Part shown: in pieces, positions 1-64,000 of the stretch
Numbering within the stretch: position 1 is the first letter of the stretch
Layout of the letters: each line of letters starts with the position of its first letter
Source of the DNA: Eudoraea chungangensis
GTDB lineage: Bacteria > Bacteroidota > Bacteroidia > Flavobacteriales > Flavobacteriaceae
DNA length: 64,000 nt
Assembly: GCF_029360665.1 (NCBI RefSeq)
Contig: NZ_JARDUB010000004.1
Location: 496,001-560,000 of the forward strand
Reading direction: 5' to 3'
The notes under the pieces: generated by a model
What the model saw: the letters and a program-made list of their open reading frames with translations, nothing else
The model's database searches: none
Told to the model about the DNA's origin: nothing
Translations under genes and position numbers: made by a program

Positions 1-1
1 T

Positions 2-1117
2 TCACAGCGTTTGACATTGCACAGTAGTCTTTCTATTACAAAGCACGTCCGTTTGTTTGGAGAATTGTACCATGGACTAGTAAGTTTAGAAGAGGAGGAA
101 TTTACCCAGTCAGACCAACTGGATTGGCATCAGGGTTTTCTAGAAATTAAATTCCCAATTAAACAACATCAACTGGACTTTAGGTTTGGGAGACAGGAAT
201 TGGCTGTAGGTGCTAATCGGCTTATTGGAATACGTGAAGGTCCGAACATCCGAAGAAGTTTCGATATGGGAAAGATCTTGTTTCAAACGAAAAAAGTAAA
301 AACAGAAGCATTTTTTGGTCATGAAGTACAACCATTGTTTGGTTTACTTGACAATGCATTTTCTCTATTTGATTCAGATGCACAAAATCCGAAGTTATGG
401 GGAATTTACTCCCAATTTTTCCTGAATGAGAAATCTGGAAAAATTGAAGCTTACTATTTAGGCTTTGAGTCAGTGCAATCTTTTTTCAATGATGCCAGCG
501 GAAAAGACACGCGTCACACATTGGGCATCAGAAGATTCGGAAAATTTAGAAAAAAACTTCGATATAACACCGAACTGATGATTCAATTTGGTGAAACCGG
601 AGGTAAAACTGTCTTGGCCTGGGCTTTTGAATCTGACTGGCATTATCAATTTATAAACAAAAAATGGAAACCAGAGCTAGGCATTAAGTTGGATATAATT
701 AGTGGTGATGATACAAATGGAGACGATAAAATTCAAACATTTAGCCCACTATTCACCAATCCTGGGTATTTCAGCCTCGCCGGAGTAGTGGCGCCTGTCA
801 ATTTAATTGAATTTCACCCTTCGGTTTTAATCCATCCCTCAGAAAAACTGAGCATTTATATTGAGTGGGCATCCTTTTATAGGTAAAGTGTTGCAGATGG
901 TCTGTATTCTCCACCACGTTTTCTCAATAGAGAAGGACAGGGCCTCAATGAGCGTTTTATTGGGAACCAATTCGGTTGCAAAGGAGGATATGAAATAGAC
1001 CGTCATTTGAGTTTCGATTTAGACTTCAGCTATTTTATAGCAGGTGATTTTTTAGAAGTCTCAGGTAGCCATTTAAATCTGCTACATGTAGCTCCTACCC
1101 TAACCTATAAATTTTAA
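2..1117 (+). pseudogene. Alginate-export-type outer-membrane beta-barrel, 5'-truncated by window and broken by an in-frame stop
   Basis: The reading frame is open from base 2, so the gene begins before the window. It encodes a chain of amphipathic strands typical of the alginate_exp outer-membrane porin-like family, for example the early RFGRQELAVGANRLIG stretch. At 884-886 a TAA interrupts the frame right after IEWASFYR. The same frame continues for 76 codons (SVADGLYSPPRFLNREG...) to a TAA at 1115-1117, ending in LTYKF, a normal barrel C-terminus with terminal aromatic. WxxFYR-SxxDGxYxPP is a conserved segment of the family, so the stop lies inside the coding region. Either a nonsense mutation has inactivated the gene or the base call is wrong. 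The family exports or takes up oligosaccharides or other hydrophilic compounds; substrate is not readable here. Confidence 0.8.
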
Positions 1118-1139
1118 AATCAAGCAGCTTATTTAAACA

Positions 1140-2255
1140 ATGTACATGAAGGAAATTACTAGAAAAATCGGTATCTTTTTTAGCATATTATTCATGCAGC
1201 TAGGTAGTCTTGGCCTAAATGCACAAAGCACCGCTGGGCTTATCCTGCCAGATACGATTGGCGGAACAGTTCAACTCCAAATATCTGGTTATACTAAAGA
1301 AAATGTTGGAACTGAAACATTGGCTGTTTTTTTACAAAACCAAACAGGTGAATACAACACAAATGCCATACAGGGCAGTTACAAAACCGAAGGAAAATTT
1401 TTAATGTTCAAGCCCTATTTCCCTTTTGAAATTGGAACGGATTACATCGTCAAAACAAGAAGAGTGCGTACTGACAATGAATATCACTACCAAACTTTTA
1501 ATCTAGGAGAAAAGAAGTCTGCAGGAGAATCAAAAGTCATGCGTATATTTCCAGAAGCCCATCAACTTCCTGATAACATCTTACGCTTCTATATCTATTT
1601 CAATACGCCAATGAAAAAAGGACAAGCATTGGATCATATAAAATTGATAGATGCCGAAGGAAACATTGACGAACATGCTTTTATGGAATTCAAACAAGAG
1701 TTGTGGAGTGCAGATGGCAAACGCTTAACCCTACTATTCGATCCAGGTCGTATTAAAAGAGGGGTTTCGACCAACTTAGAACGCGGTCCAGCTCTACTAG
1801 AAGGCAACCCATACACACTTAAGATTTCTTCCTCTTGGCAAGATGTTTATGGGCAACCCTTGAGTTCAACTCATAAAAAAGAAATTCAAGTAGTAAAAGG
1901 ATATCGGCAACAGTTAGCATTGAATGATTGGAAACTTACTTTCCCTTTGGCAAATAGTCTGAATGCGTTGATCATTGATTTCGATCGGACTATGGATCAT
2001 GCCTTGCTACAATCCATGCTTAAATTGGTTGATTCATTGGGTAATAATATTTCAGGGAAATGGGAAGTGTCAAAAGAGGCCGTGTCAGTGCAATTCATTC
2101 CTGAGAGTCAATGGAAAAAAGGAAATTATCAAATTATCATCGACAGTCGCTTGGAAGATGTGGCAGGGAACAATCTCCAAAATTTATTGGACTACAATAG
2201 CAAAACTGTGGAGAACAATAATCAGCTGTATGAGACTATTACCGTTGAACTTTAA
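1140..2255 (+). CDS. Secreted protein with Big_5 (SbsA-type) Ig-like repeats
   Basis: The 371-residue product has an N-terminal signal peptide (about residues 1-29, ending LGLNAQS). The rest is beta-rich. It contains segments typical of SbsA-like Ig domains, which recur with a 'hydrophobic strand - F.TPM/FDRTMD - D..GN' pattern around residues 135-225 (FNTPMKKGQAL, DAEGNI) and 255-350 (IDFDRTMDHALL, DSLGNN, LEDVAGNNL); an N-terminal part (35-110) looks like a third, diverged copy. Such domains occur in cell-envelope proteins of Bacteroidota as structural or binding modules; no catalytic motif is visible. It starts 22 bp after the broken porin gene and is followed 54 bp later by a flavodoxin-fold gene, so it may belong to the same transcript. 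A precise role is unknown. Confidence 0.6.
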   Translation: MYMKEITRKIGIFFSILFMQLGSLGLNAQSTAGLILPDTIGGTVQLQISGYTKENVGTETLAVFLQNQTGEYNTNAIQGSYKTEGKFLMFKPYFPFEIGTDYIVKTRRVRTDNEYHYQTFNLGEKKSAGESKVMRIFPEAHQLPDNILRFYIYFNTPMKKGQALDHIKLIDAEGNIDEHAFMEFKQELWSADGKRLTLLFDPGRIKRGVSTNLERGPALLEGNPYTLKISSSWQDVYGQPLSSTHKKEIQVVKGYRQQLALNDWKLTFPLANSLNALIIDFDRTMDHALLQSMLKLVDSLGNNISGKWEVSKEAVSVQFIPESQWKKGNYQIIIDSRLEDVAGNNLQNLLDYNSKTVENNNQLYETITVEL

Positions 2256-2309
2256 CTAGGCATTTGCAATTAAAATTTAAGAAGAAATAAAAATCAAATA
2301 ACAAATAAC

Positions 2310-3068
2310 ATGAGTGATCAATTAAATGAAATAACTGCAAAGCAATGCAAAAATGCACCAGCAGCGTATAATGACTTAAAAGTTCTTTTTCTGAACTGCA
2401 CGTTAAACAGAACTCCTATATTATCTCATACAGAGGGACTTATAAAAAAAGCACAAGCAATCTTTGAATCAGTTGGTGCGTCTACGAAAATCATGAGACC
2501 AGTAGATTATACGATCCCTGCAGGATTAGGATTAGACATGTCCAAAACGGATGAATGGGATAAGGATGACTGGCCTCTTATTCAAAAGGAAGTGGATGCC
2601 TGCGATATACTTATTCTATGTACTTCGGTTTGGCTTGGCGAAAAATCTTCTGTGTGTAACCGCACATTAGAGCGGATGTATGGATATACGCATCAATTCA
2701 ATTCCAAAGGGCAATACAGAGATTATGACAAAGTTGGCGCAACATTAATTACTGGAAATGAAGATGGTGTAAAGCATTGTGCCATGAATATTCTATTTTC
2801 ATTATCTCATATAGGTTATACTGTCCCACCTCAGGCTGATGCTGGATGGATGGGAGAAGCAGGTCCTGGTCCATCGTATATGGATGAAGGTTCTGGAGGG
2901 CCAGAGAACGATTTCACCAATCGAAACACTTCATTTTTAGTATGGAACTGTCTGCACTTAGCCAGAATGCTTAAAGACAATGGTGGAATACCTGCTTTTG
3001 GTAATCAACCTAATGAATGGCAAGCTGGATGCCAAGCAGGAATGGATAGTCCAGAACATAAAGGATAG
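2310..3068 (+). CDS. Flavodoxin-fold NAD(P)H-dependent oxidoreductase
   Basis: The 252-residue cytoplasmic protein has a flavodoxin-like/FMN-reductase core. The first strand KVLFLNCTLNR leads into a phosphate-binding-type loop with RTPILSHT, the second strand region holds 'ILILCTSVWLGEKSS' (FMN-loop type motif around residues 100-115), and a third segment GATLITGNEDGVKHCAMN (about 145-162) matches the NxDG/G..H loop of WrbA/iron-sulfur-flavoprotein-like enzymes. The C-terminal half is rich in Gly/Pro (GWMGEAGPGPSYMDEG), as in the 'flavodoxin family protein' group of Bacteroidota. The expected chemistry is NAD(P)H-dependent reduction of quinones or small molecules with FMN; the true substrate is unknown. 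It lies downstream of the Ig-like gene and before a gene-free, hairpin-rich stretch. Confidence 0.75.
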   Translation: MSDQLNEITAKQCKNAPAAYNDLKVLFLNCTLNRTPILSHTEGLIKKAQAIFESVGASTKIMRPVDYTIPAGLGLDMSKTDEWDKDDWPLIQKEVDACDILILCTSVWLGEKSSVCNRTLERMYGYTHQFNSKGQYRDYDKVGATLITGNEDGVKHCAMNILFSLSHIGYTVPPQADAGWMGEAGPGPSYMDEGSGGPENDFTNRNTSFLVWNCLHLARMLKDNGGIPAFGNQPNEWQAGCQAGMDSPEHKG

Positions 3069-3212
3069 ATGATCTTTTAAACGTATTTTCTTTAGGCTTC
3101 AGATAAGACAGCGTGTAATTTTTTACCGCTGTCTTTTTATGTTGGCCGCAATTTGTCAGAATATAAATAATTTCAGTTATCTTGAAATTACTAAAAGTCA
3201 TTAAGAAGAAAA

Positions 3213-3310
3213 GTGCACAACAAGGTGTAAAAATGCATTGAAACGCATTTTACACAAGACGTTGTAGCACATTCAGCTGAAGCTGACTTTAGGTGCTACG
3301 TGCTTCGCAC
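3213..3310. repeat. Cluster of nested hairpins, attC-like long stem
   Basis: A long imperfect stem runs 3213-3270. The left arm reads GTGC-ACAAC-AAG-GTGTAAAAATGC. The right arm is GCATTTTACAC-AAGAC-GTTGT-AGCAC, with an 8-base loop. A second stem follows, GTAGCAC (3264-3270) with GTGCTAC (3293-3299), and then GTGC-TTC-GCAC (3300-3310). The ACAAC...GTTGT outer pairing with an internal A/T-rich stem is reminiscent of integron attC recombination sites (RYYYAAC...GTTRRRY), but the terminal bases do not match the consensus well. No integron integrase is in the window. It may be a chromosomal interspersed palindromic repeat instead. Confidence 0.55.
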
Positions 3311-3335
3311 TCCCACACCAAAAGAAATGTGCTAC

Positions 3336-3616
3336 AATGACCTGCTAAACCAAATTGCTTGGCACTGACAGCTACATACAGCTTCTAGCTGTCCGCTCAA
3401 GCGGCTAACGTGCCACAACAGTAGCTAAAAGCAATTTGGTCCGTCAATTTTTATTCCCAATACCACAAAATCCAAAAGATACGACCGCTAACACGGTCTT
3501 CTTGGCAACTATCATTTGAAACCTCCAAACTTCCCTTAAGTCAGATTTTCAAACGATAGTTGGGGGATTTTGCTATATTTCCTTAAAAATCACCGAACTG
3601 CGTTTAGCAGGTCATT
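3336..3616. repeat. 281-bp MITE-like unit with perfect 15-bp terminal inverted repeats
   Basis: AATGACCTGCTAAAC at 3336-3350 is exactly the reverse complement of GTTTAGCAGGTCATT at 3602-3616. Inside are nested inverted repeats: CCAAATTGCTT (3350-3360) with AAGCAATTTGG (3429-3439), GGCAC (3361-3365) with GTGCC (3410-3414), GACAGCTA (3367-3374) with TAGCTGTC (3386-3393) and CCGC-TCAA-GCGG (3393-3404). GACCG-CTAACA-CGGTC lies at 3483-3498, and a 16-bp pair with one mismatch lies at 3506-3521/3547-3562. There is no coding potential. The architecture fits a non-autonomous mobile element or a highly structured RNA/recombination site. The flanking 3069-3212 and 3617-3773 stretches show nothing further. 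Confidence 0.6.
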
Positions 3617-3773
3617 AAAATCTATTATTTCCATTAGCCCCATAAAACGAACGTTTTTCGTTACTACTTCTGTATTACTTGGGGTGTATTTAAGCCCACG
3701 ATAATTTAGACTTTATCAAATACCGTTTACAATTAATCACAAAAGAGATTCACAAATCTGTGCTTTAAAAGGA

Positions 3774-4375
3774 CTATCCAGTGAGTAAAATTTTTAAAGA
3801 TTGAATAAATGCAGAGCCAATAGCTTGATAACTTATAGTGTGCAAGGCAATGAGCAGGGCAATCCCCCCAGACCCTAAGAAAGCTTCCCATCCAATGTCG
3901 ATTTTATATGCAAAATCCTCTAATCAACGATTCATTAGATACCAACCGATAGGAATGGCGATGGCAGTTGAAATAAGAATTAGTTTCATAAAGTCCCAAG
4001 TCGATAGTTTGTAAATACTTCGAAAGGGCAGACCCAAAACAATACGTATGCTGATTTCCTTTTTCCTTTGCTCGACCATAAAGGCCGATAGTGCGAACAA
4101 ACCCAAACAAGCCACGAAAATGGCGAATAGGGCAAAGTTGTTGAAGATCTTGCCCATAGTTCATACATCTTTCTGCATTTGTGCAAATCTTTGGTCTAAA
4201 AAACCATAACTTAAAGCCTGGTCGGGTACGTTACAGTCCCAATGGCGGCGATGGCCGACAATCCACATCTACGTTCCCCGAACTGATTTTTATTGCAACG
4301 GTTCCGATATCGTTTCCAATAGTAAAGGCAACGGGCGTAATGCCTTATATGGATTCTACAGTATTTATTATAAAC
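3774..4375 (-). pseudogene. Decayed FtsX/MacB-type ABC transporter permease, C-terminal remnant
   Basis: Read on the minus strand, the segment encodes the last part of a Bacteroidota FtsX-family permease. FLDQRFAQMQKDV is followed by TGA (4161-4163), then MGKIFNNFALFAIFVACLGLFALSAF...EQRKKEISIRIVLG (the conserved last-domain signature) and IGWYLMNR. A TGA (3924-3926) follows where the family has a Trp, then LEDFAYKIDIGWEAF to a TAG at 3774-3776. Further upstream, VAFTIGNDIGTVAIKISSGN is still recognisable but sits behind a TAA (4345-4347) and a frame change. The coding region thus has at least three stops and a frameshift. The left boundary of decay is approximate. Intact relatives are macrolide-exporter-like or lipoprotein-related permeases; this copy cannot be functional. 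Confidence 0.85.
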
Positions 4376-4451
4376 ATATTTGTAGCAAATTACCCGCAGA
4401 TGGCCAATGATAGCCTATATCTTTCCATTTGGTATCAAAACCAAAAGTGTA

Positions 4452-5390
4452 TCATTCCACTGTATTATCCGATTGAAAACCATTTACATTTAACCAGTGT
4501 GTAAAAGCATCGAACCAGCGATTACTTGTACGGTTTGGGTTTCCAAGACCAAAACCATGGCCGCCATTTTGATACAGATGGAATTCTACGGGAATACCGG
4601 CTTTATGCCATGAATCAACAACCCCGAACTGCCCCCTAAAAAGAAAGTCATCAGTAGCAATTACGTTGAACATGGGCGGAGCGTTTTCTGGTACCTCAAC
4701 AGGTCCCATGCCCCCGTAAATAGGGCCTATAAAAGCTAATTTCATAGTTTTCGAATGAAGTGTTGAATGCATTGTAAGTCCTGCCCCAGCCGAAAAGCCG
4801 ATCATTCCTATTCTATTGGTATCAACACCCCACTCCTCGGCACGATCGACAATCATCGCATAGGCCGCTTCAGCATCCTCAAGTTGGTTTGACAAGTCCC
4901 ATTGTCTTGGGGGTACAGGTGCTTCTTCCTTTTCATCATCAGAAGTTTCGGCAGGTGCAGGGCGCGGGCGGTTCATCCATGCCGTAAAATCATCAAGTGA
5001 GTCTGCCGTAGGGTGCAGACGATATTTAAGTACAAACGCGGCATAACCTTTTTTTGCGAGTGCCTCAGCTACTTCCCACCCTTCGTTACCCATGGAGAGC
5101 CATCTGAAACCACCACCGGGTGCCACGATGACCGCTGCTCCGTTGGCCTTGCCGGGCTCTGGAAGGAAAGGCGTCAAAGTCGCTTTTGTAATATTTCTCG
5201 CCATAGGGTCGCCCCACTGTTTAAACCAGGATTCTGACGCGGGTTGGTCATCGACCCCACCAGTGTTGAGTGGGATGGCATTTGGCTCCGAAGGGGCTTC
5301 AAGCGGGTAGATGGTTCCGTCTTGTGCAAAGGCCGATATGGCAAAGAGCGATAACGTTCCGAAAATTGCGGATTTAAATTTGTGTAACAT
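4452..5390 (-). CDS. Secreted alpha/beta-hydrolase, acetylxylan-esterase/BD-FAE-like
   Basis: The 312-residue protein has a signal peptide (residues 1-22, ending AISAFAQ) followed by an alpha/beta-hydrolase fold-3 domain. The oxyanion loop is VAPGGGF (about 90-96), the nucleophile elbow GFSAGAG places Ser200, the acid is in ATDDFL (Asp247/248), and the catalytic His is His278 in GGHGFG. The acid-rich insertion at about 145-160 (ETSDDEKEEAP) is a likely surface loop. Relatives in polysaccharide loci remove acetyl or feruloyl groups from xylan and similar polymers. It is the last gene of a leftward set, 35 bp after a carboxylesterase gene, consistent with cotranscription. The natural substrate is inferred from context only. 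Confidence 0.8.
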   Translation of the reverse strand: MLHKFKSAIFGTLSLFAISAFAQDGTIYPLEAPSEPNAIPLNTGGVDDQPASESWFKQWGDPMARNITKATLTPFLPEPGKANGAAVIVAPGGGFRWLSMGNEGWEVAEALAKKGYAAFVLKYRLHPTADSLDDFTAWMNRPRPAPAETSDDEKEEAPVPPRQWDLSNQLEDAEAAYAMIVDRAEEWGVDTNRIGMIGFSAGAGLTMHSTLHSKTMKLAFIGPIYGGMGPVEVPENAPPMFNVIATDDFLFRGQFGVVDSWHKAGIPVEFHLYQNGGHGFGLGNPNRTSNRWFDAFTHWLNVNGFQSDNTVE

Positions 5391-5425
5391 AGTGTGTCGC
5401 TATAATGATTTTAATTAAGTTATGT

Positions 5426-7045
5426 CTAATCTCCAGTTACGATTGAAAAAAGCTCTTTGTCCAATTGCGGTTTCACTTCACAAGTCGTATCAAAATGCAT
5501 GGTTGCCGTGTTAGAAGGATTATAAGCTGGCCATTCGGGCAAACCGGAATGATTAGGATTGCCGGTCTTTGCAAAATTTATCCAAGCTCGGCTGACTTTT
5601 TCGGCCAATTCATGGGCTTCTAGTCCACCACCGGTCATGTGGTTCGCCCGTGCTACATTGTCAAATACAAAGGGGATTTCCATACAGTGCACGGACTTAT
5701 ATTTTCCATCAAAAACCGGGGACTGCCAATCGAAGATATACATATAGACCGGTGCGCCCCCCTCAAGCGCCGATTTGTCATTGGCCTGAGCCACAGCCCC
5801 TGGGCGGAACATCGTATCCACATCGATCAGATCTTTTGGCGAGCTATCGTTCGGGTAGGCCTTACGTACCGCTTTTATATAATCATCGGCTTTATCTTTC
5901 CATTGTTCTTTAATATGTGAAAGAATCTCTTCTTCGGAAGCTTTTGCGAAACGCATGTTGGCAAAGGGTGCAAATTCATTTTTGGTCGTGCCGATCAACA
6001 AAGGTATGTTCTTTGAAAGCTCAAAGGCCTCTTTTGAAAACAATTGATGGGGAAGGTCTTCGCCATCGACGCTCGGACCCCAACCCAAACCAAAGCCCGT
6101 GATCGGCTTTCCTTCAGCCTTCATTCTTTCTTCAATGGTTTTAAGTGCCTTCGTTCCTGCCGTCGCAAGTTTATCAAAGGGAACGTTCTGAAGGCTATCC
6201 ACCTGATTTGCGGTAAGACCCAACTCGGCCAAAACTTGGGCCCCTATGGACTGAGTATCTTCCTTTTCAAGCATACCCGTACGGAAAGAACCACTTTGGT
6301 TAACCGCTTTGTGAAACAGGCCCTTAGCTTTGGGCATTGCCATCAAGGTGTTTACTTTGGCGCCGCCACCTGATTGGCCAAAAATCATCACATTATCGGG
6401 GTCGCCACCAAAATTCGAAATATTGGTTTTTACCCATTCAAGGGCTGCTACCATGTCTAGAATACTGTTATTCGCCGAATGTTTGTAATTTTCACCATAA
6501 GCGGAAAGGTCTAGGAAACCCAGAACATTCAAACGATGGTTGATCGATACCACGACCACATCACCTTTCTTACTCAAGTTCTTTCCGTCATAGGAAGGTA
6601 ACTCTTGACTGGATCCTGCGGTAAATCCACCTCCATGGATCCAAAAAAGTACGGGTCTTTTTTTTCCATCATCGATACTTGGCGTCCAAATATTGAGACG
6701 TAGGCAATCTTCGTTCGTATATCCCCAATCGTGGTGGAAGACAAACTCGGGCTCGTCCTGTACTTGGGTAGTCGGAGTAACCAAAGGAGCAACAGGGCCG
6801 TAGGTGGTCGAACTTCGCACACCTTCCCATGACGCTGCTTTTTGGGGAGGCAGGAAGCGCTGGGCTTGTGCATAAGGTATGCCCTTGTATATATAAGTAT
6901 CGTCTTCTATATAACCGCGCACTTTACCAGATTCGGTTTGGGTCACGGCCACGTTTTCCCCCGTTTTGATTTCTGATTGTGCCGAAAGGGTCGACAAGTT
7001 CCAGAGGATAAAAATTGTGATGAGAATGGTTAATTGATTTTTCAT
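5426..7045 (-). CDS. Type-B carboxylesterase, exported
   Basis: The 539-residue product has a signal peptide (1-23, ending TLSAQS) and a full carboxylesterase family (PF00135) domain: oxyanion hole HGGGF (137-141), nucleophile Ser225 in GQSGGG, acid Glu357 in TKNEFAP, base His453 in SVHCMEIPFVFDN. The family usually has GESAGG; here the Glu before Ser is Gln and the following Ala is Gly, an uncommon but known variant. It hydrolyses ester bonds; in this setting probable substrates are acylated sugars or phenolic esters. It is 40 bp downstream of the GH3 gene and upstream of an alpha/beta hydrolase, suggesting joint action in de-esterification and cleavage. A second family member lies at 15066-16691. 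Confidence 0.88.
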   Translation of the reverse strand: MKNQLTILITIFILWNLSTLSAQSEIKTGENVAVTQTESGKVRGYIEDDTYIYKGIPYAQAQRFLPPQKAASWEGVRSSTTYGPVAPLVTPTTQVQDEPEFVFHHDWGYTNEDCLRLNIWTPSIDDGKKRPVLFWIHGGGFTAGSSQELPSYDGKNLSKKGDVVVVSINHRLNVLGFLDLSAYGENYKHSANNSILDMVAALEWVKTNISNFGGDPDNVMIFGQSGGGAKVNTLMAMPKAKGLFHKAVNQSGSFRTGMLEKEDTQSIGAQVLAELGLTANQVDSLQNVPFDKLATAGTKALKTIEERMKAEGKPITGFGLGWGPSVDGEDLPHQLFSKEAFELSKNIPLLIGTTKNEFAPFANMRFAKASEEEILSHIKEQWKDKADDYIKAVRKAYPNDSSPKDLIDVDTMFRPGAVAQANDKSALEGGAPVYMYIFDWQSPVFDGKYKSVHCMEIPFVFDNVARANHMTGGGLEAHELAEKVSRAWINFAKTGNPNHSGLPEWPAYNPSNTATMHFDTTCEVKPQLDKELFSIVTGD

Positions 7046-7085
7046 TTTCTTCTTTATATGGTTATTATATTTAGTAAACTACAGA

Positions 7086-8924
7086 TTATTTATAGGTCAA
7101 GCCATGCCGAAATGCATATAACGGATCTTTAGAATCATGAGGTACGTCTTCCATTTGCGCTTCCACAGCTTCAACGCTAGAAGGTATTTCAATAGGCAAC
7201 TTTCCGGTCGGTTTGAATTTTCCGAATAATAGCTCGATCAATATATCATCCTGACAATCAAAGTCGGCGATCATTGCTTTGCTCTCAGCATTGATTTCAG
7301 GAACAATAGAGGGACGGTTCATGGTCATGATTGAAATCGTAGGCTTGGTTTTTATCAAATCGAGCATTGCAGTTTTTTCATTTTCCGGAAAATCCAATCT
7401 CCCTTGATGAAAGATTTTTTCCAAAAAATAATCCGTGTCCGTAACGGGAGTAAATGGTGTTCCGAATTTCAAGATAATTACGTCGGCCTCTTCGGGGGTT
7501 TCGGCTATAGTGGCATATCCCTCGAACCCTTTGGTGTCCATGCCTTGGGCATATACTTTTATGTTCTGGGACAGTGGCAGAATGTTCTCGTCGTTTTTCA
7601 ACAGCACCAATGATTTGCGCTGGGCTTCCCTTCCTTTCTCTTTAAAGGTTTCGTTCTCAAAGACTTTTAAGTTTTCCTCATTGCGGTACGGATCATCAAA
7701 AAGACCGATGACGAACTTATCGTGCAAAATCCTACGAACCGAGGCATCAAGTCGCTCCTCTGTGACACTTCCCTCTTTGACCAACTCTACCACGAGGTCG
7801 GCACAAGATTCTCCCCCTAACATATCAACGCCTGCATCAAGAATTTTTTTGATACGTTCTTTTGCAGAAAGTTCTTCAACACCCCATGCCGAAGCTTTCT
7901 TTGCCGGATTGTCGGTAACCAAGCCCCAATCGGTGGATATGACCCCCTTATAACCCAATGAATCGCGAAGCAAATCCGTAGTGATTTCCTTATTGTACCC
8001 AAATGCTACTTGCTCATCGGTAATACCAACTGGCACTCCATAATAGAGCATGATTTGAGCCGTTTTCGCAGGAAGGGCACCCTCAACGAAAGGTTTTAGG
8101 TGGTAATCGAACATCCCTCCTGGGTACACCTGTTCTTTCCCCGTTTCAAAATGGGCGTCCCACCCATCCTTTTGAGGGCCACCGCCGGGAAAGTGTTTGG
8201 TCATGCAAAGCACACTTTCTTTGCCTAAATTTTCGCCTTGGAAGCCTAAAATGTACGCCTTGGTCAGTTTGGCGCTCAAGTCGGCATCTTCACCAAAGGT
8301 GGTATAGGTTCTGAACCAACGTGGTTCCGTTGCCAGATCGGCCATGGGATGCAAGGCCAAACGAATACCCACAGCAGTATATTCTTGTCGGGAAATATCG
8401 CCGAACTCACGCACAATATCGGCATCTCCAATTGCTCCAAACCCTAATTCGGAGGGCCATCGGGAATGATATCGATTCTCTCCGGCGGCTTCGCTAAAAC
8501 GGATGCTATGTCGCGGGTCGGAATAAAAGGTTATTGGAATTCCAAGGCGGGTACCTTCAGCAATTTTTTGCATACTATTATTTATTTCCAGTAGGTCTTT
8601 TGCTGATGGTGCCCCTGGCATATCGAGATGGTTGATCATCACTTTTGTAATCAGCGAATCGACCCTTCCCATGTTTTCGCCCATGTCAATTCCGGAGATG
8701 GCATTGAATAACATTCCCGCCTTTTCTTCAAGGTTCATTTGGCCAAGCAAGTCGTCAATTCTTTCTTCCACGGAAGCAGTACTATCTTCATACGCATCAA
8801 GCTGTCCATTCTTGTTAAGGTCTCTATAATTGCTGTTTTGGTCGGCCTTTTGGTTGCAGGATACAAAGGCTAACGCTATTAAAAGAAAGCTAGCCATGTT
8901 CCTATATTCCTTTGAAATATTCAT
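7086..8924 (-). CDS. Glycoside hydrolase family 3 lipoprotein (beta-glucosidase/xylosidase-like)
   Basis: With the start at 8924 the product is 612 residues and opens with a lipoprotein signal (ASFLLIALAFVSC, lipobox Cys at about 23). An upstream ATG at 8948 would only lengthen the n-region. A GH3 N-terminal TIM barrel follows, with KHFPGGGPQKDGWDAH (substrate-binding KH motif) and the nucleophile Asp332 in GVISTDWG. The C-terminal alpha/beta-sandwich domain begins at SLVLLKNDENILPL. There is no fibronectin-III tail, so the protein is shorter than BglX-type enzymes. A predicted outer-membrane or periplasmic lipoprotein of this type trims oligosaccharides from the non-reducing end. Sugar specificity cannot be read. 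It sits within a leftward carbohydrate gene set. Confidence 0.88.
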   Translation of the reverse strand: MNISKEYRNMASFLLIALAFVSCNQKADQNSNYRDLNKNGQLDAYEDSTASVEERIDDLLGQMNLEEKAGMLFNAISGIDMGENMGRVDSLITKVMINHLDMPGAPSAKDLLEINNSMQKIAEGTRLGIPITFYSDPRHSIRFSEAAGENRYHSRWPSELGFGAIGDADIVREFGDISRQEYTAVGIRLALHPMADLATEPRWFRTYTTFGEDADLSAKLTKAYILGFQGENLGKESVLCMTKHFPGGGPQKDGWDAHFETGKEQVYPGGMFDYHLKPFVEGALPAKTAQIMLYYGVPVGITDEQVAFGYNKEITTDLLRDSLGYKGVISTDWGLVTDNPAKKASAWGVEELSAKERIKKILDAGVDMLGGESCADLVVELVKEGSVTEERLDASVRRILHDKFVIGLFDDPYRNEENLKVFENETFKEKGREAQRKSLVLLKNDENILPLSQNIKVYAQGMDTKGFEGYATIAETPEEADVIILKFGTPFTPVTDTDYFLEKIFHQGRLDFPENEKTAMLDLIKTKPTISIMTMNRPSIVPEINAESKAMIADFDCQDDILIELLFGKFKPTGKLPIEIPSSVEAVEAQMEDVPHDSKDPLYAFRHGLTYK

Positions 8925-9047
8925 GTGTTTCCGGTTTTTATTAAACATAGAAATGTAGCATTTTAAGGTTTTTTCTCTACTTAAAACCCGTCAACGTCAA
9001 TTTTGGATGGGTCAACGGCATGCTTGTCGCAAAGAGGGAATTGTCGG

Positions 9048-9968
9048 TTATTCAAAGCCAATTTCCTTCAGCCCTTCGTGACTAATTTTGATGGCTTCCA
9101 GCGGTTCCAACCCATCAAGGGTCATGTCTTGTTCTACCATATAGTACAACATTCCTGATCTCTCTTTTTGGTCCAATATGCTGTTGAAGTCAATATTTCC
9201 TTGACCTACTGGGGCAAACCTACCTTGGTCATCCATGTCTTTTACATGCCAAATCTTAAATCTGCCTGGGTATTTATCAAAATATGCAACTGGATCGGCA
9301 CCGGCTTTTGTTACCCAATATAGATCCATTTGAAAATTCACCAATTCTGGATTACAGTTCTCCAATAGATAATCTATAATTACCACTCCATTGTCATTTT
9401 TCATAAATTCAAAATCATGGTTATGGTACAATAATTTTAAACCTGCCTTATTGGCTTTTTCGCCTAAGGTGTCTAAAATTTCAGCTAACTCTGCAGCTGT
9501 ACCTTTCATATTCATAGTCCTGTTTTCCATGTTAAAAGTAAACATGCCCATTGGTGGAACAGGAATGACAAAATATTCAAAACCTGCGGCTTTAACATCG
9601 GCCATCATTTGGTCCGCATTTTCCATAGTCACCGAACCTTGATGCGTGCTGACCGGACTCAGTCCAATTTCGTCCAAATAGGATTTGAATTCTTCTGGAG
9701 CCATTTCATAGAACTTTCCATCGGCATAGCTCGCGGCTTCTATATTTTCGTATCCGGCATCGGCCACAGCCCTCAAGGTTTCTTTGGCATTCTCGCCCAT
9801 AGCATCGCGCACGGTATAGAGGGCCAGGCCCCCAAAATTTTCAACGGCAACTTCTTGTGCTTCCATAGCTTCTGAAGCCTCTTTTGATTTGTCCGCTTTT
9901 TCCTTGCACGAAACGAGAGCTCCACTTATCGCAAATACGAAAATTGAATTTAGGATTAATTTTTTCAT
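9048..9968 (-). CDS. Lipoprotein sugar isomerase/epimerase (xylose-isomerase-like TIM barrel)
   Basis: The chosen ATG at 9968 gives 306 residues starting with a lipoprotein signal (LILNSIFVFAISGALVSC). The longer upstream frame runs into the Nudix gene and would bury the signal. The body is an AP-endonuclease-2/xylose-isomerase-like barrel (PF01261): GGLALYTVRDAMGENAKETLRAVADAGY at the start, LLYHNHDFEF as the metal/substrate strand, NFQMDLYWVTKAGADP with the conserved Asp, and IWHVKDMD near the end. Lipoprotein members of this family are common in Bacteroidota sugar loci, and several take part in 3-keto-sugar or inositol metabolism in the periplasm. Start is 4 bp from the Nudix gene stop, so they are likely cotranscribed. 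Confidence 0.85.
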   Translation of the reverse strand: MKKLILNSIFVFAISGALVSCKEKADKSKEASEAMEAQEVAVENFGGLALYTVRDAMGENAKETLRAVADAGYENIEAASYADGKFYEMAPEEFKSYLDEIGLSPVSTHQGSVTMENADQMMADVKAAGFEYFVIPVPPMGMFTFNMENRTMNMKGTAAELAEILDTLGEKANKAGLKLLYHNHDFEFMKNDNGVVIIDYLLENCNPELVNFQMDLYWVTKAGADPVAYFDKYPGRFKIWHVKDMDDQGRFAPVGQGNIDFNSILDQKERSGMLYYMVEQDMTLDGLEPLEAIKISHEGLKEIGFE

Positions 9969-9972
9969 AGGT

Positions 9973-10797
9973 TTAAATTGTATTTTTAATTGTTTGATGA
10001 GTAATTTCGCTCGAAGCCTTTTGGTCAGTTTGAACGGTTTTGAAACTATACAAATACGGTGCCTTGTGGGCCCCGCCTGCGAACAGCTTCTCATGGCGCA
10101 CTAAAATATCCTTGCTCAACATTTTCCGCTGAAAGGTAGTTCGGCGCAGTTTCTTGCCAAGAATCTCCTCATACACTTTTTGCAATTCTTTCATGGTAAA
10201 CTTTTGCGGTAAAAGCTTCATGCCGACCAATTTCTTGTCAAGGTTATCCCTTAAAATTTCCAATGCTTTTTCGGTTATTTCTTGATGGTCCATCATTAAA
10301 GGAGGCAACTGATCCAGAGGATACCAACTGATGGAATCGGAAAGTTCATCAGGTTTGGGTTCCACATTGTTAAAATTAATTAGAGCATAATAAGCGATGG
10401 AAACGAACCGGTCGAGCATCCAGTAATCATCTTCTACATCATAGTCGTTGGCCTCAAGAATCGTACGCATTATTTCAGGGGCAGACCGTGACGAACTACC
10501 AAAGGTGTGGAACTGTTCCAAATAAATATTATCCAGACCCGTTCGTTCCTTCAAACCCCTCATGACGGCGTCGTCAACATTCTCATTGCGTTTTACAAAA
10601 CCTCCCGGCAGCGCAAAAAATCCGGTATTTTGGTATTCCAAAATAAGAATTTTAAGCTGTTGCCCATTAAAACCAAATATGACGGAGTCATAGGCCAAAT
10701 GGGGCATAAACTCCTCAATTGAAGGTAATTGCTTTTTTTTATTTGGTGCCAAAAAGGATATTTTTTTCAAAAGAAATCTAAAAATCCGTAAAAACAA
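9973..10797 (-). CDS. Nudix-fold transcriptional regulator (NrtR/AraR-like)
   Basis: The 274-residue protein has an N-terminal Nudix domain (about 30-175) and a C-terminal winged-helix domain (about 195-250: KFTMKELQKVYEEILGKKLRRTTFQRKML...HEKLFAG, split here by omission), the layout of NrtR-type regulators. The Nudix box starts normally, GGFVKRNE, but then reads RGLKERTGL where active hydrolases have RExxEExG. The metal-binding glutamates are replaced by Gly and Arg, so it should bind a ligand rather than hydrolyse one. In Bacteroides a member of this family (AraR) senses arabinose. It heads the leftward sugar gene set and diverges from the rightward set at 10972, so it probably controls one or both. 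A shorter start (10707, MPHLAYDSV) is possible. Confidence 0.82.
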   Translation of the reverse strand: MFLRIFRFLLKKISFLAPNKKKQLPSIEEFMPHLAYDSVIFGFNGQQLKILILEYQNTGFFALPGGFVKRNENVDDAVMRGLKERTGLDNIYLEQFHTFGSSSRSAPEIMRTILEANDYDVEDDYWMLDRFVSIAYYALINFNNVEPKPDELSDSISWYPLDQLPPLMMDHQEITEKALEILRDNLDKKLVGMKLLPQKFTMKELQKVYEEILGKKLRRTTFQRKMLSKDILVRHEKLFAGGAHKAPYLYSFKTVQTDQKASSEITHQTIKNTI

Positions 10798-10971
10798 AGT
10801 ATTATTGTAATAAAATGAGACAATAAAATAACGAAGAATTTGGTTTTTTACTTTTAATTACCTCAAATGAAAATATTTAATGATTAATGGCCATATGATT
10901 TCTCGAATATTCCGGATTGTAATCTCAGTAGTAGCTATTGGTTTCTGAGGTTCAACAAAAAATAATTATCT
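10798..10971. promoter_or_regulatory. Divergent control region between Nudix regulator and esterase operon
   Basis: This 174-bp AT-rich gap separates two divergent gene sets and has no coding potential. A GAATATTC palindrome (10905-10912) lies inside it and is a possible but unproven operator half. No clean Bacteroidota TTTG/TAnnTTTG promoter pair stood out. Control by the Nudix regulator encoded next door is inferred from position only. Confidence 0.4.
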
Positions 10972-12018
10972 ATGAACTATATCAAAATTGTAGCCACGAT
11001 ATTACTGGTTAGTTGTTCTATCCTTGTCGGCTATGGGCAGGAAAAAAAAGGTTCAATCGTTCTTGATTCCATTTATTCAGAAAATTTACAAAATAGGTTT
11101 GGTGAGAATTCGACCCGTGGGGTATCGGTATACCTTCCGCCAAACTATGATAAAACTACCGACCGATATCCGGTCATCTACTTTCTACATGGTTTTACGG
11201 CCGATCACACCCTTCTCGAATCGATGACGGAAATTCTTGATTATGCGATTACCGCAAATAAAATTAGACCGTTCATTATGGTAGTGCCGGACCAAAAAAC
11301 TACATATGACGGTAGCTTCTACAGCAATTCAGAGCTTTTCGGAAATTGGGAGGACTTTACAACATTCGATCTTGTCTCTTATATAGACAAGAACTATCGT
11401 ACCATTCCGAACAAGGAAAGTCGGGGCATTACCGGCCATAGTATGGGCGGTTATGGAGCACTTAAAATTGCAATGCACCATCCAGATATTTTTAGCACTG
11501 TCTATGCCATTAGTCCAGGTGCTTTGGCCATTGTGCGAGAATATGGCCCTAATAGTAACACTTTTAAAGAATTATCAACGATTAAAGATTATGATGCGCT
11601 GAACAAAACATACTTTGGAAAAGTCATGGTCGCATTCGGAAGGTCATGGTCTCCGAACCCTGATAAACCTCCCTTTTACTGTGATTTTCCCTTTGAGTAT
11701 GATGATGATGACTTAACCGTTCACCAAGATGTACTAAAAAAATGGCAAGACAACATGCCTTTGCATATGATTGATGACCATATTGAAAACTTACAAAAAC
11801 TCAAGGCCATTAAATTGGATTGGGGCAGAAATGCCGGCGATCGTTTTACCATTCAATGTAAAATGTTCAGTCAGCGCCTGGAGAATGTTGGCATTCAACA
11901 TTTCGCAGAGGAGTATATTGGTACCCATGTAAGTGGAATTTATACGAAAGATGGTCGAATTCCACAGCAGGTACTCCCCTTTTTTGATATGTATTTACAA
12001 TTTGAAACCAAAAACTAA
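10972..12018 (+). CDS. Exported esterase, esterase-D (PF00756) family
   Basis: The 348-residue protein has a signal peptide (about 1-22, ending LVGYGQ) and an esterase-D fold. YPVIYFLHGF forms the oxyanion strand, GHSMGGYGAL carries nucleophile Ser157, and a His in YIGTHVSG near residue 323 is the likely base. This family includes feruloyl esterases, acetylxylan esterases and trehalose mycolyltransferases; in sugar loci the feruloyl or acetyl esterase role is usual. It is the first gene of a rightward set and is followed 12 bp later by a CitMHS transporter, so probably cotranscribed. No carbohydrate-binding module is attached. Confidence 0.82.
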   Translation: MNYIKIVATILLVSCSILVGYGQEKKGSIVLDSIYSENLQNRFGENSTRGVSVYLPPNYDKTTDRYPVIYFLHGFTADHTLLESMTEILDYAITANKIRPFIMVVPDQKTTYDGSFYSNSELFGNWEDFTTFDLVSYIDKNYRTIPNKESRGITGHSMGGYGALKIAMHHPDIFSTVYAISPGALAIVREYGPNSNTFKELSTIKDYDALNKTYFGKVMVAFGRSWSPNPDKPPFYCDFPFEYDDDDLTVHQDVLKKWQDNMPLHMIDDHIENLQKLKAIKLDWGRNAGDRFTIQCKMFSQRLENVGIQHFAEEYIGTHVSGIYTKDGRIPQQVLPFFDMYLQFETKN

Positions 12019-12030
12019 ATTGCAGTAATT

Positions 12031-13332
12031 GTGATATTAACGGTAAGTGTGTTAACCATTGTTCTTTTGCTTTTCTTGATTTTGAGCAAGAAGACTTCTG
12101 CTATTACGGCATTGGTGATTGTTCCTATTTTAGGAGCTTTGGTAGCTGGTTTTGGTCTTGAGACGGCCGATTTTGCCATCACGGGAATCAAGAACATTGC
12201 ACCTGTGGTTGCCATGTTTGTTTTCGCCATTCTTTTTTTTGGTATCCTGACGGATGCCGGTATGTTCGATCCTATTATCGATAAGATTCTAAAATTGGTC
12301 GGTAACAATCCTACCAAAATAACCATAGGTGCTGCAGTTTTGGCCATGATCGTACATTTGGACGGCTCCGGTGCAGTAACCTTTTTAATCGCAATTCCTG
12401 CGATGCTTCCTTTGTTCGAAAAGTTACAAATGGACCGACGTGTTTTGGCATGCGTTGTCGCTTTGGGTGCTGGAACCATGAATTTGGTGCCATGGGGTGG
12501 ACCTACCATTAGGGCTGCAACGGCCTTGCAGGTAGAAATCACCGATTTATATGTTCCTGTGATGATTCCCCAACTATTTGGATTGCTGTTTGTTATTTTG
12601 GTCGCTTGGTACCTAGGCAACAAAGAGTCTAAAAGACTTAAGGTAGCGTTAGAGAAACAGATCAATACAAATTATGCCAGAAAATTATCTGAAGAAGAAA
12701 AGAGTTTAAGACGGCCCAAATTATTTTGGTTCAATATTTTGTTGACCGTATCGGTTATTGCCGTGCTCATTTCTGGAACCATTGCCCCCGCATTGATATT
12801 TATGCTAGGTACCATCATTGCCCTTACTGTCAACTATAGGAAAATTTCAGAACAAAGACTGCGGATCGATGCCCATGCCAAAGCCGCATTGTTGATGGCA
12901 AGTATTTTGTTCGCAGCAGGGGTATTTACGGGTATTATGACCGAATCGGGAATGATTTCCGAGATGGCCAGCGCAGCTGCAGGTGCAATTCCTGCGTCGG
13001 CGGGTAGCCATATTCCCGTGATTATGGCGGTAACCAGTATGCCGTTGAGCTTTGTCTTTGATCCTGATTCTTTTTACTTTGGTTTCCTTCCCATCATTTC
13101 ACAGGTTGCGGGAGAATTGGGCGTGGCTCCTATCGCTGTAGGTCAGGCCGCAATATTGGGTCAGATGACCACCGGATTTCCATTGAGCCCGCTCACGGCC
13201 ACCACCTTTTTGTTGATTGGACTTACCAAAATAGATTTAGCGGATCATCAAAGGTTCACATTTAAATATGCCTTCATGACGACCATAGTAATGACCATAG
13301 TGGCGATTTTATTGAAAACCATACCCCTTTAA
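12031..13332 (+). CDS. CitMHS-family carboxylate:cation symporter
   Basis: This 433-residue polytopic membrane protein has about 12 hydrophobic segments. It opens with ILTVSVLTIVLLLFLILSKKTSAITALVI, interrupted here, as in the citrate-Mg:H+/divalent-anion symporter family (CitMHS, PF03600). Conserved Gly/Asp-rich re-entrant segments include HLDGSGAVTFLIAIPA, GAGTMNLVPWGGPTIRAA and SFVFDPDSFYFGFLP. The start codon is GTG at 12031, 12 bp after the upstream esterase stop; no ATG lies near. It imports a di/tricarboxylate or hydroxy-acid, perhaps an aldonic or uronic acid derivative fitting the neighbouring AtuA pair. The true cargo is unknown. Confidence 0.85.
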   Translation: MILTVSVLTIVLLLFLILSKKTSAITALVIVPILGALVAGFGLETADFAITGIKNIAPVVAMFVFAILFFGILTDAGMFDPIIDKILKLVGNNPTKITIGAAVLAMIVHLDGSGAVTFLIAIPAMLPLFEKLQMDRRVLACVVALGAGTMNLVPWGGPTIRAATALQVEITDLYVPVMIPQLFGLLFVILVAWYLGNKESKRLKVALEKQINTNYARKLSEEEKSLRRPKLFWFNILLTVSVIAVLISGTIAPALIFMLGTIIALTVNYRKISEQRLRIDAHAKAALLMASILFAAGVFTGIMTESGMISEMASAAAGAIPASAGSHIPVIMAVTSMPLSFVFDPDSFYFGFLPIISQVAGELGVAPIAVGQAAILGQMTTGFPLSPLTATTFLLIGLTKIDLADHQRFTFKYAFMTTIVMTIVAILLKTIPL

Positions 13333-13353
13333 TAAACCAATGGACCCAAGTTG

Positions 13354-14703
13354 ATGGCAGTAAATTCAAAAAAAATAGTTCGTATAGGTTCTGGGGCCGG
13401 ATATTCCGGAGATCGTATCGAGCCTGCAGTTGAACTTGCCAAAAAAGGCAAACTTGACTATTTGGTGTTCGAGTGTCTTGCTGAAAGAACGATTGCTCTT
13501 GCGCAACTGAGAAAACTCAATGACCCCTCAAAAGGATATGACCCCTTGTTGGAGGAAAGAATGCTAGCCTGTCTTTCTATTTGCACAAAAAACAATGTAA
13601 AGATCATTACCAATATGGGAGCGGCAAATCCGGAAGCAGCTATGTTGAAAGTTGTGGAGATTGCCAAATCCCTGCAGTTACCGCACTTAAAAATCGCTGC
13701 CATCCTAGGTGATGAGCTCACCGAAAAAATTAGGGACGACGAATACAGTTTATTGGAGACCGGCAAACCCTTATCGAGCATTAAGAAGCGGATGGTTTCT
13801 GCAAACGCATATCTTGGGGCTGAACCTATTGTTGAGGCCTTGGTAAATGGAGCTGATGTAGTCATCACAGGTAGGGTGGCCGACCCCTCGTTGTTTTTGG
13901 CCCCTTTAATCAAGGAGTTTAATTGGTCTTTGCAGGATTATAATTTGTTGGGAAAGGGAACCGCTCTCGGTCATCTGATGGAATGTGCGGGACATGTAAC
14001 CGGAGGATATTTTGCAGACCCCGGATACAAGGATGTTCCAAATTTGGAAGATTTGGGCTTCCCAATCGTGGAGGCAAATACCGAAGGGGGCTTTTTTATC
14101 ACAAAATTGAATGATTCCGGTGGAATGGTAACAATGGCTACCTGCAAAGAGCAATTGCTATATGAAATACACGATCCTGTTAAATATTTGACACCGGATG
14201 TCATCGCGGATTTTTCCAAGGTTAAAATCACCGAAATCGAAAAAGATAAAATCCTAATTGAAGGAGCAACAGGTCAAAAGAAGACAGGCAAATTAAAAGT
14301 TTCCATTGGGTACAGGGATGGGTTTATAGGAGAAGGTCAGTTGAGCTATGGAGGTCCTGGGGCTATGGATAGAGCTAGGCTAGGTCTTGAGATTGTTAGA
14401 AAAAGACTTGAAAAATACCAACCTGAAATCGAAGATGTTCGATACGATATTGTTGGGTTTAATTCACTTTACGGGAATCAAATTTCCCATGGTAAGCCCT
14501 ATGAAGTAAGGATGAGGGTGGCGGCACGAACGAGTACAAAAGCAGCGGCCGTAAAAATCGGAAATGAAGTGGAAGCTTTATACACCAATGGCCCTGCAGG
14601 AGGTGGTGGTGCGAAAAAGTCCGTACAAGAGGTAATTGCCGTTCAATCCATTTTGATAGATGAAGAAAAGGTCGTGCCTTCAATAAAGTATAAAATCATT
14701 TAA
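13354..14703 (+). CDS. AtuA-family protein (DUF1446, acyclic terpene utilisation family)
   Basis: The 449-residue cytoplasmic protein begins at ATG 13354 (a TTG immediately upstream is not needed). The N-terminus KKIVRIGSGAGYSGDRIEPAVELAKKG is the AtuA/DUF1446 signature, shown here as family recognition, and later motifs include TNMGAANPEAA, NGADVVITGRVADPSLFLAP and ECAGHVTGGYFADPGYK. The family was named from citronellol/geraniol catabolism, where AtuA takes part in acyl-CoA breakdown, but homologues occur widely beside organic-acid transporters, as here. It abuts the small AtuA-like gene with zero spacing (TAA then ATG), which in other members is fused as a C-terminal domain. Substrate unknown. 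Confidence 0.8.
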   Translation: MAVNSKKIVRIGSGAGYSGDRIEPAVELAKKGKLDYLVFECLAERTIALAQLRKLNDPSKGYDPLLEERMLACLSICTKNNVKIITNMGAANPEAAMLKVVEIAKSLQLPHLKIAAILGDELTEKIRDDEYSLLETGKPLSSIKKRMVSANAYLGAEPIVEALVNGADVVITGRVADPSLFLAPLIKEFNWSLQDYNLLGKGTALGHLMECAGHVTGGYFADPGYKDVPNLEDLGFPIVEANTEGGFFITKLNDSGGMVTMATCKEQLLYEIHDPVKYLTPDVIADFSKVKITEIEKDKILIEGATGQKKTGKLKVSIGYRDGFIGEGQLSYGGPGAMDRARLGLEIVRKRLEKYQPEIEDVRYDIVGFNSLYGNQISHGKPYEVRMRVAARTSTKAAAVKIGNEVEALYTNGPAGGGGAKKSVQEVIAVQSILIDEEKVVPSIKYKII

Positions 14704-15009
14704 ATGAAGTTAAGGGAAATAGCACATTCAAGAACGGGAGACAAGGGGAACATGGTCAATATTTCCGTTATTGCCTATGAACGAAAAGACTATGAACTTT
14801 TACTTCGGGAGGTCACGGCCGAGTGTGTTCAAAGCTATTTTTCGGATAGGGTTACCGGCGAGGTAATACGCTATGAAATTCCTTCTATCGCAGCGCTTAA
14901 TTTTGTGATGCAAGATGCGTTGGGTGGTGGTGTTACCCGTTCCTTATTTTTAGACAAACATGGAAAGTCGTTATCATCCGCACTTTTGGATATGGAACTA
15001 AATCCTTAA
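14704..15009 (+). CDS. Small AtuA-like ferredoxin-fold partner protein
   Basis: The 101-residue protein corresponds to the C-terminal 'AtuA-like ferredoxin-fold' domain that in many organisms is fused to DUF1446. KLREIAHSRTGDKGNMVNIS is the diagnostic opening, and ALNFVMQDALGGGVTRSLFLDKHGK, here described as its middle-to-end segment, completes it. It starts on the base following the AtuA stop codon, so translation is coupled and the two proteins almost surely work together. It has no signal peptide and no cysteines arranged for a cluster, despite the fold name. Confidence 0.8.
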   Translation: MKLREIAHSRTGDKGNMVNISVIAYERKDYELLLREVTAECVQSYFSDRVTGEVIRYEIPSIAALNFVMQDALGGGVTRSLFLDKHGKSLSSALLDMELNP

Positions 15010-15065
15010 AAAAAGTATTCAATTATTATGAAAACATTGAAATGTAAACTTAAACATGCACGAAA

Positions 15066-16691
15066 ATGAAAAAACACGTAACCTTATTGTCGTTTGCAAT
15101 AACCATAATGATGAATCTAAATGCTCAGAACAACTCCTTTCCTGTCCAGGCAAAAACCGAAAACGGAATTATTGAGGGCAATTACAATACCCACACGGGA
15201 ATCCAAACCTATTTCGGGGTTCCTTTTGCTAAATCGCCGATGGGTGAATTGCGATGGAAAGCTCCCCAGCCATTGGATAACTGGAAAGGAGTAAAGGAAA
15301 CCAAAAGTTTTGGACCGCGTCCTATGCAGACCATGGTATTTGGCGATATGAAATCACGCTCCGAGGGAGTGAGCGAAGATTGTCTGTACCTTAACATTTG
15401 GACGCCTACTACCAGAAATATGAAGAATCTTCCCGTACTAGTTTATTTCTATGGTGGCGGTAATGTAGCCGGGGATGCCTCTGAGTACCGGTATGATGGG
15501 GAAAGCATGGCCAAGAAGGGTGTGGTGGTCGTTACAACCAATTACCGATTGAATGTCTTTGGCAATCTGGCGCATCCCGACCTCACTGCGGAGTCTCCCT
15601 ACAAAGCCTCTGGCAACTATGGACAACTAGATCAAAACATGGCATTGCAATGGGTTCAGAAGAATATAAAAGTATTCGGGGGCGACCCTAAAAAGGTGAC
15701 CATAGCGGGGGAATCTGCGGGATCCATCGGTGTTAGTGCCCAAATGGCCTCACCCTTGAGCAAAGATTTAATTGCGGGGGCAATCGGTGAAAGCGGTGCA
15801 GCGATACATCCGACTATGGCACCAATTACTTTGGAGGAAGCGGAAAAGCAGGGGAAGGAATTTTTAGAAAAAGCAGGGTTTAAAAACATTGAGGAATTCA
15901 GAAAGTTACCAACTCGCGACATTTATGAAATCTACAACAAGTCCCAACGTTTCGGATTTCCGATGGTCATTGATGGGTATTTTTTACCAAAATCGCTCCC
16001 TAAAATTTTTGAGGATAAGGAGCAGGCCCAAGTTCCTTTGTTGGTAGGATGGAATTCTGCTGAAATTCCCGGAATGGCTTTCACACAAGGACCTTATTCC
16101 AAAGAAAATTATATGGCCAAGGTCAAGGAGGCCTATCCAGAAAAACATGCCGAAATATTGAAATTATATCCGGGCGGCTCCGAAAAGGAAATCGAACGCT
16201 CTGCCACAGATTTGGCCTCCGATCGGTTTATAGCTTACAGCACTTGGAAATGGTTCGACCTTCATCGAAAGAACAGTGACCAACCCGTGTACCGTTATCT
16301 TTATAGCAAAAAAAGACCTCCACTTCGGGATGGAAACTTAACTTCCGGACTAGCGGGGGGTACTGTGAAAAAGGATGCTGATACGCCTACGATGCCCAAA
16401 CCCATCGGTGCTCCACATGCCGCTGAAATCGAGTACGCCATGGGCAATCTTCATTTGGTGGATGATTATGCCTGGACGGACAATGATTTCAAGACCTCCG
16501 AAACGATGTTGAACTTTTTCGCAAATTTCGTGAAAACAGGCAATCCCAACGGCGAAAATCTACCGGAATGGCCGAGTGCCGAAGCTAATAATACCAATCC
16601 GTCTGTGATGGTCATTGATACCGAAAGTGGCTCAAAAGATGCAGAAAACGATGCCCGATATCTGTTTTTGGATAAGGCTTATAAAAATTGA
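15066..16691 (+). CDS. Type-B carboxylesterase, exported (second copy)
   Basis: The 541-residue product has a signal peptide (1-20, ending NLNAQ) and a complete carboxylesterase domain with classical residues: oxyanion YGGGN (129-133), nucleophile Ser217 in GESAGS, Glu333 in GWNSAEI, His451 in GAPHAAEIEYAMG. It is unlike the other type-B esterase at 5426-7045, whose nucleophile elbow is GQSGGG, so the two probably attack different esters. The stop is 22 bp before the next gene's ATG (16714), and a ribosome reading the two is plausible. Role inferred: removing acyl decorations from plant or algal polysaccharide fragments. Confidence 0.88.
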   Translation: MKKHVTLLSFAITIMMNLNAQNNSFPVQAKTENGIIEGNYNTHTGIQTYFGVPFAKSPMGELRWKAPQPLDNWKGVKETKSFGPRPMQTMVFGDMKSRSEGVSEDCLYLNIWTPTTRNMKNLPVLVYFYGGGNVAGDASEYRYDGESMAKKGVVVVTTNYRLNVFGNLAHPDLTAESPYKASGNYGQLDQNMALQWVQKNIKVFGGDPKKVTIAGESAGSIGVSAQMASPLSKDLIAGAIGESGAAIHPTMAPITLEEAEKQGKEFLEKAGFKNIEEFRKLPTRDIYEIYNKSQRFGFPMVIDGYFLPKSLPKIFEDKEQAQVPLLVGWNSAEIPGMAFTQGPYSKENYMAKVKEAYPEKHAEILKLYPGGSEKEIERSATDLASDRFIAYSTWKWFDLHRKNSDQPVYRYLYSKKRPPLRDGNLTSGLAGGTVKKDADTPTMPKPIGAPHAAEIEYAMGNLHLVDDYAWTDNDFKTSETMLNFFANFVKTGNPNGENLPEWPSAEANNTNPSVMVIDTESGSKDAENDARYLFLDKAYKN

Positions 16692-16713
16692 TTTCCCAGA
16701 AATTCCATCAGAA

Positions 16714-18225
16714 ATGAAAAAAATAGGCTTCTATATTTTACTGCTAAGTGTCGGATTTTCGTCAATGGCCTATGCCCAGACAGTAACTGAAAAACCGAGA
16801 ACCATTGTAACCACCGATGGCGAAATCGACGATGTGGATTCCTTTATTCGGATGCTACTCTATGCCAATGAATTTGAAATCGAAGGGCTGGTTTACAGTA
16901 GCTCCATGTGGCATTACAAGGGGGACGGAAAAGGCACAAAGTTCGTTTCCGAAATGGAAATGACCAAGAAAATGTACGGGGAAAAGACAGATCTGAGATG
17001 GCCGGGGACACAATGGATGCAAGACCTGATCGATGCTTATGAACAGATGCATCCGAATTTAAAACTACACGCCGAAGGATTTCCGACCGCCGACTATTTA
17101 AGAAGTCTTGTCAAGGTCGGGAATATTGATTTTGAAGGAGAAATGGACAAGGATACCGAGGGTTCCGAATTCATCAAGCAGAAATTATTGGATGATGACC
17201 TGACCCCATTATACCTTCAAGTCTGGGGCGGCACCAATACCATTGCGAGGGCCTTAAAATCCATTGAGGGTGAATTCAAGGACACCGATCAATGGAAGGA
17301 AGTCCAAAAGAAAGTCGGTACGAAGGCCATCCTGTTTACCATCATGGATCAAGATGCCACATACAAAAAGTACATCGAAAAGGCATGGCCAGACGTCAAG
17401 GTCTACTACAATTCGGAGCAGTTTTGGGCTTTGGCTTATAATTGGAAAAAAGCGATTCCAAAGGTTTGGCACCAATACCTGCAAGGTGGTTTTATGGGCG
17501 AGCATATCATCAAGGGCCATGGCCCGTTGACCAAGATGTATTACAGTTATGGCGACGGCCAAAAACAAGAGGGAGACAACGAGCACATCCATGGCGACCC
17601 GACCAAGCTCGATAATGCCCAATGGGGCACGTTCGGGAAATATGATTTTATTTCAGAGGGCGATTCCCCGGCATTCTTGCATCTGATCGATGTGGGGTTG
17701 GACAATTTGGAACATCCCGAATACGGTGGATGGGGAGGGAGATTACAGCAATCAAAGACAAATCCCAATCGATGGGAAGATGGCGAGGAAGTGGCGGAGT
17801 ACAATTACCTTTTCCAAAAAATGGACAATGCCTTTCCACAGACCCGTTGGATCGAGGACCTACAACTCGATTTTGCGGCACGCGCCGATTGGGGCGTAAA
17901 ATCGTTTGAGGATGCCAACCATGCCCCTGTCGTAAAATTGAACCATCCCCATCAAATAAATGTCAAGCCCAACGGTACCGTACAACTTAGTGGAAGTGCG
18001 ACTGATCCCGATGGCGATGAACTGATGTATTCATGGTGGCAGTATATAGAAGCCGGTACCTACTCGGGAAAGGTTGAAATTGAAAATGACGATGCACCAG
18101 AAACGACGGTACAGATACCCACTGATATAGAAAAAGGCGAGACCATCCATTTTGTTCTGGAAGTGACGGACGACAAATTTCCGTATATGACCCGCTATCA
18201 GCGTGTGGTTTTGGTAGCGAAATAA
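16714..18225 (+). CDS. Sde182/DUF1593 family secreted protein (nucleoside-hydrolase-like fold)
   Basis: The start at 16714 gives 503 residues with a clean signal peptide (KIGFYILLLSVGFSSMAYAQ). An N-terminal DUF1593 domain (25-340) resembles inosine-uridine nucleoside hydrolases, including the metal-binding-like TTDGEIDDVDSF. The middle holds EGDSPAFLHLIDVGLDN and PEYGGWGGR, conserved in 'cellulose-binding protein Sde182'. The C-terminal domain (410-503), NHAPVVKLNHPHQINVKPN through ATDPDGDELMYSWW, is Ig-like (Sde182_C). The family is repeatedly found in plant-polysaccharide loci. Binding to cellulose was reported for the namesake, while any hydrolase activity remains uncertain. A second, frameshifted copy is at 29080-30509. 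Confidence 0.85.
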   Translation: MKKIGFYILLLSVGFSSMAYAQTVTEKPRTIVTTDGEIDDVDSFIRMLLYANEFEIEGLVYSSSMWHYKGDGKGTKFVSEMEMTKKMYGEKTDLRWPGTQWMQDLIDAYEQMHPNLKLHAEGFPTADYLRSLVKVGNIDFEGEMDKDTEGSEFIKQKLLDDDLTPLYLQVWGGTNTIARALKSIEGEFKDTDQWKEVQKKVGTKAILFTIMDQDATYKKYIEKAWPDVKVYYNSEQFWALAYNWKKAIPKVWHQYLQGGFMGEHIIKGHGPLTKMYYSYGDGQKQEGDNEHIHGDPTKLDNAQWGTFGKYDFISEGDSPAFLHLIDVGLDNLEHPEYGGWGGRLQQSKTNPNRWEDGEEVAEYNYLFQKMDNAFPQTRWIEDLQLDFAARADWGVKSFEDANHAPVVKLNHPHQINVKPNGTVQLSGSATDPDGDELMYSWWQYIEAGTYSGKVEIENDDAPETTVQIPTDIEKGETIHFVLEVTDDKFPYMTRYQRVVLVAK

Positions 18226-18261
18226 ACATTTCTCAAAAAGGATCCTTATTTATACGGTCTA

Positions 18262-19131
18262 CTAAACTGGTCGGTATTCCTTTTTATAGGCCATTGGAGT
18301 CCTTTTCGTAATGGTTTTGAATTGTTTGTTGAAGTTGGATAGGGTCTGAAAACCGCTCGCATAACAAGCCTGTGAAGCGTTGATTCTCTTTTCTATGAGT
18401 AGTTTGCAGGCATGACCGATGCGTATCTCACTGACAAATTCAGAAAACGTTTTGTTGGCATGAACCTTAAAATATCTGCTAAAGGAAGTCGGGGTCATAC
18501 TGGTGAGTTCGGCAAGTTCGGAAACCGTTATTTTACCTCTGAAATTTTGCATGACATATGCATAGACCTTGTTCATGCGCTCCGTATCCCCCTCTTTGAG
18601 ACTATTGGTGTATCCGGGACTTGCCAAGGGTTCCAAATCATTGGTGTTCGAGAGCATATTCAAGATGTTGAGCAATTCCAAAACACCGGTGAATCCATTT
18701 AATTCGGGTAGTCCTGCAATCATTTGGTGTACTGTTTCCCGTGTTCTTCCCGTAACATCCAATCCGCGTAGACTTTTTTTGAACAGTTGACGTAGTCGTA
18801 GGGCTTCTTCAGTTTGTAAAAAGCTTTTGCCAATCAAGTTTTCATTGAAATAGACTACGATTCCTTCACAATGCTCCTCTCCTATTCCGAAATTTGTTAG
18901 CTCATCACTTCGCCACAAATGGGGTAGATTAGGGCCTGTAAAGGTAATATCGCCCGGTTTAAAGGGTGTTACATGATCACCGATAAACCGCGTTCCCGCT
19001 CCTTTTAACACCATAAAAATTTGGTATTCGGCATGAAAATGCCAATTGGGGTCAAAGTAGCGCTCCTTGAGATGACTTACTACGAAAGCATGGTTTTCAG
19101 GTATCGGTGATTTTTGTAATGCAGATTTCAA
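18262..19131 (-). CDS. AraC-family transcriptional regulator with cupin sensor
   Basis: The 289-residue protein has an N-terminal cupin (AraC-binding) half, with HFHAEYQIFMVLKGAGTRFIG and FKPGDITFTGPNLPHLW (about 30-80), abridged. Its C-terminal two-helix-turn-helix domain (about 190-285) includes KITVSELAELTSMTPTSFSR, ASQACYASGFQTLSNFNKQF and TKRTPMAYKKEY. It faces the ThuA-azurin gene across a 144-bp divergent gap and is convergent with the DUF1593 gene (36 bp between stops, holding an AAGGATCCTT palindrome). The best guess is a sugar-responsive activator of the 19276-24777 unit. This rests on position only. Confidence 0.88.
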   Translation of the reverse strand: MKSALQKSPIPENHAFVVSHLKERYFDPNWHFHAEYQIFMVLKGAGTRFIGDHVTPFKPGDITFTGPNLPHLWRSDELTNFGIGEEHCEGIVVYFNENLIGKSFLQTEEALRLRQLFKKSLRGLDVTGRTRETVHQMIAGLPELNGFTGVLELLNILNMLSNTNDLEPLASPGYTNSLKEGDTERMNKVYAYVMQNFRGKITVSELAELTSMTPTSFSRYFKVHANKTFSEFVSEIRIGHACKLLIEKRINASQACYASGFQTLSNFNKQFKTITKRTPMAYKKEYRPV

Positions 19132-19275
19132 GTTGTCGAGATTAGCTTACTAATATATCTTATATTTTTGTAAATATAAATTTTAGAGATATAAAACAGT
19201 TAGTTATGGATACTTATCAGGATGTTTTTAGAATGACTTTTTAGTACTATTGAATAATTCATTACACCTCTTATT
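19132..19275. promoter_or_regulatory. Divergent promoter region of AraC regulator and ThuA-azurin operon
   Basis: The 144-bp gap between two divergent starts is AT-rich. TATTTTTG at 19163-19170 fits the Bacteroidota -7 element (TAnnTTTG) for the rightward operon, although no TTG lies at the ideal distance upstream. The AraC regulator would be expected to bind here. Confidence 0.35.
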
Positions 19276-22200
19276 ATGAAAACCAGCACGAAGTTTTTTG
19301 TACCTGTCTTATTTACTGCACTTTTTTTTATAAGCTGTGGGTCGGAGACCAAACAGGCAAAAGTTATTCCTGATGATCAACCCAGACGGATTGAACTCCT
19401 ATTTCTAGGCCATGATGCGGAACACCATCCTTCTAGTGAATATATGCCCATTTTGGCTTCCGCGCTCACGAAAGACGGTATCAATATTACCTATACCGAA
19501 GATGTCAACGATTTGAATGCCGATAATTTAGCACTATTTGACGGTGTTATTCTCTACGCGAACTACGAGGGTCGAATGCCGGAACACGAGCAGGCCTTGA
19601 TGGATTATGTTTCCGAAGGTCATGCCTTCATCCCACTTCATTGTGCCAGTTTCTGCTTTAAGGACAGCGATGCCTATATCGATATGGTCGGAGGTCGTTT
19701 CATGAGTCATGAAACTGGTGATTTTACCGCTGAAATAATTACCAAAGAGCACCCTATTATGGAAACGGTCACCCCTTTTGAAACTTGGGATGAAACGTAT
19801 GTGCACGACAAGTTAGCCGACGACATAAACGTCCTAATGGAACGAGTGGAGGGAGAACATCGCGAACCTTGGACTTGGGTAAAGAATTATGGAAAAGGCA
19901 AGGTTTTTTATACGGCCTATGGACACGATGAGCGTACTTGGAACCAGCCCGGTTTCCAAAATTTGGTAAAGGAAGGTATTCTTTGGGCGGTCGATTCGGT
20001 CGCAAAAAAGAACTGGACCGATTTTATGGTCGATATACCGACATTGACCTACGAACCGAAAGATAATATTCCCAACTACGAGAAGAGGGATCCCCCACTT
20101 CAATATCAAATACCTTTGAGTCCCGAAGCTTCCGCAAAATTGATTCAAGTGCCGCCCGGATTCAGATTGGAGCTCTTTGCTTCTGAACCAGATATCGTAA
20201 ATCCGATTGCTATGAATTGGGACGAACGCGGTCGTCTTTGGGCTATCGAAACCGTTGATTATCCGAACACCGTTCGCGAAGACAAAAGTTCGGGAGATGA
20301 CGTCATCAAAATATTGGAGGATACCGATAATGATGGAAAAGCGGATAAGGTAACTGTATTTGCCGGAGGCCTCAACCTACCTACCAGTTTCGTATTTGTC
20401 AATGGTGGTATATTGGTTTCCCAAGCACCGCATTTTTTATTTTTAAAGGATACCGACGGGGATGATATGGCCGATATCCGGGAAGTGATCATCGATGGAT
20501 GGGGTACCTTTGATACCCATGCCGGACCTTCCAATCTTCAAATGGGAATTGACAATAAAATTTATGGGGTCTTGGGCTATTCGGGGTTCAAGGGCGAAAT
20601 CTTTGGCAAGCCTTTCGAATTTGGCCAAGGTCTTTATCGGTTTGATACCGACTATACCGAATTCGAGTACCTGACCAAAACGAGCAACAATACTTGGGGA
20701 CTTGGATTTACCGAAGACAACTCTATTTTTGCTTCCACCGCCAACAACACCCATAGCGTTTATTTGGGCATCAACAATTCATATTTCGAAGGGGTCGAGG
20801 GTATCAGTAATGCGGGCAGTAAGAAAATCGATGGTCATTATTTTATGCAGCCCATCACACCCAATGTTCGCCAGGTAGATGTTTTCGGGGGATTCACGGC
20901 TGCGGCAGGACATCACTTCTATACTGCGCGTGAATACCCTAAAAGCTATTGGAACAAAGTGGCCTTCGTTTGTGAACCTACGGGTGGACTGGTGCATATT
21001 TCAAAAATTGTTGAAGATGGGGCAGGTTATGTCGAACAGGACGGTGGTAATCTATTCTCAAGTGCTGACGAGTGGGTATCCCCGGTCGAGGCCAAAGTTG
21101 GTCCTGATGGCGTGGTCTGGGTAGCCGACTGGTACAATTTCATAGTGCAGCACAACCCAACTCCCAGAAAAGAAAGAGGGGGGTACGATGCTGAAAACGG
21201 CGAGGGTAACGCCTACAAAAACCCGCTACGCGACAAGTCAAAGGGGCGCATTTGGCGCGTCGTCCCAAAAACGTATGAGGCAAGTGATTACCCTAAACTA
21301 ACTACGGATGACCCAAGTACTTTAATTGCCGCTTTAGGTCATGACAACATGTTTTGGCGGTTGACCGCGCAACGTTTGCTTGTTGAGCGAAATAATGAGG
21401 ACATTGTTGAAGATTTACTTCCATTAGTGGCCGATCAAACCGTTGCCGCTAATTTGAATTCTACTGCCCTGCATGCGATTTGGGCTCTTGAAGGTTTAGT
21501 TACTCTAGAAGAAAATTCAGAGGCCCTCAATGCGGTCGAAAAAGCGTTGGACCATTCTTCGGCCGAAGTTCGAAGAGCCGCCTTACAAATCCTTCCCAGA
21601 ACGGATAGAACGGCCAGAGCGATTTCCAAGTCTAAATTACTTAACGACCAAGACCCTCAAGTAGTATTGCAGACACTATTAGTCCTTTCCGAATTGCAAT
21701 CCTCGGAAAACCTCGGAAGCAAATTGTTCGTTATGAGTGAAACAGACCGTATCATGGATGATAATTGGCTGTCAAAAGCAGTTTATATCGCGGGCTCAAA
21801 ACATAGTCCAGGATTCCTTACGGCATATAAGAAAGCACACCCTGATGTTGGTGAAGATTTTGCGCAGGAGGTGCTGCCCTATCAAGTAAGTTATAAAGAT
21901 AGTAAGTGGAAGACCATGACACTGCCGCAAACCATTGAGGATGCAGGAGTGAATATCGATGGCACGCTCTGGTTCCGTAAAACGATTGCATTGCCTGAAA
22001 GTGTATCAGGAAAATCCGCCACCCTGTCCTTGGCACAGATCAATGACAATGATATTACTTATGTCAACGGACAACAGGTCGGGGCGACGAAAGGCTATCA
22101 AGAAACCAGAACCTATACTATCAAACCTGGCATTTTAAAAGCTGGAGAAAATACAATTGCCGTTTGGATGGAGGACGTCGGTGGAGGAGGTGGAATTTAT

Positions 22201-22779
22201 GGCGATGTTCATCCGATGGAATTGAAGGTCGCGGGTCAAAGCCTTTCTCTGAAAGGTGAATGGAAATATGATGTGGAGAAAGATTACTCGGGTCAAACAA
22301 GTGAATTTTCAAAAAAGAGCATCGCCGAGATGCTATATGAGAATTACGGTGGCAAGCTTTCTTCGGAAGATGCTTTGGTCGAAGCCGATGTCGATCAGGT
22401 CATTACGATACGCACCATTAAGAATGAGATGAAATACGATATTCCTGAATTTACCGTAAAAGCGGGGGAGACCATAGAATTGGTTTTTGAGAATAACGAT
22501 TTTATGCAACATAATTTGTTGGTATTAGCCAAGGGAAGTAAAGAATTGGTAGGGGCTGCAGCGGACAAAATGGCCCAAGACCCCAATGGTGCCGAGCGGG
22601 ATTATATCCCGGATATGCCACAGGTTCTGGAAGCTACCCCCATGGTCGACCCTGAAAAAAAGGCTGTGTTGCGTTTTAAGGTTCCTGATGAACCTGGTGA
22701 GTATCCCTATATCTGCACATTTCCCGGTCACTGGCGTATCATGCAGGGCGTTATGAAAGTAGTGGCAAATCCAGCATAA
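19276..22779 (+). CDS. Giant lipoprotein: ThuA + PQQ-type propeller + HEAT + galactose-binding + azurin domains
   Basis: The 1167-residue product has a lipoprotein signal (FFVPVLFTALFFISCG). A ThuA (trehalose-utilisation) domain spans about 38-245 (LLFLGHDAEHHPSSEYMPIL, IPLHCASFCF). A six-blade-type propeller of the membrane-bound dehydrogenase (Pirellula/Verrucomicrobia N-terminal) family covers about 295-690 (PPGFRLELFASEPDIVNPIA, DTDNDGKADKVTVFAGGLN). HEAT-like helices follow (700-830), then a galactose-binding jelly roll (875-1020: WFRKTIALP, GENTIAVWMED). The C-terminal cupredoxin (1055-1167) has type-1 copper ligands His in MQHNLLVL and Cys/His/Met in CTFPGHWRIMQG, the azurin pattern. 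No CxxCH haem motif is present. It is probably a sugar dehydrogenase that donates electrons through its own azurin, with the downstream isomerase and Gfo/Idh enzymes handling the product; this is inference. Confidence 0.88.
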   Translation: MKTSTKFFVPVLFTALFFISCGSETKQAKVIPDDQPRRIELLFLGHDAEHHPSSEYMPILASALTKDGINITYTEDVNDLNADNLALFDGVILYANYEGRMPEHEQALMDYVSEGHAFIPLHCASFCFKDSDAYIDMVGGRFMSHETGDFTAEIITKEHPIMETVTPFETWDETYVHDKLADDINVLMERVEGEHREPWTWVKNYGKGKVFYTAYGHDERTWNQPGFQNLVKEGILWAVDSVAKKNWTDFMVDIPTLTYEPKDNIPNYEKRDPPLQYQIPLSPEASAKLIQVPPGFRLELFASEPDIVNPIAMNWDERGRLWAIETVDYPNTVREDKSSGDDVIKILEDTDNDGKADKVTVFAGGLNLPTSFVFVNGGILVSQAPHFLFLKDTDGDDMADIREVIIDGWGTFDTHAGPSNLQMGIDNKIYGVLGYSGFKGEIFGKPFEFGQGLYRFDTDYTEFEYLTKTSNNTWGLGFTEDNSIFASTANNTHSVYLGINNSYFEGVEGISNAGSKKIDGHYFMQPITPNVRQVDVFGGFTAAAGHHFYTAREYPKSYWNKVAFVCEPTGGLVHISKIVEDGAGYVEQDGGNLFSSADEWVSPVEAKVGPDGVVWVADWYNFIVQHNPTPRKERGGYDAENGEGNAYKNPLRDKSKGRIWRVVPKTYEASDYPKLTTDDPSTLIAALGHDNMFWRLTAQRLLVERNNEDIVEDLLPLVADQTVAANLNSTALHAIWALEGLVTLEENSEALNAVEKALDHSSAEVRRAALQILPRTDRTARAISKSKLLNDQDPQVVLQTLLVLSELQSSENLGSKLFVMSETDRIMDDNWLSKAVYIAGSKHSPGFLTAYKKAHPDVGEDFAQEVLPYQVSYKDSKWKTMTLPQTIEDAGVNIDGTLWFRKTIALPESVSGKSATLSLAQINDNDITYVNGQQVGATKGYQETRTYTIKPGILKAGENTIAVWMEDVGGGGGIYGDVHPMELKVAGQSLSLKGEWKYDVEKDYSGQTSEFSKKSIAEMLYENYGGKLSSEDALVEADVDQVITIRTIKNEMKYDIPEFTVKAGETIELVFENNDFMQHNLLVLAKGSKELVGAAADKMAQDPNGAERDYIPDMPQVLEATPMVDPEKKAVLRFKVPDEPGEYPYICTFPGHWRIMQGVMKVVANPA

Positions 22780-22780
22780 G

Positions 22781-23650
22781 ATGAACGAACGGTTAAGATT
22801 CGGGGTTAGTACCTGGTTGTGGCAATCACCTTTCACCACGGAGTCGATTGTACTTTTTCCTAAAATCAAGGCGATGGGTTTTGATGTTGTTGAGATTCCA
22901 GTGGAAAATCCAGATTTGATCGATGTGAAAATCGTCAAAGAGGCTTTAAGTGTCAATGGCCTAATACCGACGATTTGCATCGTTTTTGGTGATGACAAAG
23001 ATTTAACCTCAGATGAGGTTTCCTTATATCAAAATTGTTTCGAGCATGCCGAAAAGTGTTTTGAGCTTGCCGCCTCACTGGGTGTCGGATTTGTTGCCGG
23101 ACCGTTATATGCTGCGGTAGGCAAGGCGCGTTTGGCATCCGAAGAACAAAAGAAAGCGGAATGGGGCCGAGCGGTCAAAAATTTAAGAACGCTTTCCGAT
23201 ATCGCTAAAAAGCATGGGCTGGATATCGCTTTGGAGCCTTTGAATCGATTCGAGTCCGATCTGATCAATACTGCAGATGATGTGGTAAGGCTACTTAATG
23301 AAATCAATGAAGCCAACATGAAAATCATTTTGGACGGATTTCATATGACCATAGAAGAACAGGATATCCGCAAGGCTATCCAGACCGCGGGCGACAGGTT
23401 GATTCATGTTCAGGTTTCCGAGAACCATAGGGGTATACCGGGCACGGGATTGACCCCATGGGACGAATTTGCAAAAGGCTTGGCCGATGTGAACTATTCT
23501 GGGGCCGTCGTCATCGAAAGTTTCACTCCCGAAATACCTGAATTGGCAGCGGCTGTAAATATTTGGAAAAGACTCGCCATTAGTCAAGATGAGTTTGCTA
23601 AAAAAGGACTAAAATTTTTAAAATCAACATTTCAACAAAATATAAAATGA
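22781..23650 (+). CDS. Tagatose/psicose 3-epimerase-like sugar isomerase
   Basis: The 289-residue cytoplasmic TIM barrel has no signal peptide. Residues of ketose 3-epimerases are conserved at almost identical numbers: Glu152 and Glu158 in LEPLNRFE, Asp185 and His188 in ILDGFHM, His209 in LIHVQVSE, Arg217 in NHRGIPG, Glu246 in VVIESFTP. These form the Mn/Co-binding and proton-transfer set, so an active C3 epimerase is a firm prediction, though the sugar is not fixed. ATG follows the stop of the azurin-fusion gene after one base, and its stop overlaps the next ATG by four bases (ATGA), a tight operon. Confidence 0.85.
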   Translation: MNERLRFGVSTWLWQSPFTTESIVLFPKIKAMGFDVVEIPVENPDLIDVKIVKEALSVNGLIPTICIVFGDDKDLTSDEVSLYQNCFEHAEKCFELAASLGVGFVAGPLYAAVGKARLASEEQKKAEWGRAVKNLRTLSDIAKKHGLDIALEPLNRFESDLINTADDVVRLLNEINEANMKIILDGFHMTIEEQDIRKAIQTAGDRLIHVQVSENHRGIPGTGLTPWDEFAKGLADVNYSGAVVIESFTPEIPELAAAVNIWKRLAISQDEFAKKGLKFLKSTFQQNIK

Positions 23651-24777
23651 GCACAAAAAAGATTAAAATAGCCATTGTGGGCTTAGGGTTTGGCGCCGAA
23701 TTTATTCCTATCTATAAAAAATATCCAAATGCGGAGCTGGTTGCCGTATGTCAGCGCAACGAGGAAAAGTTAAATGAAATTGCCGATGCTTTTGAGGTCG
23801 AAAAAAGATATACTTCATATGAAGAATTGTTGAAAGACCCGGATATCGATGCGGTGCACATCAATACTCCAATCCCCAATCACGGCGAGCAATCGATTCA
23901 AGCATTGAAGGCCGGTAAGCATGTGGCCTGTACCGTTCCCATGGCAACAACGGTTGAAGAATGTGAAGAAATCGTGAATCTGACCCAAGAAACCGGATTG
24001 ACCTATATGATGATGGAAACAGTGGTATATGCGCGTGAATTTCTCTACATGAAAGAACTCTATGAAAATGGGGAGCTCGGCAAAGTGCAATTCCTGAAGG
24101 CGAGCCACCAACAAGACATGGACGGATGGCCCAACTATTGGCCCGGCCTGCCCCCTATGCATTATGCGACCCATTGTGTAGGGCCGGTTTTAGCATTAAC
24201 GAGGGATGAAGCGCAATTTGTCTCCTGTTTTGGCTCAGGAACAATACGCGAAGAATTGATCAAAGAATACAATTCGCCATTTGCGGTTGAGACCACCCAT
24301 ATCAAATTCAGAAATTCAGATGTAAGCGCTCAGGTCTATCGTTCGCTTTTTGATGTGGCACGACAGTACCGAGAAAGTTTTGAAGTATATGGATCCAAGA
24401 AATCGGTAGAATGGCCTTTGATTGAAGGAAAACCTTTGGTGGTTCACACCGCCAAAAAACCAGAACCTGAAATTCCCGAAGAAGTAGATTGTCCTGATTT
24501 TGCAAAATTGTTACCTGAGGAAATTCAAGCATTTACTACCGGAGGGGTTTATGATACCGATGGCAATACCCATTTATCATTTACGCAAGGGGCAGGTCAT
24601 GGCGGGTCACATCCGCATTTGGTGCATGCATTTGTTGATGCTTTATTGAAAGGCGAATCTCCATACCCAAATGCGAAACAATCGGCCAATATTACCTGTG
24701 TCGGTATCTTGGCGCATGAATCAGCTTTGAAGGGCGGAGAGATTATTAAGCTGCCTGAATTTACTTTTGTGAATTAA
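23647..24777 (+). CDS. Gfo/Idh/MocA-family NAD(P)-dependent oxidoreductase
   Basis: The 376-residue cytoplasmic protein has an N-terminal Rossmann fold (AIVGLGFGAEFIPIYKKY, GxGxxG-like) and the second-strand/acidic and HxxPxPNHGEQSIQALKAGKHV signature (INTPIPNHGEQ). The usual catalytic EKP motif is replaced by CTVPMATT, so the lysine is missing at the standard place. The C-terminal half has HPHLVHAFVDALLKGE, typical of the family's C-terminal region. It overlaps the epimerase gene by ATGA. Together with ThuA-type and isomerase genes this resembles the 3-keto-glycoside pathways described in gut Bacteroides, in which a dehydrogenase and isomerase-like lyases open unusual glycosides. The role here is inferred. 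Confidence 0.85.
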   Translation: MSTKKIKIAIVGLGFGAEFIPIYKKYPNAELVAVCQRNEEKLNEIADAFEVEKRYTSYEELLKDPDIDAVHINTPIPNHGEQSIQALKAGKHVACTVPMATTVEECEEIVNLTQETGLTYMMMETVVYAREFLYMKELYENGELGKVQFLKASHQQDMDGWPNYWPGLPPMHYATHCVGPVLALTRDEAQFVSCFGSGTIREELIKEYNSPFAVETTHIKFRNSDVSAQVYRSLFDVARQYRESFEVYGSKKSVEWPLIEGKPLVVHTAKKPEPEIPEEVDCPDFAKLLPEEIQAFTTGGVYDTDGNTHLSFTQGAGHGGSHPHLVHAFVDALLKGESPYPNAKQSANITCVGILAHESALKGGEIIKLPEFTFVN

Positions 24778-24874
24778 ATTCTTTTAACGATTGTTAAATA
24801 CAGTACCCAAGACTATTTTGCTTTATTGAGCCCTGATTGGCCTTAATTATGATACGAACTTTTTAAGTCTCAAC

Positions 24875-27049
24875 ATGACCTGTAATAAATATATTCTTTT
24901 ACTAATTGTACTTTTTAGTAGTTTAACTTACGCACAATCACTTGATGGTTATGACCTTTGGCTTGGATATTCTAAAGTGGAAGATGTTCTTTTAGCTCAA
25001 GAATATAGCAACGCTACGAAATCTATTTATTTTCCGGAAGAAAGTGAAATGTTGATTGTGACTAAAAAAGAACTTAAAAGGGGGCTTGAAAATTTACTTG
25101 GTCAGTCACCAGATATTTCTAACTTACAAGGTTCGGGTACTACCTTGTTAATTTCCAAAAAAGATGATTTACCGCAAACAGTACTGGAAGTTTTAGATCA
25201 AAACCTCGAACAAGTAGGCAAAGAGGGTTTTGTGCTCAAGGAAATCCTATCGGATGGAAAAGAGATGCTCGTACTTTCCGCCAACAATGACCAAGGAATA
25301 TTGTATGGTGTTTTTAGGTTGCTTTCTTTGATGCAGCAAGGAGAAACATTGGGAAGATTGGATATCATTGACGCGCCAAAAATCGATTTGCGCGTGCTCA
25401 ACCATTGGGATAATCTCGACCGTACTGTAGAGCGAGGCTATGCTGGATTTTCACTTTGGAATTGGCAAAAATTACCTGAATACATTGACCCACGATACAT
25501 CGATTATGCTCGTGCGAATGCATCTATTGGTATAAATGGTACCGCCGTGAGCAATGTAAATGCGAATTCATTGATTCTTACCCCAATGTATTTGGAAAAA
25601 GTGAAAGCATTAGCCGATACGTTTAGACCTTATGGCATTAAAGTCTATTTAACAGCAAGGTTCTCCTCACCTATTGAAATTGGAGGACTTGAGACGGCGG
25701 ATCCATTGGATGCAAATGTTCAAGAATGGTGGAGGAAAAAAACAGATCAAATTTATGCCCTGATCCCAGATTTTGGAGGATACTTGGTTAAAGCGAATTC
25801 AGAAGGGCAACCCGGCCCCCAAAATTATGGAAGAACCCATGTAGATGGAGCCAACATGATGGCGAAGGTTTTAGAACCTCATGGCGGTATAGTGATGTGG
25901 CGGGCATTTGTATATTCTGAGCATGACAAGAACGATCGTGCAAAACAAGCGTATTCTGAATTTGTTCCATTTGATGGCAAGTTTATGGATAATGTATTGG
26001 TGCAGTCAAAGAATGGCGCCATAGATTTTCAACCTCGCGAGCCTTTCCACCCTATGTTTGGAGCCATGCCTCAGACCAATTTGATGATGGAATTTCAGAT
26101 TACCAAAGAATACCTAGGGTTTAGTACCCATTTGGTTTATTTGCCAAAATTGTTTGAAGAGGTGCTAGACGCTGATACCTTTCAGAAAGGTAAAGGTTCA
26201 ACTGTCGCTAAGGTTGTAGACGGTACATTGCACGGAACCAAGTTAACTGGAATCGCCGGAGTAGCCAATACGGGAACAGACCTGAATTGGACGGGCCATA
26301 CTTTTGCACAAGCAGATTGGTACGGTTTCGGAAGATTGGCATGGAATCCATACTTGGGTGCAGAGAAAATTGCTGATGAATGGATAAAAGCTACATATTC
26401 CCGAAATCCAAAGTTTGTTGAACCTATAAAAAAAATGATGCTTGGCTCTAGGGAAGCAGTTGTCAACTATATGAATCCTTTAGGATTACATCATATTTTT
26501 GATACAGGTCATCACTACGGACCTGGGCCATGGGTTAGTGAACTGAGCAGGCCTGAATGGAATCCCACCTACTATCATAAAGCCGATGAGAACGGCATTG
26601 GGTTTGACCGTACCTCAACGGGAAGTGATGCTACTGCGCAATATGCTCCTGAACTGGCAAAGATTTTTAACGACCCAAAAACCACTCCAGAAGAATTGCT
26701 ATTATGGTTTCACCACCTACCGTGGGATTATAAATTGAAAAACGGGTTAACACTTTGGAACGGAATGGCATTAAAGTACCAAGAAGGGGTCGATCAGGTG
26801 AAAGAGATGATCGAAACTTGGGAAAAATCTAAGCCCTATGTTTCAAAAGAACAGTTTGAAGAAATACAAATGAGTTTGAATATACAGCTCAAGGAAGCCA
26901 AATGGTGGCGAGATGCCTGTCTTCTTTATTTTCAAACTTTTTCGAAACAGGAACTTCCTCAAGGAGTAGAAAAACCGACAAAAACTTTAGAATATTTTAA
27001 ATCTTTGAAATTTCCATTTGCTCCGGGTAGACGACCCCAATGGGATTGA
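24875..27049 (+). CDS. aguA: Alpha-glucuronidase, glycoside hydrolase family 67
   Basis: The 724-residue enzyme has a signal peptide (about 1-20, ending SLTYAQ), an N-terminal domain (to about 150), and a catalytic barrel typical of GH67. Acid Glu310 lies in KANSEGQPGP, Asp384 in GAIDFQPREP, and Glu412 in QITKEYLG; the 28-residue spacing between the last two equals that of characterised GH67 enzymes (D364/E392). Also typical are NWDNLD-type (here HWDNLDRTVERGYAG) and FDTGHHYGPGPWV. It cleaves (4-O-methyl)glucuronic acid from the non-reducing end of xylo-oligosaccharides, so this locus should act on glucuronoxylan. The C-terminal helical domain is complete. Confidence 0.93.
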   Translation: MTCNKYILLLIVLFSSLTYAQSLDGYDLWLGYSKVEDVLLAQEYSNATKSIYFPEESEMLIVTKKELKRGLENLLGQSPDISNLQGSGTTLLISKKDDLPQTVLEVLDQNLEQVGKEGFVLKEILSDGKEMLVLSANNDQGILYGVFRLLSLMQQGETLGRLDIIDAPKIDLRVLNHWDNLDRTVERGYAGFSLWNWQKLPEYIDPRYIDYARANASIGINGTAVSNVNANSLILTPMYLEKVKALADTFRPYGIKVYLTARFSSPIEIGGLETADPLDANVQEWWRKKTDQIYALIPDFGGYLVKANSEGQPGPQNYGRTHVDGANMMAKVLEPHGGIVMWRAFVYSEHDKNDRAKQAYSEFVPFDGKFMDNVLVQSKNGAIDFQPREPFHPMFGAMPQTNLMMEFQITKEYLGFSTHLVYLPKLFEEVLDADTFQKGKGSTVAKVVDGTLHGTKLTGIAGVANTGTDLNWTGHTFAQADWYGFGRLAWNPYLGAEKIADEWIKATYSRNPKFVEPIKKMMLGSREAVVNYMNPLGLHHIFDTGHHYGPGPWVSELSRPEWNPTYYHKADENGIGFDRTSTGSDATAQYAPELAKIFNDPKTTPEELLLWFHHLPWDYKLKNGLTLWNGMALKYQEGVDQVKEMIETWEKSKPYVSKEQFEEIQMSLNIQLKEAKWWRDACLLYFQTFSKQELPQGVEKPTKTLEYFKSLKFPFAPGRRPQWD

Positions 27050-27066
27050 AAAGAATAGTTCGCATT

Positions 27067-29019
27067 ATGAACTCAACCACAAAAATCAAAATAGCACTTT
27101 TTTTTCTGATACTCGCCGTACAGGGTAATTTTTCTTGGGGACAAATAAGACTTCCAAAACTTATAAGCGATGGCGCAATTCTGCAAAGAGATACTGACTT
27201 GAAAATTTGGGGATGGGCTTCACCCAATGAAGCCATAGAGTTGCGATTTCAAAATAATTTATATGCCACAAGTGCCAATGGAGATGGGGAATGGGATATA
27301 ATGATTCCATCTCAAAAAGCCGGTGGGCCCTATGAGATGAGCTTTAAGGGAAAGAACGAAATCACCTTGAAAAACATCCTTGTTGGAGAGGTGTGGATTT
27401 GTTCCGGGCAATCGAATATGGAACTCACCATGAAACGCCTTAGAGACCAATATCCGGAGGAAATCAAGAACTCCATAAACTCTGAAATACGACAGTTTTT
27501 GGTTCCCGATAATTATGATTTTAACAAAACACACACTGATTTACCGGATGGAAGTTGGAAAGAAGCATCGCCGGAAACCCTCTTTGAATTTTCTGGAGTA
27601 GCCTACTTTTTTGCAAAAGAACTCTATAAACAAAACAAAGTACCAATAGGACTTATCAATGCGGCAATGGGCGGCTCTCCAGTAGAGGCATGGATGAGCG
27701 AGGATGCTTTAAAACCTTTTCCCGAAGCTTATGACGAAATGCAAAAATTTAAGAATAAGGATTTAATAAATGAAATTGAGCAGAACGATAAGAAAAGGCA
27801 AAAGGACTGGTATACCAAACTGAACGAAACGGATGCGGGTTTCGTTAAAGGCTCAGAATGGTTTTTGAATTCTACCGATGACAGTCAATGGGCAACTATG
27901 AATGTGCCGGGTTTTTGGGCCGATGAAGGTCTTGCTGAAACCAATGGGGTTGTTTGGTTTCGAAAAACCGTAGAAATTGGACAAAATATGGTCGGCAAAA
28001 AGGCCAAAATATGGCTAGGTCGTATAGTTGATCAGGACCATGTTTATGTGAATGGAACGTTTGTGGGCACAACAGGTTATCAGTACCCACCTAGAAAATA
28101 TGAAGTTCCGGAAGCTATTTTAAAATCTGGAAAAAATACTATCGCGGTACGACTTATCAATGAGAAGGGTAAAGGCGGGTTCATTTTGGATAAGCCTTAT
28201 TTTATGGCTGTGGAAAAGGATACCGTGGATTTAAAAGGTGTATGGAAGTACAAATTGGGCGCTCAAATGGACCCTCTAAAAAGTCAGACGTTTATACGTT
28301 GGAAACCAGGCGGACTTTATAATCATATGATTGCCCCTTTGTTAAATTATCGTATAAAGGGAGTTATTTGGTATCAAGGGGAATCAAATGCAGCCAGGCC
28401 AAAATCATACAATGAAACTTTTCCCGCTTTAATCAATAATTGGCGCAACAAATGGAAATTAGGTAATTTTCCGTTTTTGTATGTGCAGTTAGCCAATTTT
28501 ATGGAGGAAACCATGACGCCTACCGAGAGTAATTGGGCAGAGTTGCGACAGGCCCAATTGAATACCTTGAAAGTTTCGAATACAGGCATGGTCGTGACTA
28601 CCGATTTAGGAGAGTGGAATGATATACACCCCTTGAACAAAAAAGATGTTGGTAAAAGATTGGCAAATCAGGCCTTTAAATTGGCTTACGACATGGCCAA
28701 GGTTGCGGTTAGTCCGATTCCTTCGAAGTATAAATTTTCAAGAAAGAAAGTTAAAATCACTTTTGATTATGTGTCAAGTGGTCTGATTTCCAATAACAAT
28801 CAACCACTTTCAACTTTTGAAATTTCAAAAGATGGAAAAACGTTTTTTGAGGCGCAAGCTATTATAATTGGTAATGAAGTGATTGTTTGGCACAATGAAA
28901 TTGATCGTCCAAAAAGCGTTCGATATGCTTGGTCAAACAATCCCATAAAAGCGAACTTATTCTCAACAGAAGGACTTCCGGTCTCACCTTTTGAAATCAT
29001 AAAACCCAATACTAGATAG
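27067..29019 (+). CDS. SASA-family acetylesterase (sialate O-acetylesterase-like, probable acetylxylan esterase)
   Basis: The chosen start, 27067, yields 650 residues with a clean signal peptide (KIKIALFFLILAVQGNFSWGQ), whereas an upstream in-frame ATG at 27040 overlaps the GH67 stop by 10 bases and adds nine residues. The SGNH/SASA domain is split: nucleophile Ser in CSGQSNMELT (about 120), YQGESNAARP, and the Asp/His pair in EWNDIHPLN. In between lies a galactose-binding-like insertion (SEWFLNSTDDSQWATMNVPG...TVEIGQNMVGKK, roughly 270-400, abridged). It removes O-acetyl groups from sugars; next to GH67 an acetyl-(glucurono)xylan esterase role is likely. Start 18 bp after the GH67 stop suggests co-transcription. 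Confidence 0.87.
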   Translation: MNSTTKIKIALFFLILAVQGNFSWGQIRLPKLISDGAILQRDTDLKIWGWASPNEAIELRFQNNLYATSANGDGEWDIMIPSQKAGGPYEMSFKGKNEITLKNILVGEVWICSGQSNMELTMKRLRDQYPEEIKNSINSEIRQFLVPDNYDFNKTHTDLPDGSWKEASPETLFEFSGVAYFFAKELYKQNKVPIGLINAAMGGSPVEAWMSEDALKPFPEAYDEMQKFKNKDLINEIEQNDKKRQKDWYTKLNETDAGFVKGSEWFLNSTDDSQWATMNVPGFWADEGLAETNGVVWFRKTVEIGQNMVGKKAKIWLGRIVDQDHVYVNGTFVGTTGYQYPPRKYEVPEAILKSGKNTIAVRLINEKGKGGFILDKPYFMAVEKDTVDLKGVWKYKLGAQMDPLKSQTFIRWKPGGLYNHMIAPLLNYRIKGVIWYQGESNAARPKSYNETFPALINNWRNKWKLGNFPFLYVQLANFMEETMTPTESNWAELRQAQLNTLKVSNTGMVVTTDLGEWNDIHPLNKKDVGKRLANQAFKLAYDMAKVAVSPIPSKYKFSRKKVKITFDYVSSGLISNNNQPLSTFEISKDGKTFFEAQAIIIGNEVIVWHNEIDRPKSVRYAWSNNPIKANLFSTEGLPVSPFEIIKPNTR

Positions 29020-29079
29020 TCTGTTCCTAAATACAAAAATTGCAAGATTTTATTTTTAGAAAGCTTTAAATTTTATGAA

Positions 29080-30509
29080 ATGAAAAGTATTATATCAATG
29101 ATTCTTTTTCTACTAATTTTAATGGTACAGTCTGCCATTGCTCAGTCAATTACGAACAATAGAGTAATTGTCTTGACCGACATTGAAGCTGATCCTGATG
29201 ACACCCAGTCCTTGGTGCGCTTGTTATTATATTCCAACCAAATCGAAATCAAAGGGTTGGTTGCAACAACTTCATGTTGGTTGCAAAACAAGATAAATCC
29301 TGAATCGATAGAACGGGTTATTCGCGCTTACGACAAAGTGCAACCGAACCTTTTGAAACATGAAGAGGCTTTCCCGAAGCAGAAAAATTGTTGGCGCTGA
29401 TAAAAAAAGGACTTCCGGTTTTTGGGATGAAAGGCGTTGGCGATGATAAAGATTCCGAAGGTTCTGAATGGATTATTAAGGTCTTGGAAGAAAAAGACGA
29501 CCGCCCTTTATGGATTTCGGTTTGGGGTGGGGTCAATACTTTAGCGCAATCTTTAGAAAAGATAAAAAGAACAAAAAGTAAGAAGGAAGCCAAAAGGCTA
29601 ATCTCCAAATTACGGATTTATACCATTTCAGATCAAGATGATAGCGGCCTTTGGATTCGGAATAATTTCCCTGATCTTTTTTATATCGTTTCTCCAGGGG
29701 ATTATTACGCGAATGCGACATGGACAGGGATTAATAGTTATATCAAAGGAATCGATAATAGTACCATTAGTAATCGTTGGATAGCCGAAAACATTCAGCA
29801 AAATCACGGACCCTTAGGTGCGGAATATCCTGATGTTGCATGGGGCGTTGAAGGAGATACGCCCGCGTTTTTGTCTTTGATACCAAATGGGCTCAATAAT
29901 TCAGAACATCCTGAGTGGGGTGCCTGGGGTGGTCGATATGCACTATACAAACCTGAATTTGATAAAACCAAAAAAGGAGGTTCTATCGTAACCATTGCCC
30001 CTGAAACAAGAGCAATTTGGACAAACGTTAATGATGAGTATACCCCTTATGTTGCTAAAGAGTACGGCAGAACCGTGAAAAAAGACACCCTTACCTTCAA
30101 TGATAACAAAGCCACCTTATGGCGTTGGCGAGACGATTTTCAAAATGATTTCGCCGCTCGTATGGACTGGTGTCTGATGACCTATGATGAGGCTAATCAT
30201 CCGCCTGTTCCTGCATTGACACATGCCGAAGAATTTACCGTGAAATCTGGTGAGTCATTTAGTTTAGATGCTTTTAAATCAACCGACCCTGATGGTGATA
30301 ACTTGAGCTATTTATGGTTTCACTATCCTGAGGAAAGTAGTTACAATAAAGAAATCAATATGGGTGCGGAGAACGTGCATATTGTAAATCTTACGGCTCC
30401 TAAAGTTGATAAAAAGGAGACCCTACACTTTATTTTGAAGTTATCAGATAAAGGCTCACCTTCATTGACCAGATACAAGCGGGTTATTGTTACTGTTCTG
30501 CCAAAATAG
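29080..30509 (+). pseudogene. Second Sde182/DUF1593 gene, broken by a one-base frameshift
   Basis: Two overlapping frames complete one protein. Frame one (29080-29400) gives a signal peptide, VLTDIEADPDDTQSLVRLLLYSNQIEIKGL (DUF1593 start, abridged) and LLKHEEAFPKQKNCWR-stop. Frame two (from about 29370 to 30509) continues with PEAEKLLALIKKGLPVFGMKG... to the C-terminal Ig-like domain (STDPDGDNLSYLWF). The join needs one extra T in the run at 29370-29373 (GCTTTCCCGAA to GCTTTTCCCGAA), restoring EEAFPEAEKLL. A homopolymer base loss, genuine or from sequencing, is the simplest cause. If repaired, the protein would be about 476 residues with the same layout as the 16714-18225 product. Confidence 0.82.
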
Positions 30510-30556
30510 AGAATAGTGACGACCCAGAATATAGGTTTGCAATAGTTCTGTAAACG

Positions 30557-30680
30557 TTACTGCTCCCGAAACTCCCCAGGCGCAACCCCTACCCTCTTTT
30601 TAAATAGTCTATTGAAATAAGCAGGGTCGTTAAAATTTAAGAAATAGGCGACTTCGGCTCCTATATTTAGCCAGATCATT
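30557..30680 (-). pseudogene. C-terminal remnant of an AraC-family regulator
   Basis: On the minus strand this encodes IGAEVAYFLNFNDPAYFNRL..KKRVGVAPGEFREQ-stop (abridged), the last helix-turn-helix of an AraC regulator (compare FNDxSYFxRxFKKxxGxSPxEFR). Upstream of that it has no continuation: frame and similarity end at roughly 30680. The stop is TTA at 30557-30559. It marks a junction where foreign DNA replaced the rest of a chromosomal gene that would have belonged with the preceding sugar genes. Confidence 0.72.
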
Positions 30681-30689
30681 GACAGTATT

Positions 30690-31005
30690 TTTTCCTGGTC
30701 CAGTTAAACCAAGGTTTTTTGGAGCTAATTGATTGAGTTAAATTTAATCGAGTAAAACATTATGCGTTATACTTAATTCCACCATTATGTAGACTTTCAA
30801 AAATCTGAATCTCATTTATTGCAAATTTAAGAATTTGGTATACTATTGACTAGAGAAACCATTCAGTCAATATGCACCCCGTTCGGTCATACTCCATTTG
30901 GGGTCCAAGTAAATTGATAAATGGACTAGGATAAATAGCATTTTATTCCACTTCCAGTTGGGTCTATACTCTTCTAAATCAGTTTTAGCTCCACCTCCCG
31001 TTCTG
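30690..31005. other. Gene-free junction segment
   Basis: No coding frame, RNA gene or clear repeat is seen in this AT-rich stretch. It lies between the truncated AraC gene and the first copy of the long direct repeat, so it may contain the left boundary of the mobile region. Confidence 0.4.
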
Positions 31006-31150
31006 CCACCCTCCCCTTTTTTTAGATAGCAAAAAAACAACATCATTTCTTGGACGACGGCATAAACCAGGACCCCGCTTAATGCGGGGTTCTCTTTTTT
31101 ATACGCCTTACCAAGCCCGGATATTGTAGCGGGTACAGCATCAAAAAAAG
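31006..31150 (+). repeat. Long direct repeat, copy A
   Basis: This segment aligns with 34628-34764 along about 140 bp. Shared blocks include TTCTTGGACG(A/G)CGGCAT, TTTTTTATACGCCTTACCAA, GGATATTGT and CATCAAAAAAAGG. Copy A contains a terminator-type hairpin missing in copy B. The pair brackets the IS110 element and the mercury operon. It could be duplicated regulatory leader DNA of conjugative elements, since copy B lies directly before mobile-element genes. Confidence 0.75.
31072..31100 (+). terminator. Hairpin with T-tract in repeat copy A
   Basis: ACCCCGC (31072-31078) pairs perfectly with GCGGGGT (31084-31090) around a TTAAT loop, followed by TCTCTTTTTT. This fits a rho-independent terminator or attenuator reading rightward. 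Confidence 0.7.
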
Positions 31151-31267
31151 GGAATCGCGACGGCCTTTAGTTTTGTTCTATAGATGAAATCTATTATGAT
31201 GATGGTGTTGAAAAGAGGGGGTCTGGGGGAGACTCATAACTTACGATATTGTTGATAAGTCAAAAAG

Positions 31268-31335
31268 GATAGGGCGAACCATAGCGACGGTTAGGCACAA
31301 GGCTTTTGTAGAGTAATGGGCCCTATCTCTTTTTT
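31268..31335 (+). ncRNA. Structured element with GATAGGGC stem and T-run
   Basis: GATAGGGC (31268-31275) pairs with GCCCTATC (31320-31327), enclosing a 44-nt loop with AGCGACGG, and is followed by a run of T. It resembles a terminator or a small stable RNA. The loop motif GCGACGG with nearby GGC...TTTGTAGAGTA recurs at 31393 in a similar setting and in part at 31157, suggesting a repeated RNA fold. No protein is encoded. Confidence 0.5.
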
Positions 31336-31370
31336 TAAGCATATTGTGGATATTTATGTGTAAGAGATTC

Positions 31371-31526
31371 AAAAAGGGCGGGGTGAACTTTAGCGACGGC
31401 CAGGTTAACGGCCTTTATAGTGTAGCAGTCCTCGTCCTTATAACCAGGTTGTCAGAACCATATAGGATTTTAGCCCTTGCTAGTAAAGGTCTTAGTTTAA
31501 ACAACCTAATTAAAACAAAGTAAAAT
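31371..31526 (+). ncRNA. Candidate bridge RNA region of the IS110 element
   Basis: IS110-group elements encode a bridge RNA in the left non-coding end. Here AAGGGC (31374-31379) can pair with GCCCTT (31473-31478), enclosing GGCC-AGGTTAAC-GGCC (31398-31413) and AACC-A-GGTT (31443-31451), i.e. one outer stem with two internal loops. GTTGTC (31448-31453) is complementary to GACAAC in the right end (32523-32528), a possible donor-guide match, although six bases will often match by chance. The RNA assignment is by family knowledge plus folding by eye. Confidence 0.5.
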
Positions 31527-32516
31527 ATGGAAATCAAAGAAGTCATCGGCATCGATGTGAGCAAGTTGACATTGGATTGTTGTATCCACCAGATCCAAGA
31601 ACTTAAAACGTTCAAGAACGATTCCGAGGGAATCACGAAAATGATACATTGGTCTTTAAGGAAAAGTGGGGCGGACAAGGAGAATATCCTTTTCGTATTG
31701 GAGCATACCGGACTGTATTCGGATCATCTGGTTCGATTGCTGGACCAAGACGATTACCTTATGAATATCGTTTCAGGTCTTGAGGTCAAACGTTCCCTTG
31801 GTATAATCAGGGGAAAGGACGATAGGACGGATGCAAAGAGGATAGCGCTTTACGGTTATCGTACAAGGGAGGAAGCCCTCCCAAGCAAGATTCCCGGTTC
31901 AACCCTGACAAGGCTGAAACGGTTGATGTCGATGCGGAAGAAACTGGTTGGTCAACGAGCTGGACATATGGCGACCCTTAGGGAACAAAAAAGAGTGCTT
32001 GAGGAAGATTCGCTCTTGTTCTGGGTTCAAGAGGATATTATCAACCTATTGAGTTGGAGGATAAACGACCTTGAACGAGAGATGGACAAATTGATACAAG
32101 GTGATATGGAGCTCAAACAGATGTTGGCCTTATTGACCGGTATTAAAGGTCTCGGTAAGGTAACTGCCCGCTTCATGATAGTATATACGGTAGGGTTCAC
32201 ATCGTTCGCCACTTGGCGGAAGTTTGCCTCATATTGTGGTATAGCGCCCTTTCCCCATACTTCGGGCACAAGTGTAAGGGGAAGGACCAAGGTCAGCCGA
32301 TTGGCCAATAGGGAAGGTAAGGCCTTATTGCACCAATGTTCCCTATCGGCGGTAAAATGTAATCCGGAAATGAAGGCCTATTATGAGCGAAGGCTGGAAA
32401 TCGGAAAGAGCAAGATGAGTACTTTGAACATCATCAGAAACAAACTGGTGGCACGGGCCTTTGCGGTGGTCGCACGCGGGACACCCTATGTAAATACCAT
32501 GGGTCACTTGTCTTAA
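31527..32516 (+). CDS. IS110-family recombinase
   Basis: The 329-residue protein starts MEIKEVIGIDVSK and has the N-terminal RuvC-like DEDD domain: Asp10 in IGIDVSK, Glu59 in FVLEHTG, Asp99/Asp102 in KDDRTDAKR. A central coiled coil follows (about 120-190). The C-terminal Transposase_20 domain has GIKGLGKVTA (helix-hairpin-helix type), YCGIAPFPHTSGTSVRGR with the candidate catalytic Ser246/Ser249, and NKLVARAFAVVARGTPY. All key residues are present, so it looks active. Such enzymes move DNA under guidance of a bridge RNA. The gene ends 12 bp from the convergent cation-transporter gene of the mercury operon. Confidence 0.92.
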   Translation: MEIKEVIGIDVSKLTLDCCIHQIQELKTFKNDSEGITKMIHWSLRKSGADKENILFVLEHTGLYSDHLVRLLDQDDYLMNIVSGLEVKRSLGIIRGKDDRTDAKRIALYGYRTREEALPSKIPGSTLTRLKRLMSMRKKLVGQRAGHMATLREQKRVLEEDSLLFWVQEDIINLLSWRINDLEREMDKLIQGDMELKQMLALLTGIKGLGKVTARFMIVYTVGFTSFATWRKFASYCGIAPFPHTSGTSVRGRTKVSRLANREGKALLHQCSLSAVKCNPEMKAYYERRLEIGKSKMSTLNIIRNKLVARAFAVVARGTPYVNTMGHLS

Positions 32517-32527
32517 TCGAACGACAA

Positions 32528-33319
32528 CTATTTTCCAAGTTTAAGGATTCGTACCGCACCTTGGACCACTAATACAAAGACGATGGTCCCTATAATCAAG
32601 TCCGGTTTGTTGGAGCTGAGCCAATGTACCAGAAATCCAGCTATGATAACGCCTAGATTGATTATTACATCGTTCGAGGTAAAGATCATACTGGCCTGCA
32701 TATGGGCTTCCTTGCTCTTGGATTTTTGGAGGAGGTACAAGCATATTCCGTTTGCGATAAGCGCAAAGATGGAAACGATTATCATTGTCGCGAAGTCGGG
32801 AAGTTTCTCCGCTCCGAAAAATCGCCTCAGCACTTCGACAAAACCGATGACCGCCAAGATAATCTGAAAGTACCCCGCTAGTTTTGCTATCCGTTTTTTC
32901 TTTGTCAATGTTCCCCCGACGGCAAAAAGACTGATTCCATAAACAAAGGAATCGGCCAACATATCAAGGCTATCGGCCACAAGCCCCATCGACCTTGAAA
33001 TAACGCCTGTCGTCATTTCGATGAGAAAGAAGATAAAGTTGATGGCCAGTACCGTCAAGAGCAGTTTCCGTTGCCCCTTATCTTCTTCGAACTCCACATT
33101 TGAGGTATCCTCCGTCGATATTCGCTGTCCACCCAATTTGAGTTCATGTATCGACTTTTCTATTTGTTCGGGTGAACCGTTATGGTAGACCGATAGCACC
33201 CTGTTAGGGATGTCAAATTCCAGATGCTCAATACCCAAAATCCCTTCAAGCTTCATCCGTATCAGGTTCTCCTCGGAGGGGCAGTCCATTTTGGAAATCT
33301 TGAATATCGTTTTGTGCAT
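32528..33319 (-). CDS. Cation transporter with N-terminal metal-binding-like domain (mercury/heavy-metal operon)
   Basis: The start at 33319 gives 263 residues. Residues 1-65 form a ferredoxin-like HMA-type domain in which the metal motif reads MDCPSEE (one Cys instead of CxxC). The rest is a six-helix membrane domain of the cation-diffusion-facilitator type (LGLVADSLDMLADSFVYG-like, here MGLVADSLDMLADSFVYGIS, abridged), with the conserved Asp pair DSLDMLADS and a second region FTSNDVIINLGVI. It presumably exports or moves divalent metal at the inner membrane. It is fourth in a leftward ArsR-MerTP-GDCCVxC-transporter operon. MerA, which usually follows in Flavobacteriia, is not present; an IS110 element sits at that spot. 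Confidence 0.8.
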   Translation of the reverse strand: MHKTIFKISKMDCPSEENLIRMKLEGILGIEHLEFDIPNRVLSVYHNGSPEQIEKSIHELKLGGQRISTEDTSNVEFEEDKGQRKLLLTVLAINFIFFLIEMTTGVISRSMGLVADSLDMLADSFVYGISLFAVGGTLTKKKRIAKLAGYFQIILAVIGFVEVLRRFFGAEKLPDFATMIIVSIFALIANGICLYLLQKSKSKEAHMQASMIFTSNDVIINLGVIIAGFLVHWLSSNKPDLIIGTIVFVLVVQGAVRILKLGK

Positions 33320-33324
33320 TGTAC

Positions 33325-33534
33325 CTAGCAACAAGGTTTATTCTGTTGGATCGGCGGACAGGCAACGGTACCATAAGAACAGTAGACACAGCAGTCCCCT
33401 TCCTTGGGTCTCAGCATGTCCCCACAGCCCTGGCATTCATAGAAGAACTGGCAGGAATCCGTAGGCATTTCCTCTTCTTTTCGGTGTCCACAGTTTGGAC
33501 AGTTAATCGTCGATTTCAGTTTTGTTTCCGTCAT
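33325..33534 (-). CDS. GDCCVxC-domain zinc-ribbon protein
   Basis: This 69-residue protein has a zinc-ribbon pair (CPNCGH near residue 12 and CQGCGD near 35) and the family-defining GDCCVYCSYG (about 46-55), followed by VACPPIQ. Many homologues are selenoproteins; this one uses ordinary Cys codons throughout. It is always close to merT/merP-type transporters in Bacteroidota and probably hands metal or thiol-bound mercury on, but its biochemical function is not established. The start codon overlaps the MerTP stop by four bases. Confidence 0.82.
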   Translation of the reverse strand: MTETKLKSTINCPNCGHRKEEEMPTDSCQFFYECQGCGDMLRPKEGDCCVYCSYGTVACPPIQQNKPCC

Positions 33535-34130
33535 TCCCCAATGGTATATCCCGTTCTTAAAATAGCCTTTTTTATTTCATCGGCAGATGTCTTGCTTGCA
33601 TCGTATTTGACAAGGGTATTCGCCTTTTGATAATCGGACTTGACTACAATGATACCATCCAGTTTGTTCACCTCGCTCTCGATATGGGCCTCACATCCGG
33701 AGCAGGTCATCCCCTCTATGGAAAAGCTTACTTCGTCCACATCGTTCTCCGATACGTAGACCACTTCTTTGGCTTTACCGGTACTTGGATAGAAAATTTG
33801 GGCATAATATGGGAAAGCCAGCATGACGGTGGCAAACAAGGTTACCAAGGCAAGGAACTTTTTGGATTGCCAAAAAGAAGGTTTTTCATCTTCCTCACAG
33901 GCACAATCGATTTCTTCCTGTGTTCTAGGCCTTAGCTTTTGGTACCAAGCGAATACCAGTACCAAAATCGTAATCCCGACCAGATAGGGTCGAAAAGGCT
34001 CTATAAAAGAAAAAGTGGATGCGATTCCGCTCGTACCCGCAATAAATGCCAAAACCGGGGTTATACAGCAAAGAGATGCCGCTAATGCAGTAATGACCGT
34101 TGTCCCGATTAAACTTTTGTTGTTATCCAT
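33531..34130 (-). CDS. merTP: MerTP fusion: mercuric transport protein with periplasmic-type HMA domain
   Basis: The 199-residue protein carries three membrane helices: about 8-30 with the metal-binding SLCCITPVLAF pair, 45-62, and 85-105. The C-terminal HMA domain (about 130-199) has SIEGMTCSGCEAHIE, the CxxC mercury site. It takes Hg(II) across the inner membrane. The first helix Cys-Cys and the HMA Cys-x-x-Cys are all intact. Translation start overlaps the ArsR stop (34123-34130), so the two are coupled. No reductase gene follows, so on its own this system would bring mercury in or relocate it. Confidence 0.85.
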   Translation of the reverse strand: MDNNKSLIGTTVITALAASLCCITPVLAFIAGTSGIASTFSFIEPFRPYLVGITILVLVFAWYQKLRPRTQEEIDCACEEDEKPSFWQSKKFLALVTLFATVMLAFPYYAQIFYPSTGKAKEVVYVSENDVDEVSFSIEGMTCSGCEAHIESEVNKLDGIIVVKSDYQKANTLVKYDASKTSADEIKKAILRTGYTIGE

Positions 34131-34506
34131 TTCCTGTTATCTCCTGAAGTTGGCTTTTGTCTATTGTCTCAAAAAACGGTGCAAGGATGGGTACTTTGTC
34201 CGCTACTATGGAATAGAAGATTACCTGTGCCTCCTTGCTCGATTCAATTAGGTTCCTATCCCTTAATTTTCTTAAATGTTGGGATATGGCCGATACATTC
34301 ATTTCCAGAATATCGCTCAGGTCGCAAACGCACAATCGCTTTTCCTGGTTCAACAGGTAAAGGATTTTCAGCCGGACCGGATTCCCGGCCAAACTGAGTA
34401 TACCAGAAAGGAAATCGAACGGACCATCCAATTTTTGGACGGTATCCCTACAATCCATGATTTGCTTGGCATCGGCTTCCAACCGGATGCAGATATTGTT
34501 TTTCAT
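34123..34506 (-). CDS. ArsR-family metal-responsive repressor
   Basis: The 127-residue winged-helix protein has GNPVRLKILYLLNQEKRLCVCDL (ArsR/SmtB alpha-3 metal site with CVC, abridged), then DILEMNVSAISQHLRKLRDRN as recognition helix. Cys18 in MDCRDT may add a third ligand. It is the first gene of the leftward metal operon and overlaps merTP by eight bases. Such repressors leave their operator when Hg, As or Cd binds; the Mer-type neighbours favour mercury. Confidence 0.85.
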   Translation of the reverse strand: MKNNICIRLEADAKQIMDCRDTVQKLDGPFDFLSGILSLAGNPVRLKILYLLNQEKRLCVCDLSDILEMNVSAISQHLRKLRDRNLIESSKEAQVIFYSIVADKVPILAPFFETIDKSQLQEITGNG

Positions 34507-34781
34507 GGTACGAATATAATGCTATTGTCGTATTTAAGCAAATGCTAAAATAAATGTATTGTTGCGTTTAGTGCCGCTCCGTAGTTCTTGGTCCCTTTCA
34601 AGGGTATGGATTTGACTCGCCGACGAACCACCCCGTTCCTCTTTTTTGACAGCAAAACAACAACATCCATTCTTGGACGGCGGCATAAACCAGGCTCGTG
34701 CCTCGCTCTTTTTTATACGCCTTACCAAGCTTGGATATTGTGACCCGTCAAGCATCAAAAAAAGGTAACGGTGAAGGCTCT
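34507..34781. promoter_or_regulatory. Divergent promoter region of metal operon and IME leader
   Basis: The 275-bp interval separates the leftward ArsR operon and rightward mobile-element genes and includes repeat copy B. The operator for ArsR should lie next to 34507. A clear inverted repeat for it was not picked out by eye. Confidence 0.4.
34628..34764 (+). repeat. Long direct repeat, copy B
   Basis: It is the partner of 31006-31150. In the region of the perfect hairpin of copy A, copy B has GCTCGTGCCTCGCTC before the same TTTTTTATACGCC block, so the stem is changed. The repeat lies immediately upstream of the first IME gene and could be its leader. Confidence 0.75.
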
Positions 34782-35093
34782 ATGGGAAGTAAATCAAATC
34801 CGGCAATCATGAAAGCAAAATCAAAACTCAAAAACGAAACGGCACTAAAAAAATCAAAAAAGGAAAACGCTCAGGATATAATAAGTAAATCGATGGAATG
34901 GCTTTGCGGAAAAAAGTCCTTCACAATAGAAAATATTTATGATGGAAAATTTGGTTTTGCCATAGGATACACTATGGGAAGTAAATCAAAAACAAAAATC
35001 ATGAAATCGTACAGAATCAACAAAAAGGAAGCGGAACAAAAGTTAAAAACTAAAAAAGGGGAAAGCGCTCTAGATATAATAAGTAAATCGATT
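34780..35093 (+). repeat. Tandem intragenic duplication, 192-bp period
   Basis: CTATGGGAAGTAAATCAAA at 34780 recurs at 34972, and GATATAATAAGTAAATCGAT near 34874 recurs near 35073. The spacing equals 64 codons and keeps frame, so the gene grew by internal duplication. Confidence 0.75.
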
Positions 35094-35156
35094 TTAAAAG
35101 CTGTCCGAAGGGTTCGGGCAGGGTTATTCATTCATTCTAAATATTTTCAATTATGA
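34782..35156 (+). CDS. Hypothetical IME protein made of two in-frame repeats
   Basis: From ATG 34782 the product has 124 residues. Two segments repeat at 64-residue spacing: MGSKSNPAIMK...ENAQDIISKS and MGSKSKTKIMK...ESALDIISKS, Lys-rich and charged. No known domain is recognised. An in-frame upstream ATG (34698) lies within the repeat B leader and would add 28 residues without similarity to the repeats. It overlaps ssb by four bases (ATGA), so it is part of the ssb-radC cluster of the mobile element. It could bind nucleic acid because of the basic content, but nothing proves that. Confidence 0.55.
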   Translation: MGSKSNPAIMKAKSKLKNETALKKSKKENAQDIISKSMEWLCGKKSFTIENIYDGKFGFAIGYTMGSKSKTKIMKSYRINKKEAEQKLKTKKGESALDIISKSILKAVRRVRAGLFIHSKYFQL

Positions 35157-35506
35157 GTACTCTTAGAAACAAAGTCCAATTGATTGGCAACGTGGGGAAC
35201 GATCCCGAAATGACCGTTTTGGAAAGCGGTAAAAAAGTAATCCGTTTTTCATTGGCGACCAATGAGAATTACAAGAATGCCAATGGCGATAAAGTACAAA
35301 GTACGGACTGGCATAATATGGTGGCTTGGAACAAGACCGCCGAAATAATCGAACAATATGCAGCCAAGGGAAAGCAGATTGCGATCGAGGGCAAATTGAC
35401 CTCCCGAAGCTATGAGACCAAGGAAGGCGAAAAAAGATACATCACCGAAGTGATTATCAGCGAGGTTTTGTTATTGGGTGCCAAGAACGAAAACAAGGCA
35501 GCCTAA
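35153..35506 (+). CDS. ssb: Single-stranded DNA-binding protein
   Basis: The 117-residue OB-fold protein is a short SSB: STLRNKVQLIGNVGNDPE, FSLATNE, DWHNMVAWNKTAEI and GKQIAIEGKLTSRSYET are canonical. There is no acidic C-terminal tail with the usual DDDIPF-type ending (it ends NENKAA), as in many plasmid/ICE-borne SSBs. It likely coats single strands during conjugative transfer. It is followed by a strong terminator and the radC-like gene. Confidence 0.92.
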   Translation: MSTLRNKVQLIGNVGNDPEMTVLESGKKVIRFSLATNENYKNANGDKVQSTDWHNMVAWNKTAEIIEQYAAKGKQIAIEGKLTSRSYETKEGEKRYITEVIISEVLLLGAKNENKAA

Positions 35507-35526
35507 TGTATTGATCATTTAAAATT

Positions 35527-35565
35527 AAAGAGGGCATCTCTCGCAAAAGTTCTGCCCTCTTTTTT
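35527..35565 (+). terminator. Rho-independent terminator after ssb
   Basis: AAAGAGGGCA (35527-35536) pairs with TGCCCTCTTT (35553-35562), followed by more T. The 16-nt loop is larger than average, but the stem is perfect. Confidence 0.78.
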
Positions 35566-35594
35566 CATTACTAATAACGTTTAAATCAAAAGCA

Positions 35595-36044
35595 ATGAAA
35601 GACAAAGTTAACGAAATACGAATAAGTTATAAGGAACGCATTCCCGCCACATTTTGGCAAAAGATAAATTCTTCCAAGGATGCTGCCGATTGCTTGTATC
35701 AGCATTGGGACAAACAGACCATTCAAGTACATGAATCCTTTAAGGTGGTGCTATTAAATAACAACAATAAGGTTAAGGGTATTTACCAATTGTCCAAAGG
35801 AGGAATTACCGCTACCATCATCGATATCCGAATCCTTTTTGCGGTGGTATTAAAATCCCTTTCAGTAGCGATTATTTTGACCCACAACCATCCTAGCGGA
35901 ACGTTAAAAGCAAGCGAAGCGGATAGGGAAATCACGCAAAAAATAAAGAAGGCTGCAGATCTTCTTGATGTTCGATTGTTAGATCATATCCTGATCGTAC
36001 CCAATGGAGAGTATTACAGTTTTGCCGATAACGGGCTGATTTAA
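35595..36044 (+). CDS. RadC-like JAB-domain protein
   Basis: The 149-residue protein is a RadC/DUF2466-type JAB metalloprotease-fold domain with LTHNHPSGTLKASEADREIT (HxHPSG-x-SxxD zinc motif: His-x-His and Asp all present, shown here as family marker) and DHILIVPNGEYYSFADNG. It lacks the N-terminal helix-hairpin-helix of chromosomal RadC. Such short forms are standard in conjugative and mobilizable elements of Bacteroidota. Their function in transfer or anti-restriction is not proven. Confidence 0.88.
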   Translation: MKDKVNEIRISYKERIPATFWQKINSSKDAADCLYQHWDKQTIQVHESFKVVLLNNNNKVKGIYQLSKGGITATIIDIRILFAVVLKSLSVAIILTHNHPSGTLKASEADREITQKIKKAADLLDVRLLDHILIVPNGEYYSFADNGLI

Positions 36045-36055
36045 ATACACCGATT

Positions 36056-36274
36056 ATGGACATCAATATCGATATACCGTTCCGTCTGAATTTCAATCAT
36101 CTGGACGGAGATACACAAGAAAAACTTATGGAGCAATCCAAGAAAGAAGTTGAACAGAAATGCGGCTCCGAAATGAAAGCATACGCCCAAGAAAATCATT
36201 TGGACTATCAGGAAATTTTAGAAGAGGAAGCCATCAAGAACCTTTACAATTACAAATTCATGTTCACCATATAA
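36056..36274 (+). CDS. Small acidic hypothetical IME protein
   Basis: This 72-residue protein starts 11 bp after the RadC-like gene and is followed by a terminator. It is charged and helical in appearance (EKLMEQSKKEVEQKCGSE), with a single Cys and no signal peptide. No family is recognised. Position suggests a mobile-element accessory gene cotranscribed with radC. Confidence 0.6.
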   Translation: MDINIDIPFRLNFNHLDGDTQEKLMEQSKKEVEQKCGSEMKAYAQENHLDYQEILEEEAIKNLYNYKFMFTI

Positions 36275-36296
36275 GGAAAGGAGGTTTTAAACAATT

Positions 36297-36329
36297 GGGG
36301 CGACTTTAAAAAGTTGCCCTTTTCTTTTT
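36297..36329 (+). terminator. Terminator closing the ssb-radC cluster
   Basis: GGGGCGACTTT then AAA then AAGTTGCCC (one G-T pair) followed by TTTTCTTTTT: a typical rho-independent terminator 22 bp after the small hypothetical gene. Confidence 0.82.
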
Positions 36330-36455
36330 AAGGAAATGCAATAGTATTCAGCATTCCGTATAGAATCCTTAAAAACAACCCTTTGACCTTCTTAAAAAGG
36401 TTGGATTCAATCGCTTTGGGAATAAGAGCCTTTACCTTGAGGGAAAGGTATTTAT

Positions 36456-36514
36456 TTTTTCCCCTGCGGGGGAAAAAGGAATAGCAAGAGGATAACACGC
36501 TAAAGCGATGTTAT
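36456..36514 (+). other. Candidate oriT hairpins upstream of mobilization genes
   Basis: TTTTTCCCC-TGCG-GGGGAAAAA (36456-36477) is a perfect 9-bp stem, and ATAACACGCT/AGCGATGTTAT (36492-36514) is a second stem with one bulge. They lie in the 380-bp gene-free interval just before bfmA-mobB-mobC, where oriT is expected in this class of elements. A nick site cannot be named from sequence alone. Alternatively the first hairpin is a terminator. Confidence 0.45.
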
Positions 36515-36595
36515 GCTGTTTGATTTCACATTCAATGGCTTGAATATGAATTGATTAGCTCTGATTTAGGTCTGAATTCGGCCTAGGAATAGGTC

Positions 36596-36655
36596 AAAAG
36601 TTTGTTGCAAAACATTCGGAAGACCCCAAAAACATTGAAAAAGTTTGTTGCAAAA
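36596..36655 (+). promoter_or_regulatory. Two 17-bp direct repeats before bfmA, likely operator/relaxosome sites
   Basis: AAAAGTTTGTTGCAAAA occurs at 36596-36612 and again at 36639-36655, exactly 43 bp apart (about four helical turns). The second copy runs into the bfmA ATG. This spacing and position suggest binding by the mobilization accessory protein for autoregulation or at oriT. Confidence 0.6.
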
Positions 36656-37224
36656 TGAAGGTAAAAAACAAATATCGATATGACTATCTGGCCTTGAACT
36701 TACGGGCAAAGGTCGTTGTTCGTTTTCGTGCCTTTTCCAAAAAGGTGGCCCGTTCACATGCCGAAACACTTACGGCCATGATGGACTTTTTCGAGTGGCA
36801 CAACTATTCTCCGCATCAACGTTTTGCGAAAGATTTAAGTGCTGGTCAAGAGCTCAACCGAAAAAGAATCGAGGCGCATATTGCCATTTCGAAGTCCATT
36901 GAAAAGGCTCATAATATTCCGCTGACCAATATTGAAACTATGCTTAAATCACTCTTTGAAGAAGAAAATAAAAAAATCGATTTAAAAGCAATTGAGGCTG
37001 AAATTTCAAAAGAAAAAACATCTAAAACTAAACAGAAAAACACTTCCGTTTCAAAAATAAAATACGATCGTACCAACAGAAAACTTTTAGAAATTAAAGA
37101 ACGCTTGCAATATGTTCTTGATAAAATTGAACCTGTCAGCAATCGCTTTGGTAAGGACTTTTTAAAAATAGAAATCACTAGGGAAGAGCTCGCTAGATTC
37201 AAACAAATGGCAAAAGATTCCTAA
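36655..37224 (+). CDS. bfmA: BfmA/BtgA-family mobilization accessory protein
   Basis: The 189-residue basic protein matches the Bacteroides BfmA/BtgA group: YDYLALNLRAKVVVRFRAFSKKVARSHAETLTAMMDFF, abridged, contains a ribbon-helix-helix-like DNA-binding N-terminus. A Lys-rich linker (SKEKTSKTKQKN) and helical C-terminus follow. It should bind oriT and assist the relaxase. The stop lies one base before the mobB ATG (37226), so the genes are translationally linked. Start ATG overlaps the second 17-bp repeat. Confidence 0.82.
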   Translation: MKVKNKYRYDYLALNLRAKVVVRFRAFSKKVARSHAETLTAMMDFFEWHNYSPHQRFAKDLSAGQELNRKRIEAHIAISKSIEKAHNIPLTNIETMLKSLFEEENKKIDLKAIEAEISKEKTSKTKQKNTSVSKIKYDRTNRKLLEIKERLQYVLDKIEPVSNRFGKDFLKIEITREELARFKQMAKDS

Positions 37225-37225
37225 T

Positions 37226-38245
37226 ATGTACATCGCTATAACACCGCAGAAATTAGGTCAAAACTATTCCAATAGTGTGGCAGATTATGTCGGGTATTTG
37301 GAAAAGGAAAATGAAGGTTTGGAACTCGAAAATCAAGAGCATTTTTTCAATCAGACTGAGGATAAAATTACCCCCGAAAAAGTGGTTTCAGAAATCGATT
37401 CCAATACTGCCAAACTCAAAAAAACAGAACCGAAATTTTATTCGCTTGTGGTCAGTCCAAGCCAAAGAGAACTCAAAAAAATAAACGATAATCCCGAGGC
37501 CTTAAAAGCCTATACAAGAGAACTAATGAAAGAGTATGCGAAGTCTTTTAATCGAGACAAACCTGTGACTGTAGACCAAATTAAATACTACGCCAAAATA
37601 GAACACGAACGCACCTATCGTGGCTTTGAAAAAGAGGTTATAGAAAACGCTCCTTACCGAAAGCAAATTGCCAAATTAGAGAACGAAATCAGAAAGGTGG
37701 CCCGAGGGGAAATGGAGGGAGATACCAAAAAATTGGAACGCAGCATCGAAAAGTTAAGGGAGGAAGCCCCGCATAAAATCAACGGACAAATGATTGTTGC
37801 AGGAATGAAAAAAGAAGGCAACCAATCACACATCCATATCATCGTAAGCCGTAAGGATGTGTCCAATACTTTTAGCCTTTCCCCTGGATCAAAATACAAG
37901 GCTTCCGAAGTAGAGATGCACGGAAAGAAAATACAAAGAGGTTTCCACCGAGATCGTTTCTATGAAAAATCAGAACAGGTTTTCGATAAACTCTTTGGCT
38001 ACAACCGAAACTTTGTAGAGACCTATAAAGCGAAAAAAGTCTTGGTCAAAGACCCCATATTATTTCGGATGCTTTTCGGAAATCTACCCACCTCTGAAAA
38101 GGCAGTAGCACTAAAACTGCTTTCCAAAACAGGAATACGAGTACCCTCCATTCCCACCAATAAAGTACAACTAGCCCTAAAGGTCTTTCATCGCTTGAGA
38201 CGTGGAATGAAACGAGCAATGGAAGCAGGGTCGATAGGAATATAA
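37226..38245 (+). CDS. mobB: MobB-type relaxase
   Basis: The 339-residue protein begins MYIAITPQKLGQNYSNSVADYV and has the relaxase metal motif in GNQSHIHIIVSRKD (His-x-His, about 193-195), with an N-terminal Tyr-rich segment likely providing the nicking Tyr. The charged centre (EIRKVARGEMEGDTKKLERS) is helical. The C-terminus, LPTSEKAVALKLLSKTG, is typical of the Flavobacteria/Bacteroides MobB/DUF5712 relaxases. It nicks oriT and pilots the strand to a recipient. No type IV secretion genes are in the window, so the element must borrow a conjugation channel. Confidence 0.82.
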   Translation: MYIAITPQKLGQNYSNSVADYVGYLEKENEGLELENQEHFFNQTEDKITPEKVVSEIDSNTAKLKKTEPKFYSLVVSPSQRELKKINDNPEALKAYTRELMKEYAKSFNRDKPVTVDQIKYYAKIEHERTYRGFEKEVIENAPYRKQIAKLENEIRKVARGEMEGDTKKLERSIEKLREEAPHKINGQMIVAGMKKEGNQSHIHIIVSRKDVSNTFSLSPGSKYKASEVEMHGKKIQRGFHRDRFYEKSEQVFDKLFGYNRNFVETYKAKKVLVKDPILFRMLFGNLPTSEKAVALKLLSKTGIRVPSIPTNKVQLALKVFHRLRRGMKRAMEAGSIGI

Positions 38246-38255
38246 AATCAAAATT

Positions 38256-39854
38256 ATGGAACACTTGAATTACAGTCTTATTATTGGAATGCTACTTTTT
38301 GGAAGTGGATTGAGCTTTGTACTGGTTAGATTTTTTAAACCAGGTTTTTATATCAATATCCTATGGATTGTATTTGGATTACTGTGGTTCTGGATACGTA
38401 CCGAAGACTTACAACAATTTCTATTGGTTTTGTTGCTCATTGCCCTACCCCTACTCTTTATAAATATCCTATGGTTTGTATTTTTTCCTGAAGGTGGGAA
38501 TGATATGCACGATGATAAGTATAAGGTCCGTTTTGTGGTATCAAAAGGCAAGCTACTTTTGGAAAATATCCGTCGAGGCATTGCTATTATAGGATCAGCA
38601 GGAAGCGGCAAAACAGAAAGCGTGGTTTATCCTTTATTAGGGCATTTTAGCAAATGGAATTTTAGTGGTGTAATCTATGACTACAAAGATTTTGAAATTA
38701 CTGAAATGGCATATCCGCTTTTCAGCCAAGGAGACGTTCCCTTTCAAATTATTTCATTCGACACAATTTATGCGAAAGTCAATCCAATTGCACCAAAATA
38801 CCTTCCTGATGAAGAGAGTGTGAATGAAGTTTCGCGTGTCTTAGTTGAAAACTTATTGGAGCAAAAGGACAACAATATGAACGCCACTACACGATTTTTT
38901 AATGATGTTGTTGAGGGATTAATTGGAGGAATGATATGGCGTCTCAAAACAGATTTCGCTGATACCTGTACCCTACCTCATTTGATTGCCCTCTATCAAC
39001 ACCTAGACACCAAAGGACTAATTAAATTTTTATCAGCAAACACGACTTCCAAGGCAATGGCAGATGCATTTATCAGCGGTATAGATTCAGAACGACAAAC
39101 CGCAGGAGTCAAAAGCACCTTAGCCAATGCCTTTAAAAAGATTAGTACCCAACGTATCTTTATGGTATTATCAGAAGATGAAATCAATTTGAATATTAAT
39201 CATCCCGATAGTTTGGCGGTGGTTTCTGTAGTGAACAACCCAAAAATTGAAACTTCACTTTCGCCAGTAATCGCTACTATCATACACACCATAACCAAAC
39301 AAATGAGTGTTCGAAAAAGAAACTCTTCATTTTTGTTGATGGAGGAAGCCGCAACCTTACGACTACTTAATATGCACCGTATTCCTGCCACACTACGTAG
39401 CTATGATATCGCGACAGTTTATGTACTACAAGACAAAATTCAAAACGATATGATGTATGGTCCCATGGCGAGCAAAGCGATTTTGGCCAATTTATCGTAT
39501 CAGTTTTTTGGCAAGGCCAACGACCCCGATACCGCCAAGTACTATGAACGCTTTTTTGAAATTGTAAAGAAGGAAACCAGAAGTGTGAACAAAGGGTACA
39601 ACCTCAATTTTGATACTAGAGTGACCAAAGGGGAACGTGAAGTGGCTAAAACTCGCGCTGATGTGTTTTATGGCTTATCGCAAGGTGCTTTTGTGGTTTT
39701 GGCTGATGGAAAGGATAAAAAGGTGCAGTTTAAAGTGCCAAGAATCACTAGGCAATTACCGCCGCCCGAACGGAATTTACAAGAACAGCTTCAGGAGAAT
39801 TTTGAGCGGATTCATCGGGAGGTTCAAGAGATGCTAAAAAAACAAAATCGATAA
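38256..39854 (+). CDS. mobC: MobC/VirD4-type coupling protein
   Basis: The 532-residue ATPase starts with two membrane helices (about 5-25 and 30-75). Walker A GSAGSGKTES lies at 113-122, Walker B FLLMEEAATL around 365, and VLQDKIQNDMMYGP is a coupling-protein segment. It links the relaxosome to a type IV secretion channel and pumps DNA. It starts ten bp after mobB. The C-terminal tail is coiled (LQEQLQENFERIHREVQEML). The three-gene bfmA-mobB-mobC layout defines an integrative mobilizable element. Confidence 0.88.
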   Translation: MEHLNYSLIIGMLLFGSGLSFVLVRFFKPGFYINILWIVFGLLWFWIRTEDLQQFLLVLLLIALPLLFINILWFVFFPEGGNDMHDDKYKVRFVVSKGKLLLENIRRGIAIIGSAGSGKTESVVYPLLGHFSKWNFSGVIYDYKDFEITEMAYPLFSQGDVPFQIISFDTIYAKVNPIAPKYLPDEESVNEVSRVLVENLLEQKDNNMNATTRFFNDVVEGLIGGMIWRLKTDFADTCTLPHLIALYQHLDTKGLIKFLSANTTSKAMADAFISGIDSERQTAGVKSTLANAFKKISTQRIFMVLSEDEINLNINHPDSLAVVSVVNNPKIETSLSPVIATIIHTITKQMSVRKRNSSFLLMEEAATLRLLNMHRIPATLRSYDIATVYVLQDKIQNDMMYGPMASKAILANLSYQFFGKANDPDTAKYYERFFEIVKKETRSVNKGYNLNFDTRVTKGEREVAKTRADVFYGLSQGAFVVLADGKDKKVQFKVPRITRQLPPPERNLQEQLQENFERIHREVQEMLKKQNR

Positions 39855-39951
39855 TTCAAAATGTATACTCTTTACAAAAGGTGCGATCTGTAAAGAGTTT
39901 TATTATTTATTTGAACTTTAGTTTCAGCTCAGCTCTTTTTTGTAACACTTT

Positions 39952-40740
39952 TTATTTCGATTTACATTGATTGACAAAATAATTTCCAAAAGCTGTTAGA
40001 TGAAAATCATCGGAACTTTGATAAAATGCTGTAATGTCCAAATCAAGTTCAACCGATTCTTCCTCTTTTTCTTCTTTATTTAAATCAGCACTTGTAGAGC
40101 CATTATCAATTTCTATTTCAGGTTCTTCATATCGCAATAAGCCCAAAGATTCTAAATTATCGATGTATATTTTAGTAAACTCCTCGCTAAGATTAAAATT
40201 CTTTTTTACAGCACTACTTAGAATTGTAACGTCATTTAATTTTACGTCCTCTTCTCTATACGTTTTACCCTCCCTTTTATAAGGGCTGTTCATAAGTCGA
40301 GCCAATTCTAGTTGACGCTTAACGTAAAATTCTTCGTGAATGAAATCCAAAATTTTTGCTTCTAAAGATGATAATGACGATAATGTATTTATTAATCTTG
40401 GTTCTAACCCATTTTCTGCGGTAGTTGCAATATTTGCTATAAGATTTACCCATTTGTCTTGTAATTCTTCTTCTTCTTCAATTGAAGATTTCTCTATTAA
40501 TGGTACAAGGGTCTTAAGATTTAATTCTCTAGGTTCTAAACCATTTTTATCAAGTAATTCTCTTGTTTTATTAAAAATTTTAATTTGATTTTTTACTCTC
40601 CTAAATCGTACGTTATCGGCAAATAACTCACCCCATTCTTTTATTGAAGCCCCAAATAGCTTAGATACAAATTTTTCGGTTTTATCCAATATCTGTTTCG
40701 GTAAGTTTAGTCCTTCGATTATTTCTTTCATTTGCTCCAA
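39952..40740 (-). CDS. Abi-alpha (DUF4393) abortive-infection protein
   Basis: The 262-residue protein contains the DUF4393/Abi_alpha domain, with FGASIKEWGELFADNVRFRR and LVPLIEKSSIEEEEELQDKW as its core, then an acidic linker (SADLNKEEKEEESVELD) and a C-terminal DFHLTAFGNYFVNQC. The family is named after lactococcal abortive-infection proteins that stop phage growth by sacrificing cells. No catalytic motif is visible. It is the first cargo gene after mobC and reads toward it. Confidence 0.78.
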   Translation of the reverse strand: MEQMKEIIEGLNLPKQILDKTEKFVSKLFGASIKEWGELFADNVRFRRVKNQIKIFNKTRELLDKNGLEPRELNLKTLVPLIEKSSIEEEEELQDKWVNLIANIATTAENGLEPRLINTLSSLSSLEAKILDFIHEEFYVKRQLELARLMNSPYKREGKTYREEDVKLNDVTILSSAVKKNFNLSEEFTKIYIDNLESLGLLRYEEPEIEIDNGSTSADLNKEEKEEESVELDLDITAFYQSSDDFHLTAFGNYFVNQCKSK

Positions 40741-40883
40741 TGGTTGTCTTGTATTTGTTACAACTTGTTATATGAATCCCAAAAAATTACTAAGTCCGCA
40801 GAGGGTAAAGACACATTTGCATATTTTTTAGCAGTAATCATTCCCAATTCTTAATTTGAACTTTTTTTACGACTGTAATTAAT

Positions 40884-41201
40884 TTATCTGAAAACTCGAC
40901 TATTAGCATTATAAAGTATTATGTCAAGCTTGCCACTGTATACAAATCTTGAAAAATTCTTTTTCACCAAAGCCCGAATATTATCATCTCTAAAATCTTG
41001 TATTCTAAATTTAACATCGTACCCTTTTGCGGGTATTATCAAAGTAACAACTTCTTTATTCTTACCGTCACTACATTCCATATCTAACAGAAGAGCTCTA
41101 ATACCTTTCATCAATAAATCTGAATTCTGTTTAAGGAGAATTTCAGATTTATGGTTTTTCCGAGGCCTACCTATTCTTACCATATCAAAATTAACTTCCA
41201 T
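40884..41201 (-). CDS. Hypothetical small protein of the defence cargo
   Basis: This 105-residue protein has IGRPRKNHKSE at the N-terminus, which resembles an AT-hook (GRPRK), and a beta-rich remainder (KEVVTLIIPAKGYDVKFRIQD). An inner ATG at 41183 would give MVRIGRPRK. No family recognised. It is encoded between Abi-alpha and ietS on the same strand, 35 bp after ietS, so may be a third component or regulator. Confidence 0.5.
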   Translation of the reverse strand: MEVNFDMVRIGRPRKNHKSEILLKQNSDLLMKGIRALLLDMECSDGKNKEVVTLIIPAKGYDVKFRIQDFRDDNIRALVKKNFSRFVYSGKLDIILYNANSRVFR

Positions 41202-41236
41202 CCTTTATTTGTAATTTATTCGTGAAGAAAATCAAA

Positions 41237-43759
41237 CTAAACTTCAATTTGGACTTCTGTTTGGTTTTGTACCCTAATCCTTTCGTAAATCTTAACATCC
41301 TTATTTACGGCCTCAAAGCTCACGGCTATGGCATAGGGGATTTCCTGTTTTAAGTCTTTGTTCCATCCTGAATGACCGACAACACCAATACCAAAACTCT
41401 CGGTCAGCACATTGGACTTCACAACGGCCCAGTCCTTTTGATGGATGTTATTGTTCAACTTGACCTCTTGGATTCCAGCATTTGACCGATTATTGATCGT
41501 CCATGGTATTTTTTCTTCATTTACATTTTGGACCCTTTGTCCATTGGCTTCGTCAACTAGAAGCCGTTGTTTAAATGCCTCAGCACTTTCCCCGAAATTT
41601 GAGGAATGCCAATCAGCCCATCCCGAAAGATATGACCGAAAACCTACTCGGGTCCTTCTTGGTTTTGCCTTGAAAACCAACGTAACCTCAATTAGTATAT
41701 CATAGGCATCTCCAGGCTTTCTTAATTCTTCCGGCAATTTGACCTCATAAATATCAGCTTCCTTTGGAACGATTGTCCCTGTTCCTGTCAATGTGACCCT
41801 AAAATCGTTATTGGCCGTTGCTCTCCCTAAATCTGGCAATCCGTAACCGTAAAGCCTTAAAAAGTTTAATGTTGCGGGTTTATCAAACACTTCTTGGGGC
41901 CATCGTGCCGATTGTATGACCAAGGCTTTATATAGCAAGGTGGATTCGTCGGGGAATTGTGCCTCCAATTCAGAAAGAATACTGGATATTTTGGGCGCAC
42001 TGAATGAAGAACCGATTCCATCGATTGCAGTGGCCGGTCCTCCGTGCATTGTAGACCTCACCAAATGCAAGGAGGTCTCCTTCCGCTGGGACAATAGTTT
42101 ATCTTCACCATCCTTTTCAGCAACGTAATCGCCTCCATATTCCACTAATTCAGGTTTGATTGAGTCCCAAATCCCTAATCCAGTCCGCGAAAATGAGGAG
42201 GGATAATCTTCTTGGGCAATGGATATGACATCGTCATCTTCATAACTGCCATGACTTATTGACCCTACTGTAAGGGAAAGTAAACTCTGTGATGGATCGG
42301 CTATCCGGGATTTATTTTCCAACAAATAATCTGCATATTCAGTATCACTGCGCAAATAGTCTTGAATGGCTTCCTTTGTAAGGTTTCCTGCTGGAAGCAC
42401 AAACACGATATCCTCTGCCCACTGTCTATGGTCAATGGATTCTGCCCATTTCGACATTCTTGTGGTGATATGACCCCGCTTGGAAGCAATGGACATATTA
42501 AAAATCCGTGTGCCATATTCACCAAAAAAACGTTCAACCACATTCTGTATAAGGTCAGGGGGATAGAGATAACTAGGCATTTTATTATCCTTATCCAAAA
42601 CTCGGGCATTTTGTACCCATTTGGTCAATTGCACCGGATTATGTTCAATGGGTAGTTTGTTATGGAGAATGGTTCCCGCAACCCGAGTACCGTGCCCACC
42701 ACTTTGCACATAATCCGCAGTATCATCTGGGTCACCTTTTAAATAGCTCAACGAGTGTGCAATGGCCACCCCAGGGTTCAATAGAACGTGGTTTTCCTGA
42801 ATGCCGCTGTCAATAACACAGACATGGGGTTCTTCCTCTGTCGGAGGCAGGATTTTCAGCTGTGAGTGGTCTGTCAGCTCCTCTCCTAGGGCGATGGCCT
42901 GTCTTAAATCATCGTACTCTTCGACCTCAAAGAGAAATGGATAGTTAAGGACCAAATCCTTTAGACCTTTGCCGGATATTTCCAACCTACATGAAAAGCT
43001 ATCTGACGATTCCACATAACTGCTAAGCAAAGTCGCTTGATAGTTGCTAACGAAAGCTTCAAACTCTTCTTGCCGCTTCATGGACAGTTCATCCTGTTCC
43101 CTTTGTCGGGCATCCCTTCTTTCCTCCCATCGTGCAACCCTTTCGTTGTATTGTTCCTCAGTGATTTTCTTCTTGTCCCATGGCGGATAGGCCGAAATAT
43201 GTACGTAGCTGGCGATAGCTACATCGACAACCAGTACTTCGGCTACATCAATTTCTTCCCATTTCGATAGTAGTTCTTTGGATAGTATCCTATCAATGCG
43301 CCATTGTTTTCCTGTGACGATATCCCAAAGTTGGGCCGCTGTGTCCTTAAACTTTCCTTCTTCTTTGAGAAACTTCTCAATTTTTTCCGATAGGGTGGAT
43401 AGGTTTAGGTCAGCGGAAGCTCCAATTAGAAATCCGTCCTCTTCCTCTGATATGACATCAATTCCGAATGAGCGTAACTTATCGGGGTCAAAAACATTTG
43501 AGTCTACTTGCAGGAAAAGGGGCAGGGCTTCCGGTAATTGTGGCAAACCTTCCTTTTTTCTTTCATCCAAAGCGGTCTGCCAATCTTGTATTATTTCAGT
43601 TGACTTTTGGTTTAATCCTTCACCATGTGCTTTACGATTCTCCCGATTCTTGATGGTCCGCTCATCTGGTTCAATAACCACAGGCTGTTTGCCGGGGCCA
43701 TAAGGGGAGTTGTATAAGTCTCTTAGTCTAAAGGGTAGGGATAAATGATCGAATGCCAT
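41237..43759 (-). CDS. ietS: IetS: subtilisin-like serine protease of the IetAS defence pair
   Basis: The 840-residue S8-family protease has no signal peptide. A long N-terminal region (1-300, charged helices around 200-230) precedes the catalytic domain, with Asp317 in CVIDSGIQ, His356 in GGHGTRVAG, oxyanion Asn459 in LPAGN and Ser585 in GIGSSFSAP. A beta-rich C-terminal domain (670-840) follows. A cytoplasmic subtilase next to a small AAA ATPase is the IetAS arrangement, first described as plasmid stabilisation in Agrobacterium and later shown to protect against phage. ietA ends ten bp upstream, so the pair is cotranscribed. All catalytic residues are intact. Confidence 0.85.
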   Translation of the reverse strand: MAFDHLSLPFRLRDLYNSPYGPGKQPVVIEPDERTIKNRENRKAHGEGLNQKSTEIIQDWQTALDERKKEGLPQLPEALPLFLQVDSNVFDPDKLRSFGIDVISEEEDGFLIGASADLNLSTLSEKIEKFLKEEGKFKDTAAQLWDIVTGKQWRIDRILSKELLSKWEEIDVAEVLVVDVAIASYVHISAYPPWDKKKITEEQYNERVARWEERRDARQREQDELSMKRQEEFEAFVSNYQATLLSSYVESSDSFSCRLEISGKGLKDLVLNYPFLFEVEEYDDLRQAIALGEELTDHSQLKILPPTEEEPHVCVIDSGIQENHVLLNPGVAIAHSLSYLKGDPDDTADYVQSGGHGTRVAGTILHNKLPIEHNPVQLTKWVQNARVLDKDNKMPSYLYPPDLIQNVVERFFGEYGTRIFNMSIASKRGHITTRMSKWAESIDHRQWAEDIVFVLPAGNLTKEAIQDYLRSDTEYADYLLENKSRIADPSQSLLSLTVGSISHGSYEDDDVISIAQEDYPSSFSRTGLGIWDSIKPELVEYGGDYVAEKDGEDKLLSQRKETSLHLVRSTMHGGPATAIDGIGSSFSAPKISSILSELEAQFPDESTLLYKALVIQSARWPQEVFDKPATLNFLRLYGYGLPDLGRATANNDFRVTLTGTGTIVPKEADIYEVKLPEELRKPGDAYDILIEVTLVFKAKPRRTRVGFRSYLSGWADWHSSNFGESAEAFKQRLLVDEANGQRVQNVNEEKIPWTINNRSNAGIQEVKLNNNIHQKDWAVVKSNVLTESFGIGVVGHSGWNKDLKQEIPYAIAVSFEAVNKDVKIYERIRVQNQTEVQIEV

Positions 43760-43768
43760 AGATATTCA

Positions 43769-44764
43769 CTACTTGTTTTCATGAAATCTAATCGTTTCAT
43801 TGATTATTCTATCGAAATCACTGCTTTCAATACGCTTGACACCATCAATCACCGTGGACTTTATAAGGTTTTCGGCAATCTTAACAATTTCCGCGGACGA
43901 AAACCCTTGTAACTTCTCTGCATATTTTGAAAAGTCGATATCATTGGCCAATGCTGTCGAAGAAAAGGTCATTTTTAAGAGGCTCTCAATTTCTTTGCCC
44001 CCTGGTTTGGTAATCTCTATCACTTCATCAAATCTTCTGAAGACCGCTTTGTCCAAAGAGGTTTCCAAATTGGTTGTGGCCACCAGTAGGCCAGGGGCGT
44101 TATACTCCTCCAAAAGGAAAAGCACCATATTCACCAATCGATGCATTTCCCCAACATCTTGCCCATAGTTCCTTGATTTTGCTATGATATCGAACTCGTC
44201 AAGTAAAAGAACGCATGGAAAGCTCTGAATGCTGTCGAACAGTTTTTTAAGGTTCACCAGCGATTCTCCTAGATATGAGGAAATGACTGCCTCAAAACGC
44301 ACCTTATAAAAAGGTAGCCCAATATTCCATGCCAAGCGCTCCGCACCCATGCTCTTTCCGCATCCGGGTGGGCCAAAGAATAGAATTTTCTGCTTTGGCT
44401 TTAAGCCATGCTTGGCCAATCTCGCCCTGGCTACAAACTCCTTTTCAATACGCTGGAATTTACTCTCGATTTCCTTGGATAAAACCATGTGATGTCTCAG
44501 TTCCTCCCTCGGAATCTGTACTGCCAATGGAAAATCTTTTGCATTTCCCCTTGCATTGGAACCTGAAAATATGTCCTTGAGTTCTTTACCTAATTTCTTT
44601 GAGACTTGAACATTTTCATCCAATATTGCCCTTAACTGTTTGGACAGGACATGGTGCCCTTTTTCTTCTTCATCCTTGATGATGTCATAGGCCACCTTGA
44701 CGATATCATCCTCAGGATTGCCGTCAATGCTCTTAAACAGTCTTTTTAAAATATCTTTGTTCAA
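43769..44764 (-). CDS. ietA: IetA: AAA ATPase of the IetAS defence pair
   Basis: The 331-residue AAA+ protein has a helical N-terminus (1-95), Walker A FGPPGCGKSMG (131-138 core), a pore-like loop in FEAVISSYLGES, Walker B CVLLLDEFD (Asp189-Glu190), sensor-1 LLVATTNLETSLD, arginine finger AVFRRFDEV, and a lid with FSSAEIVKIAENL. This is a FIGNL/spastin-like classical AAA. It likely senses infection or unfolds targets for the IetS protease. It is the promoter-proximal gene of the pair. No regulator is apparent upstream. Confidence 0.87.
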   Translation of the reverse strand: MNKDILKRLFKSIDGNPEDDIVKVAYDIIKDEEEKGHHVLSKQLRAILDENVQVSKKLGKELKDIFSGSNARGNAKDFPLAVQIPREELRHHMVLSKEIESKFQRIEKEFVARARLAKHGLKPKQKILFFGPPGCGKSMGAERLAWNIGLPFYKVRFEAVISSYLGESLVNLKKLFDSIQSFPCVLLLDEFDIIAKSRNYGQDVGEMHRLVNMVLFLLEEYNAPGLLVATTNLETSLDKAVFRRFDEVIEITKPGGKEIESLLKMTFSSTALANDIDFSKYAEKLQGFSSAEIVKIAENLIKSTVIDGVKRIESSDFDRIINETIRFHENK

Positions 44765-45268
44765 ATCAAGGAGTGTTTAAACAAAACTATAAAATAATAA
44801 GCTGTTTTACTCAGAAATTAGTAAGATACTCTTATTCATTTTTAAAAATTGATTGCCAAAAAATTAAAGACGCATTCAAATTCTTCTTTACTGAATGTTC
44901 AACTCCTTTTTCACAACTCTTTACAATTCGCCCGATGGAAGATTAATATAATTAGCTGTTGAACTCCCTAAAATATGATTCAAAGCATTAGAACTTTTTA
45001 CTAAATCCGCTTTTTGTAAAGAGTGTTAATGACCATAACTCATTTCAATAAAACAAGAGTAATTTTCCGCGTTTTTCACCCGCGTTTAAATATAAATTTA
45101 GAATAAGTAGTTAGGATTACATACTAGTTCTTGACTTTCGAATAGAATTTACCGACATTTACATATAAATAAGTTTATTTAAAATAAAAGTGCAAACCGG
45201 TGCCCTATTCGGTGCGTACTTTGAAAAGACAGATTTTAACTTTTTGAATATCAAATGATTACAGCTGT
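44765..45268. other. Gene-free right arm of the mobile island
   Basis: No coding frame stands out in this AT-rich stretch between ietA and the tRNA-like remnant. Near its end GGTGC occurs twice within ten bases' distance (GGTGCCCTATTCGGTGCG, around 45198), like arm-type integrase binding repeats; this is suggestive only. Confidence 0.4.
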
Positions 45269-45293
45269 GGTTCGAGCCCCAGCCAGGTCACCA
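45269..45293 (+). other. tRNA 3'-end remnant, probable att site (right end of island)
   Basis: GGTTCGAGCCCCAGCCAGGT followed by CACCA reads as the T-loop, T-stem 3' half, acceptor 3' half and CCA end of a tRNA. Upstream there is no D or anticodon arm, and the 5' half of the T-stem (CTGTGG in place of the expected CTGGG) is imperfect. Integrases that target tRNA genes leave such a 3' duplicate at one end. The intact tRNA would be at the other junction, outside or lost. A terminator follows, as for a real tRNA gene. Confidence 0.7.
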
Positions 45294-45301
45294 GAGAGAG
45301 C

Positions 45302-45328
45302 AAAACCCACCAAATTGGTGGGTTTTTT
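45302..45328 (+). terminator. Terminator behind the tRNA remnant
   Basis: AAAACCCACC-AAATT-GGTGGGTTTTTT: a perfect stem followed by T-run, directly after the CCA end of the tRNA remnant. Confidence 0.88.
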
Positions 45329-45490
45329 GTTTAAGAGAATAAGAACCACGTATTATATTTCTGAATTGTCTCTTAAAACCCATTAAATGGGCTTTTTTAC
45401 CATGTCGCTATAAGTCTGTAAAAAAGACTCTAGTTTTTATTCCATATTGTTCTCAGGAAGATTCTTCATAATTATATTACTTTTAGATTT

Positions 45491-46645
45491 ATGGAGGCTC
45501 CTGTACATCTAGATATAATCGCTTTAATTATCTTCCTTGGGACATTTCTTGGCATTTTCATTTCATACTTCATTATAAAAAAATCAATTCATAGAAACTT
45601 GCCAAATCTCTTTATGGGAATACTTATTCTATCAATCTCCTTAGTAATGTTAGAAGGTTGGTTAAATTATACAGGATATATTTTCCACTTTTTATGGTTA
45701 TCCAATTTTGCAGAGCCGTTAAATTTTTTGATAGCCGGCCTTCTTTTTTTATTCATTGACTCTCAATTAGAACCCGAAAAATCTAAACTATATTGGCTAC
45801 ATTTTCTACCTTTTCTTTTTTGGCTGAGTTATTGTCTCTTTTACTTTTTACAACCTGAGGCAGTTAAATACAATGACACTATCGAAACCATGCAATTAAA
45901 CATTCCAAAGATTGAAGAAAGCCAGACATTTTCGGATGATCCTTTAAAAATTCGGGTGCATACCAATTTACTTACAGGGGCCTATTTTACAATCTATATT
46001 TTTTTAGGTTCAAGGAAACTTTTTAAGAAAGCCAAAACTCTTAGAGAGCCTATTTTAAAAACTTCCAATGAGACTTTGAAATCAGCACGCAATATTTCTG
46101 CTCATACCATAATTGTGACATTAATATTCATCCTAGTAAAACTCCTTTTTAAAAATGATGTTGGGGACCATTTTATTTACCTCTATTTGTCCTTTATGAT
46201 CTTGATGACTGCCGCACAGATAATGAACCAATCTTCCTATTACAATAAGGTGTCTAACTTTTTGCAAGTCCCCTCCCTAAAGTACCAAAAATCTTCTTTA
46301 AACGAGGTAGAGAAAAGTAGAATCCTTAATGCGGTAATTTTGCAAATTGAGAAAGAAAAATATTTTTTAAATAGTACGGCTTCCTTAACCGGTTTGGCAA
46401 AAGCAATTCATGAATCTTCTCACCACGTTTCTCAAGTAATAAATGAGTCCTTGGAACAGTCATTTTTTGAGCTTTTGGCCTCATATAGGGTTAAAGAAGC
46501 TAAGGCTATTCTGCAGACAGATTTGGGTAAAAAACTAACCATTGAGGAGGTAGCCGAACGGGTAGGATATAACTCAAAGTCTGCCTTTAATTCTGCTTTC
46601 AAGAAGCATACTTCACAAACACCCTCCTTCTTCAGAGATTCTTAA
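45491..46645 (+). CDS. Membrane-anchored AraC-family regulator
   Basis: The 384-residue protein has an N-terminal half with about seven membrane helices (10-30, 37-60, 65-85, 97-120, 165-185, 205-225, 230-250). A cytoplasmic C-terminal AraC DNA-binding domain follows (about 285-384: ASLTGLAKAIHESSHHVSQV and LTIEEVAERVGYNSKSAFNSAFKKHT, abridged). This design is common in Flavobacteriia and allows direct sensing at the membrane. The downstream acyltransferase (124 bp later) may be a target. Codon usage is AT-rich like its neighbours to the right. Confidence 0.85.
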   Translation: MEAPVHLDIIALIIFLGTFLGIFISYFIIKKSIHRNLPNLFMGILILSISLVMLEGWLNYTGYIFHFLWLSNFAEPLNFLIAGLLFLFIDSQLEPEKSKLYWLHFLPFLFWLSYCLFYFLQPEAVKYNDTIETMQLNIPKIEESQTFSDDPLKIRVHTNLLTGAYFTIYIFLGSRKLFKKAKTLREPILKTSNETLKSARNISAHTIIVTLIFILVKLLFKNDVGDHFIYLYLSFMILMTAAQIMNQSSYYNKVSNFLQVPSLKYQKSSLNEVEKSRILNAVILQIEKEKYFLNSTASLTGLAKAIHESSHHVSQVINESLEQSFFELLASYRVKEAKAILQTDLGKKLTIEEVAERVGYNSKSAFNSAFKKHTSQTPSFFRDS

Positions 46646-46768
46646 CCTTTTGATTACCAACACTTAATTGTCCTTGCCGATAGGGTCGAACAACGTACCT
46701 ATAGGCTAAGTCGTTTAAAAGTATGATTTGCCAATAGCTTCGTTTAAAAATAAAAAAACAACTAAGCT

Positions 46769-47971
46769 ATGCTAACACAAATCATACCTCAAAGAGAAAG
46801 AAAATATTTTATTGATTGGATAAGAATAGGGCTTATTATTAGTGTATTCTTTTTTCACGTTGGAATGATTTTCAGACCGGAACAGTGGCACATAAATAGT
46901 TCAGAGTCTTTTCCTTTTTTGGATCCTATTATGTGGTGGTTGCATCTATGGAGGATGCCTTTATTGTTTTTAGTCTCCGGTGTAGGAACGTATTATGCTA
47001 TAGGACACCGTACCAGCTGGCAATATGCAAAAGAGCGATTCAGAAGATTATACATTCCCTTTACTTTTGGATTCTTTACACTTGTGCCTCTAATGGTTTA
47101 TGTGGAACGAATAGACCTCTATGAATCCTTATGGGATTTTATACCCCATACTTTTGACGGTGGTCCATATCCAGAAGGAAACGTTTCATGGCATCACCTT
47201 TGGTTTATCCTCTATTTGTTTATTATTTCCCTCTTAATTTCTCCCTTTCTGAACTATACCCGAAGTAATTACTATAGAATAATCAGGGAAAGGTTGATAA
47301 AACTAGTCACAAAAAAAATGGGGTTGAATTGGTTGTTACCAATTATCATTTTGTCACAAGTTATTCTCAGACAATACTTTCCGAATAGTACGCATGCATT
47401 ATATAATGATTGGGCGTATTTCGCCTACTATTTGCTCTATTTCATAGCAGGATTTATACTATTCACAAGTAATCAGGTTATTGCTTCCCTCAGCTCCTAT
47501 AGGCGATTATATTTATATCAAACTGTAGTTTTCTCAGTGATTCTCTTTCGTTTACCATCCTTTTTCGGAACGCCTTCAATAATACAAGATTACGCAAGAG
47601 GCATTACCGAAATTATAATTTCCTTATCCTGTGGGTTAACAGCAATAGGATACTGTAAAAGATATTTCAATAAAGACCATAAGTATAGAAAAGTATTGAA
47701 CGAAGCAATATATCCGTTTTATCTCTTGCACCAACCCGCCTTGATCTTTGTGGGTTATTTCATCTTGCAGTGGAATATATCATTCGCAATGCAGGCGATA
47801 TTAATCGTCATACTCTCCTTATCCTTAATATATCTATGCTATTGGTTTCTCATAAGGAGAACAAACCTTTTACGACTCACTTTTGGAATGAAAAGAAAGT
47901 TTCCTAAGCCATCTAAAAAAAGCACCTCTAAAAAGTGGTTTTTTTATTCGACAAATAAACTAATAAAATAG
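46769..47971 (+). CDS. Acyltransferase-3 family membrane protein
   Basis: The 400-residue protein has about ten membrane helices and matches the acyltransferase 3 / OpgC-type family: FIDWIRIGLIISVFFFHVGM at the start with the conserved His, LVSGVGTYYAIGHRTSWQYAKERFRRLYIPF (abridged) with the RxxR segment, WHHLWFILYL in the middle, and LHQPALIFVGYF near the end. It transfers acyl groups (often acetyl or succinyl) to extracytoplasmic carbohydrate; substrate unknown. The Lys-rich C-terminus (KPSKKSTSKKW) is cytoplasmic. Confidence 0.83.
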   Translation: MLTQIIPQRERKYFIDWIRIGLIISVFFFHVGMIFRPEQWHINSSESFPFLDPIMWWLHLWRMPLLFLVSGVGTYYAIGHRTSWQYAKERFRRLYIPFTFGFFTLVPLMVYVERIDLYESLWDFIPHTFDGGPYPEGNVSWHHLWFILYLFIISLLISPFLNYTRSNYYRIIRERLIKLVTKKMGLNWLLPIIILSQVILRQYFPNSTHALYNDWAYFAYYLLYFIAGFILFTSNQVIASLSSYRRLYLYQTVVFSVILFRLPSFFGTPSIIQDYARGITEIIISLSCGLTAIGYCKRYFNKDHKYRKVLNEAIYPFYLLHQPALIFVGYFILQWNISFAMQAILIVILSLSLIYLCYWFLIRRTNLLRLTFGMKRKFPKPSKKSTSKKWFFYSTNKLIK

Positions 47972-47990
47972 ACCCATCAAACTGTAGATA

Positions 47991-48698
47991 ATGAAACTAT
48001 TTAAAAAAATCAGACAATCCCATATTAGTCAAGGCGAGCTAAAAAAATACTTCCTCTATTCCCTTGGAGAAATACTTTTGGTTATGATTGGTATCAGTTT
48101 AGCATTTCAGGTAGATAATTGGAATGATAGACGGATAAAACAGGACGCAGAAGTTATTTATTACGAAAATCTTCAGGACCAAATTAGTGAGGACAAAAAA
48201 CTCCTTCTTAGTCAGGTAGCTTTTAATAATCAATATAGGAATCAATTTAATTTTGCTAATGAAATTCTAAAGAAAAACGACCGCACAAAGATGGATACAC
48301 TTGGATTAATCATTAGGAACTTTACCCAATATTCAGATTTTGATCGACAAGGAAATATTTACGAAACCTTGGTGAATAGTGGAGAGATTAAGATACTACG
48401 CAATTATCGGATCATAAATAAGATTAGAACTTTAGAAGAAAAATACCTTTATGTTAATAGAATAGAAAACATTCATTATGACGCCATGATGTCACATGTA
48501 ATTATATCAATAAATAATATAATTAAGTTTTCAACAGGTGAAATTCAAAAGCCCGAGGTAGTCTATAATTATGAGTTTCAAAACCTACTGTTATCACTTT
48601 TACAAATCATGACTGAAAAAGACAAAGTATACCATGAGGCGTTGAAAGAGATTGGAATAATTACAAGCCTGATAGATGAAGAGTTAAAGTCCAAATGA
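47991..48698 (+). CDS. DUF6090 family protein
   Basis: The 235-residue protein starts with a basic stretch (KLFKKIRQS) and GELKKYFLYSLGEILLVMIGISLAFQVDNWND, abridged, a single membrane helix (about 25-45) that defines the DUF6090 family in Bacteroidota. The rest is helical and probably extracytoplasmic. Function is not known. It begins 19 bp after the acyltransferase stop, so likely in one transcript. Confidence 0.82.
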   Translation: MKLFKKIRQSHISQGELKKYFLYSLGEILLVMIGISLAFQVDNWNDRRIKQDAEVIYYENLQDQISEDKKLLLSQVAFNNQYRNQFNFANEILKKNDRTKMDTLGLIIRNFTQYSDFDRQGNIYETLVNSGEIKILRNYRIINKIRTLEEKYLYVNRIENIHYDAMMSHVIISINNIIKFSTGEIQKPEVVYNYEFQNLLLSLLQIMTEKDKVYHEALKEIGIITSLIDEELKSK

Positions 48699-48924
48699 CG
48701 GTAAATAAAGGCATCATGATAGGACTAATTAAACACTACTACTACTTTAAAATCGCATGTGGCACTCTATTGTTACTAATTATATGGAGATAAACTTCAG
48801 CTTTAATTATCAATTCATTACAACTTCAGGGTTCGATCTGTTCAGGCCAATAACTTCCAGAAATAGCTTTCTAAGGTCAGGACCTTTTCTTCCTGAAAAG
48901 CACCTAGATCCCATCTTTTTTTTT

Positions 48925-49794
48925 TCAAACTTTATCTTGTGTGCCATAATAGGCCATAAAAACAAGAATAAATATTTGTAGGCCAAGGCATAAAACAGAT
49001 CCTTCCATGCCAAAATCTCCTCCATTATATAGATTGTTTTCAAATCTATGCCAAACAATTATATTGTAAGTGTTTTCTCCACTTACGTTGAATCCAAAAA
49101 AGGACTGAAACAAATTCCAGCTGAAATGAAAAGCAATAGAAAACCAAAGGTTTTTTGTATAAATGTATCCCAGGCCTAAAATTATTCCGGAAAGAAAAAT
49201 ATTAAACAATCCAAGGATGGTAAAATGGGGGTTTAATACATGCATGAAAGCAAACAGACTGGAGGAGACAAGTAATGCCCAATATATATTTATAGATCCC
49301 AGTAACTTTCGAAGAACATAGCCTCTAAAAATAACTTCTTCCATTACAGAAACCATTAGATATAAAAGCAGGGTCAGTACAACTTCTTGGGTGGCAAATA
49401 CTATTTTTGAAAAAACCACTTCATTTAATGCAAGTAATAGCACACTGCCAATTCCCATAAATAAAAGTCCTAAAGAAAATCCTAGACAAAGCTCTTTTGC
49501 CATTTTATTCCCCTGAAAACCTAATTTTACAATTGCCTCTCTATCTACAAACTTTAAGAAGAGGTACATTACCACAAATGTTCCCAAGAAGCTGCAGAAA
49601 ATGAGTATTAACAATTCATAGGTCGTATGCTGCAGCCCATTATTTGTGAGATCAATATCTAAAAGATGCCCCCCAATATATTGAAACATCCCTCCAATAC
49701 TAATATAGGCTATGATAATTGCACAAATACGCGCCCAAACGTTTGACTCTTTGTTATCCCTTATGCCCAAATCTTTCTTTTGTAAACACAACAT
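48925..49794 (-). CDS. CPBP-family intramembrane metalloprotease (bacteriocin-immunity type)
   Basis: The 289-residue polytopic protein has about eight helices and the Abi/CPBP motifs: EEVIFRGYVLR (motif 1, Glu-Glu-x3-Arg), FAFMHVLNPH (motif 2 His) and IAFHFSWNLFQS (motif 3 His-x3-Asn), all intact. The eukaryotic Rce1 relatives process prenylated proteins; bacterial CPBP proteases next to bacteriocin genes (as in PlnI/SkkI) confer self-immunity. Here two double-glycine-leader peptide genes lie immediately upstream on the same strand, fitting that role. A terminator separates them, so the protease may also have its own promoter. Confidence 0.85.
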   Translation of the reverse strand: MLCLQKKDLGIRDNKESNVWARICAIIIAYISIGGMFQYIGGHLLDIDLTNNGLQHTTYELLILIFCSFLGTFVVMYLFLKFVDREAIVKLGFQGNKMAKELCLGFSLGLLFMGIGSVLLLALNEVVFSKIVFATQEVVLTLLLYLMVSVMEEVIFRGYVLRKLLGSINIYWALLVSSSLFAFMHVLNPHFTILGLFNIFLSGIILGLGYIYTKNLWFSIAFHFSWNLFQSFFGFNVSGENTYNIIVWHRFENNLYNGGDFGMEGSVLCLGLQIFILVFMAYYGTQDKV

Positions 49795-49905
49795 ATTTTC
49801 GTATCAAAATAGAGTTTGTTCCTAATTACGCTACTGATTTATCTGCAATTTAACCTCCTATACTTGGCTGTCTTTTATACTTTATGAAGTAAAGAATAAG
49901 AAAAG

Positions 49906-49925
49906 AAGGGCACCTGAGTGCCCTT
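49906..49925 (-). terminator. Terminator after the peptide genes (leftward)
   Basis: AAGGGCAC-CTGA-GTGCCCTT is a perfect 8-bp stem; read leftward it is followed by CTTTTCTT. It lies 32 bp beyond the stop of the 49-residue peptide gene, so would end or attenuate peptide transcripts before the CPBP gene. Confidence 0.75.
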
Positions 49926-49956
49926 TGTACCTTGCTTAATTCGTTCTAAGCTACAG

Positions 49957-50106
49957 TTAAAAAAATCCTTTGTTAAGACCTTTTTTGAATCCCTGCCAGA
50001 TATAAGGCTCTTCAGCCATATATATTCTGTACAAGTCATAAATTATCCCACCACCATTGACTGCAAGGTTCTCTTCCGTATTTAGTTCTATTATATTATG
50101 TTTCAT
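49957..50106 (-). CDS. Double-glycine-leader peptide precursor, 49 residues
   Basis: The gene is short and may be skipped by gene finders. The product has a leader MKHNIIELNTEENLAVNGG fitting the class II bacteriocin/ComC pattern: Leu at -12, Glu at -8, Val at -4, Gly-Gly at -2/-1. Cleavage would free a 30-residue peptide starting GIIYDLYRIYM and ending FKKGLNKGFF, acidic in the centre and basic, aromatic at the end. A PCAT-type ABC transporter would be needed for processing; none is in the window. It starts 33 bp after the 61-residue peptide gene. An antibacterial or signalling role is inferred. Confidence 0.68.
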   Translation of the reverse strand: MKHNIIELNTEENLAVNGGGIIYDLYRIYMAEEPYIWQGFKKGLNKGFF

Positions 50107-50139
50107 ATCTATCTTTTATTACGTTAATTAAGATTCCTT

Positions 50140-50325
50140 CTATTTCATGGCTCTGCTCCTAGCGAAGTCCGTCACAAAATTAACACCCCCCATATAGCCT
50201 CCACCATATCTAATAAGCGAGCCTAAAACCACCCCTAGGGCTCTTCCAGCACCAGAACCGCCAACTACGGACCTTAAAGAGGATTTTTTCATCCTTTGAA
50301 CACCATATTTTTTCAAATTTTTCAT
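50140..50325 (-). CDS. Double-glycine-leader peptide precursor with glycine zipper, 61 residues
   Basis: The basic leader (KNLKKYGVQRMKKSSLRSVVGG) ends at Gly22-Gly23 with Met at -12, Leu at -7 and Val at -4, as in processed bacteriocins; quoted in part this is MKKSSLRSVVGG. The mature 38-residue part has Gly at 23, 27, 31 and 35 and again at 42/46 and 43/47, a GxxxG zipper seen in two-peptide bacteriocins that form membrane pores, with SGAGRALGVVLGSLIRYGGG as its hydrophobic core. It is paired with the 49-residue peptide and a CPBP protease. Function is inferred; no close known peptide is recognised. Confidence 0.65.
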   Translation of the reverse strand: MKNLKKYGVQRMKKSSLRSVVGGSGAGRALGVVLGSLIRYGGGYMGGVNFVTDFARSRAMK

Positions 50326-50425
50326 TTTTTTCGATTTAAATTAAACAGTTTTGATTGTGCGCTAAGCCAGAATATTCATTTGTGCACATCTTAGCAATAC
50401 GATGTAAAAATGCTAGGAAAGAATC

Positions 50426-50767
50426 TCAAATATTGATAGTGCAACAAGTATTTGTGTTAAAATTTAGTATTCTGTTCATAAATACTCTTCCATAACCTCC
50501 AGTAAGTTCTTCTTTGGCCTCCACATCTAATTCTTCTATATAAAAACCACATTTGAAGGAGGTAATTTCCGTGTAAACATAACTCTGTCTATGTAGATCA
50601 TACATAATGGGGGCATCTAGCGCCTTCATGGTCTCTATTATCCTAAAAACGGTGGCCACAGATACCTGTAGCCTTCTCGCCAATTGTTTTGGCTTACCCG
50701 TTGCCTTTAAACGTATTAGCTGATCTACACGTTCCAAAACTGCCAAGTGCTTTATTATTTGTCTCAT
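50426..50767 (-). CDS. Small helix-turn-helix protein of the peptide locus
   Basis: The 113-residue protein has an N-terminal winged-helix-type HTH (LERVDQLIRLKATGKPKQLA followed by RRLQVSVATVFRIIETMKAL). Then comes a short beta segment (IMYDLHRQSYVYTEIT) and a tail with KEELTGGYG, itself resembling a double-glycine motif, followed by NTNTCCTINI. Similar small HTH proteins stand beside GG-leader peptide genes in other Flavobacteriia. It may regulate the peptide genes 100 bp downstream. The tail is odd and could be a processed peptide, which cannot be decided from sequence. Confidence 0.65.
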   Translation of the reverse strand: MRQIIKHLAVLERVDQLIRLKATGKPKQLARRLQVSVATVFRIIETMKALDAPIMYDLHRQSYVYTEITSFKCGFYIEELDVEAKEELTGGYGRVFMNRILNFNTNTCCTINI

Positions 50768-51110
50768 ACAGCTAGTTTTTTCAATTAAAAAGTGTCTGTT
50801 AGAATTTACACTGAGCCATACCTCCTAATCACCTACTCATGTGTTTTTCTAAAAACTTAAGAATACCAGACAAATGTTGAAACTGCTGCCTTAACAGAGC
50901 AAACATTTGCCTCTAATTCATTAGATGAATTTGATTATCCTATGAAAAGCCAATATTGCTCACTTCGGGGAAATAATTCTGCAGGGAATCTTAAAAAATA
51001 GGAGGAGTAGAAATATTATTGTATTCAATCTTGTGGACGCAGTGGAAGTTCAAGAGCATTTATTAGTCTTTCAACTTACTGTGAAAACACCTTAGTCTGA
51101 CGCACGCGAC
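50768..51110. other. Gene-free interval between HTH gene and CarboxypepD gene
   Basis: No frame with a credible start and no repeat was seen. The leftward HTH gene promoter should lie near 50770-50850; AGGAGG-like bases (on the minus strand around 50820) do not lead to a gene. Confidence 0.4.
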
Positions 51111-52736
51111 TTAAGGCAACTGGGGGCCTAGTGTATTTAGTTTAGGCAGCGGGGTATTTTTCCAATAGTCGTTTTGCATTTCTTCCATAAAAACAGGCTG
51201 TTTAGGACTATACAGAGGCAATGTCTTTATTAATAATTGTGTTGTATCTTGAATAGCTTTATTGGCTTGAGTTTCTTGTGTAAAAAACTCCCTATACTGA
51301 TGTACATACTCTAAATTTGTTCTATCTAACTTGTTCCCTTCTCTATCTTTTATATTTGTAAAGGAGTAGTTTATTTCAGAGACCTCTACCCTGTCTTTAT
51401 GTTTAAAAAGATAATCCTTTGTTATTTTTGATTCTTCTATCTCTATATAAGGACATACTACAAAGGTTCTTTCATCCTCCAAAAAGTAAAAGTCTTCTAT
51501 GGGTACTAGCCTATCCTTGTAGGTTATTTTAAAATCGGTCTTTTTTATCTTATTTAGCTTGGCGGGCATTTTATTTAGCCTAATTTTAAAAGACTTGTCA
51601 TTTAAGTCAACAATAAACCTAGCCCGGAATGGCCCCGGTCTTTGAAGCATAATCTTGTTATAAAAAGAAATATAGTTTAAGAACATTTTTTCTCTATCTC
51701 CTCTAGCGTATTCCACTTGGATATGATATAGTAGTTCACTATTGGTTTTTTTAAACCCGTCGCTAAACCTCTCTTGCTCATTTACCGCGTAGGTGTTATC
51801 TCCTGGTTTTAATCGTTTAAATAGGCTATAGTCTAGTTGGTGAATAGAAAAATCATAAATATTTATATATACCTTACCTTCCGCTCTATAGTTATCGTCT
51901 ATATAACTAAAATCAATCCTATAGACACTTTCTTTATTAAAATTAGTTTTGCCTACCAGCTTAAATCGATGCTTATCAATGAAGTCTGAAGCAATATCAT
52001 CAATAAACGAAAATGATTCAAGACCATAATTCCTAACAGCATCGTGTAACCTTAACGTAAGAAATTCGTTCCCTTTATCATTTTCCAATTTGGCATAAGG
52101 TATTATCTTTTGAAAACGAGCATAATCGTATGGTTGCCTTGCAAATGAATCTACCTCAAAATTGGTGTTCCTGCTATAGGAATAGAGATGGTAATTATTA
52201 TCTAAAATATCTTTTTTATTGAAGCCCACATCGGCAATTTCTATGATTGCCTCATTTAAATTAGTATAATCTCCATTTTTGACCTGATAATCTCTGTAGT
52301 ATCCTGTTAGTCTAAAAGGATCTATTGGATAGTTTTTTGCAATACTATGAACCGCAATTCTTACTATTTGTTTTGCAGTGAGCTTTTTAAAGTTTGCAAA
52401 AACAATAGCTCCACTTAACTCAAATGCACCCGGCTTTATTAGTATAATATTGCTTTGGCCAACAAAAAGATCATCCAGAAGAACTTCTTGCGTTATATAG
52501 CCCATACACGAGATCTCCAGTGTTTCCCCTACCTCTTTAAACCTAATTGGAATCTTAAAAGTTCCATCTATATTCGTTATAACGCCCAGCGATTTATCCT
52601 TTACCTTAATTGTAGCAAAAGGAACTGCCTCGAGTTGTGTTACATCCACTAATTGCCCAAAAATATAATCGCTGTCTTGTGAAAAGCCCAAGACTGTAAC
52701 GAAAAGAAATAGAAAAAGTACTTTCAACTTATACAT
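51111..52736 (-). CDS. CarboxypepD_reg-like outer-envelope protein (copy 1)
   Basis: The 541-residue protein has a signal peptide (about 1-19, ending VLGFSQ) and an N-terminal CarboxypepD_reg-like domain (25-110: FGQLVDVTQLEAVPFATIKV, DGTFKIPI, SCMGYITQEV). The beta-rich remainder contains LTAKQIVRIAVHSIAKNYPI and LTGYYRDYQVKNGDYTNLNEA, shared with the next gene product. Family members sit in the outer envelope in Bacteroidota; an enzymatic role is not known. It is paralogous with and eleven bp downstream of the 52747-54345 gene, which shows the same order of segments. Confidence 0.78.
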   Translation of the reverse strand: MYKLKVLFLFLFVTVLGFSQDSDYIFGQLVDVTQLEAVPFATIKVKDKSLGVITNIDGTFKIPIRFKEVGETLEISCMGYITQEVLLDDLFVGQSNIILIKPGAFELSGAIVFANFKKLTAKQIVRIAVHSIAKNYPIDPFRLTGYYRDYQVKNGDYTNLNEAIIEIADVGFNKKDILDNNYHLYSYSRNTNFEVDSFARQPYDYARFQKIIPYAKLENDKGNEFLTLRLHDAVRNYGLESFSFIDDIASDFIDKHRFKLVGKTNFNKESVYRIDFSYIDDNYRAEGKVYINIYDFSIHQLDYSLFKRLKPGDNTYAVNEQERFSDGFKKTNSELLYHIQVEYARGDREKMFLNYISFYNKIMLQRPGPFRARFIVDLNDKSFKIRLNKMPAKLNKIKKTDFKITYKDRLVPIEDFYFLEDERTFVVCPYIEIEESKITKDYLFKHKDRVEVSEINYSFTNIKDREGNKLDRTNLEYVHQYREFFTQETQANKAIQDTTQLLIKTLPLYSPKQPVFMEEMQNDYWKNTPLPKLNTLGPQLP

Positions 52737-52746
52737 TGTCCTTTTT

Positions 52747-54345
52747 TTAATTCACATGGTTCTGCAAAGGAGTATTCATCCAATACTCCTTGTAATCTTT
52801 TGGTTTTATAATTGGTTGATCTGTAAAAATAGGTTTGGACTTATCCATAAAAGAGTTATCAAACGGAGCTCTTGAATCTGGTTTTACCCGCTGTACAAAA
52901 TATTCACGGAACTGAAAATACTGCTCTTCGGTCCACTGGTTAATTAAATTCCCCAAGGTGTCACGAACATTCTCAATTCTAATATCTAACAGTTCATTGA
53001 GGTTCTCACCTTTTTTAGCTTCCTCGACTATTTCACTCAACATACCCGATATTTCTTCTTCCTCCATCTTTGGATATAAAAAAACAATGTTTTGTAGTCT
53101 TTCTGCCCTTTCTAATTTCACTCTCTTATTTTGGAACTTTACGTCATAATTAGGCAGGTGATTAGCAGATTTGAATTCTGGAAGATTGTTATACTCAATT
53201 GCAAAACATCGGCGTTTCATGTCCACTGAAATATAATCGGTTGTAAAAACAGGTGGGATATAAAGGGTAAAACTATTATTAAATGAAATATAGTTTAAAT
53301 ACATTTTATCGTTTATTCTTCTATAATCTGTGGTGATATCAAAAATCACCTTCTGTTTATGTCCATGTTTATTCTTTTTTCGCGTCTCATTCCATCTTTT
53401 CTCGTCGTACATGGTATACTCTAGTTTGTGAATGGAATAATCCCATTTGGATATGTAAATGGTTCCATTTGCCCTATAATTAGGGTGAAACACTTTAAAA
53501 GTTATGGTGTACAGTTCTTCATTGTCTTTGCTAGTATCACTGCTTCTCAGGAAGAAATGATTTTTAACAAAATTGGTTTTTAGGGTTCCAATAAAATCAT
53601 AGGAATCCACATTATAATTTCTAATGGCATCATGAACTCTTAAAATTCGAAATTCGTTACCACCATCAATATCCAAATAGGCTTTTTTAATAATTTTTCG
53701 ATTAGAGTCATAGTCATAAGCAGACCGTGCCATAGAATCTTGTTTAAAATCTGTATTTAAATCGAAATTGAATATACTGATCTCAGACGTACTATCATCT
53801 AGTTGGTCAATCCCTTGATCAAAGACTTCCAAAATAGCTTCGTTAAGATTAATATATTCGTCATCTTTAAATTGATAATCTCGATAGTACCCTACAGTAG
53901 AGAAAGATGTGGAAGCAAAATTATTAGGAATTGCATCAATGGCTCTCTGAACGATTTGGGATGCATTAAGTTTTCTACGGTTTTTGTTTTTTGCGGTAAC
54001 AACGGTTTCTTGCAAACTAATAACACCTGGTGCTAATGAAATTAAATTGAGTTGGTCCTGATTTAAGTCCGCTATTGAAATTTCTTTCGTCTGATATCCC
54101 ATAGACGAAAACTCAATGATATTGCCATATTGTTTTAAGACTGAAGGAATTCTAAAACCGCCATCGGCATTGGTTATAACCCCTAAAGCCCTGCCCTTTA
54201 TCCGAACACTTGCGAAGATTACTGGTTCATTAGTCTGCTGATCAATCAGCTTCCCTTCTATAAAGTCTTGCTGCTGAGAAAACGTAGTAGACGAAAACAG
54301 TAGAAGGACAAACAAAATTTTGTAAAAACAGAGATTAACCTTCAT
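52747..54345 (-). CDS. CarboxypepD_reg-like outer-envelope protein (copy 2)
   Basis: The 532-residue paralogue of the adjacent protein has a signal peptide (about 1-23, ending SSTTFSQ) and a CarboxypepD_reg domain (28-115: IEGKLIDQQTNEPVIFASVR, DGGFRIPS, SSMGYQTKEI). LNASQIVQRAIDAIPNNFAS and VGYYRDYQFKDDEYINLNEA align with copy 1. The YYRDYQ..D.Y.NLNEAI signature is shared by both and may define the family. Tandem duplication followed by divergence is the simplest history. It is cotranscribed with the orphan plug protein upstream (38-bp gap). Confidence 0.78.
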   Translation of the reverse strand: MKVNLCFYKILFVLLLFSSTTFSQQQDFIEGKLIDQQTNEPVIFASVRIKGRALGVITNADGGFRIPSVLKQYGNIIEFSSMGYQTKEISIADLNQDQLNLISLAPGVISLQETVVTAKNKNRRKLNASQIVQRAIDAIPNNFASTSFSTVGYYRDYQFKDDEYINLNEAILEVFDQGIDQLDDSTSEISIFNFDLNTDFKQDSMARSAYDYDSNRKIIKKAYLDIDGGNEFRILRVHDAIRNYNVDSYDFIGTLKTNFVKNHFFLRSSDTSKDNEELYTITFKVFHPNYRANGTIYISKWDYSIHKLEYTMYDEKRWNETRKKNKHGHKQKVIFDITTDYRRINDKMYLNYISFNNSFTLYIPPVFTTDYISVDMKRRCFAIEYNNLPEFKSANHLPNYDVKFQNKRVKLERAERLQNIVFLYPKMEEEEISGMLSEIVEEAKKGENLNELLDIRIENVRDTLGNLINQWTEEQYFQFREYFVQRVKPDSRAPFDNSFMDKSKPIFTDQPIIKPKDYKEYWMNTPLQNHVN

Positions 54346-54383
54346 ATTACATCATTTTCGAGAGGAATTATTGGTATGAGATG

Positions 54384-55034
54384 CTACTTTAAAGTAATAA
54401 TTAATACTCCTGAGGCTCCTCTTGCTCCGTACAGAGCGGCACCCTCGCCCTTTATTAATTCTATATCCTTTAATTCGTCCACATTAATATTATCAATACT
54501 ATCAACATAGTTTCCATCTACCACAAACAGAGGTGTCTGGTCCCCACTTACTGGACCTCTTACCACTATGGAGGTACCATTAACGCTGACCCCTGTGAAT
54601 TTCTCTCGTATTACCTGATAAATATCTGAGTATTCAGAATAACTTTTTACCCCAATATTTCTATAGACATCGATGTCTAAAATATAGCCGTACTCTATAA
54701 GTTTACTTTGTTTAAAAGTTTCATTATTTGCAGAAAACTTAAAATCCAAAGTTGTCTGTCCATTGTAAACCTCGCTTTCAAGACCATATTCTTCCGAAAA
54801 GATGCTTATAATATCGGTCTCTTCTGGTATCCGAATTTTATACGCTCCTCTTTTATTGGTTCTAGATCCTGTCTTTAAGGAATCTACAAAGACGTACGCT
54901 TTGGGAATTGGCATACCCTCTGCGGTTGTAACACTTCCACTAATTCTAACCATCTTTATATTGCTTCGTTGTGCTTTTAGCACAGTAAAGGATAAAGACA
55001 ATAGGACTACAGAAAACAATAGTTTTCTTTTCAT
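54384..55034 (-). CDS. Orphan CarboxypepD_reg + TonB-plug protein
   Basis: The ATG at 55034 gives 216 residues with a signal peptide (KRKLLFSVVLLSLSFTVLKAQ). Residues 33-110 form a CarboxypepD_reg-like fold (SGSVTTAEGMPIPKAYVFVD), and residues 130-216 a TonB-dependent-receptor plug (GVSVNGTSIVVRGP, PLFVVDGNYVDSIDNINVDE, GEGAALYGARGASGVLIITL). A beta-barrel of 600-900 residues should follow in a SusC-like receptor, but the gene ends right after the plug. It is not a truncated gene by visible damage: the stop lies at a natural plug end. It may act as a binding or signalling protein in the outer membrane. Confidence 0.8.
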   Translation of the reverse strand: MKRKLLFSVVLLSLSFTVLKAQRSNIKMVRISGSVTTAEGMPIPKAYVFVDSLKTGSRTNKRGAYKIRIPEETDIISIFSEEYGLESEVYNGQTTLDFKFSANNETFKQSKLIEYGYILDIDVYRNIGVKSYSEYSDIYQVIREKFTGVSVNGTSIVVRGPVSGDQTPLFVVDGNYVDSIDNINVDELKDIELIKGEGAALYGARGASGVLIITLK

Positions 55035-55323
55035 TGGCAACTACTTCATTTAAATTAATTAAAATTATTAATCCTAAATACCAAGGTCTATATACTGGCA
55101 ATCCTCCTTAAGATCGCAATTGTTTAATGGATTTCAAAAGAAGTGCCCTATTTTTCTGAATACATTAACAATATAAAAGTTGAGCAAACCCAGGACTGGT
55201 ATAAAAAGTGAAAAGCGCCTATTTCCAAAATCAAGAAAGAATTTGAGCCTAAATAATGGCAAAGACAGCCAAGTCGCCTTTCCAAGGAAAACGTAAAAAT
55301 TTTCTGTGCTTTCAGAAATTATT

Positions 55324-58300
55324 CTACGATTTGATCTTCTTCTTCAGATCTATTTGCATCTCGCTTTGCTTTAACTGCAGATTTAATTTTTTAACTTCTA
55401 CCTCTATAAAACGACTAAACTCTAATTCTACTGCCCTAAGACGCTGGTTAAAAATTTGATATACTTCTCTTTGTTGATTAGTTGGCTTAAAATCTATCCC
55501 ATTGCCACTAATATCACTAGCAAGTGCACTTAGCCTTCCATAGAGCTTCATGGGCGCTCTAAAAGCATCTTCCCTTGCGCCAGTAAGTTGAATATCATAT
55601 AAGGCAGAGGCAATAGATTCTGATGTGTTTTGTAAGGCGATCGCCTTTTCTATATCACCTTCTTCTCTTAATTTAGGAATTATATCCGTAAGTTCAGCAC
55701 GGATACCTTCCAAATCATTTATCATGCTAACAGCCTGGTTTATTGCATCCCGGAGTTCCAATGAGAAAGCAACTTGTTCCTGAATCTCTTCTATGCTTCC
55801 TTCGGTATTGGGATCTTTAAAAACCTCAACTTCTCTAATAATTTCTTCTTTTCCAACAAGGAGTTTTACTTTGTATTTAGAGGGAACTACTTTTGGACCG
55901 TACTGACCACGCATTAAATCGAGATCCCAGGTTACCAATGCTCTCCATCCTTCCCCATTAAGTTCAACCCAAGGTCTGCCAGGAGGTTTTACCTGTAATT
56001 TTGGCTTAAACGTAGGCTCGTATCGCAGATCCCACATAACTCTATGAAGTCCAGCCTTATTCTTAGCTTTTAAGGTACGTATCACTTCATCCTTCTCTGT
56101 TAAAATCTGAATTTCAACCTTCTGTTCAACACTGTCCTTTAAATAGTAATTTATATCCACACCATAGGACGGATTAGACCCTGAACTCATACTGGGACCA
56201 TCTGTCTTTATACTCTGTACATCCTGAAAGCGATAGGCCTCTCGCAGGCTAAAGAGGTGTGCTTTTTTAGAATTTACATCCCTTCCAAATTCCCGAAGAG
56301 GAGAAATATTGTCCAAAATATAATATCCTCTGCCATAGGTCCCTACAACAAGATCATCAAAACGTTCCTGTATTTCTAACCAATAAACAGGTGCAGGTGG
56401 TAAATTATTCTTAAATCGCATCCAGGTTTCTCCATCATTTTTTGAAATATAAAGGCCATTGTCTACTCCTAAATACAGCATTCCCTTCTGCTTGGGATCT
56501 TCTTTGATAACATGGGCAAAACTATGCACGGATTTAGGTATTGTACTACTGATTAATTTCCAACTGTTGCCATAGTCTTCTGTTTTAAAAACATAGGGAT
56601 CAAAATCTCCCATTTGGTGTAAGTCTACCGTTATGTATACTGTTCCCTCACCAAATCGCGAAGTTTCAATATTGGCAATAGTACCCCATTTAGGCAAGTC
56701 TGGAATATTTTTAGTGACATTAGTCCAGGTTTTTCCTCCGTCCCTAGTAAGCTGCACTTGTCCATCGTTACTTCCCGTCCAAATAAGTCCGGGTTCTAAA
56801 CTAGACTCAACAATACTAAAAAGTACAGATCCATCAAAGGTCATAAGGTTATCGACAGCAATACCTCCAGAACTTAACTGATGCGATTTATCATTAAGGG
56901 TTAAGTCTGGACTTATTACCTGCCAACTCTGGCCATCGTCATCGCTCTTATGCACAAACTGACTCCCAACGTAAACCCGGTTTTGAATATGAGGAGAAAA
57001 AGCCAAGGGGAAATTCCAGTGCCAACGATATTTTAATTTGCCAGGTTCCCAGCCGTAGCCTGCCTCTGGCCAAACTCTTACATCTCTGGCATGACCGGTG
57101 GCTTTATTATAGCGCTGTAAGCCCCCGTCATAACAACCAGACCAAACAATATTGTTATTAAAAGGATCAGGTTGTGCAAACCCACTTTCGCAGCCTCCTA
57201 CACCCCTCCATAGTCCCAAAGGAATATATCCTTGTCTGCTATTGCTTGGGCCCATATACGAGTAGCCATCCTGCCGATTTCCATAGACATTATAGGGGAT
57301 TTGATCGTCTACTGATACATGATACATTTGGGCTATGGGCAAAACAACAGACCGGTAGCTTTTACCTCCGTTTAGTGTAATACTGGCGCAACCATCATGA
57401 GCTACCATCATGCGCTCAGAGTTTGTAGGATCTATCCAGATATCATGGTTATCCCCTCCACCGCTATAGTCCGCTTTAATAGTCTTACCTCCATCTTTTG
57501 AACTGCCAAATTTGACACTGGCAAAATACAATGTATTTGAGTCTGCTGGGGAAACGGCCATCCTCGTATAGTACGGAGCTCTTTCTGCTATATCATGGTT
57601 ACGTGTTTGCAGGGTCCATGAATTACCAAAGTCTTCAGACTTATATAGGGCCGGGCTATCTATCTCTAATAAGGCATAGACAATATGCGGTTCTGAAGGG
57701 GAAATAGCTACCGCTGTCTTGCCAACCGGATTCGTTTCTCCTCCGGGCAATCCTTTACTGGACATAGCTTCCCATGAATCTCCCCCGTCCATGGAACGAT
57801 AAATTCCTCCCCCCGGACCTCCACTATTAAGTCCCCAGGTATTTATATGAACAGACCACATGGCCACCATGAGACGATCAGGATTAATGGGGTCAAGTGC
57901 AAATTCTGCCGCGCCGGTATTCTCGTCAATGAAAAGGATTTGCTTCCATGATTTTCCGCCATCTTCCGTTTTATATAATCCCCGTTCCTGTTGCGGGCCA
58001 TAGGTATGTCCCAAGGCAGCGGCATAAACCACATCAGGATTTTTGGGATGCACAATAATCCGGCCTATTCTTCCTGTTTTATCAAGTCCCATTTTTTTCC
58101 AAGTCTTCCCGGCATTTACAGACTTATAAATACCGTCGCCCATGGCATGGGCTGGCCTAATAAGGAATGTTTCCCCAGTACCTACCCATAGTACGTCTGG
58201 ATTTGAAGGTGTAATAGCGATAGAACCTATAGAGGAAACGTCTTGCTGATCAAATATTGGGTCCCATTTTATGCCCCCATCCGAAGTTTTCCACAATCCA

Positions 58301-58485
58301 CCGGAAGCAGCCCCTATATAATTTATCATAGGATCATCTGGCACTCCTGCAATGGCAATTGCTCTATTACCTTCAGGGCCAATAAACCTAAATTTAAGAT
58401 TGCTAAAAACAGAAGAATCCGTTTGTGCATAGAAAACAGAAAAAAAACAAATAAAGAAGTAAGGAAAAAATAATCTTATTTTCAT
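55324..58485 (-). CDS. VPS10/sortilin-like BNR-repeat protein, exported
   Basis: The 1053-residue protein has a signal peptide (about 1-20, ending FSVFYAQ) and a large propeller with repeated SxDxGxxW (Asp-box/BNR) motifs: KTSDGGIKWDPI, KSVNAGKTWKKM, KTEDGGKSWKQI, RSMDGGDSWEAM, KSEDFGNSWTLQ, KSDDDGQSWQVI, LTRDGGKTWTNV, KTEDYGNSWKLI, SKNDGETWMRF. A C-terminal domain (about 770-1053, helical) is typical of large Bacteroidota 'VPS10 domain' or 'WD40/BNR-like glycosyl hydrolase' proteins. These are extracytoplasmic; a hydrolase function is not established. No Asp-box sialidase catalytic set is visible. Confidence 0.82.
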   Translation of the reverse strand: MKIRLFFPYFFICFFSVFYAQTDSSVFSNLKFRFIGPEGNRAIAIAGVPDDPMINYIGAASGGLWKTSDGGIKWDPIFDQQDVSSIGSIAITPSNPDVLWVGTGETFLIRPAHAMGDGIYKSVNAGKTWKKMGLDKTGRIGRIIVHPKNPDVVYAAALGHTYGPQQERGLYKTEDGGKSWKQILFIDENTGAAEFALDPINPDRLMVAMWSVHINTWGLNSGGPGGGIYRSMDGGDSWEAMSSKGLPGGETNPVGKTAVAISPSEPHIVYALLEIDSPALYKSEDFGNSWTLQTRNHDIAERAPYYTRMAVSPADSNTLYFASVKFGSSKDGGKTIKADYSGGGDNHDIWIDPTNSERMMVAHDGCASITLNGGKSYRSVVLPIAQMYHVSVDDQIPYNVYGNRQDGYSYMGPSNSRQGYIPLGLWRGVGGCESGFAQPDPFNNNIVWSGCYDGGLQRYNKATGHARDVRVWPEAGYGWEPGKLKYRWHWNFPLAFSPHIQNRVYVGSQFVHKSDDDGQSWQVISPDLTLNDKSHQLSSGGIAVDNLMTFDGSVLFSIVESSLEPGLIWTGSNDGQVQLTRDGGKTWTNVTKNIPDLPKWGTIANIETSRFGEGTVYITVDLHQMGDFDPYVFKTEDYGNSWKLISSTIPKSVHSFAHVIKEDPKQKGMLYLGVDNGLYISKNDGETWMRFKNNLPPAPVYWLEIQERFDDLVVGTYGRGYYILDNISPLREFGRDVNSKKAHLFSLREAYRFQDVQSIKTDGPSMSSGSNPSYGVDINYYLKDSVEQKVEIQILTEKDEVIRTLKAKNKAGLHRVMWDLRYEPTFKPKLQVKPPGRPWVELNGEGWRALVTWDLDLMRGQYGPKVVPSKYKVKLLVGKEEIIREVEVFKDPNTEGSIEEIQEQVAFSLELRDAINQAVSMINDLEGIRAELTDIIPKLREEGDIEKAIALQNTSESIASALYDIQLTGAREDAFRAPMKLYGRLSALASDISGNGIDFKPTNQQREVYQIFNQRLRAVELEFSRFIEVEVKKLNLQLKQSEMQIDLKKKIKS

Positions 58486-58813
58486 AGAAATAGAATTAAT
58501 TGTCCCAAGATAAGTAAGAAATAAGGATTCTTAATTCTCTTTCTACTACTTTACTAACTCTTTTGTCTAAAGTTTTAAACATATTCTCATTTTCCATAGA
58601 TTTTATCAGGTAAGCACTTTTTCTCAGTCTAATTTTAGCGGCTATTAAATACTGGATTAAAATTTAAACTGACGATGGCAATGCCATGTATAAAGAGATT
58701 GTTAGGGGTAATTTGTATTCCCTTTTAGAATAAAAAGCAGGATAATTTGTAATTTATTTACATTTTATTTACTATTAATTTACATTATTTCAAAACCTTA
58801 TTTGCGACAGCCA
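58486..58813. promoter_or_regulatory. AT-rich divergent intergenic region
   Basis: This 328-bp region lies between the BNR gene (leftward) and the Na/Pi cotransporter (rightward). It is extremely AT-rich toward the second (ATTTATTTACATTTTATTTA near 58748), consistent with promoters, but no clear -33/-7 pair or operator was identified. Confidence 0.4.
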
Positions 58814-60592
58814 ATGCTTAAAAGAACATCTTTCTACATCTTATTGATAGTCTTGGCGGCAGCACTTTTTATTAATCCAAATTTTAAGACAATTGCTGCC
58901 GGAATTGCTATTTTACTCTTTGGGATGATAATGCTGGAAGAAGGATTTAAAGTATTTGCAAAAGGTTCTCTTCAAAACATCTTAAAAAAGTCTACCAGCA
59001 AATTATATAAGAGTATTTCCACAGGGGCAATCGCAACGGCACTAATACAATCTAGTTCTTTGGTAACCGTAATTACCATTTCCTTTATAAGTGCAGGTTT
59101 AATAAGCTTAGGTAGCGGAATGGGGCTCGTATTTGGAGCTAATATAGGTACCACAGCTACCACCTGGTTAGTAGCAGCTTTTGGGTTAAAATTAAATATT
59201 TCAGCGCTCGCAATGCCTATGTTAGTCTTTGGGATTATTTTCTCTTTACAGCAAAAAGCCAATCTAAAGGGCCTCGGAAGCGTTTTAGCCGGGCTCGGAT
59301 TTTTCTTTTTGGGAATCTACTATATGAAAGAAGGATTTGAGGTGTTTAAGGACAATATAGATTTAACTACCTATGCCCTTTCTGGTTTTTTAGGGGTCAT
59401 TGTTTATAGCGGTATCGGAATAGTTATTACCACTATCCTCCAATCGAGTAGCGCAAGCCTTGCCTTAATATTAACGGCTTTAGCTGCCGGACAGATTGAA
59501 TATGAAAATGCTCTAGCGCTTTCGGTTGGCGCCAATATTGGAACAACTATTACGGCGGTCATAGGTTCTTTAAGTTCTAATGTTGCCGGTAAACGCCTGG
59601 CTGGAGCGCATTTAATATTTAACCTGCTGACAGGGATTATTGCATTAGCGCTGATCTATCCCTTGGCTAATTTAGTAAACTCTTTGTCGTATCGATTAGG
59701 AATTGAGGCATATGATTATACTTTAAAACTGGCCTTATTTCATACCATTTTTAATGTACTGGGAGTTATATTAATGCTCCCGCTAATTGGTTTTACCGAG
59801 AAACTTTTGATAAGGACCATAAAAGAGAAAAAAGACAAAGGAATAGAGGAACCAAAGTATTTAAATGAAAGTATTCTCAGGTTTCCTTCCACAGCTATTT
59901 CTTCCTTAACAAAGGAATCTAAACATTTGTATGAAAATGCCATTTTCGAAATTGTCACCCATGCCTTAAATATCCATAGAGAAGATATCAAATCGGGAAT
60001 AAAGGCCGGAAGAATTGTTAAAAATTCCAAAGAAGATTTAAAAATTGACGTGCGATATCTATACTACAGCAAGGTAAAATCTATTTACAGTGAAATAATA
60101 AAATACGTCACCTTGGTTCAAAGCACTTTGAAAATGACAAAAGACCAAAGTAATAGTATCTCGGAAATTCTTGTTGCCAATAGAAAAATGGTACAAATAA
60201 TAAAAACTGTTTTGGAGCTCAACCGTAACGTCTCTAAATACTCAGAATCCGATAATCTGCATATCGTTAAGGAGTATAATAAATTTCGAAAGAAACTAGT
60301 AAAGGTATTGCGCGTAATATATTTGTTTAGGACAGAGGAAGACAAGGAGTATTACTATTCTAAGTTACTTGCATTAAAGAAGGAAATGGACGCAGAGAAA
60401 AACCAGGCAACCATGTTTATTAATGTTCTGATAAATAAGAATCTAATAACCGCAGAAATGGCCTCCTCCTTGGTAAATGATAAGGACAACCTCAATGAGA
60501 TTATTCAAAACCTAATCATGGTCGCCGAACTGCTTTATGGCCAGAAAGATTCTTTGTTAGAGAATGGGGAAAAGAATTCGGTTGTATCCTAA
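58814..60592 (+). CDS. Na+/phosphate cotransporter family protein with PhoU-like tail
   Basis: ATG 58814 (a TTG four codons earlier is less likely) gives 592 residues. Two Na_Pi_cotrans repeats (about 25-160 and 170-310) each carry a QSSS motif (ALIQSSSLVTVITIS and ILQSSSASLALI) and GANIGTT (GLVFGANIGTTATTW; LSVGANIGTTITAV). About eight membrane helices. The C-terminal half (340-592) is a cytoplasmic helical bundle of PhoU type (NAIFEIVTHALNIHREDIKSG). It takes up inorganic phosphate with sodium or regulates such uptake. Context does not add more. Confidence 0.88.
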   Translation: MLKRTSFYILLIVLAAALFINPNFKTIAAGIAILLFGMIMLEEGFKVFAKGSLQNILKKSTSKLYKSISTGAIATALIQSSSLVTVITISFISAGLISLGSGMGLVFGANIGTTATTWLVAAFGLKLNISALAMPMLVFGIIFSLQQKANLKGLGSVLAGLGFFFLGIYYMKEGFEVFKDNIDLTTYALSGFLGVIVYSGIGIVITTILQSSSASLALILTALAAGQIEYENALALSVGANIGTTITAVIGSLSSNVAGKRLAGAHLIFNLLTGIIALALIYPLANLVNSLSYRLGIEAYDYTLKLALFHTIFNVLGVILMLPLIGFTEKLLIRTIKEKKDKGIEEPKYLNESILRFPSTAISSLTKESKHLYENAIFEIVTHALNIHREDIKSGIKAGRIVKNSKEDLKIDVRYLYYSKVKSIYSEIIKYVTLVQSTLKMTKDQSNSISEILVANRKMVQIIKTVLELNRNVSKYSESDNLHIVKEYNKFRKKLVKVLRVIYLFRTEEDKEYYYSKLLALKKEMDAEKNQATMFINVLINKNLITAEMASSLVNDKDNLNEIIQNLIMVAELLYGQKDSLLENGEKNSVVS

Positions 60593-60846
60593 AATCTATT
60601 AAGCCTAGGATTTGTGCCACACTCTGTAGTACATATTAAGACTGCCTTTTAGCTATATAATTAAAACCAATAGCAAATTATCACCTTCGAGCTCAATAAA
60701 ACCCTGCGAAGCTATGGCATATTCATGCAATCGATGTACGCCATAGCATTCCTTTGGTATTTTTGGATAATGTTAAAAGCAATAGACAAACGCCTAGAGT
60801 ATACATCCATTTCTATGGATAGGAAAAATAGAACCTTCGTTTGTTC

Positions 60847-61233
60847 TCAATAGACTAGACTTAATTCCTGACATGCATCAAGTTCTACTGTTCTTTCTGG
60901 AAGTTCAGAGATACTATTACTACAGCGCATACCATTTTCAGAGCATACCGAAATTACTAATAAGGCCTTAAGACTGTGTTGCCCTGCTGGTAAAGTAATG
61001 CTAGCACTTTCGTTTGGAGGGATGTTTAAGGATGCATCGTTAAGACTTATTTGACCTGTTTCATTTAAGATGATGAAAACGGTAGCAGTACTTCTGGAAT
61101 TTTCAGCATTGAGAATTCCTGTGTTATTATCTTCACAGGCTTCATTGTCTTTACTGCAAGAGATCGCAATTATTAGTAGTACTAAAATAACGACTTTTGA
61201 TAGTTGCGCATTTCTGAAAATTAAAGTTTTCAT
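60847..61233 (-). CDS. Hypothetical lipoprotein
   Basis: The 128-residue protein has a lipoprotein signal (SKVVILVLLIIAISCS, lipobox Cys at about 26). The rest is beta-rich with pairs of cysteines (CEDNN, SVCSENGMRCSN, DACQ). It resembles small Ig-like or cupredoxin-fold lipoproteins but no family is certain. Flanking genes face away, so it is probably monocistronic. Confidence 0.6.
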   Translation of the reverse strand: MKTLIFRNAQLSKVVILVLLIIAISCSKDNEACEDNNTGILNAENSRSTATVFIILNETGQISLNDASLNIPPNESASITLPAGQHSLKALLVISVCSENGMRCSNSISELPERTVELDACQELSLVY

Positions 61234-61462
61234 ATTTTTTTGGTTTTGTGGATTTATAAGATTGTTTGTATAATTTGCTCAAAATGGTTCGGTGAACCAA
61301 AGCGGGCAGGACTATAAAATGGTTGTCAGGTATTGGATATATTCCGTTTACAAGTCAAACATAGGGGAGTATTATTAGGAGTAAAAATGTAGAGGGGGTA
61401 CAAAAGGGGTACAGCCCATTATCGCATTAAATACAGACAGTTTCCCAGTCATATTAAAGGGA

Positions 61463-63310
61463 CTAAATATCTAAGACTGTGCTTTCTAGTGAGTCTTCCG
61501 GGCTTAGGTCCATTTTTTTTCGAAGCCTTTGCCTTGCCTTTTTTATACCATCTGGAGAAATATTAAGAATAGTAGCAATCTCTTTTGAAGACATATTCAT
61601 TTTTAAGAGCGCCATAAAGCGAAGCTCGTTTTTACTCACATCTGGATATCTGGCTTTTACATTATAAGCAAAGTCCTTGTGTACCTGTTCAAAATATTGG
61701 GTAAAGTTCTCCCAATTTTTGTCGTCCTGCTGGTCAAAATTGATGGTTTGAATGAGTTGTTGATAACCCATGCCAGTTTCTATACGTTTTAGTTCCTTTA
61801 CTTTTTGTTTTACCGTTTCTAAAACCTCATTTTTTTTAGCCAAATGAAGGGCATGAGTAGTGAGTTCTTTCTTTTTATAGGCAAGTTCTGCTTCTACTTT
61901 ATCTCGTTCTAATTTATTTCGTTTCATTTTTTGTCGCAGGGCGTAAAAAACAATAAGTGCCGTTACAAGACCTATTCCCATTAACATTTTTTGAAGCTTG
62001 CTTATTTCTTGTTTTTGCTCTAATACTGTAATCTCCTTTTCCTGAAGTGCTATTTGTTGTTCTTTCTTTTCGGTATCATAAATCGTACGTAACTCTTCTA
62101 TTTGGTTGGTTTTATTTGTATCAAAAATACTGTCATTAAGTGTTTTAAATTCCTTATAATCACGAAGAGCGTAATTGTATTTATTAATTAACTCCCAAGT
62201 TTTAGATCGCCCTTCATAAACTATAGCACCATTGGCAGTAGGTCTTTTTGACTCCAACAACTCAATTGCTTCATTAAAATATGGCAATCCTTCTTCTGGT
62301 TCTTTTATTTCATTATAGGCCTCTCCCATAAATGTAAGTGAACTGAAAAGCTCAATAGGGCTATCGGTATTTCTATGCAGTTCTACTGCTTCTTTAAGAA
62401 AAACAATTCCTTCATTAGGCTGCCCTAATTTAATATATACCCTACCCAAATTTCTGCGTATAACCCCTTCCAATCGGGGCAAACTAAGCTCCATACTGAT
62501 AGTAAGGCTCTCTAATAAATACTTCAATGAAGTTCTATAATCCTCCAAATCCATATAAAGCTGCCCTATTCCGTTTAAGGCAACCATTTGGAAAACCTTT
62601 TGATCATTATCTTTATATATTACCAGGGCTTCTTCAGCATAGGAAATAGCTTTTCTATAGTTTTTAAATGTACTTTCTAGAGCAGTGAGTGCAAAAAGGG
62701 CATCAGCCTTCCACAAAGGTTGTTCTATTAGGTCATATATTTTGAGGGCCGAAATAAGATGGTCGTAGGCAATTTTAAAACTACCTTTTTTTTCATAAGA
62801 TCGTGCCAAGCTAAGATGCGTACCCGCTATTCCAAGAGAATCGCCAACGGAAATACGATTTTGCAAATTAGATTCTGATAAGATGATAGCCTCTTTATAA
62901 TTACCTTCGTTATGTTCCTGCACGGCAAGCGAATACCTTGAATTAAACTGTCCTTTTGAATTCTTTAGCAGGGTAAACATTTCCAGTGCCTTGTTGTGAT
63001 AAAATTTTGCGGAATCTCCCTGCCCTATATTAAGGTAATAGTTTCCTATGTTAGAATAACCATTGGCTATGCCATTATCATAATTAAGATTTTTTGCCAA
63101 TCCTAGTTGTTTCTGTGCATATACCACTGAACTGGCCATATCGCTATAGCGCATTTCGAAATATAATTTTCCCAAAACATTTACCTTTAAGGTATCATCT
63201 GGCAGTTGCTCGTACAGTTTTAAAAGACTATCTAATTTTTGGTTTTCCTGGGCCTGAACCAAAGTAAAGTGTAGCAATATTACTATTAAGTATAGTTGAG
63301 GAGGTTTCAT
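61463..63310 (-). CDS. TPR-domain transcriptional regulator with LuxR-type HTH
   Basis: The 615-residue protein has a signal peptide (1-20, LIVILLHFTLVQAQE) and about eight TPR repeats (40-380; ANGYSNIGNYYLNIGQGDSA is one). A transmembrane helix follows (about 445-462: LMGIGLVTALIVFYAL), then a coiled coil (KLERDKVEAELAYKKKELTT) and a C-terminal HTH (about 555-605: SKNELRFMALLKMNMSSKEI, NISPDGIKKARQRLRKKM). Signals sensed outside by TPRs would act on DNA near the membrane. The arrangement is widely found in Flavobacteriia with unknown stimuli. It diverges from the M61 peptidase gene. Confidence 0.84.
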   Translation of the reverse strand: MKPPQLYLIVILLHFTLVQAQENQKLDSLLKLYEQLPDDTLKVNVLGKLYFEMRYSDMASSVVYAQKQLGLAKNLNYDNGIANGYSNIGNYYLNIGQGDSAKFYHNKALEMFTLLKNSKGQFNSRYSLAVQEHNEGNYKEAIILSESNLQNRISVGDSLGIAGTHLSLARSYEKKGSFKIAYDHLISALKIYDLIEQPLWKADALFALTALESTFKNYRKAISYAEEALVIYKDNDQKVFQMVALNGIGQLYMDLEDYRTSLKYLLESLTISMELSLPRLEGVIRRNLGRVYIKLGQPNEGIVFLKEAVELHRNTDSPIELFSSLTFMGEAYNEIKEPEEGLPYFNEAIELLESKRPTANGAIVYEGRSKTWELINKYNYALRDYKEFKTLNDSIFDTNKTNQIEELRTIYDTEKKEQQIALQEKEITVLEQKQEISKLQKMLMGIGLVTALIVFYALRQKMKRNKLERDKVEAELAYKKKELTTHALHLAKKNEVLETVKQKVKELKRIETGMGYQQLIQTINFDQQDDKNWENFTQYFEQVHKDFAYNVKARYPDVSKNELRFMALLKMNMSSKEIATILNISPDGIKKARQRLRKKMDLSPEDSLESTVLDI

Positions 63311-63589
63311 GGTTATCGGTTTGCCTCTTAAAAGTAGGTATTTTATATAATCTTTTGAAATAGAATTGATTAGATTGAGGGAATACGTACTGAGGGCAAT
63401 TTATTATTTTTTGGACCGGCAATTATTCGCAAAGAGTGCTATACTTTAATTTAAGCTAGCTTACTTTTGAAAATTATTAGCCTGGATTGCAAATTTATTC
63501 TAAACAGTAAGCGCTGGAATTATCGAAATTATTAAGATTTATAAATCCTTAATATTGTAGTAACTTTTCGGTCATTAATTTTACTCTTT

Positions 63590-64000
63590 ATGAAAACACC
63601 ATTTTTTAGTATTCTACTCTCTTTATTCCTGCTATGCGCTAATGCTCAAGCACCTTCTAGCTATAAAATATCTTTTGAGGAGGCCGTACATCATGAGGCT
63701 CAAATTGAAGCTACCTTTAGCAATCTAAAAAAGGATGAAGTAATTTTCCGAATGAGCAGGTCTTCTCCGGGGCGCTATGCTTTGCATGAATTTGCGAAAA
63801 ATGTATTTGACGTAAAAGTTACGGACAGCAATGGAAATCCTCTGACCATTACTAGGCCTGACCCCTATTCCTGGAAGACCTCCGGACACGACGGCAGCAT
63901 ACAGGTATCTTATCGGCTCTTTGCAAATCATGGAGACGGGACATACGCGCAAGTGGATGAAACCCATGCTCACTTAAATATCCCTGCCACCTTTATGTAC
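63590..64000 (+). CDS. M61-family metallopeptidase, N-terminal part (runs off window)
   Basis: ATG 63590 opens a frame still open at the last base (137 codons). A signal peptide (FFSILLSLFLLCANAQA) is followed by SSYKISFEEAVHHEAQIEAT and FRMSRSSPGRYALHEFAKNV, the start of the N-terminal domain of glycyl-aminopeptidase-like M61 proteins, then VSYRLFANHGDG. The catalytic HExxH domain lies beyond the window. Exported proteases of this family degrade peptides with Gly/Ala at the N-terminus. Confidence 0.78.
   Translation, partial: MKTPFFSILLSLFLLCANAQAPSSYKISFEEAVHHEAQIEATFSNLKKDEVIFRMSRSSPGRYALHEFAKNVFDVKVTDSNGNPLTITRPDPYSWKTSGHDGSIQVSYRLFANHGDGTYAQVDETHAHLNIPATFMY

Follow-up and report, generated by a model that had tools for sequence, protein, structure and literature searches.

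Class IIb two-peptide bacteriocins of the plantaricin EF/JK type are encoded as adjacent peptides with double-glycine leaders and carry GxxxG motifs. The locus described here resembles them in several respects. It has two adjacent peptides with double-glycine leaders, 38 and 30 predicted mature residues and GxxxG in both; the pair is inherited together, being adjacent in the window (the whole 64,000-nucleotide stretch of the Eudoraea chungangensis genome that was analysed) and at loci L159 and L193 of two other genomes; and a CPBP/Abi-type immunity candidate with conserved catalytic motifs lies beside the peptide genes, with a C39 exporter and accessory protein in the genome (nearby in L159). 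It differs in its host, a Gram-negative flavobacterium, in its unlinked exporter, in a small winged helix-turn-helix (HTH) protein found instead of a two-component system, and in peptides that match no Pfam or NCBIfam model at E up to 10. The class is diverse, and a match to a known family model is no requirement of it.

Within the Bacteroidota, bacteroidetocins share with the cassette a double-glycine-leader peptide and a PCAT with a double-glycine peptidase, and the available part of their description gives one cysteine-bearing peptide, a TM protein, a thiol oxidoreductase, with no immunity gene apparent (PMC6671954). The cassette has instead two precursors without any cysteine, an HTH protein and a CPBP, and no thiol oxidoreductase is found among its ORFs; the term "helix-turn-helix" occurs 0 times in the text of that paper, as far as it was available (PMC6671954). 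A PCAT tied to gene regulation, a feature that the cassette would share, is described for HetC of Nostoc, whose authors propose that a substrate is cut and that its N-terminal part, remaining in the cell, interacts with a transcriptional regulator (PMC10986499, available in part). There, within the accessible portion of that paper, the substrate is not known, no fused HTH-leader protein appears and the setting is a cyanobacterial differentiation pathway. We found no regulator with an HTH-leader fusion in the literature, judging by titles and abstract openings among the matches listed (e.g., the best 15 of 6,556).

The four ORFs of the cassette were all found intact on the minus strand where the initial annotation had placed them, and the 33 bp between the two peptide genes was confirmed. 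The features, in window coordinates, are:

50426..50767, minus strand: HTH protein ORF, 113 aa; winged HTH at residues 1 to about 68
50495..50545, minus strand: leader-like segment of the HTH protein, residues 75-91, ending LTGG at Gly90-Gly91; GG codons 50500-50495
50429..50494, minus strand: C-terminal tail that follows the GG in the HTH protein, residues 92-113, 22 residues
50140..50325, minus strand: pep1 precursor, 61 aa; predicted leader 1-23 (GG 22-23), predicted mature peptide 38 aa
49957..50106, minus strand: pep2 precursor, 49 aa; predicted leader 1-19 (GG 18-19), predicted mature peptide 30 aa
49906..49925, minus strand: terminator-like hairpin between pep2 and CPBP, fold z -2.5
48925..49794, minus strand: CPBP (Rce1-like) membrane protease, 289 aa; possible immunity gene

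The hairpin splits pep2 from CPBP, so that CPBP is possibly not co-expressed at the same level; a hairpin occupies the equivalent place after pep2 in L193 (fold z -5.7). A promoter scan returned 3 candidates against 8.1 in shuffles, and a tRNA scan of the window found none.

We read the cassette, with a probability of about 0.72, as the cargo-and-immunity part of a C39-exporter two-peptide bacteriocin system, in which export in trans, killing, immunity, regulation and docking are all inferred. What is observed is the gene content, its conservation, the leader match, the presence of an exporter and the linkage in relatives. The class-IIb-like reading had been put forward before this work and is largely supported by conservation, leaders, exporter and synteny; killing activity has not been shown. 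Against it stand the lack of activity, expression or mass data and the separation of exporter and cassette in this genome. Also weighing against it are points detailed elsewhere in this text: a pep1 zipper that composition alone could readily give, a CPBP family found mostly apart from leader peptides, the rarity of the peptide family, the trio without an HTH in L193 and the hairpin ahead of CPBP. In outline, pep1 and pep2 would be produced jointly, each with a double-glycine leader; the genome's sole PCAT, with its HlyD adaptor encoded on another contig, would process and export them; and the two would pair through GxxxG as a two-peptide membrane-active bacteriocin, with CPBP protecting the producer. 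The HTH protein would act as a local regulator of the system, and its leader-like site may serve for binding to the exporter's peptidase domain or for cleavage by it, tying expression to export capacity. The locus is of value as a specific, conserved candidate for a two-peptide bacteriocin in the Flavobacteriaceae, for which both peptides, an immunity candidate and an exporter can be named.

Both precursors had been credited with double-glycine leaders, and these are well supported: against a leader profile pep1 and pep2 score 8.8 and 18.4, where the 99th percentile of controls is -2.0. The profile was made from 49 leaders of small ORFs adjoining PCATs in related genomes, with 556 GG sites from mechanical ORFs of 200 aa or more as controls, and covers positions -16 to -3 only, leaving the glycines unused. 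It was curated by hand: a filter kept 56 of 91 candidates and demanded suitable residues at -4 and -12, so these two columns are partly selected, while rows not leader-like in appearance were removed and one row was added by hand.

A glycine zipper had also been described at Gly23/27/31/35 of pep1. The positions are correct, but Gly23 closes the leader and falls outside the mature peptide, whose zipper is therefore 27/31/35; pep2 has a conserved GxxxGxxxG of its own (G39/G43/G47), which the initial annotation had missed. The motif arises in 25% of shuffles of mature pep1 and 2.2% of those of mature pep2, and is lifted above chance because its glycines are invariant in three divergent homologues of each peptide. 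G27/G31/G35 and G39/G43/G47 are thus kept in the window, L159 and L193, as are R39 and Y40 of pep1 and D24, Y26 and F40 of pep2. More generally, GxxxG occurs in 61% of the candidate mature peptides at these loci against 38% when shuffled (n = 103, counting both window peptides). Among the 101 other candidates, the best partners of pep1 and pep2 both lie in L159 (z 5.4 and 7.4 against shuffles).

The proposal that the same pair would be found beside CPBP genes elsewhere was borne out in two other genera, where pep1, pep2 and CPBP keep the same order. L159 reads HlyD, HTH, two other peptides, pep1-pep2, CPBP and a C39 (PCAT) exporter; in L193, from genome G376, the homologues of pep1 and pep2 precede CPBP with no HTH or PCAT within the 13 kb fetched, and a PCAT-HTH locus (L062) lies elsewhere in that genome. 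The L193 trio (L193:7589-7955) lies a short way downstream of three tRNA genes (Arg, Pro, Ser), and tRNA genes are a common integration site. As a separate observation, a 69-aa ORF at L159:2619-2828 resembles that locus's two other precursors fused and has two leader-GG segments in a single reading frame. A third arrangement, in a Croceivirga MAG (L059), is HlyD-PCAT-HTH-pep-pep-CPBP, with an additional ORF following the HTH and a CPBP 37% identical to that of the window.

The peptide family itself is rare in the Flavobacteriaceae. Searching 397 genomes of the family with pep2 gave strong matches in three (the window's own, G314, which holds L159, and G376), two of which, the window's genome and G314, had supplied the search model; four further genomes gave five weaker matches (E 7e-4 to 2e-3), and within its own genome the search gave no further copy of pep2, the second match reaching only E 0.76. 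Clusters of PCAT, HTH and peptides are, as such, not rare. The HTH is matched at E 1e-6 in 49 of the 397 family genomes, and many of the loci fetched combine HlyD, PCAT and HTH with one or more double-glycine peptides, in an order that varies. Within the genus, 7 of 10 genomes have a match, the window's own included, and the closest HTH (L016, 64% identical) sits in HlyD-PCAT-HTH-pep-pep, with a PCAT 62% and a HlyD 36% identical to the PCAT/HlyD pair of the window's genome. Elsewhere, L057:8440-10301 holds two similar peptide pairs in tandem, which suggests duplication of pairs within the cluster.

CPBP had been described as an intact protease, and it is one by its motifs: it matches the Rce1-like Pfam model at E 3.2e-19 and keeps the EExxxR, FxxxH and H/N motifs. 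A close CPBP is found in 24 of 397 family genomes. Across 23 loci (22 of the 24 matches, plus L059), double-glycine peptides lie upstream in four (the window, L159, L193 and L059) and are absent there from the other 19. A single clade of peptide-linked CPBPs was considered and is unsupported by the tree, in which the window pairs with L159 and L059 with L193 without the two pairs being joined. The higher HMM rank of the peptide-linked CPBPs is partly circular because three of the four built the model. A role as immunity gene is plausible by position only, and protection has not been shown.

The prediction that an exporter would have to be sought elsewhere in the genome proved sound. A search of the genome (17 contigs, 99.97% complete) gave one Peptidase_C39 match, C1:619489 (E 4.1e-36), with HlyD adjoining, and the cassette lies on another contig, C4, so that the exporter is present but in trans and, as had been noted, none is near the peptides. 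The locus (L004) encodes a 739-aa PCAT (L004:7678-9897) beside a 389-aa HlyD; a six-frame list of the surroundings, judged by eye, revealed no small ORF with a leader.

The cassette's HTH matches generic HTH models of Pfam/NCBIfam only below their cut-offs, and a PDB fold search gave no match at E 0.001 or below, its top rows being mostly winged-HTH regulators. Its GG site scores 0.3 in the leader profile, a value reached by 0.36% of the 556 control GG sites; the GG is the best-scoring register of the protein, and 2.4% of segment shuffles score as well. With L at -4 and -12 and I at -15, but K at -7 and A at -8, it belongs among the weaker leader-like cases. In seven exporter-linked, GG-bearing HTHs of the same subfamily the tail measures 12-38 residues. 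AF2 models of the window HTH and of that in L081 both give a confident winged HTH with a low-confidence C-terminus, pLDDT being below 50 at nearly all residues after the GG; the leader-like part is modelled as a weak helix in the former and as weak strands in the latter. By these models the segment is probably accessible, and its conformation is not settled by them.

To place this protein in its family, HTH relatives were collected from the family and from wider searches, in which 42 of 395 genomes of the class and 23 of 395 of the order gave matches. Loci were fetched for 48/57 (family), 47/58 (class) and 22/24 (order) among the matches listed; they held 123 HTHs, of which 10 were dropped as 85% or more identical and 113 analysed. 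An HTH was called linked when an exporter or HlyD lay in the roughly 6 kb of flank that was retrieved, some contigs being short, and 49 of the 113 qualified. A double glycine (GG or AG) followed by a tail of 8 or more residues is present in 36 of these 49, against 8 of the 57 HTHs without exporter or leader peptides nearby (Fisher p 4e-10). When a leader score above -5 is also demanded, the counts are 32/49 and 3/57. The difference is seen both in the closest relatives, at E under 1e-30 (27/31 linked, 4/17 unlinked), and in more distant ones (9/18 and 4/40). The seven HTHs that lie beside leader peptides only, the window's included, all have GG or AG, and four of them score between -4.7 and -10.4. 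Among the linked HTHs lacking both (13/49) are short or disrupted proteins, additional copies within one cluster and two with SG.

Selection within the sample should be considered. Both search models, A2 and A3, were built from GG-bearing HTHs, and the 23 rows of alignment A3 comprise the window's HTH and 22 exporter-linked ones picked for GG or AG, so its invariant glycine is there partly by choice; among linked HTHs outside those 22, 14 of 27 have GG or AG with the tail. Chance origin of the GG in this family was considered and rejected, as the register test, given below, and the contrast between linked and unlinked HTHs argue against it. The cassette's HTH is not incidental: its relatives are often exporter-adjacent and many have a leader-like double glycine. 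Two sets of paralogues were seen in passing. L015 and L018-L023 of the window's genus encode a separate HTH of 94-95 aa with KG, SG or RG in place of GG and with no exporter or leader peptides nearby, which may be an orphan with a lost signal. In the window's subfamily, a second HTH paralogue without GG lies between HlyD and PCAT at L054:1723, L058:6896 and L064:8543.

Since linked HTHs often bear a leader-like GG at which the profile peaks, the HTH may be a client of its own exporter. We propose tentatively, and at somewhat less than even odds, that in the Bacteroidia such HTHs are clients of C39 exporters, a cut or bound tail reporting a free, working exporter and the tail itself perhaps being a pheromone. 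Nothing shows cleavage, and the window HTH fits only weakly at two key positions. The main competing account, that the double glycine forms a turn in the structure of the winged-HTH C-terminus and is no C39 site, we regard as a live possibility, if not a probable one. Leader bound to the C39 domain of LahT is helical, according to the part of that study available (PMC6363468), and a turn would fit the low-confidence strands, with no helix, that the L081 model gives the leader-like segment. GG or AG is moreover kept in 14 of 57 unlinked relatives, including the eight with a tail of 8 or more residues; the remaining 43 lack it, however, and their post-wing part is shorter (median 22 against 42 residues). 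In 29 of the 42 GG/AG HTHs that have an exporter or peptides close by, the profile, which is blind to the glycines, nevertheless finds its best register in the whole protein at the GG, although the most distant linked HTHs score poorly and make up most of the failures; 27 of 36 tabulated HTH sites exceed the 99th percentile of controls. In the same 42, -4 is I/L/V in 40, -12 is L/I/M/V in 36 and -8 is E in 25.

Position -7 speaks for a turn, being often charged (K, E) in the window's subfamily. The ComA consensus is L(-12), E(-8), L(-7), and charged residues at -7 blocked cleavage in LahT, as reported in the available portion of that paper (PMC6363468). The HTH of L071 meets the consensus fully and that of L074 has I at -7. 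Several peptide leaders of the subfamily also have a non-hydrophobic -7 (S, T, Q; N in the window's pep2), from which we infer that local exporters may tolerate it. The linked/unlinked contrast is visible on the tree as well and argues against a mere turn: tree-independent pairs are concordant in 9 cases and discordant in 1, with 12 lacking contrast (p 0.011), or 8, 0 and 10 when the leader score is demanded (p 0.004); under strict exporter linkage the ratio is 10 to 2, and 9 to 1 with the leader score. About 66 residues underlie this tree. Across three hand-picked groups, the first 12 residues of the tail are 38%, 38% and 63% identical, the HTH domain 73%, 61% and 67%. The pattern points to a design seen repeatedly, with regulators of peptide-export operons apparently bearing the signal by which the exporter recognises its substrates; if the HTH is indeed a client, this would explain how expression could be coupled to export in producers without a two-component pheromone circuit, and would provide a one-protein export checkpoint, possibly with a built-in pheromone.

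It is unlikely, in our view, that pep1 and pep2 are pheromone-like signalling peptides with the HTH in a response circuit. PCATs do also export pheromones, as far as the sources available in part describe them, the HTH's relatives are often exporter-adjacent and no modification enzyme is found among the cassette's four ORFs, all of which would suit signalling; neither a sensor kinase nor a peptide importer is among those four ORFs, however, the peptides adjoining related HTHs are very diverse, and a GxxxGxxxG conserved in each peptide together with CPBP fits a pore pair with immunity better. That the cassette is a decayed remnant, unused since its separation from the exporter, would suit an exporter in trans and an HTH low among leader-like tails (0.3), but is quite unlikely with all four ORFs intact, leaders and zippers kept against distant homologues and a similar unlinked trio in G376 that also has its PCAT locus elsewhere.

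Unrelated to the cassette, three consecutive minus-strand ORFs (541, 532 and 218 aa) occupy 51111-55040 of the window; the 541-aa ORF has a CarboxypepD_reg-like domain, and the 532-aa ORF resembles, by eye, a paralogue of it.
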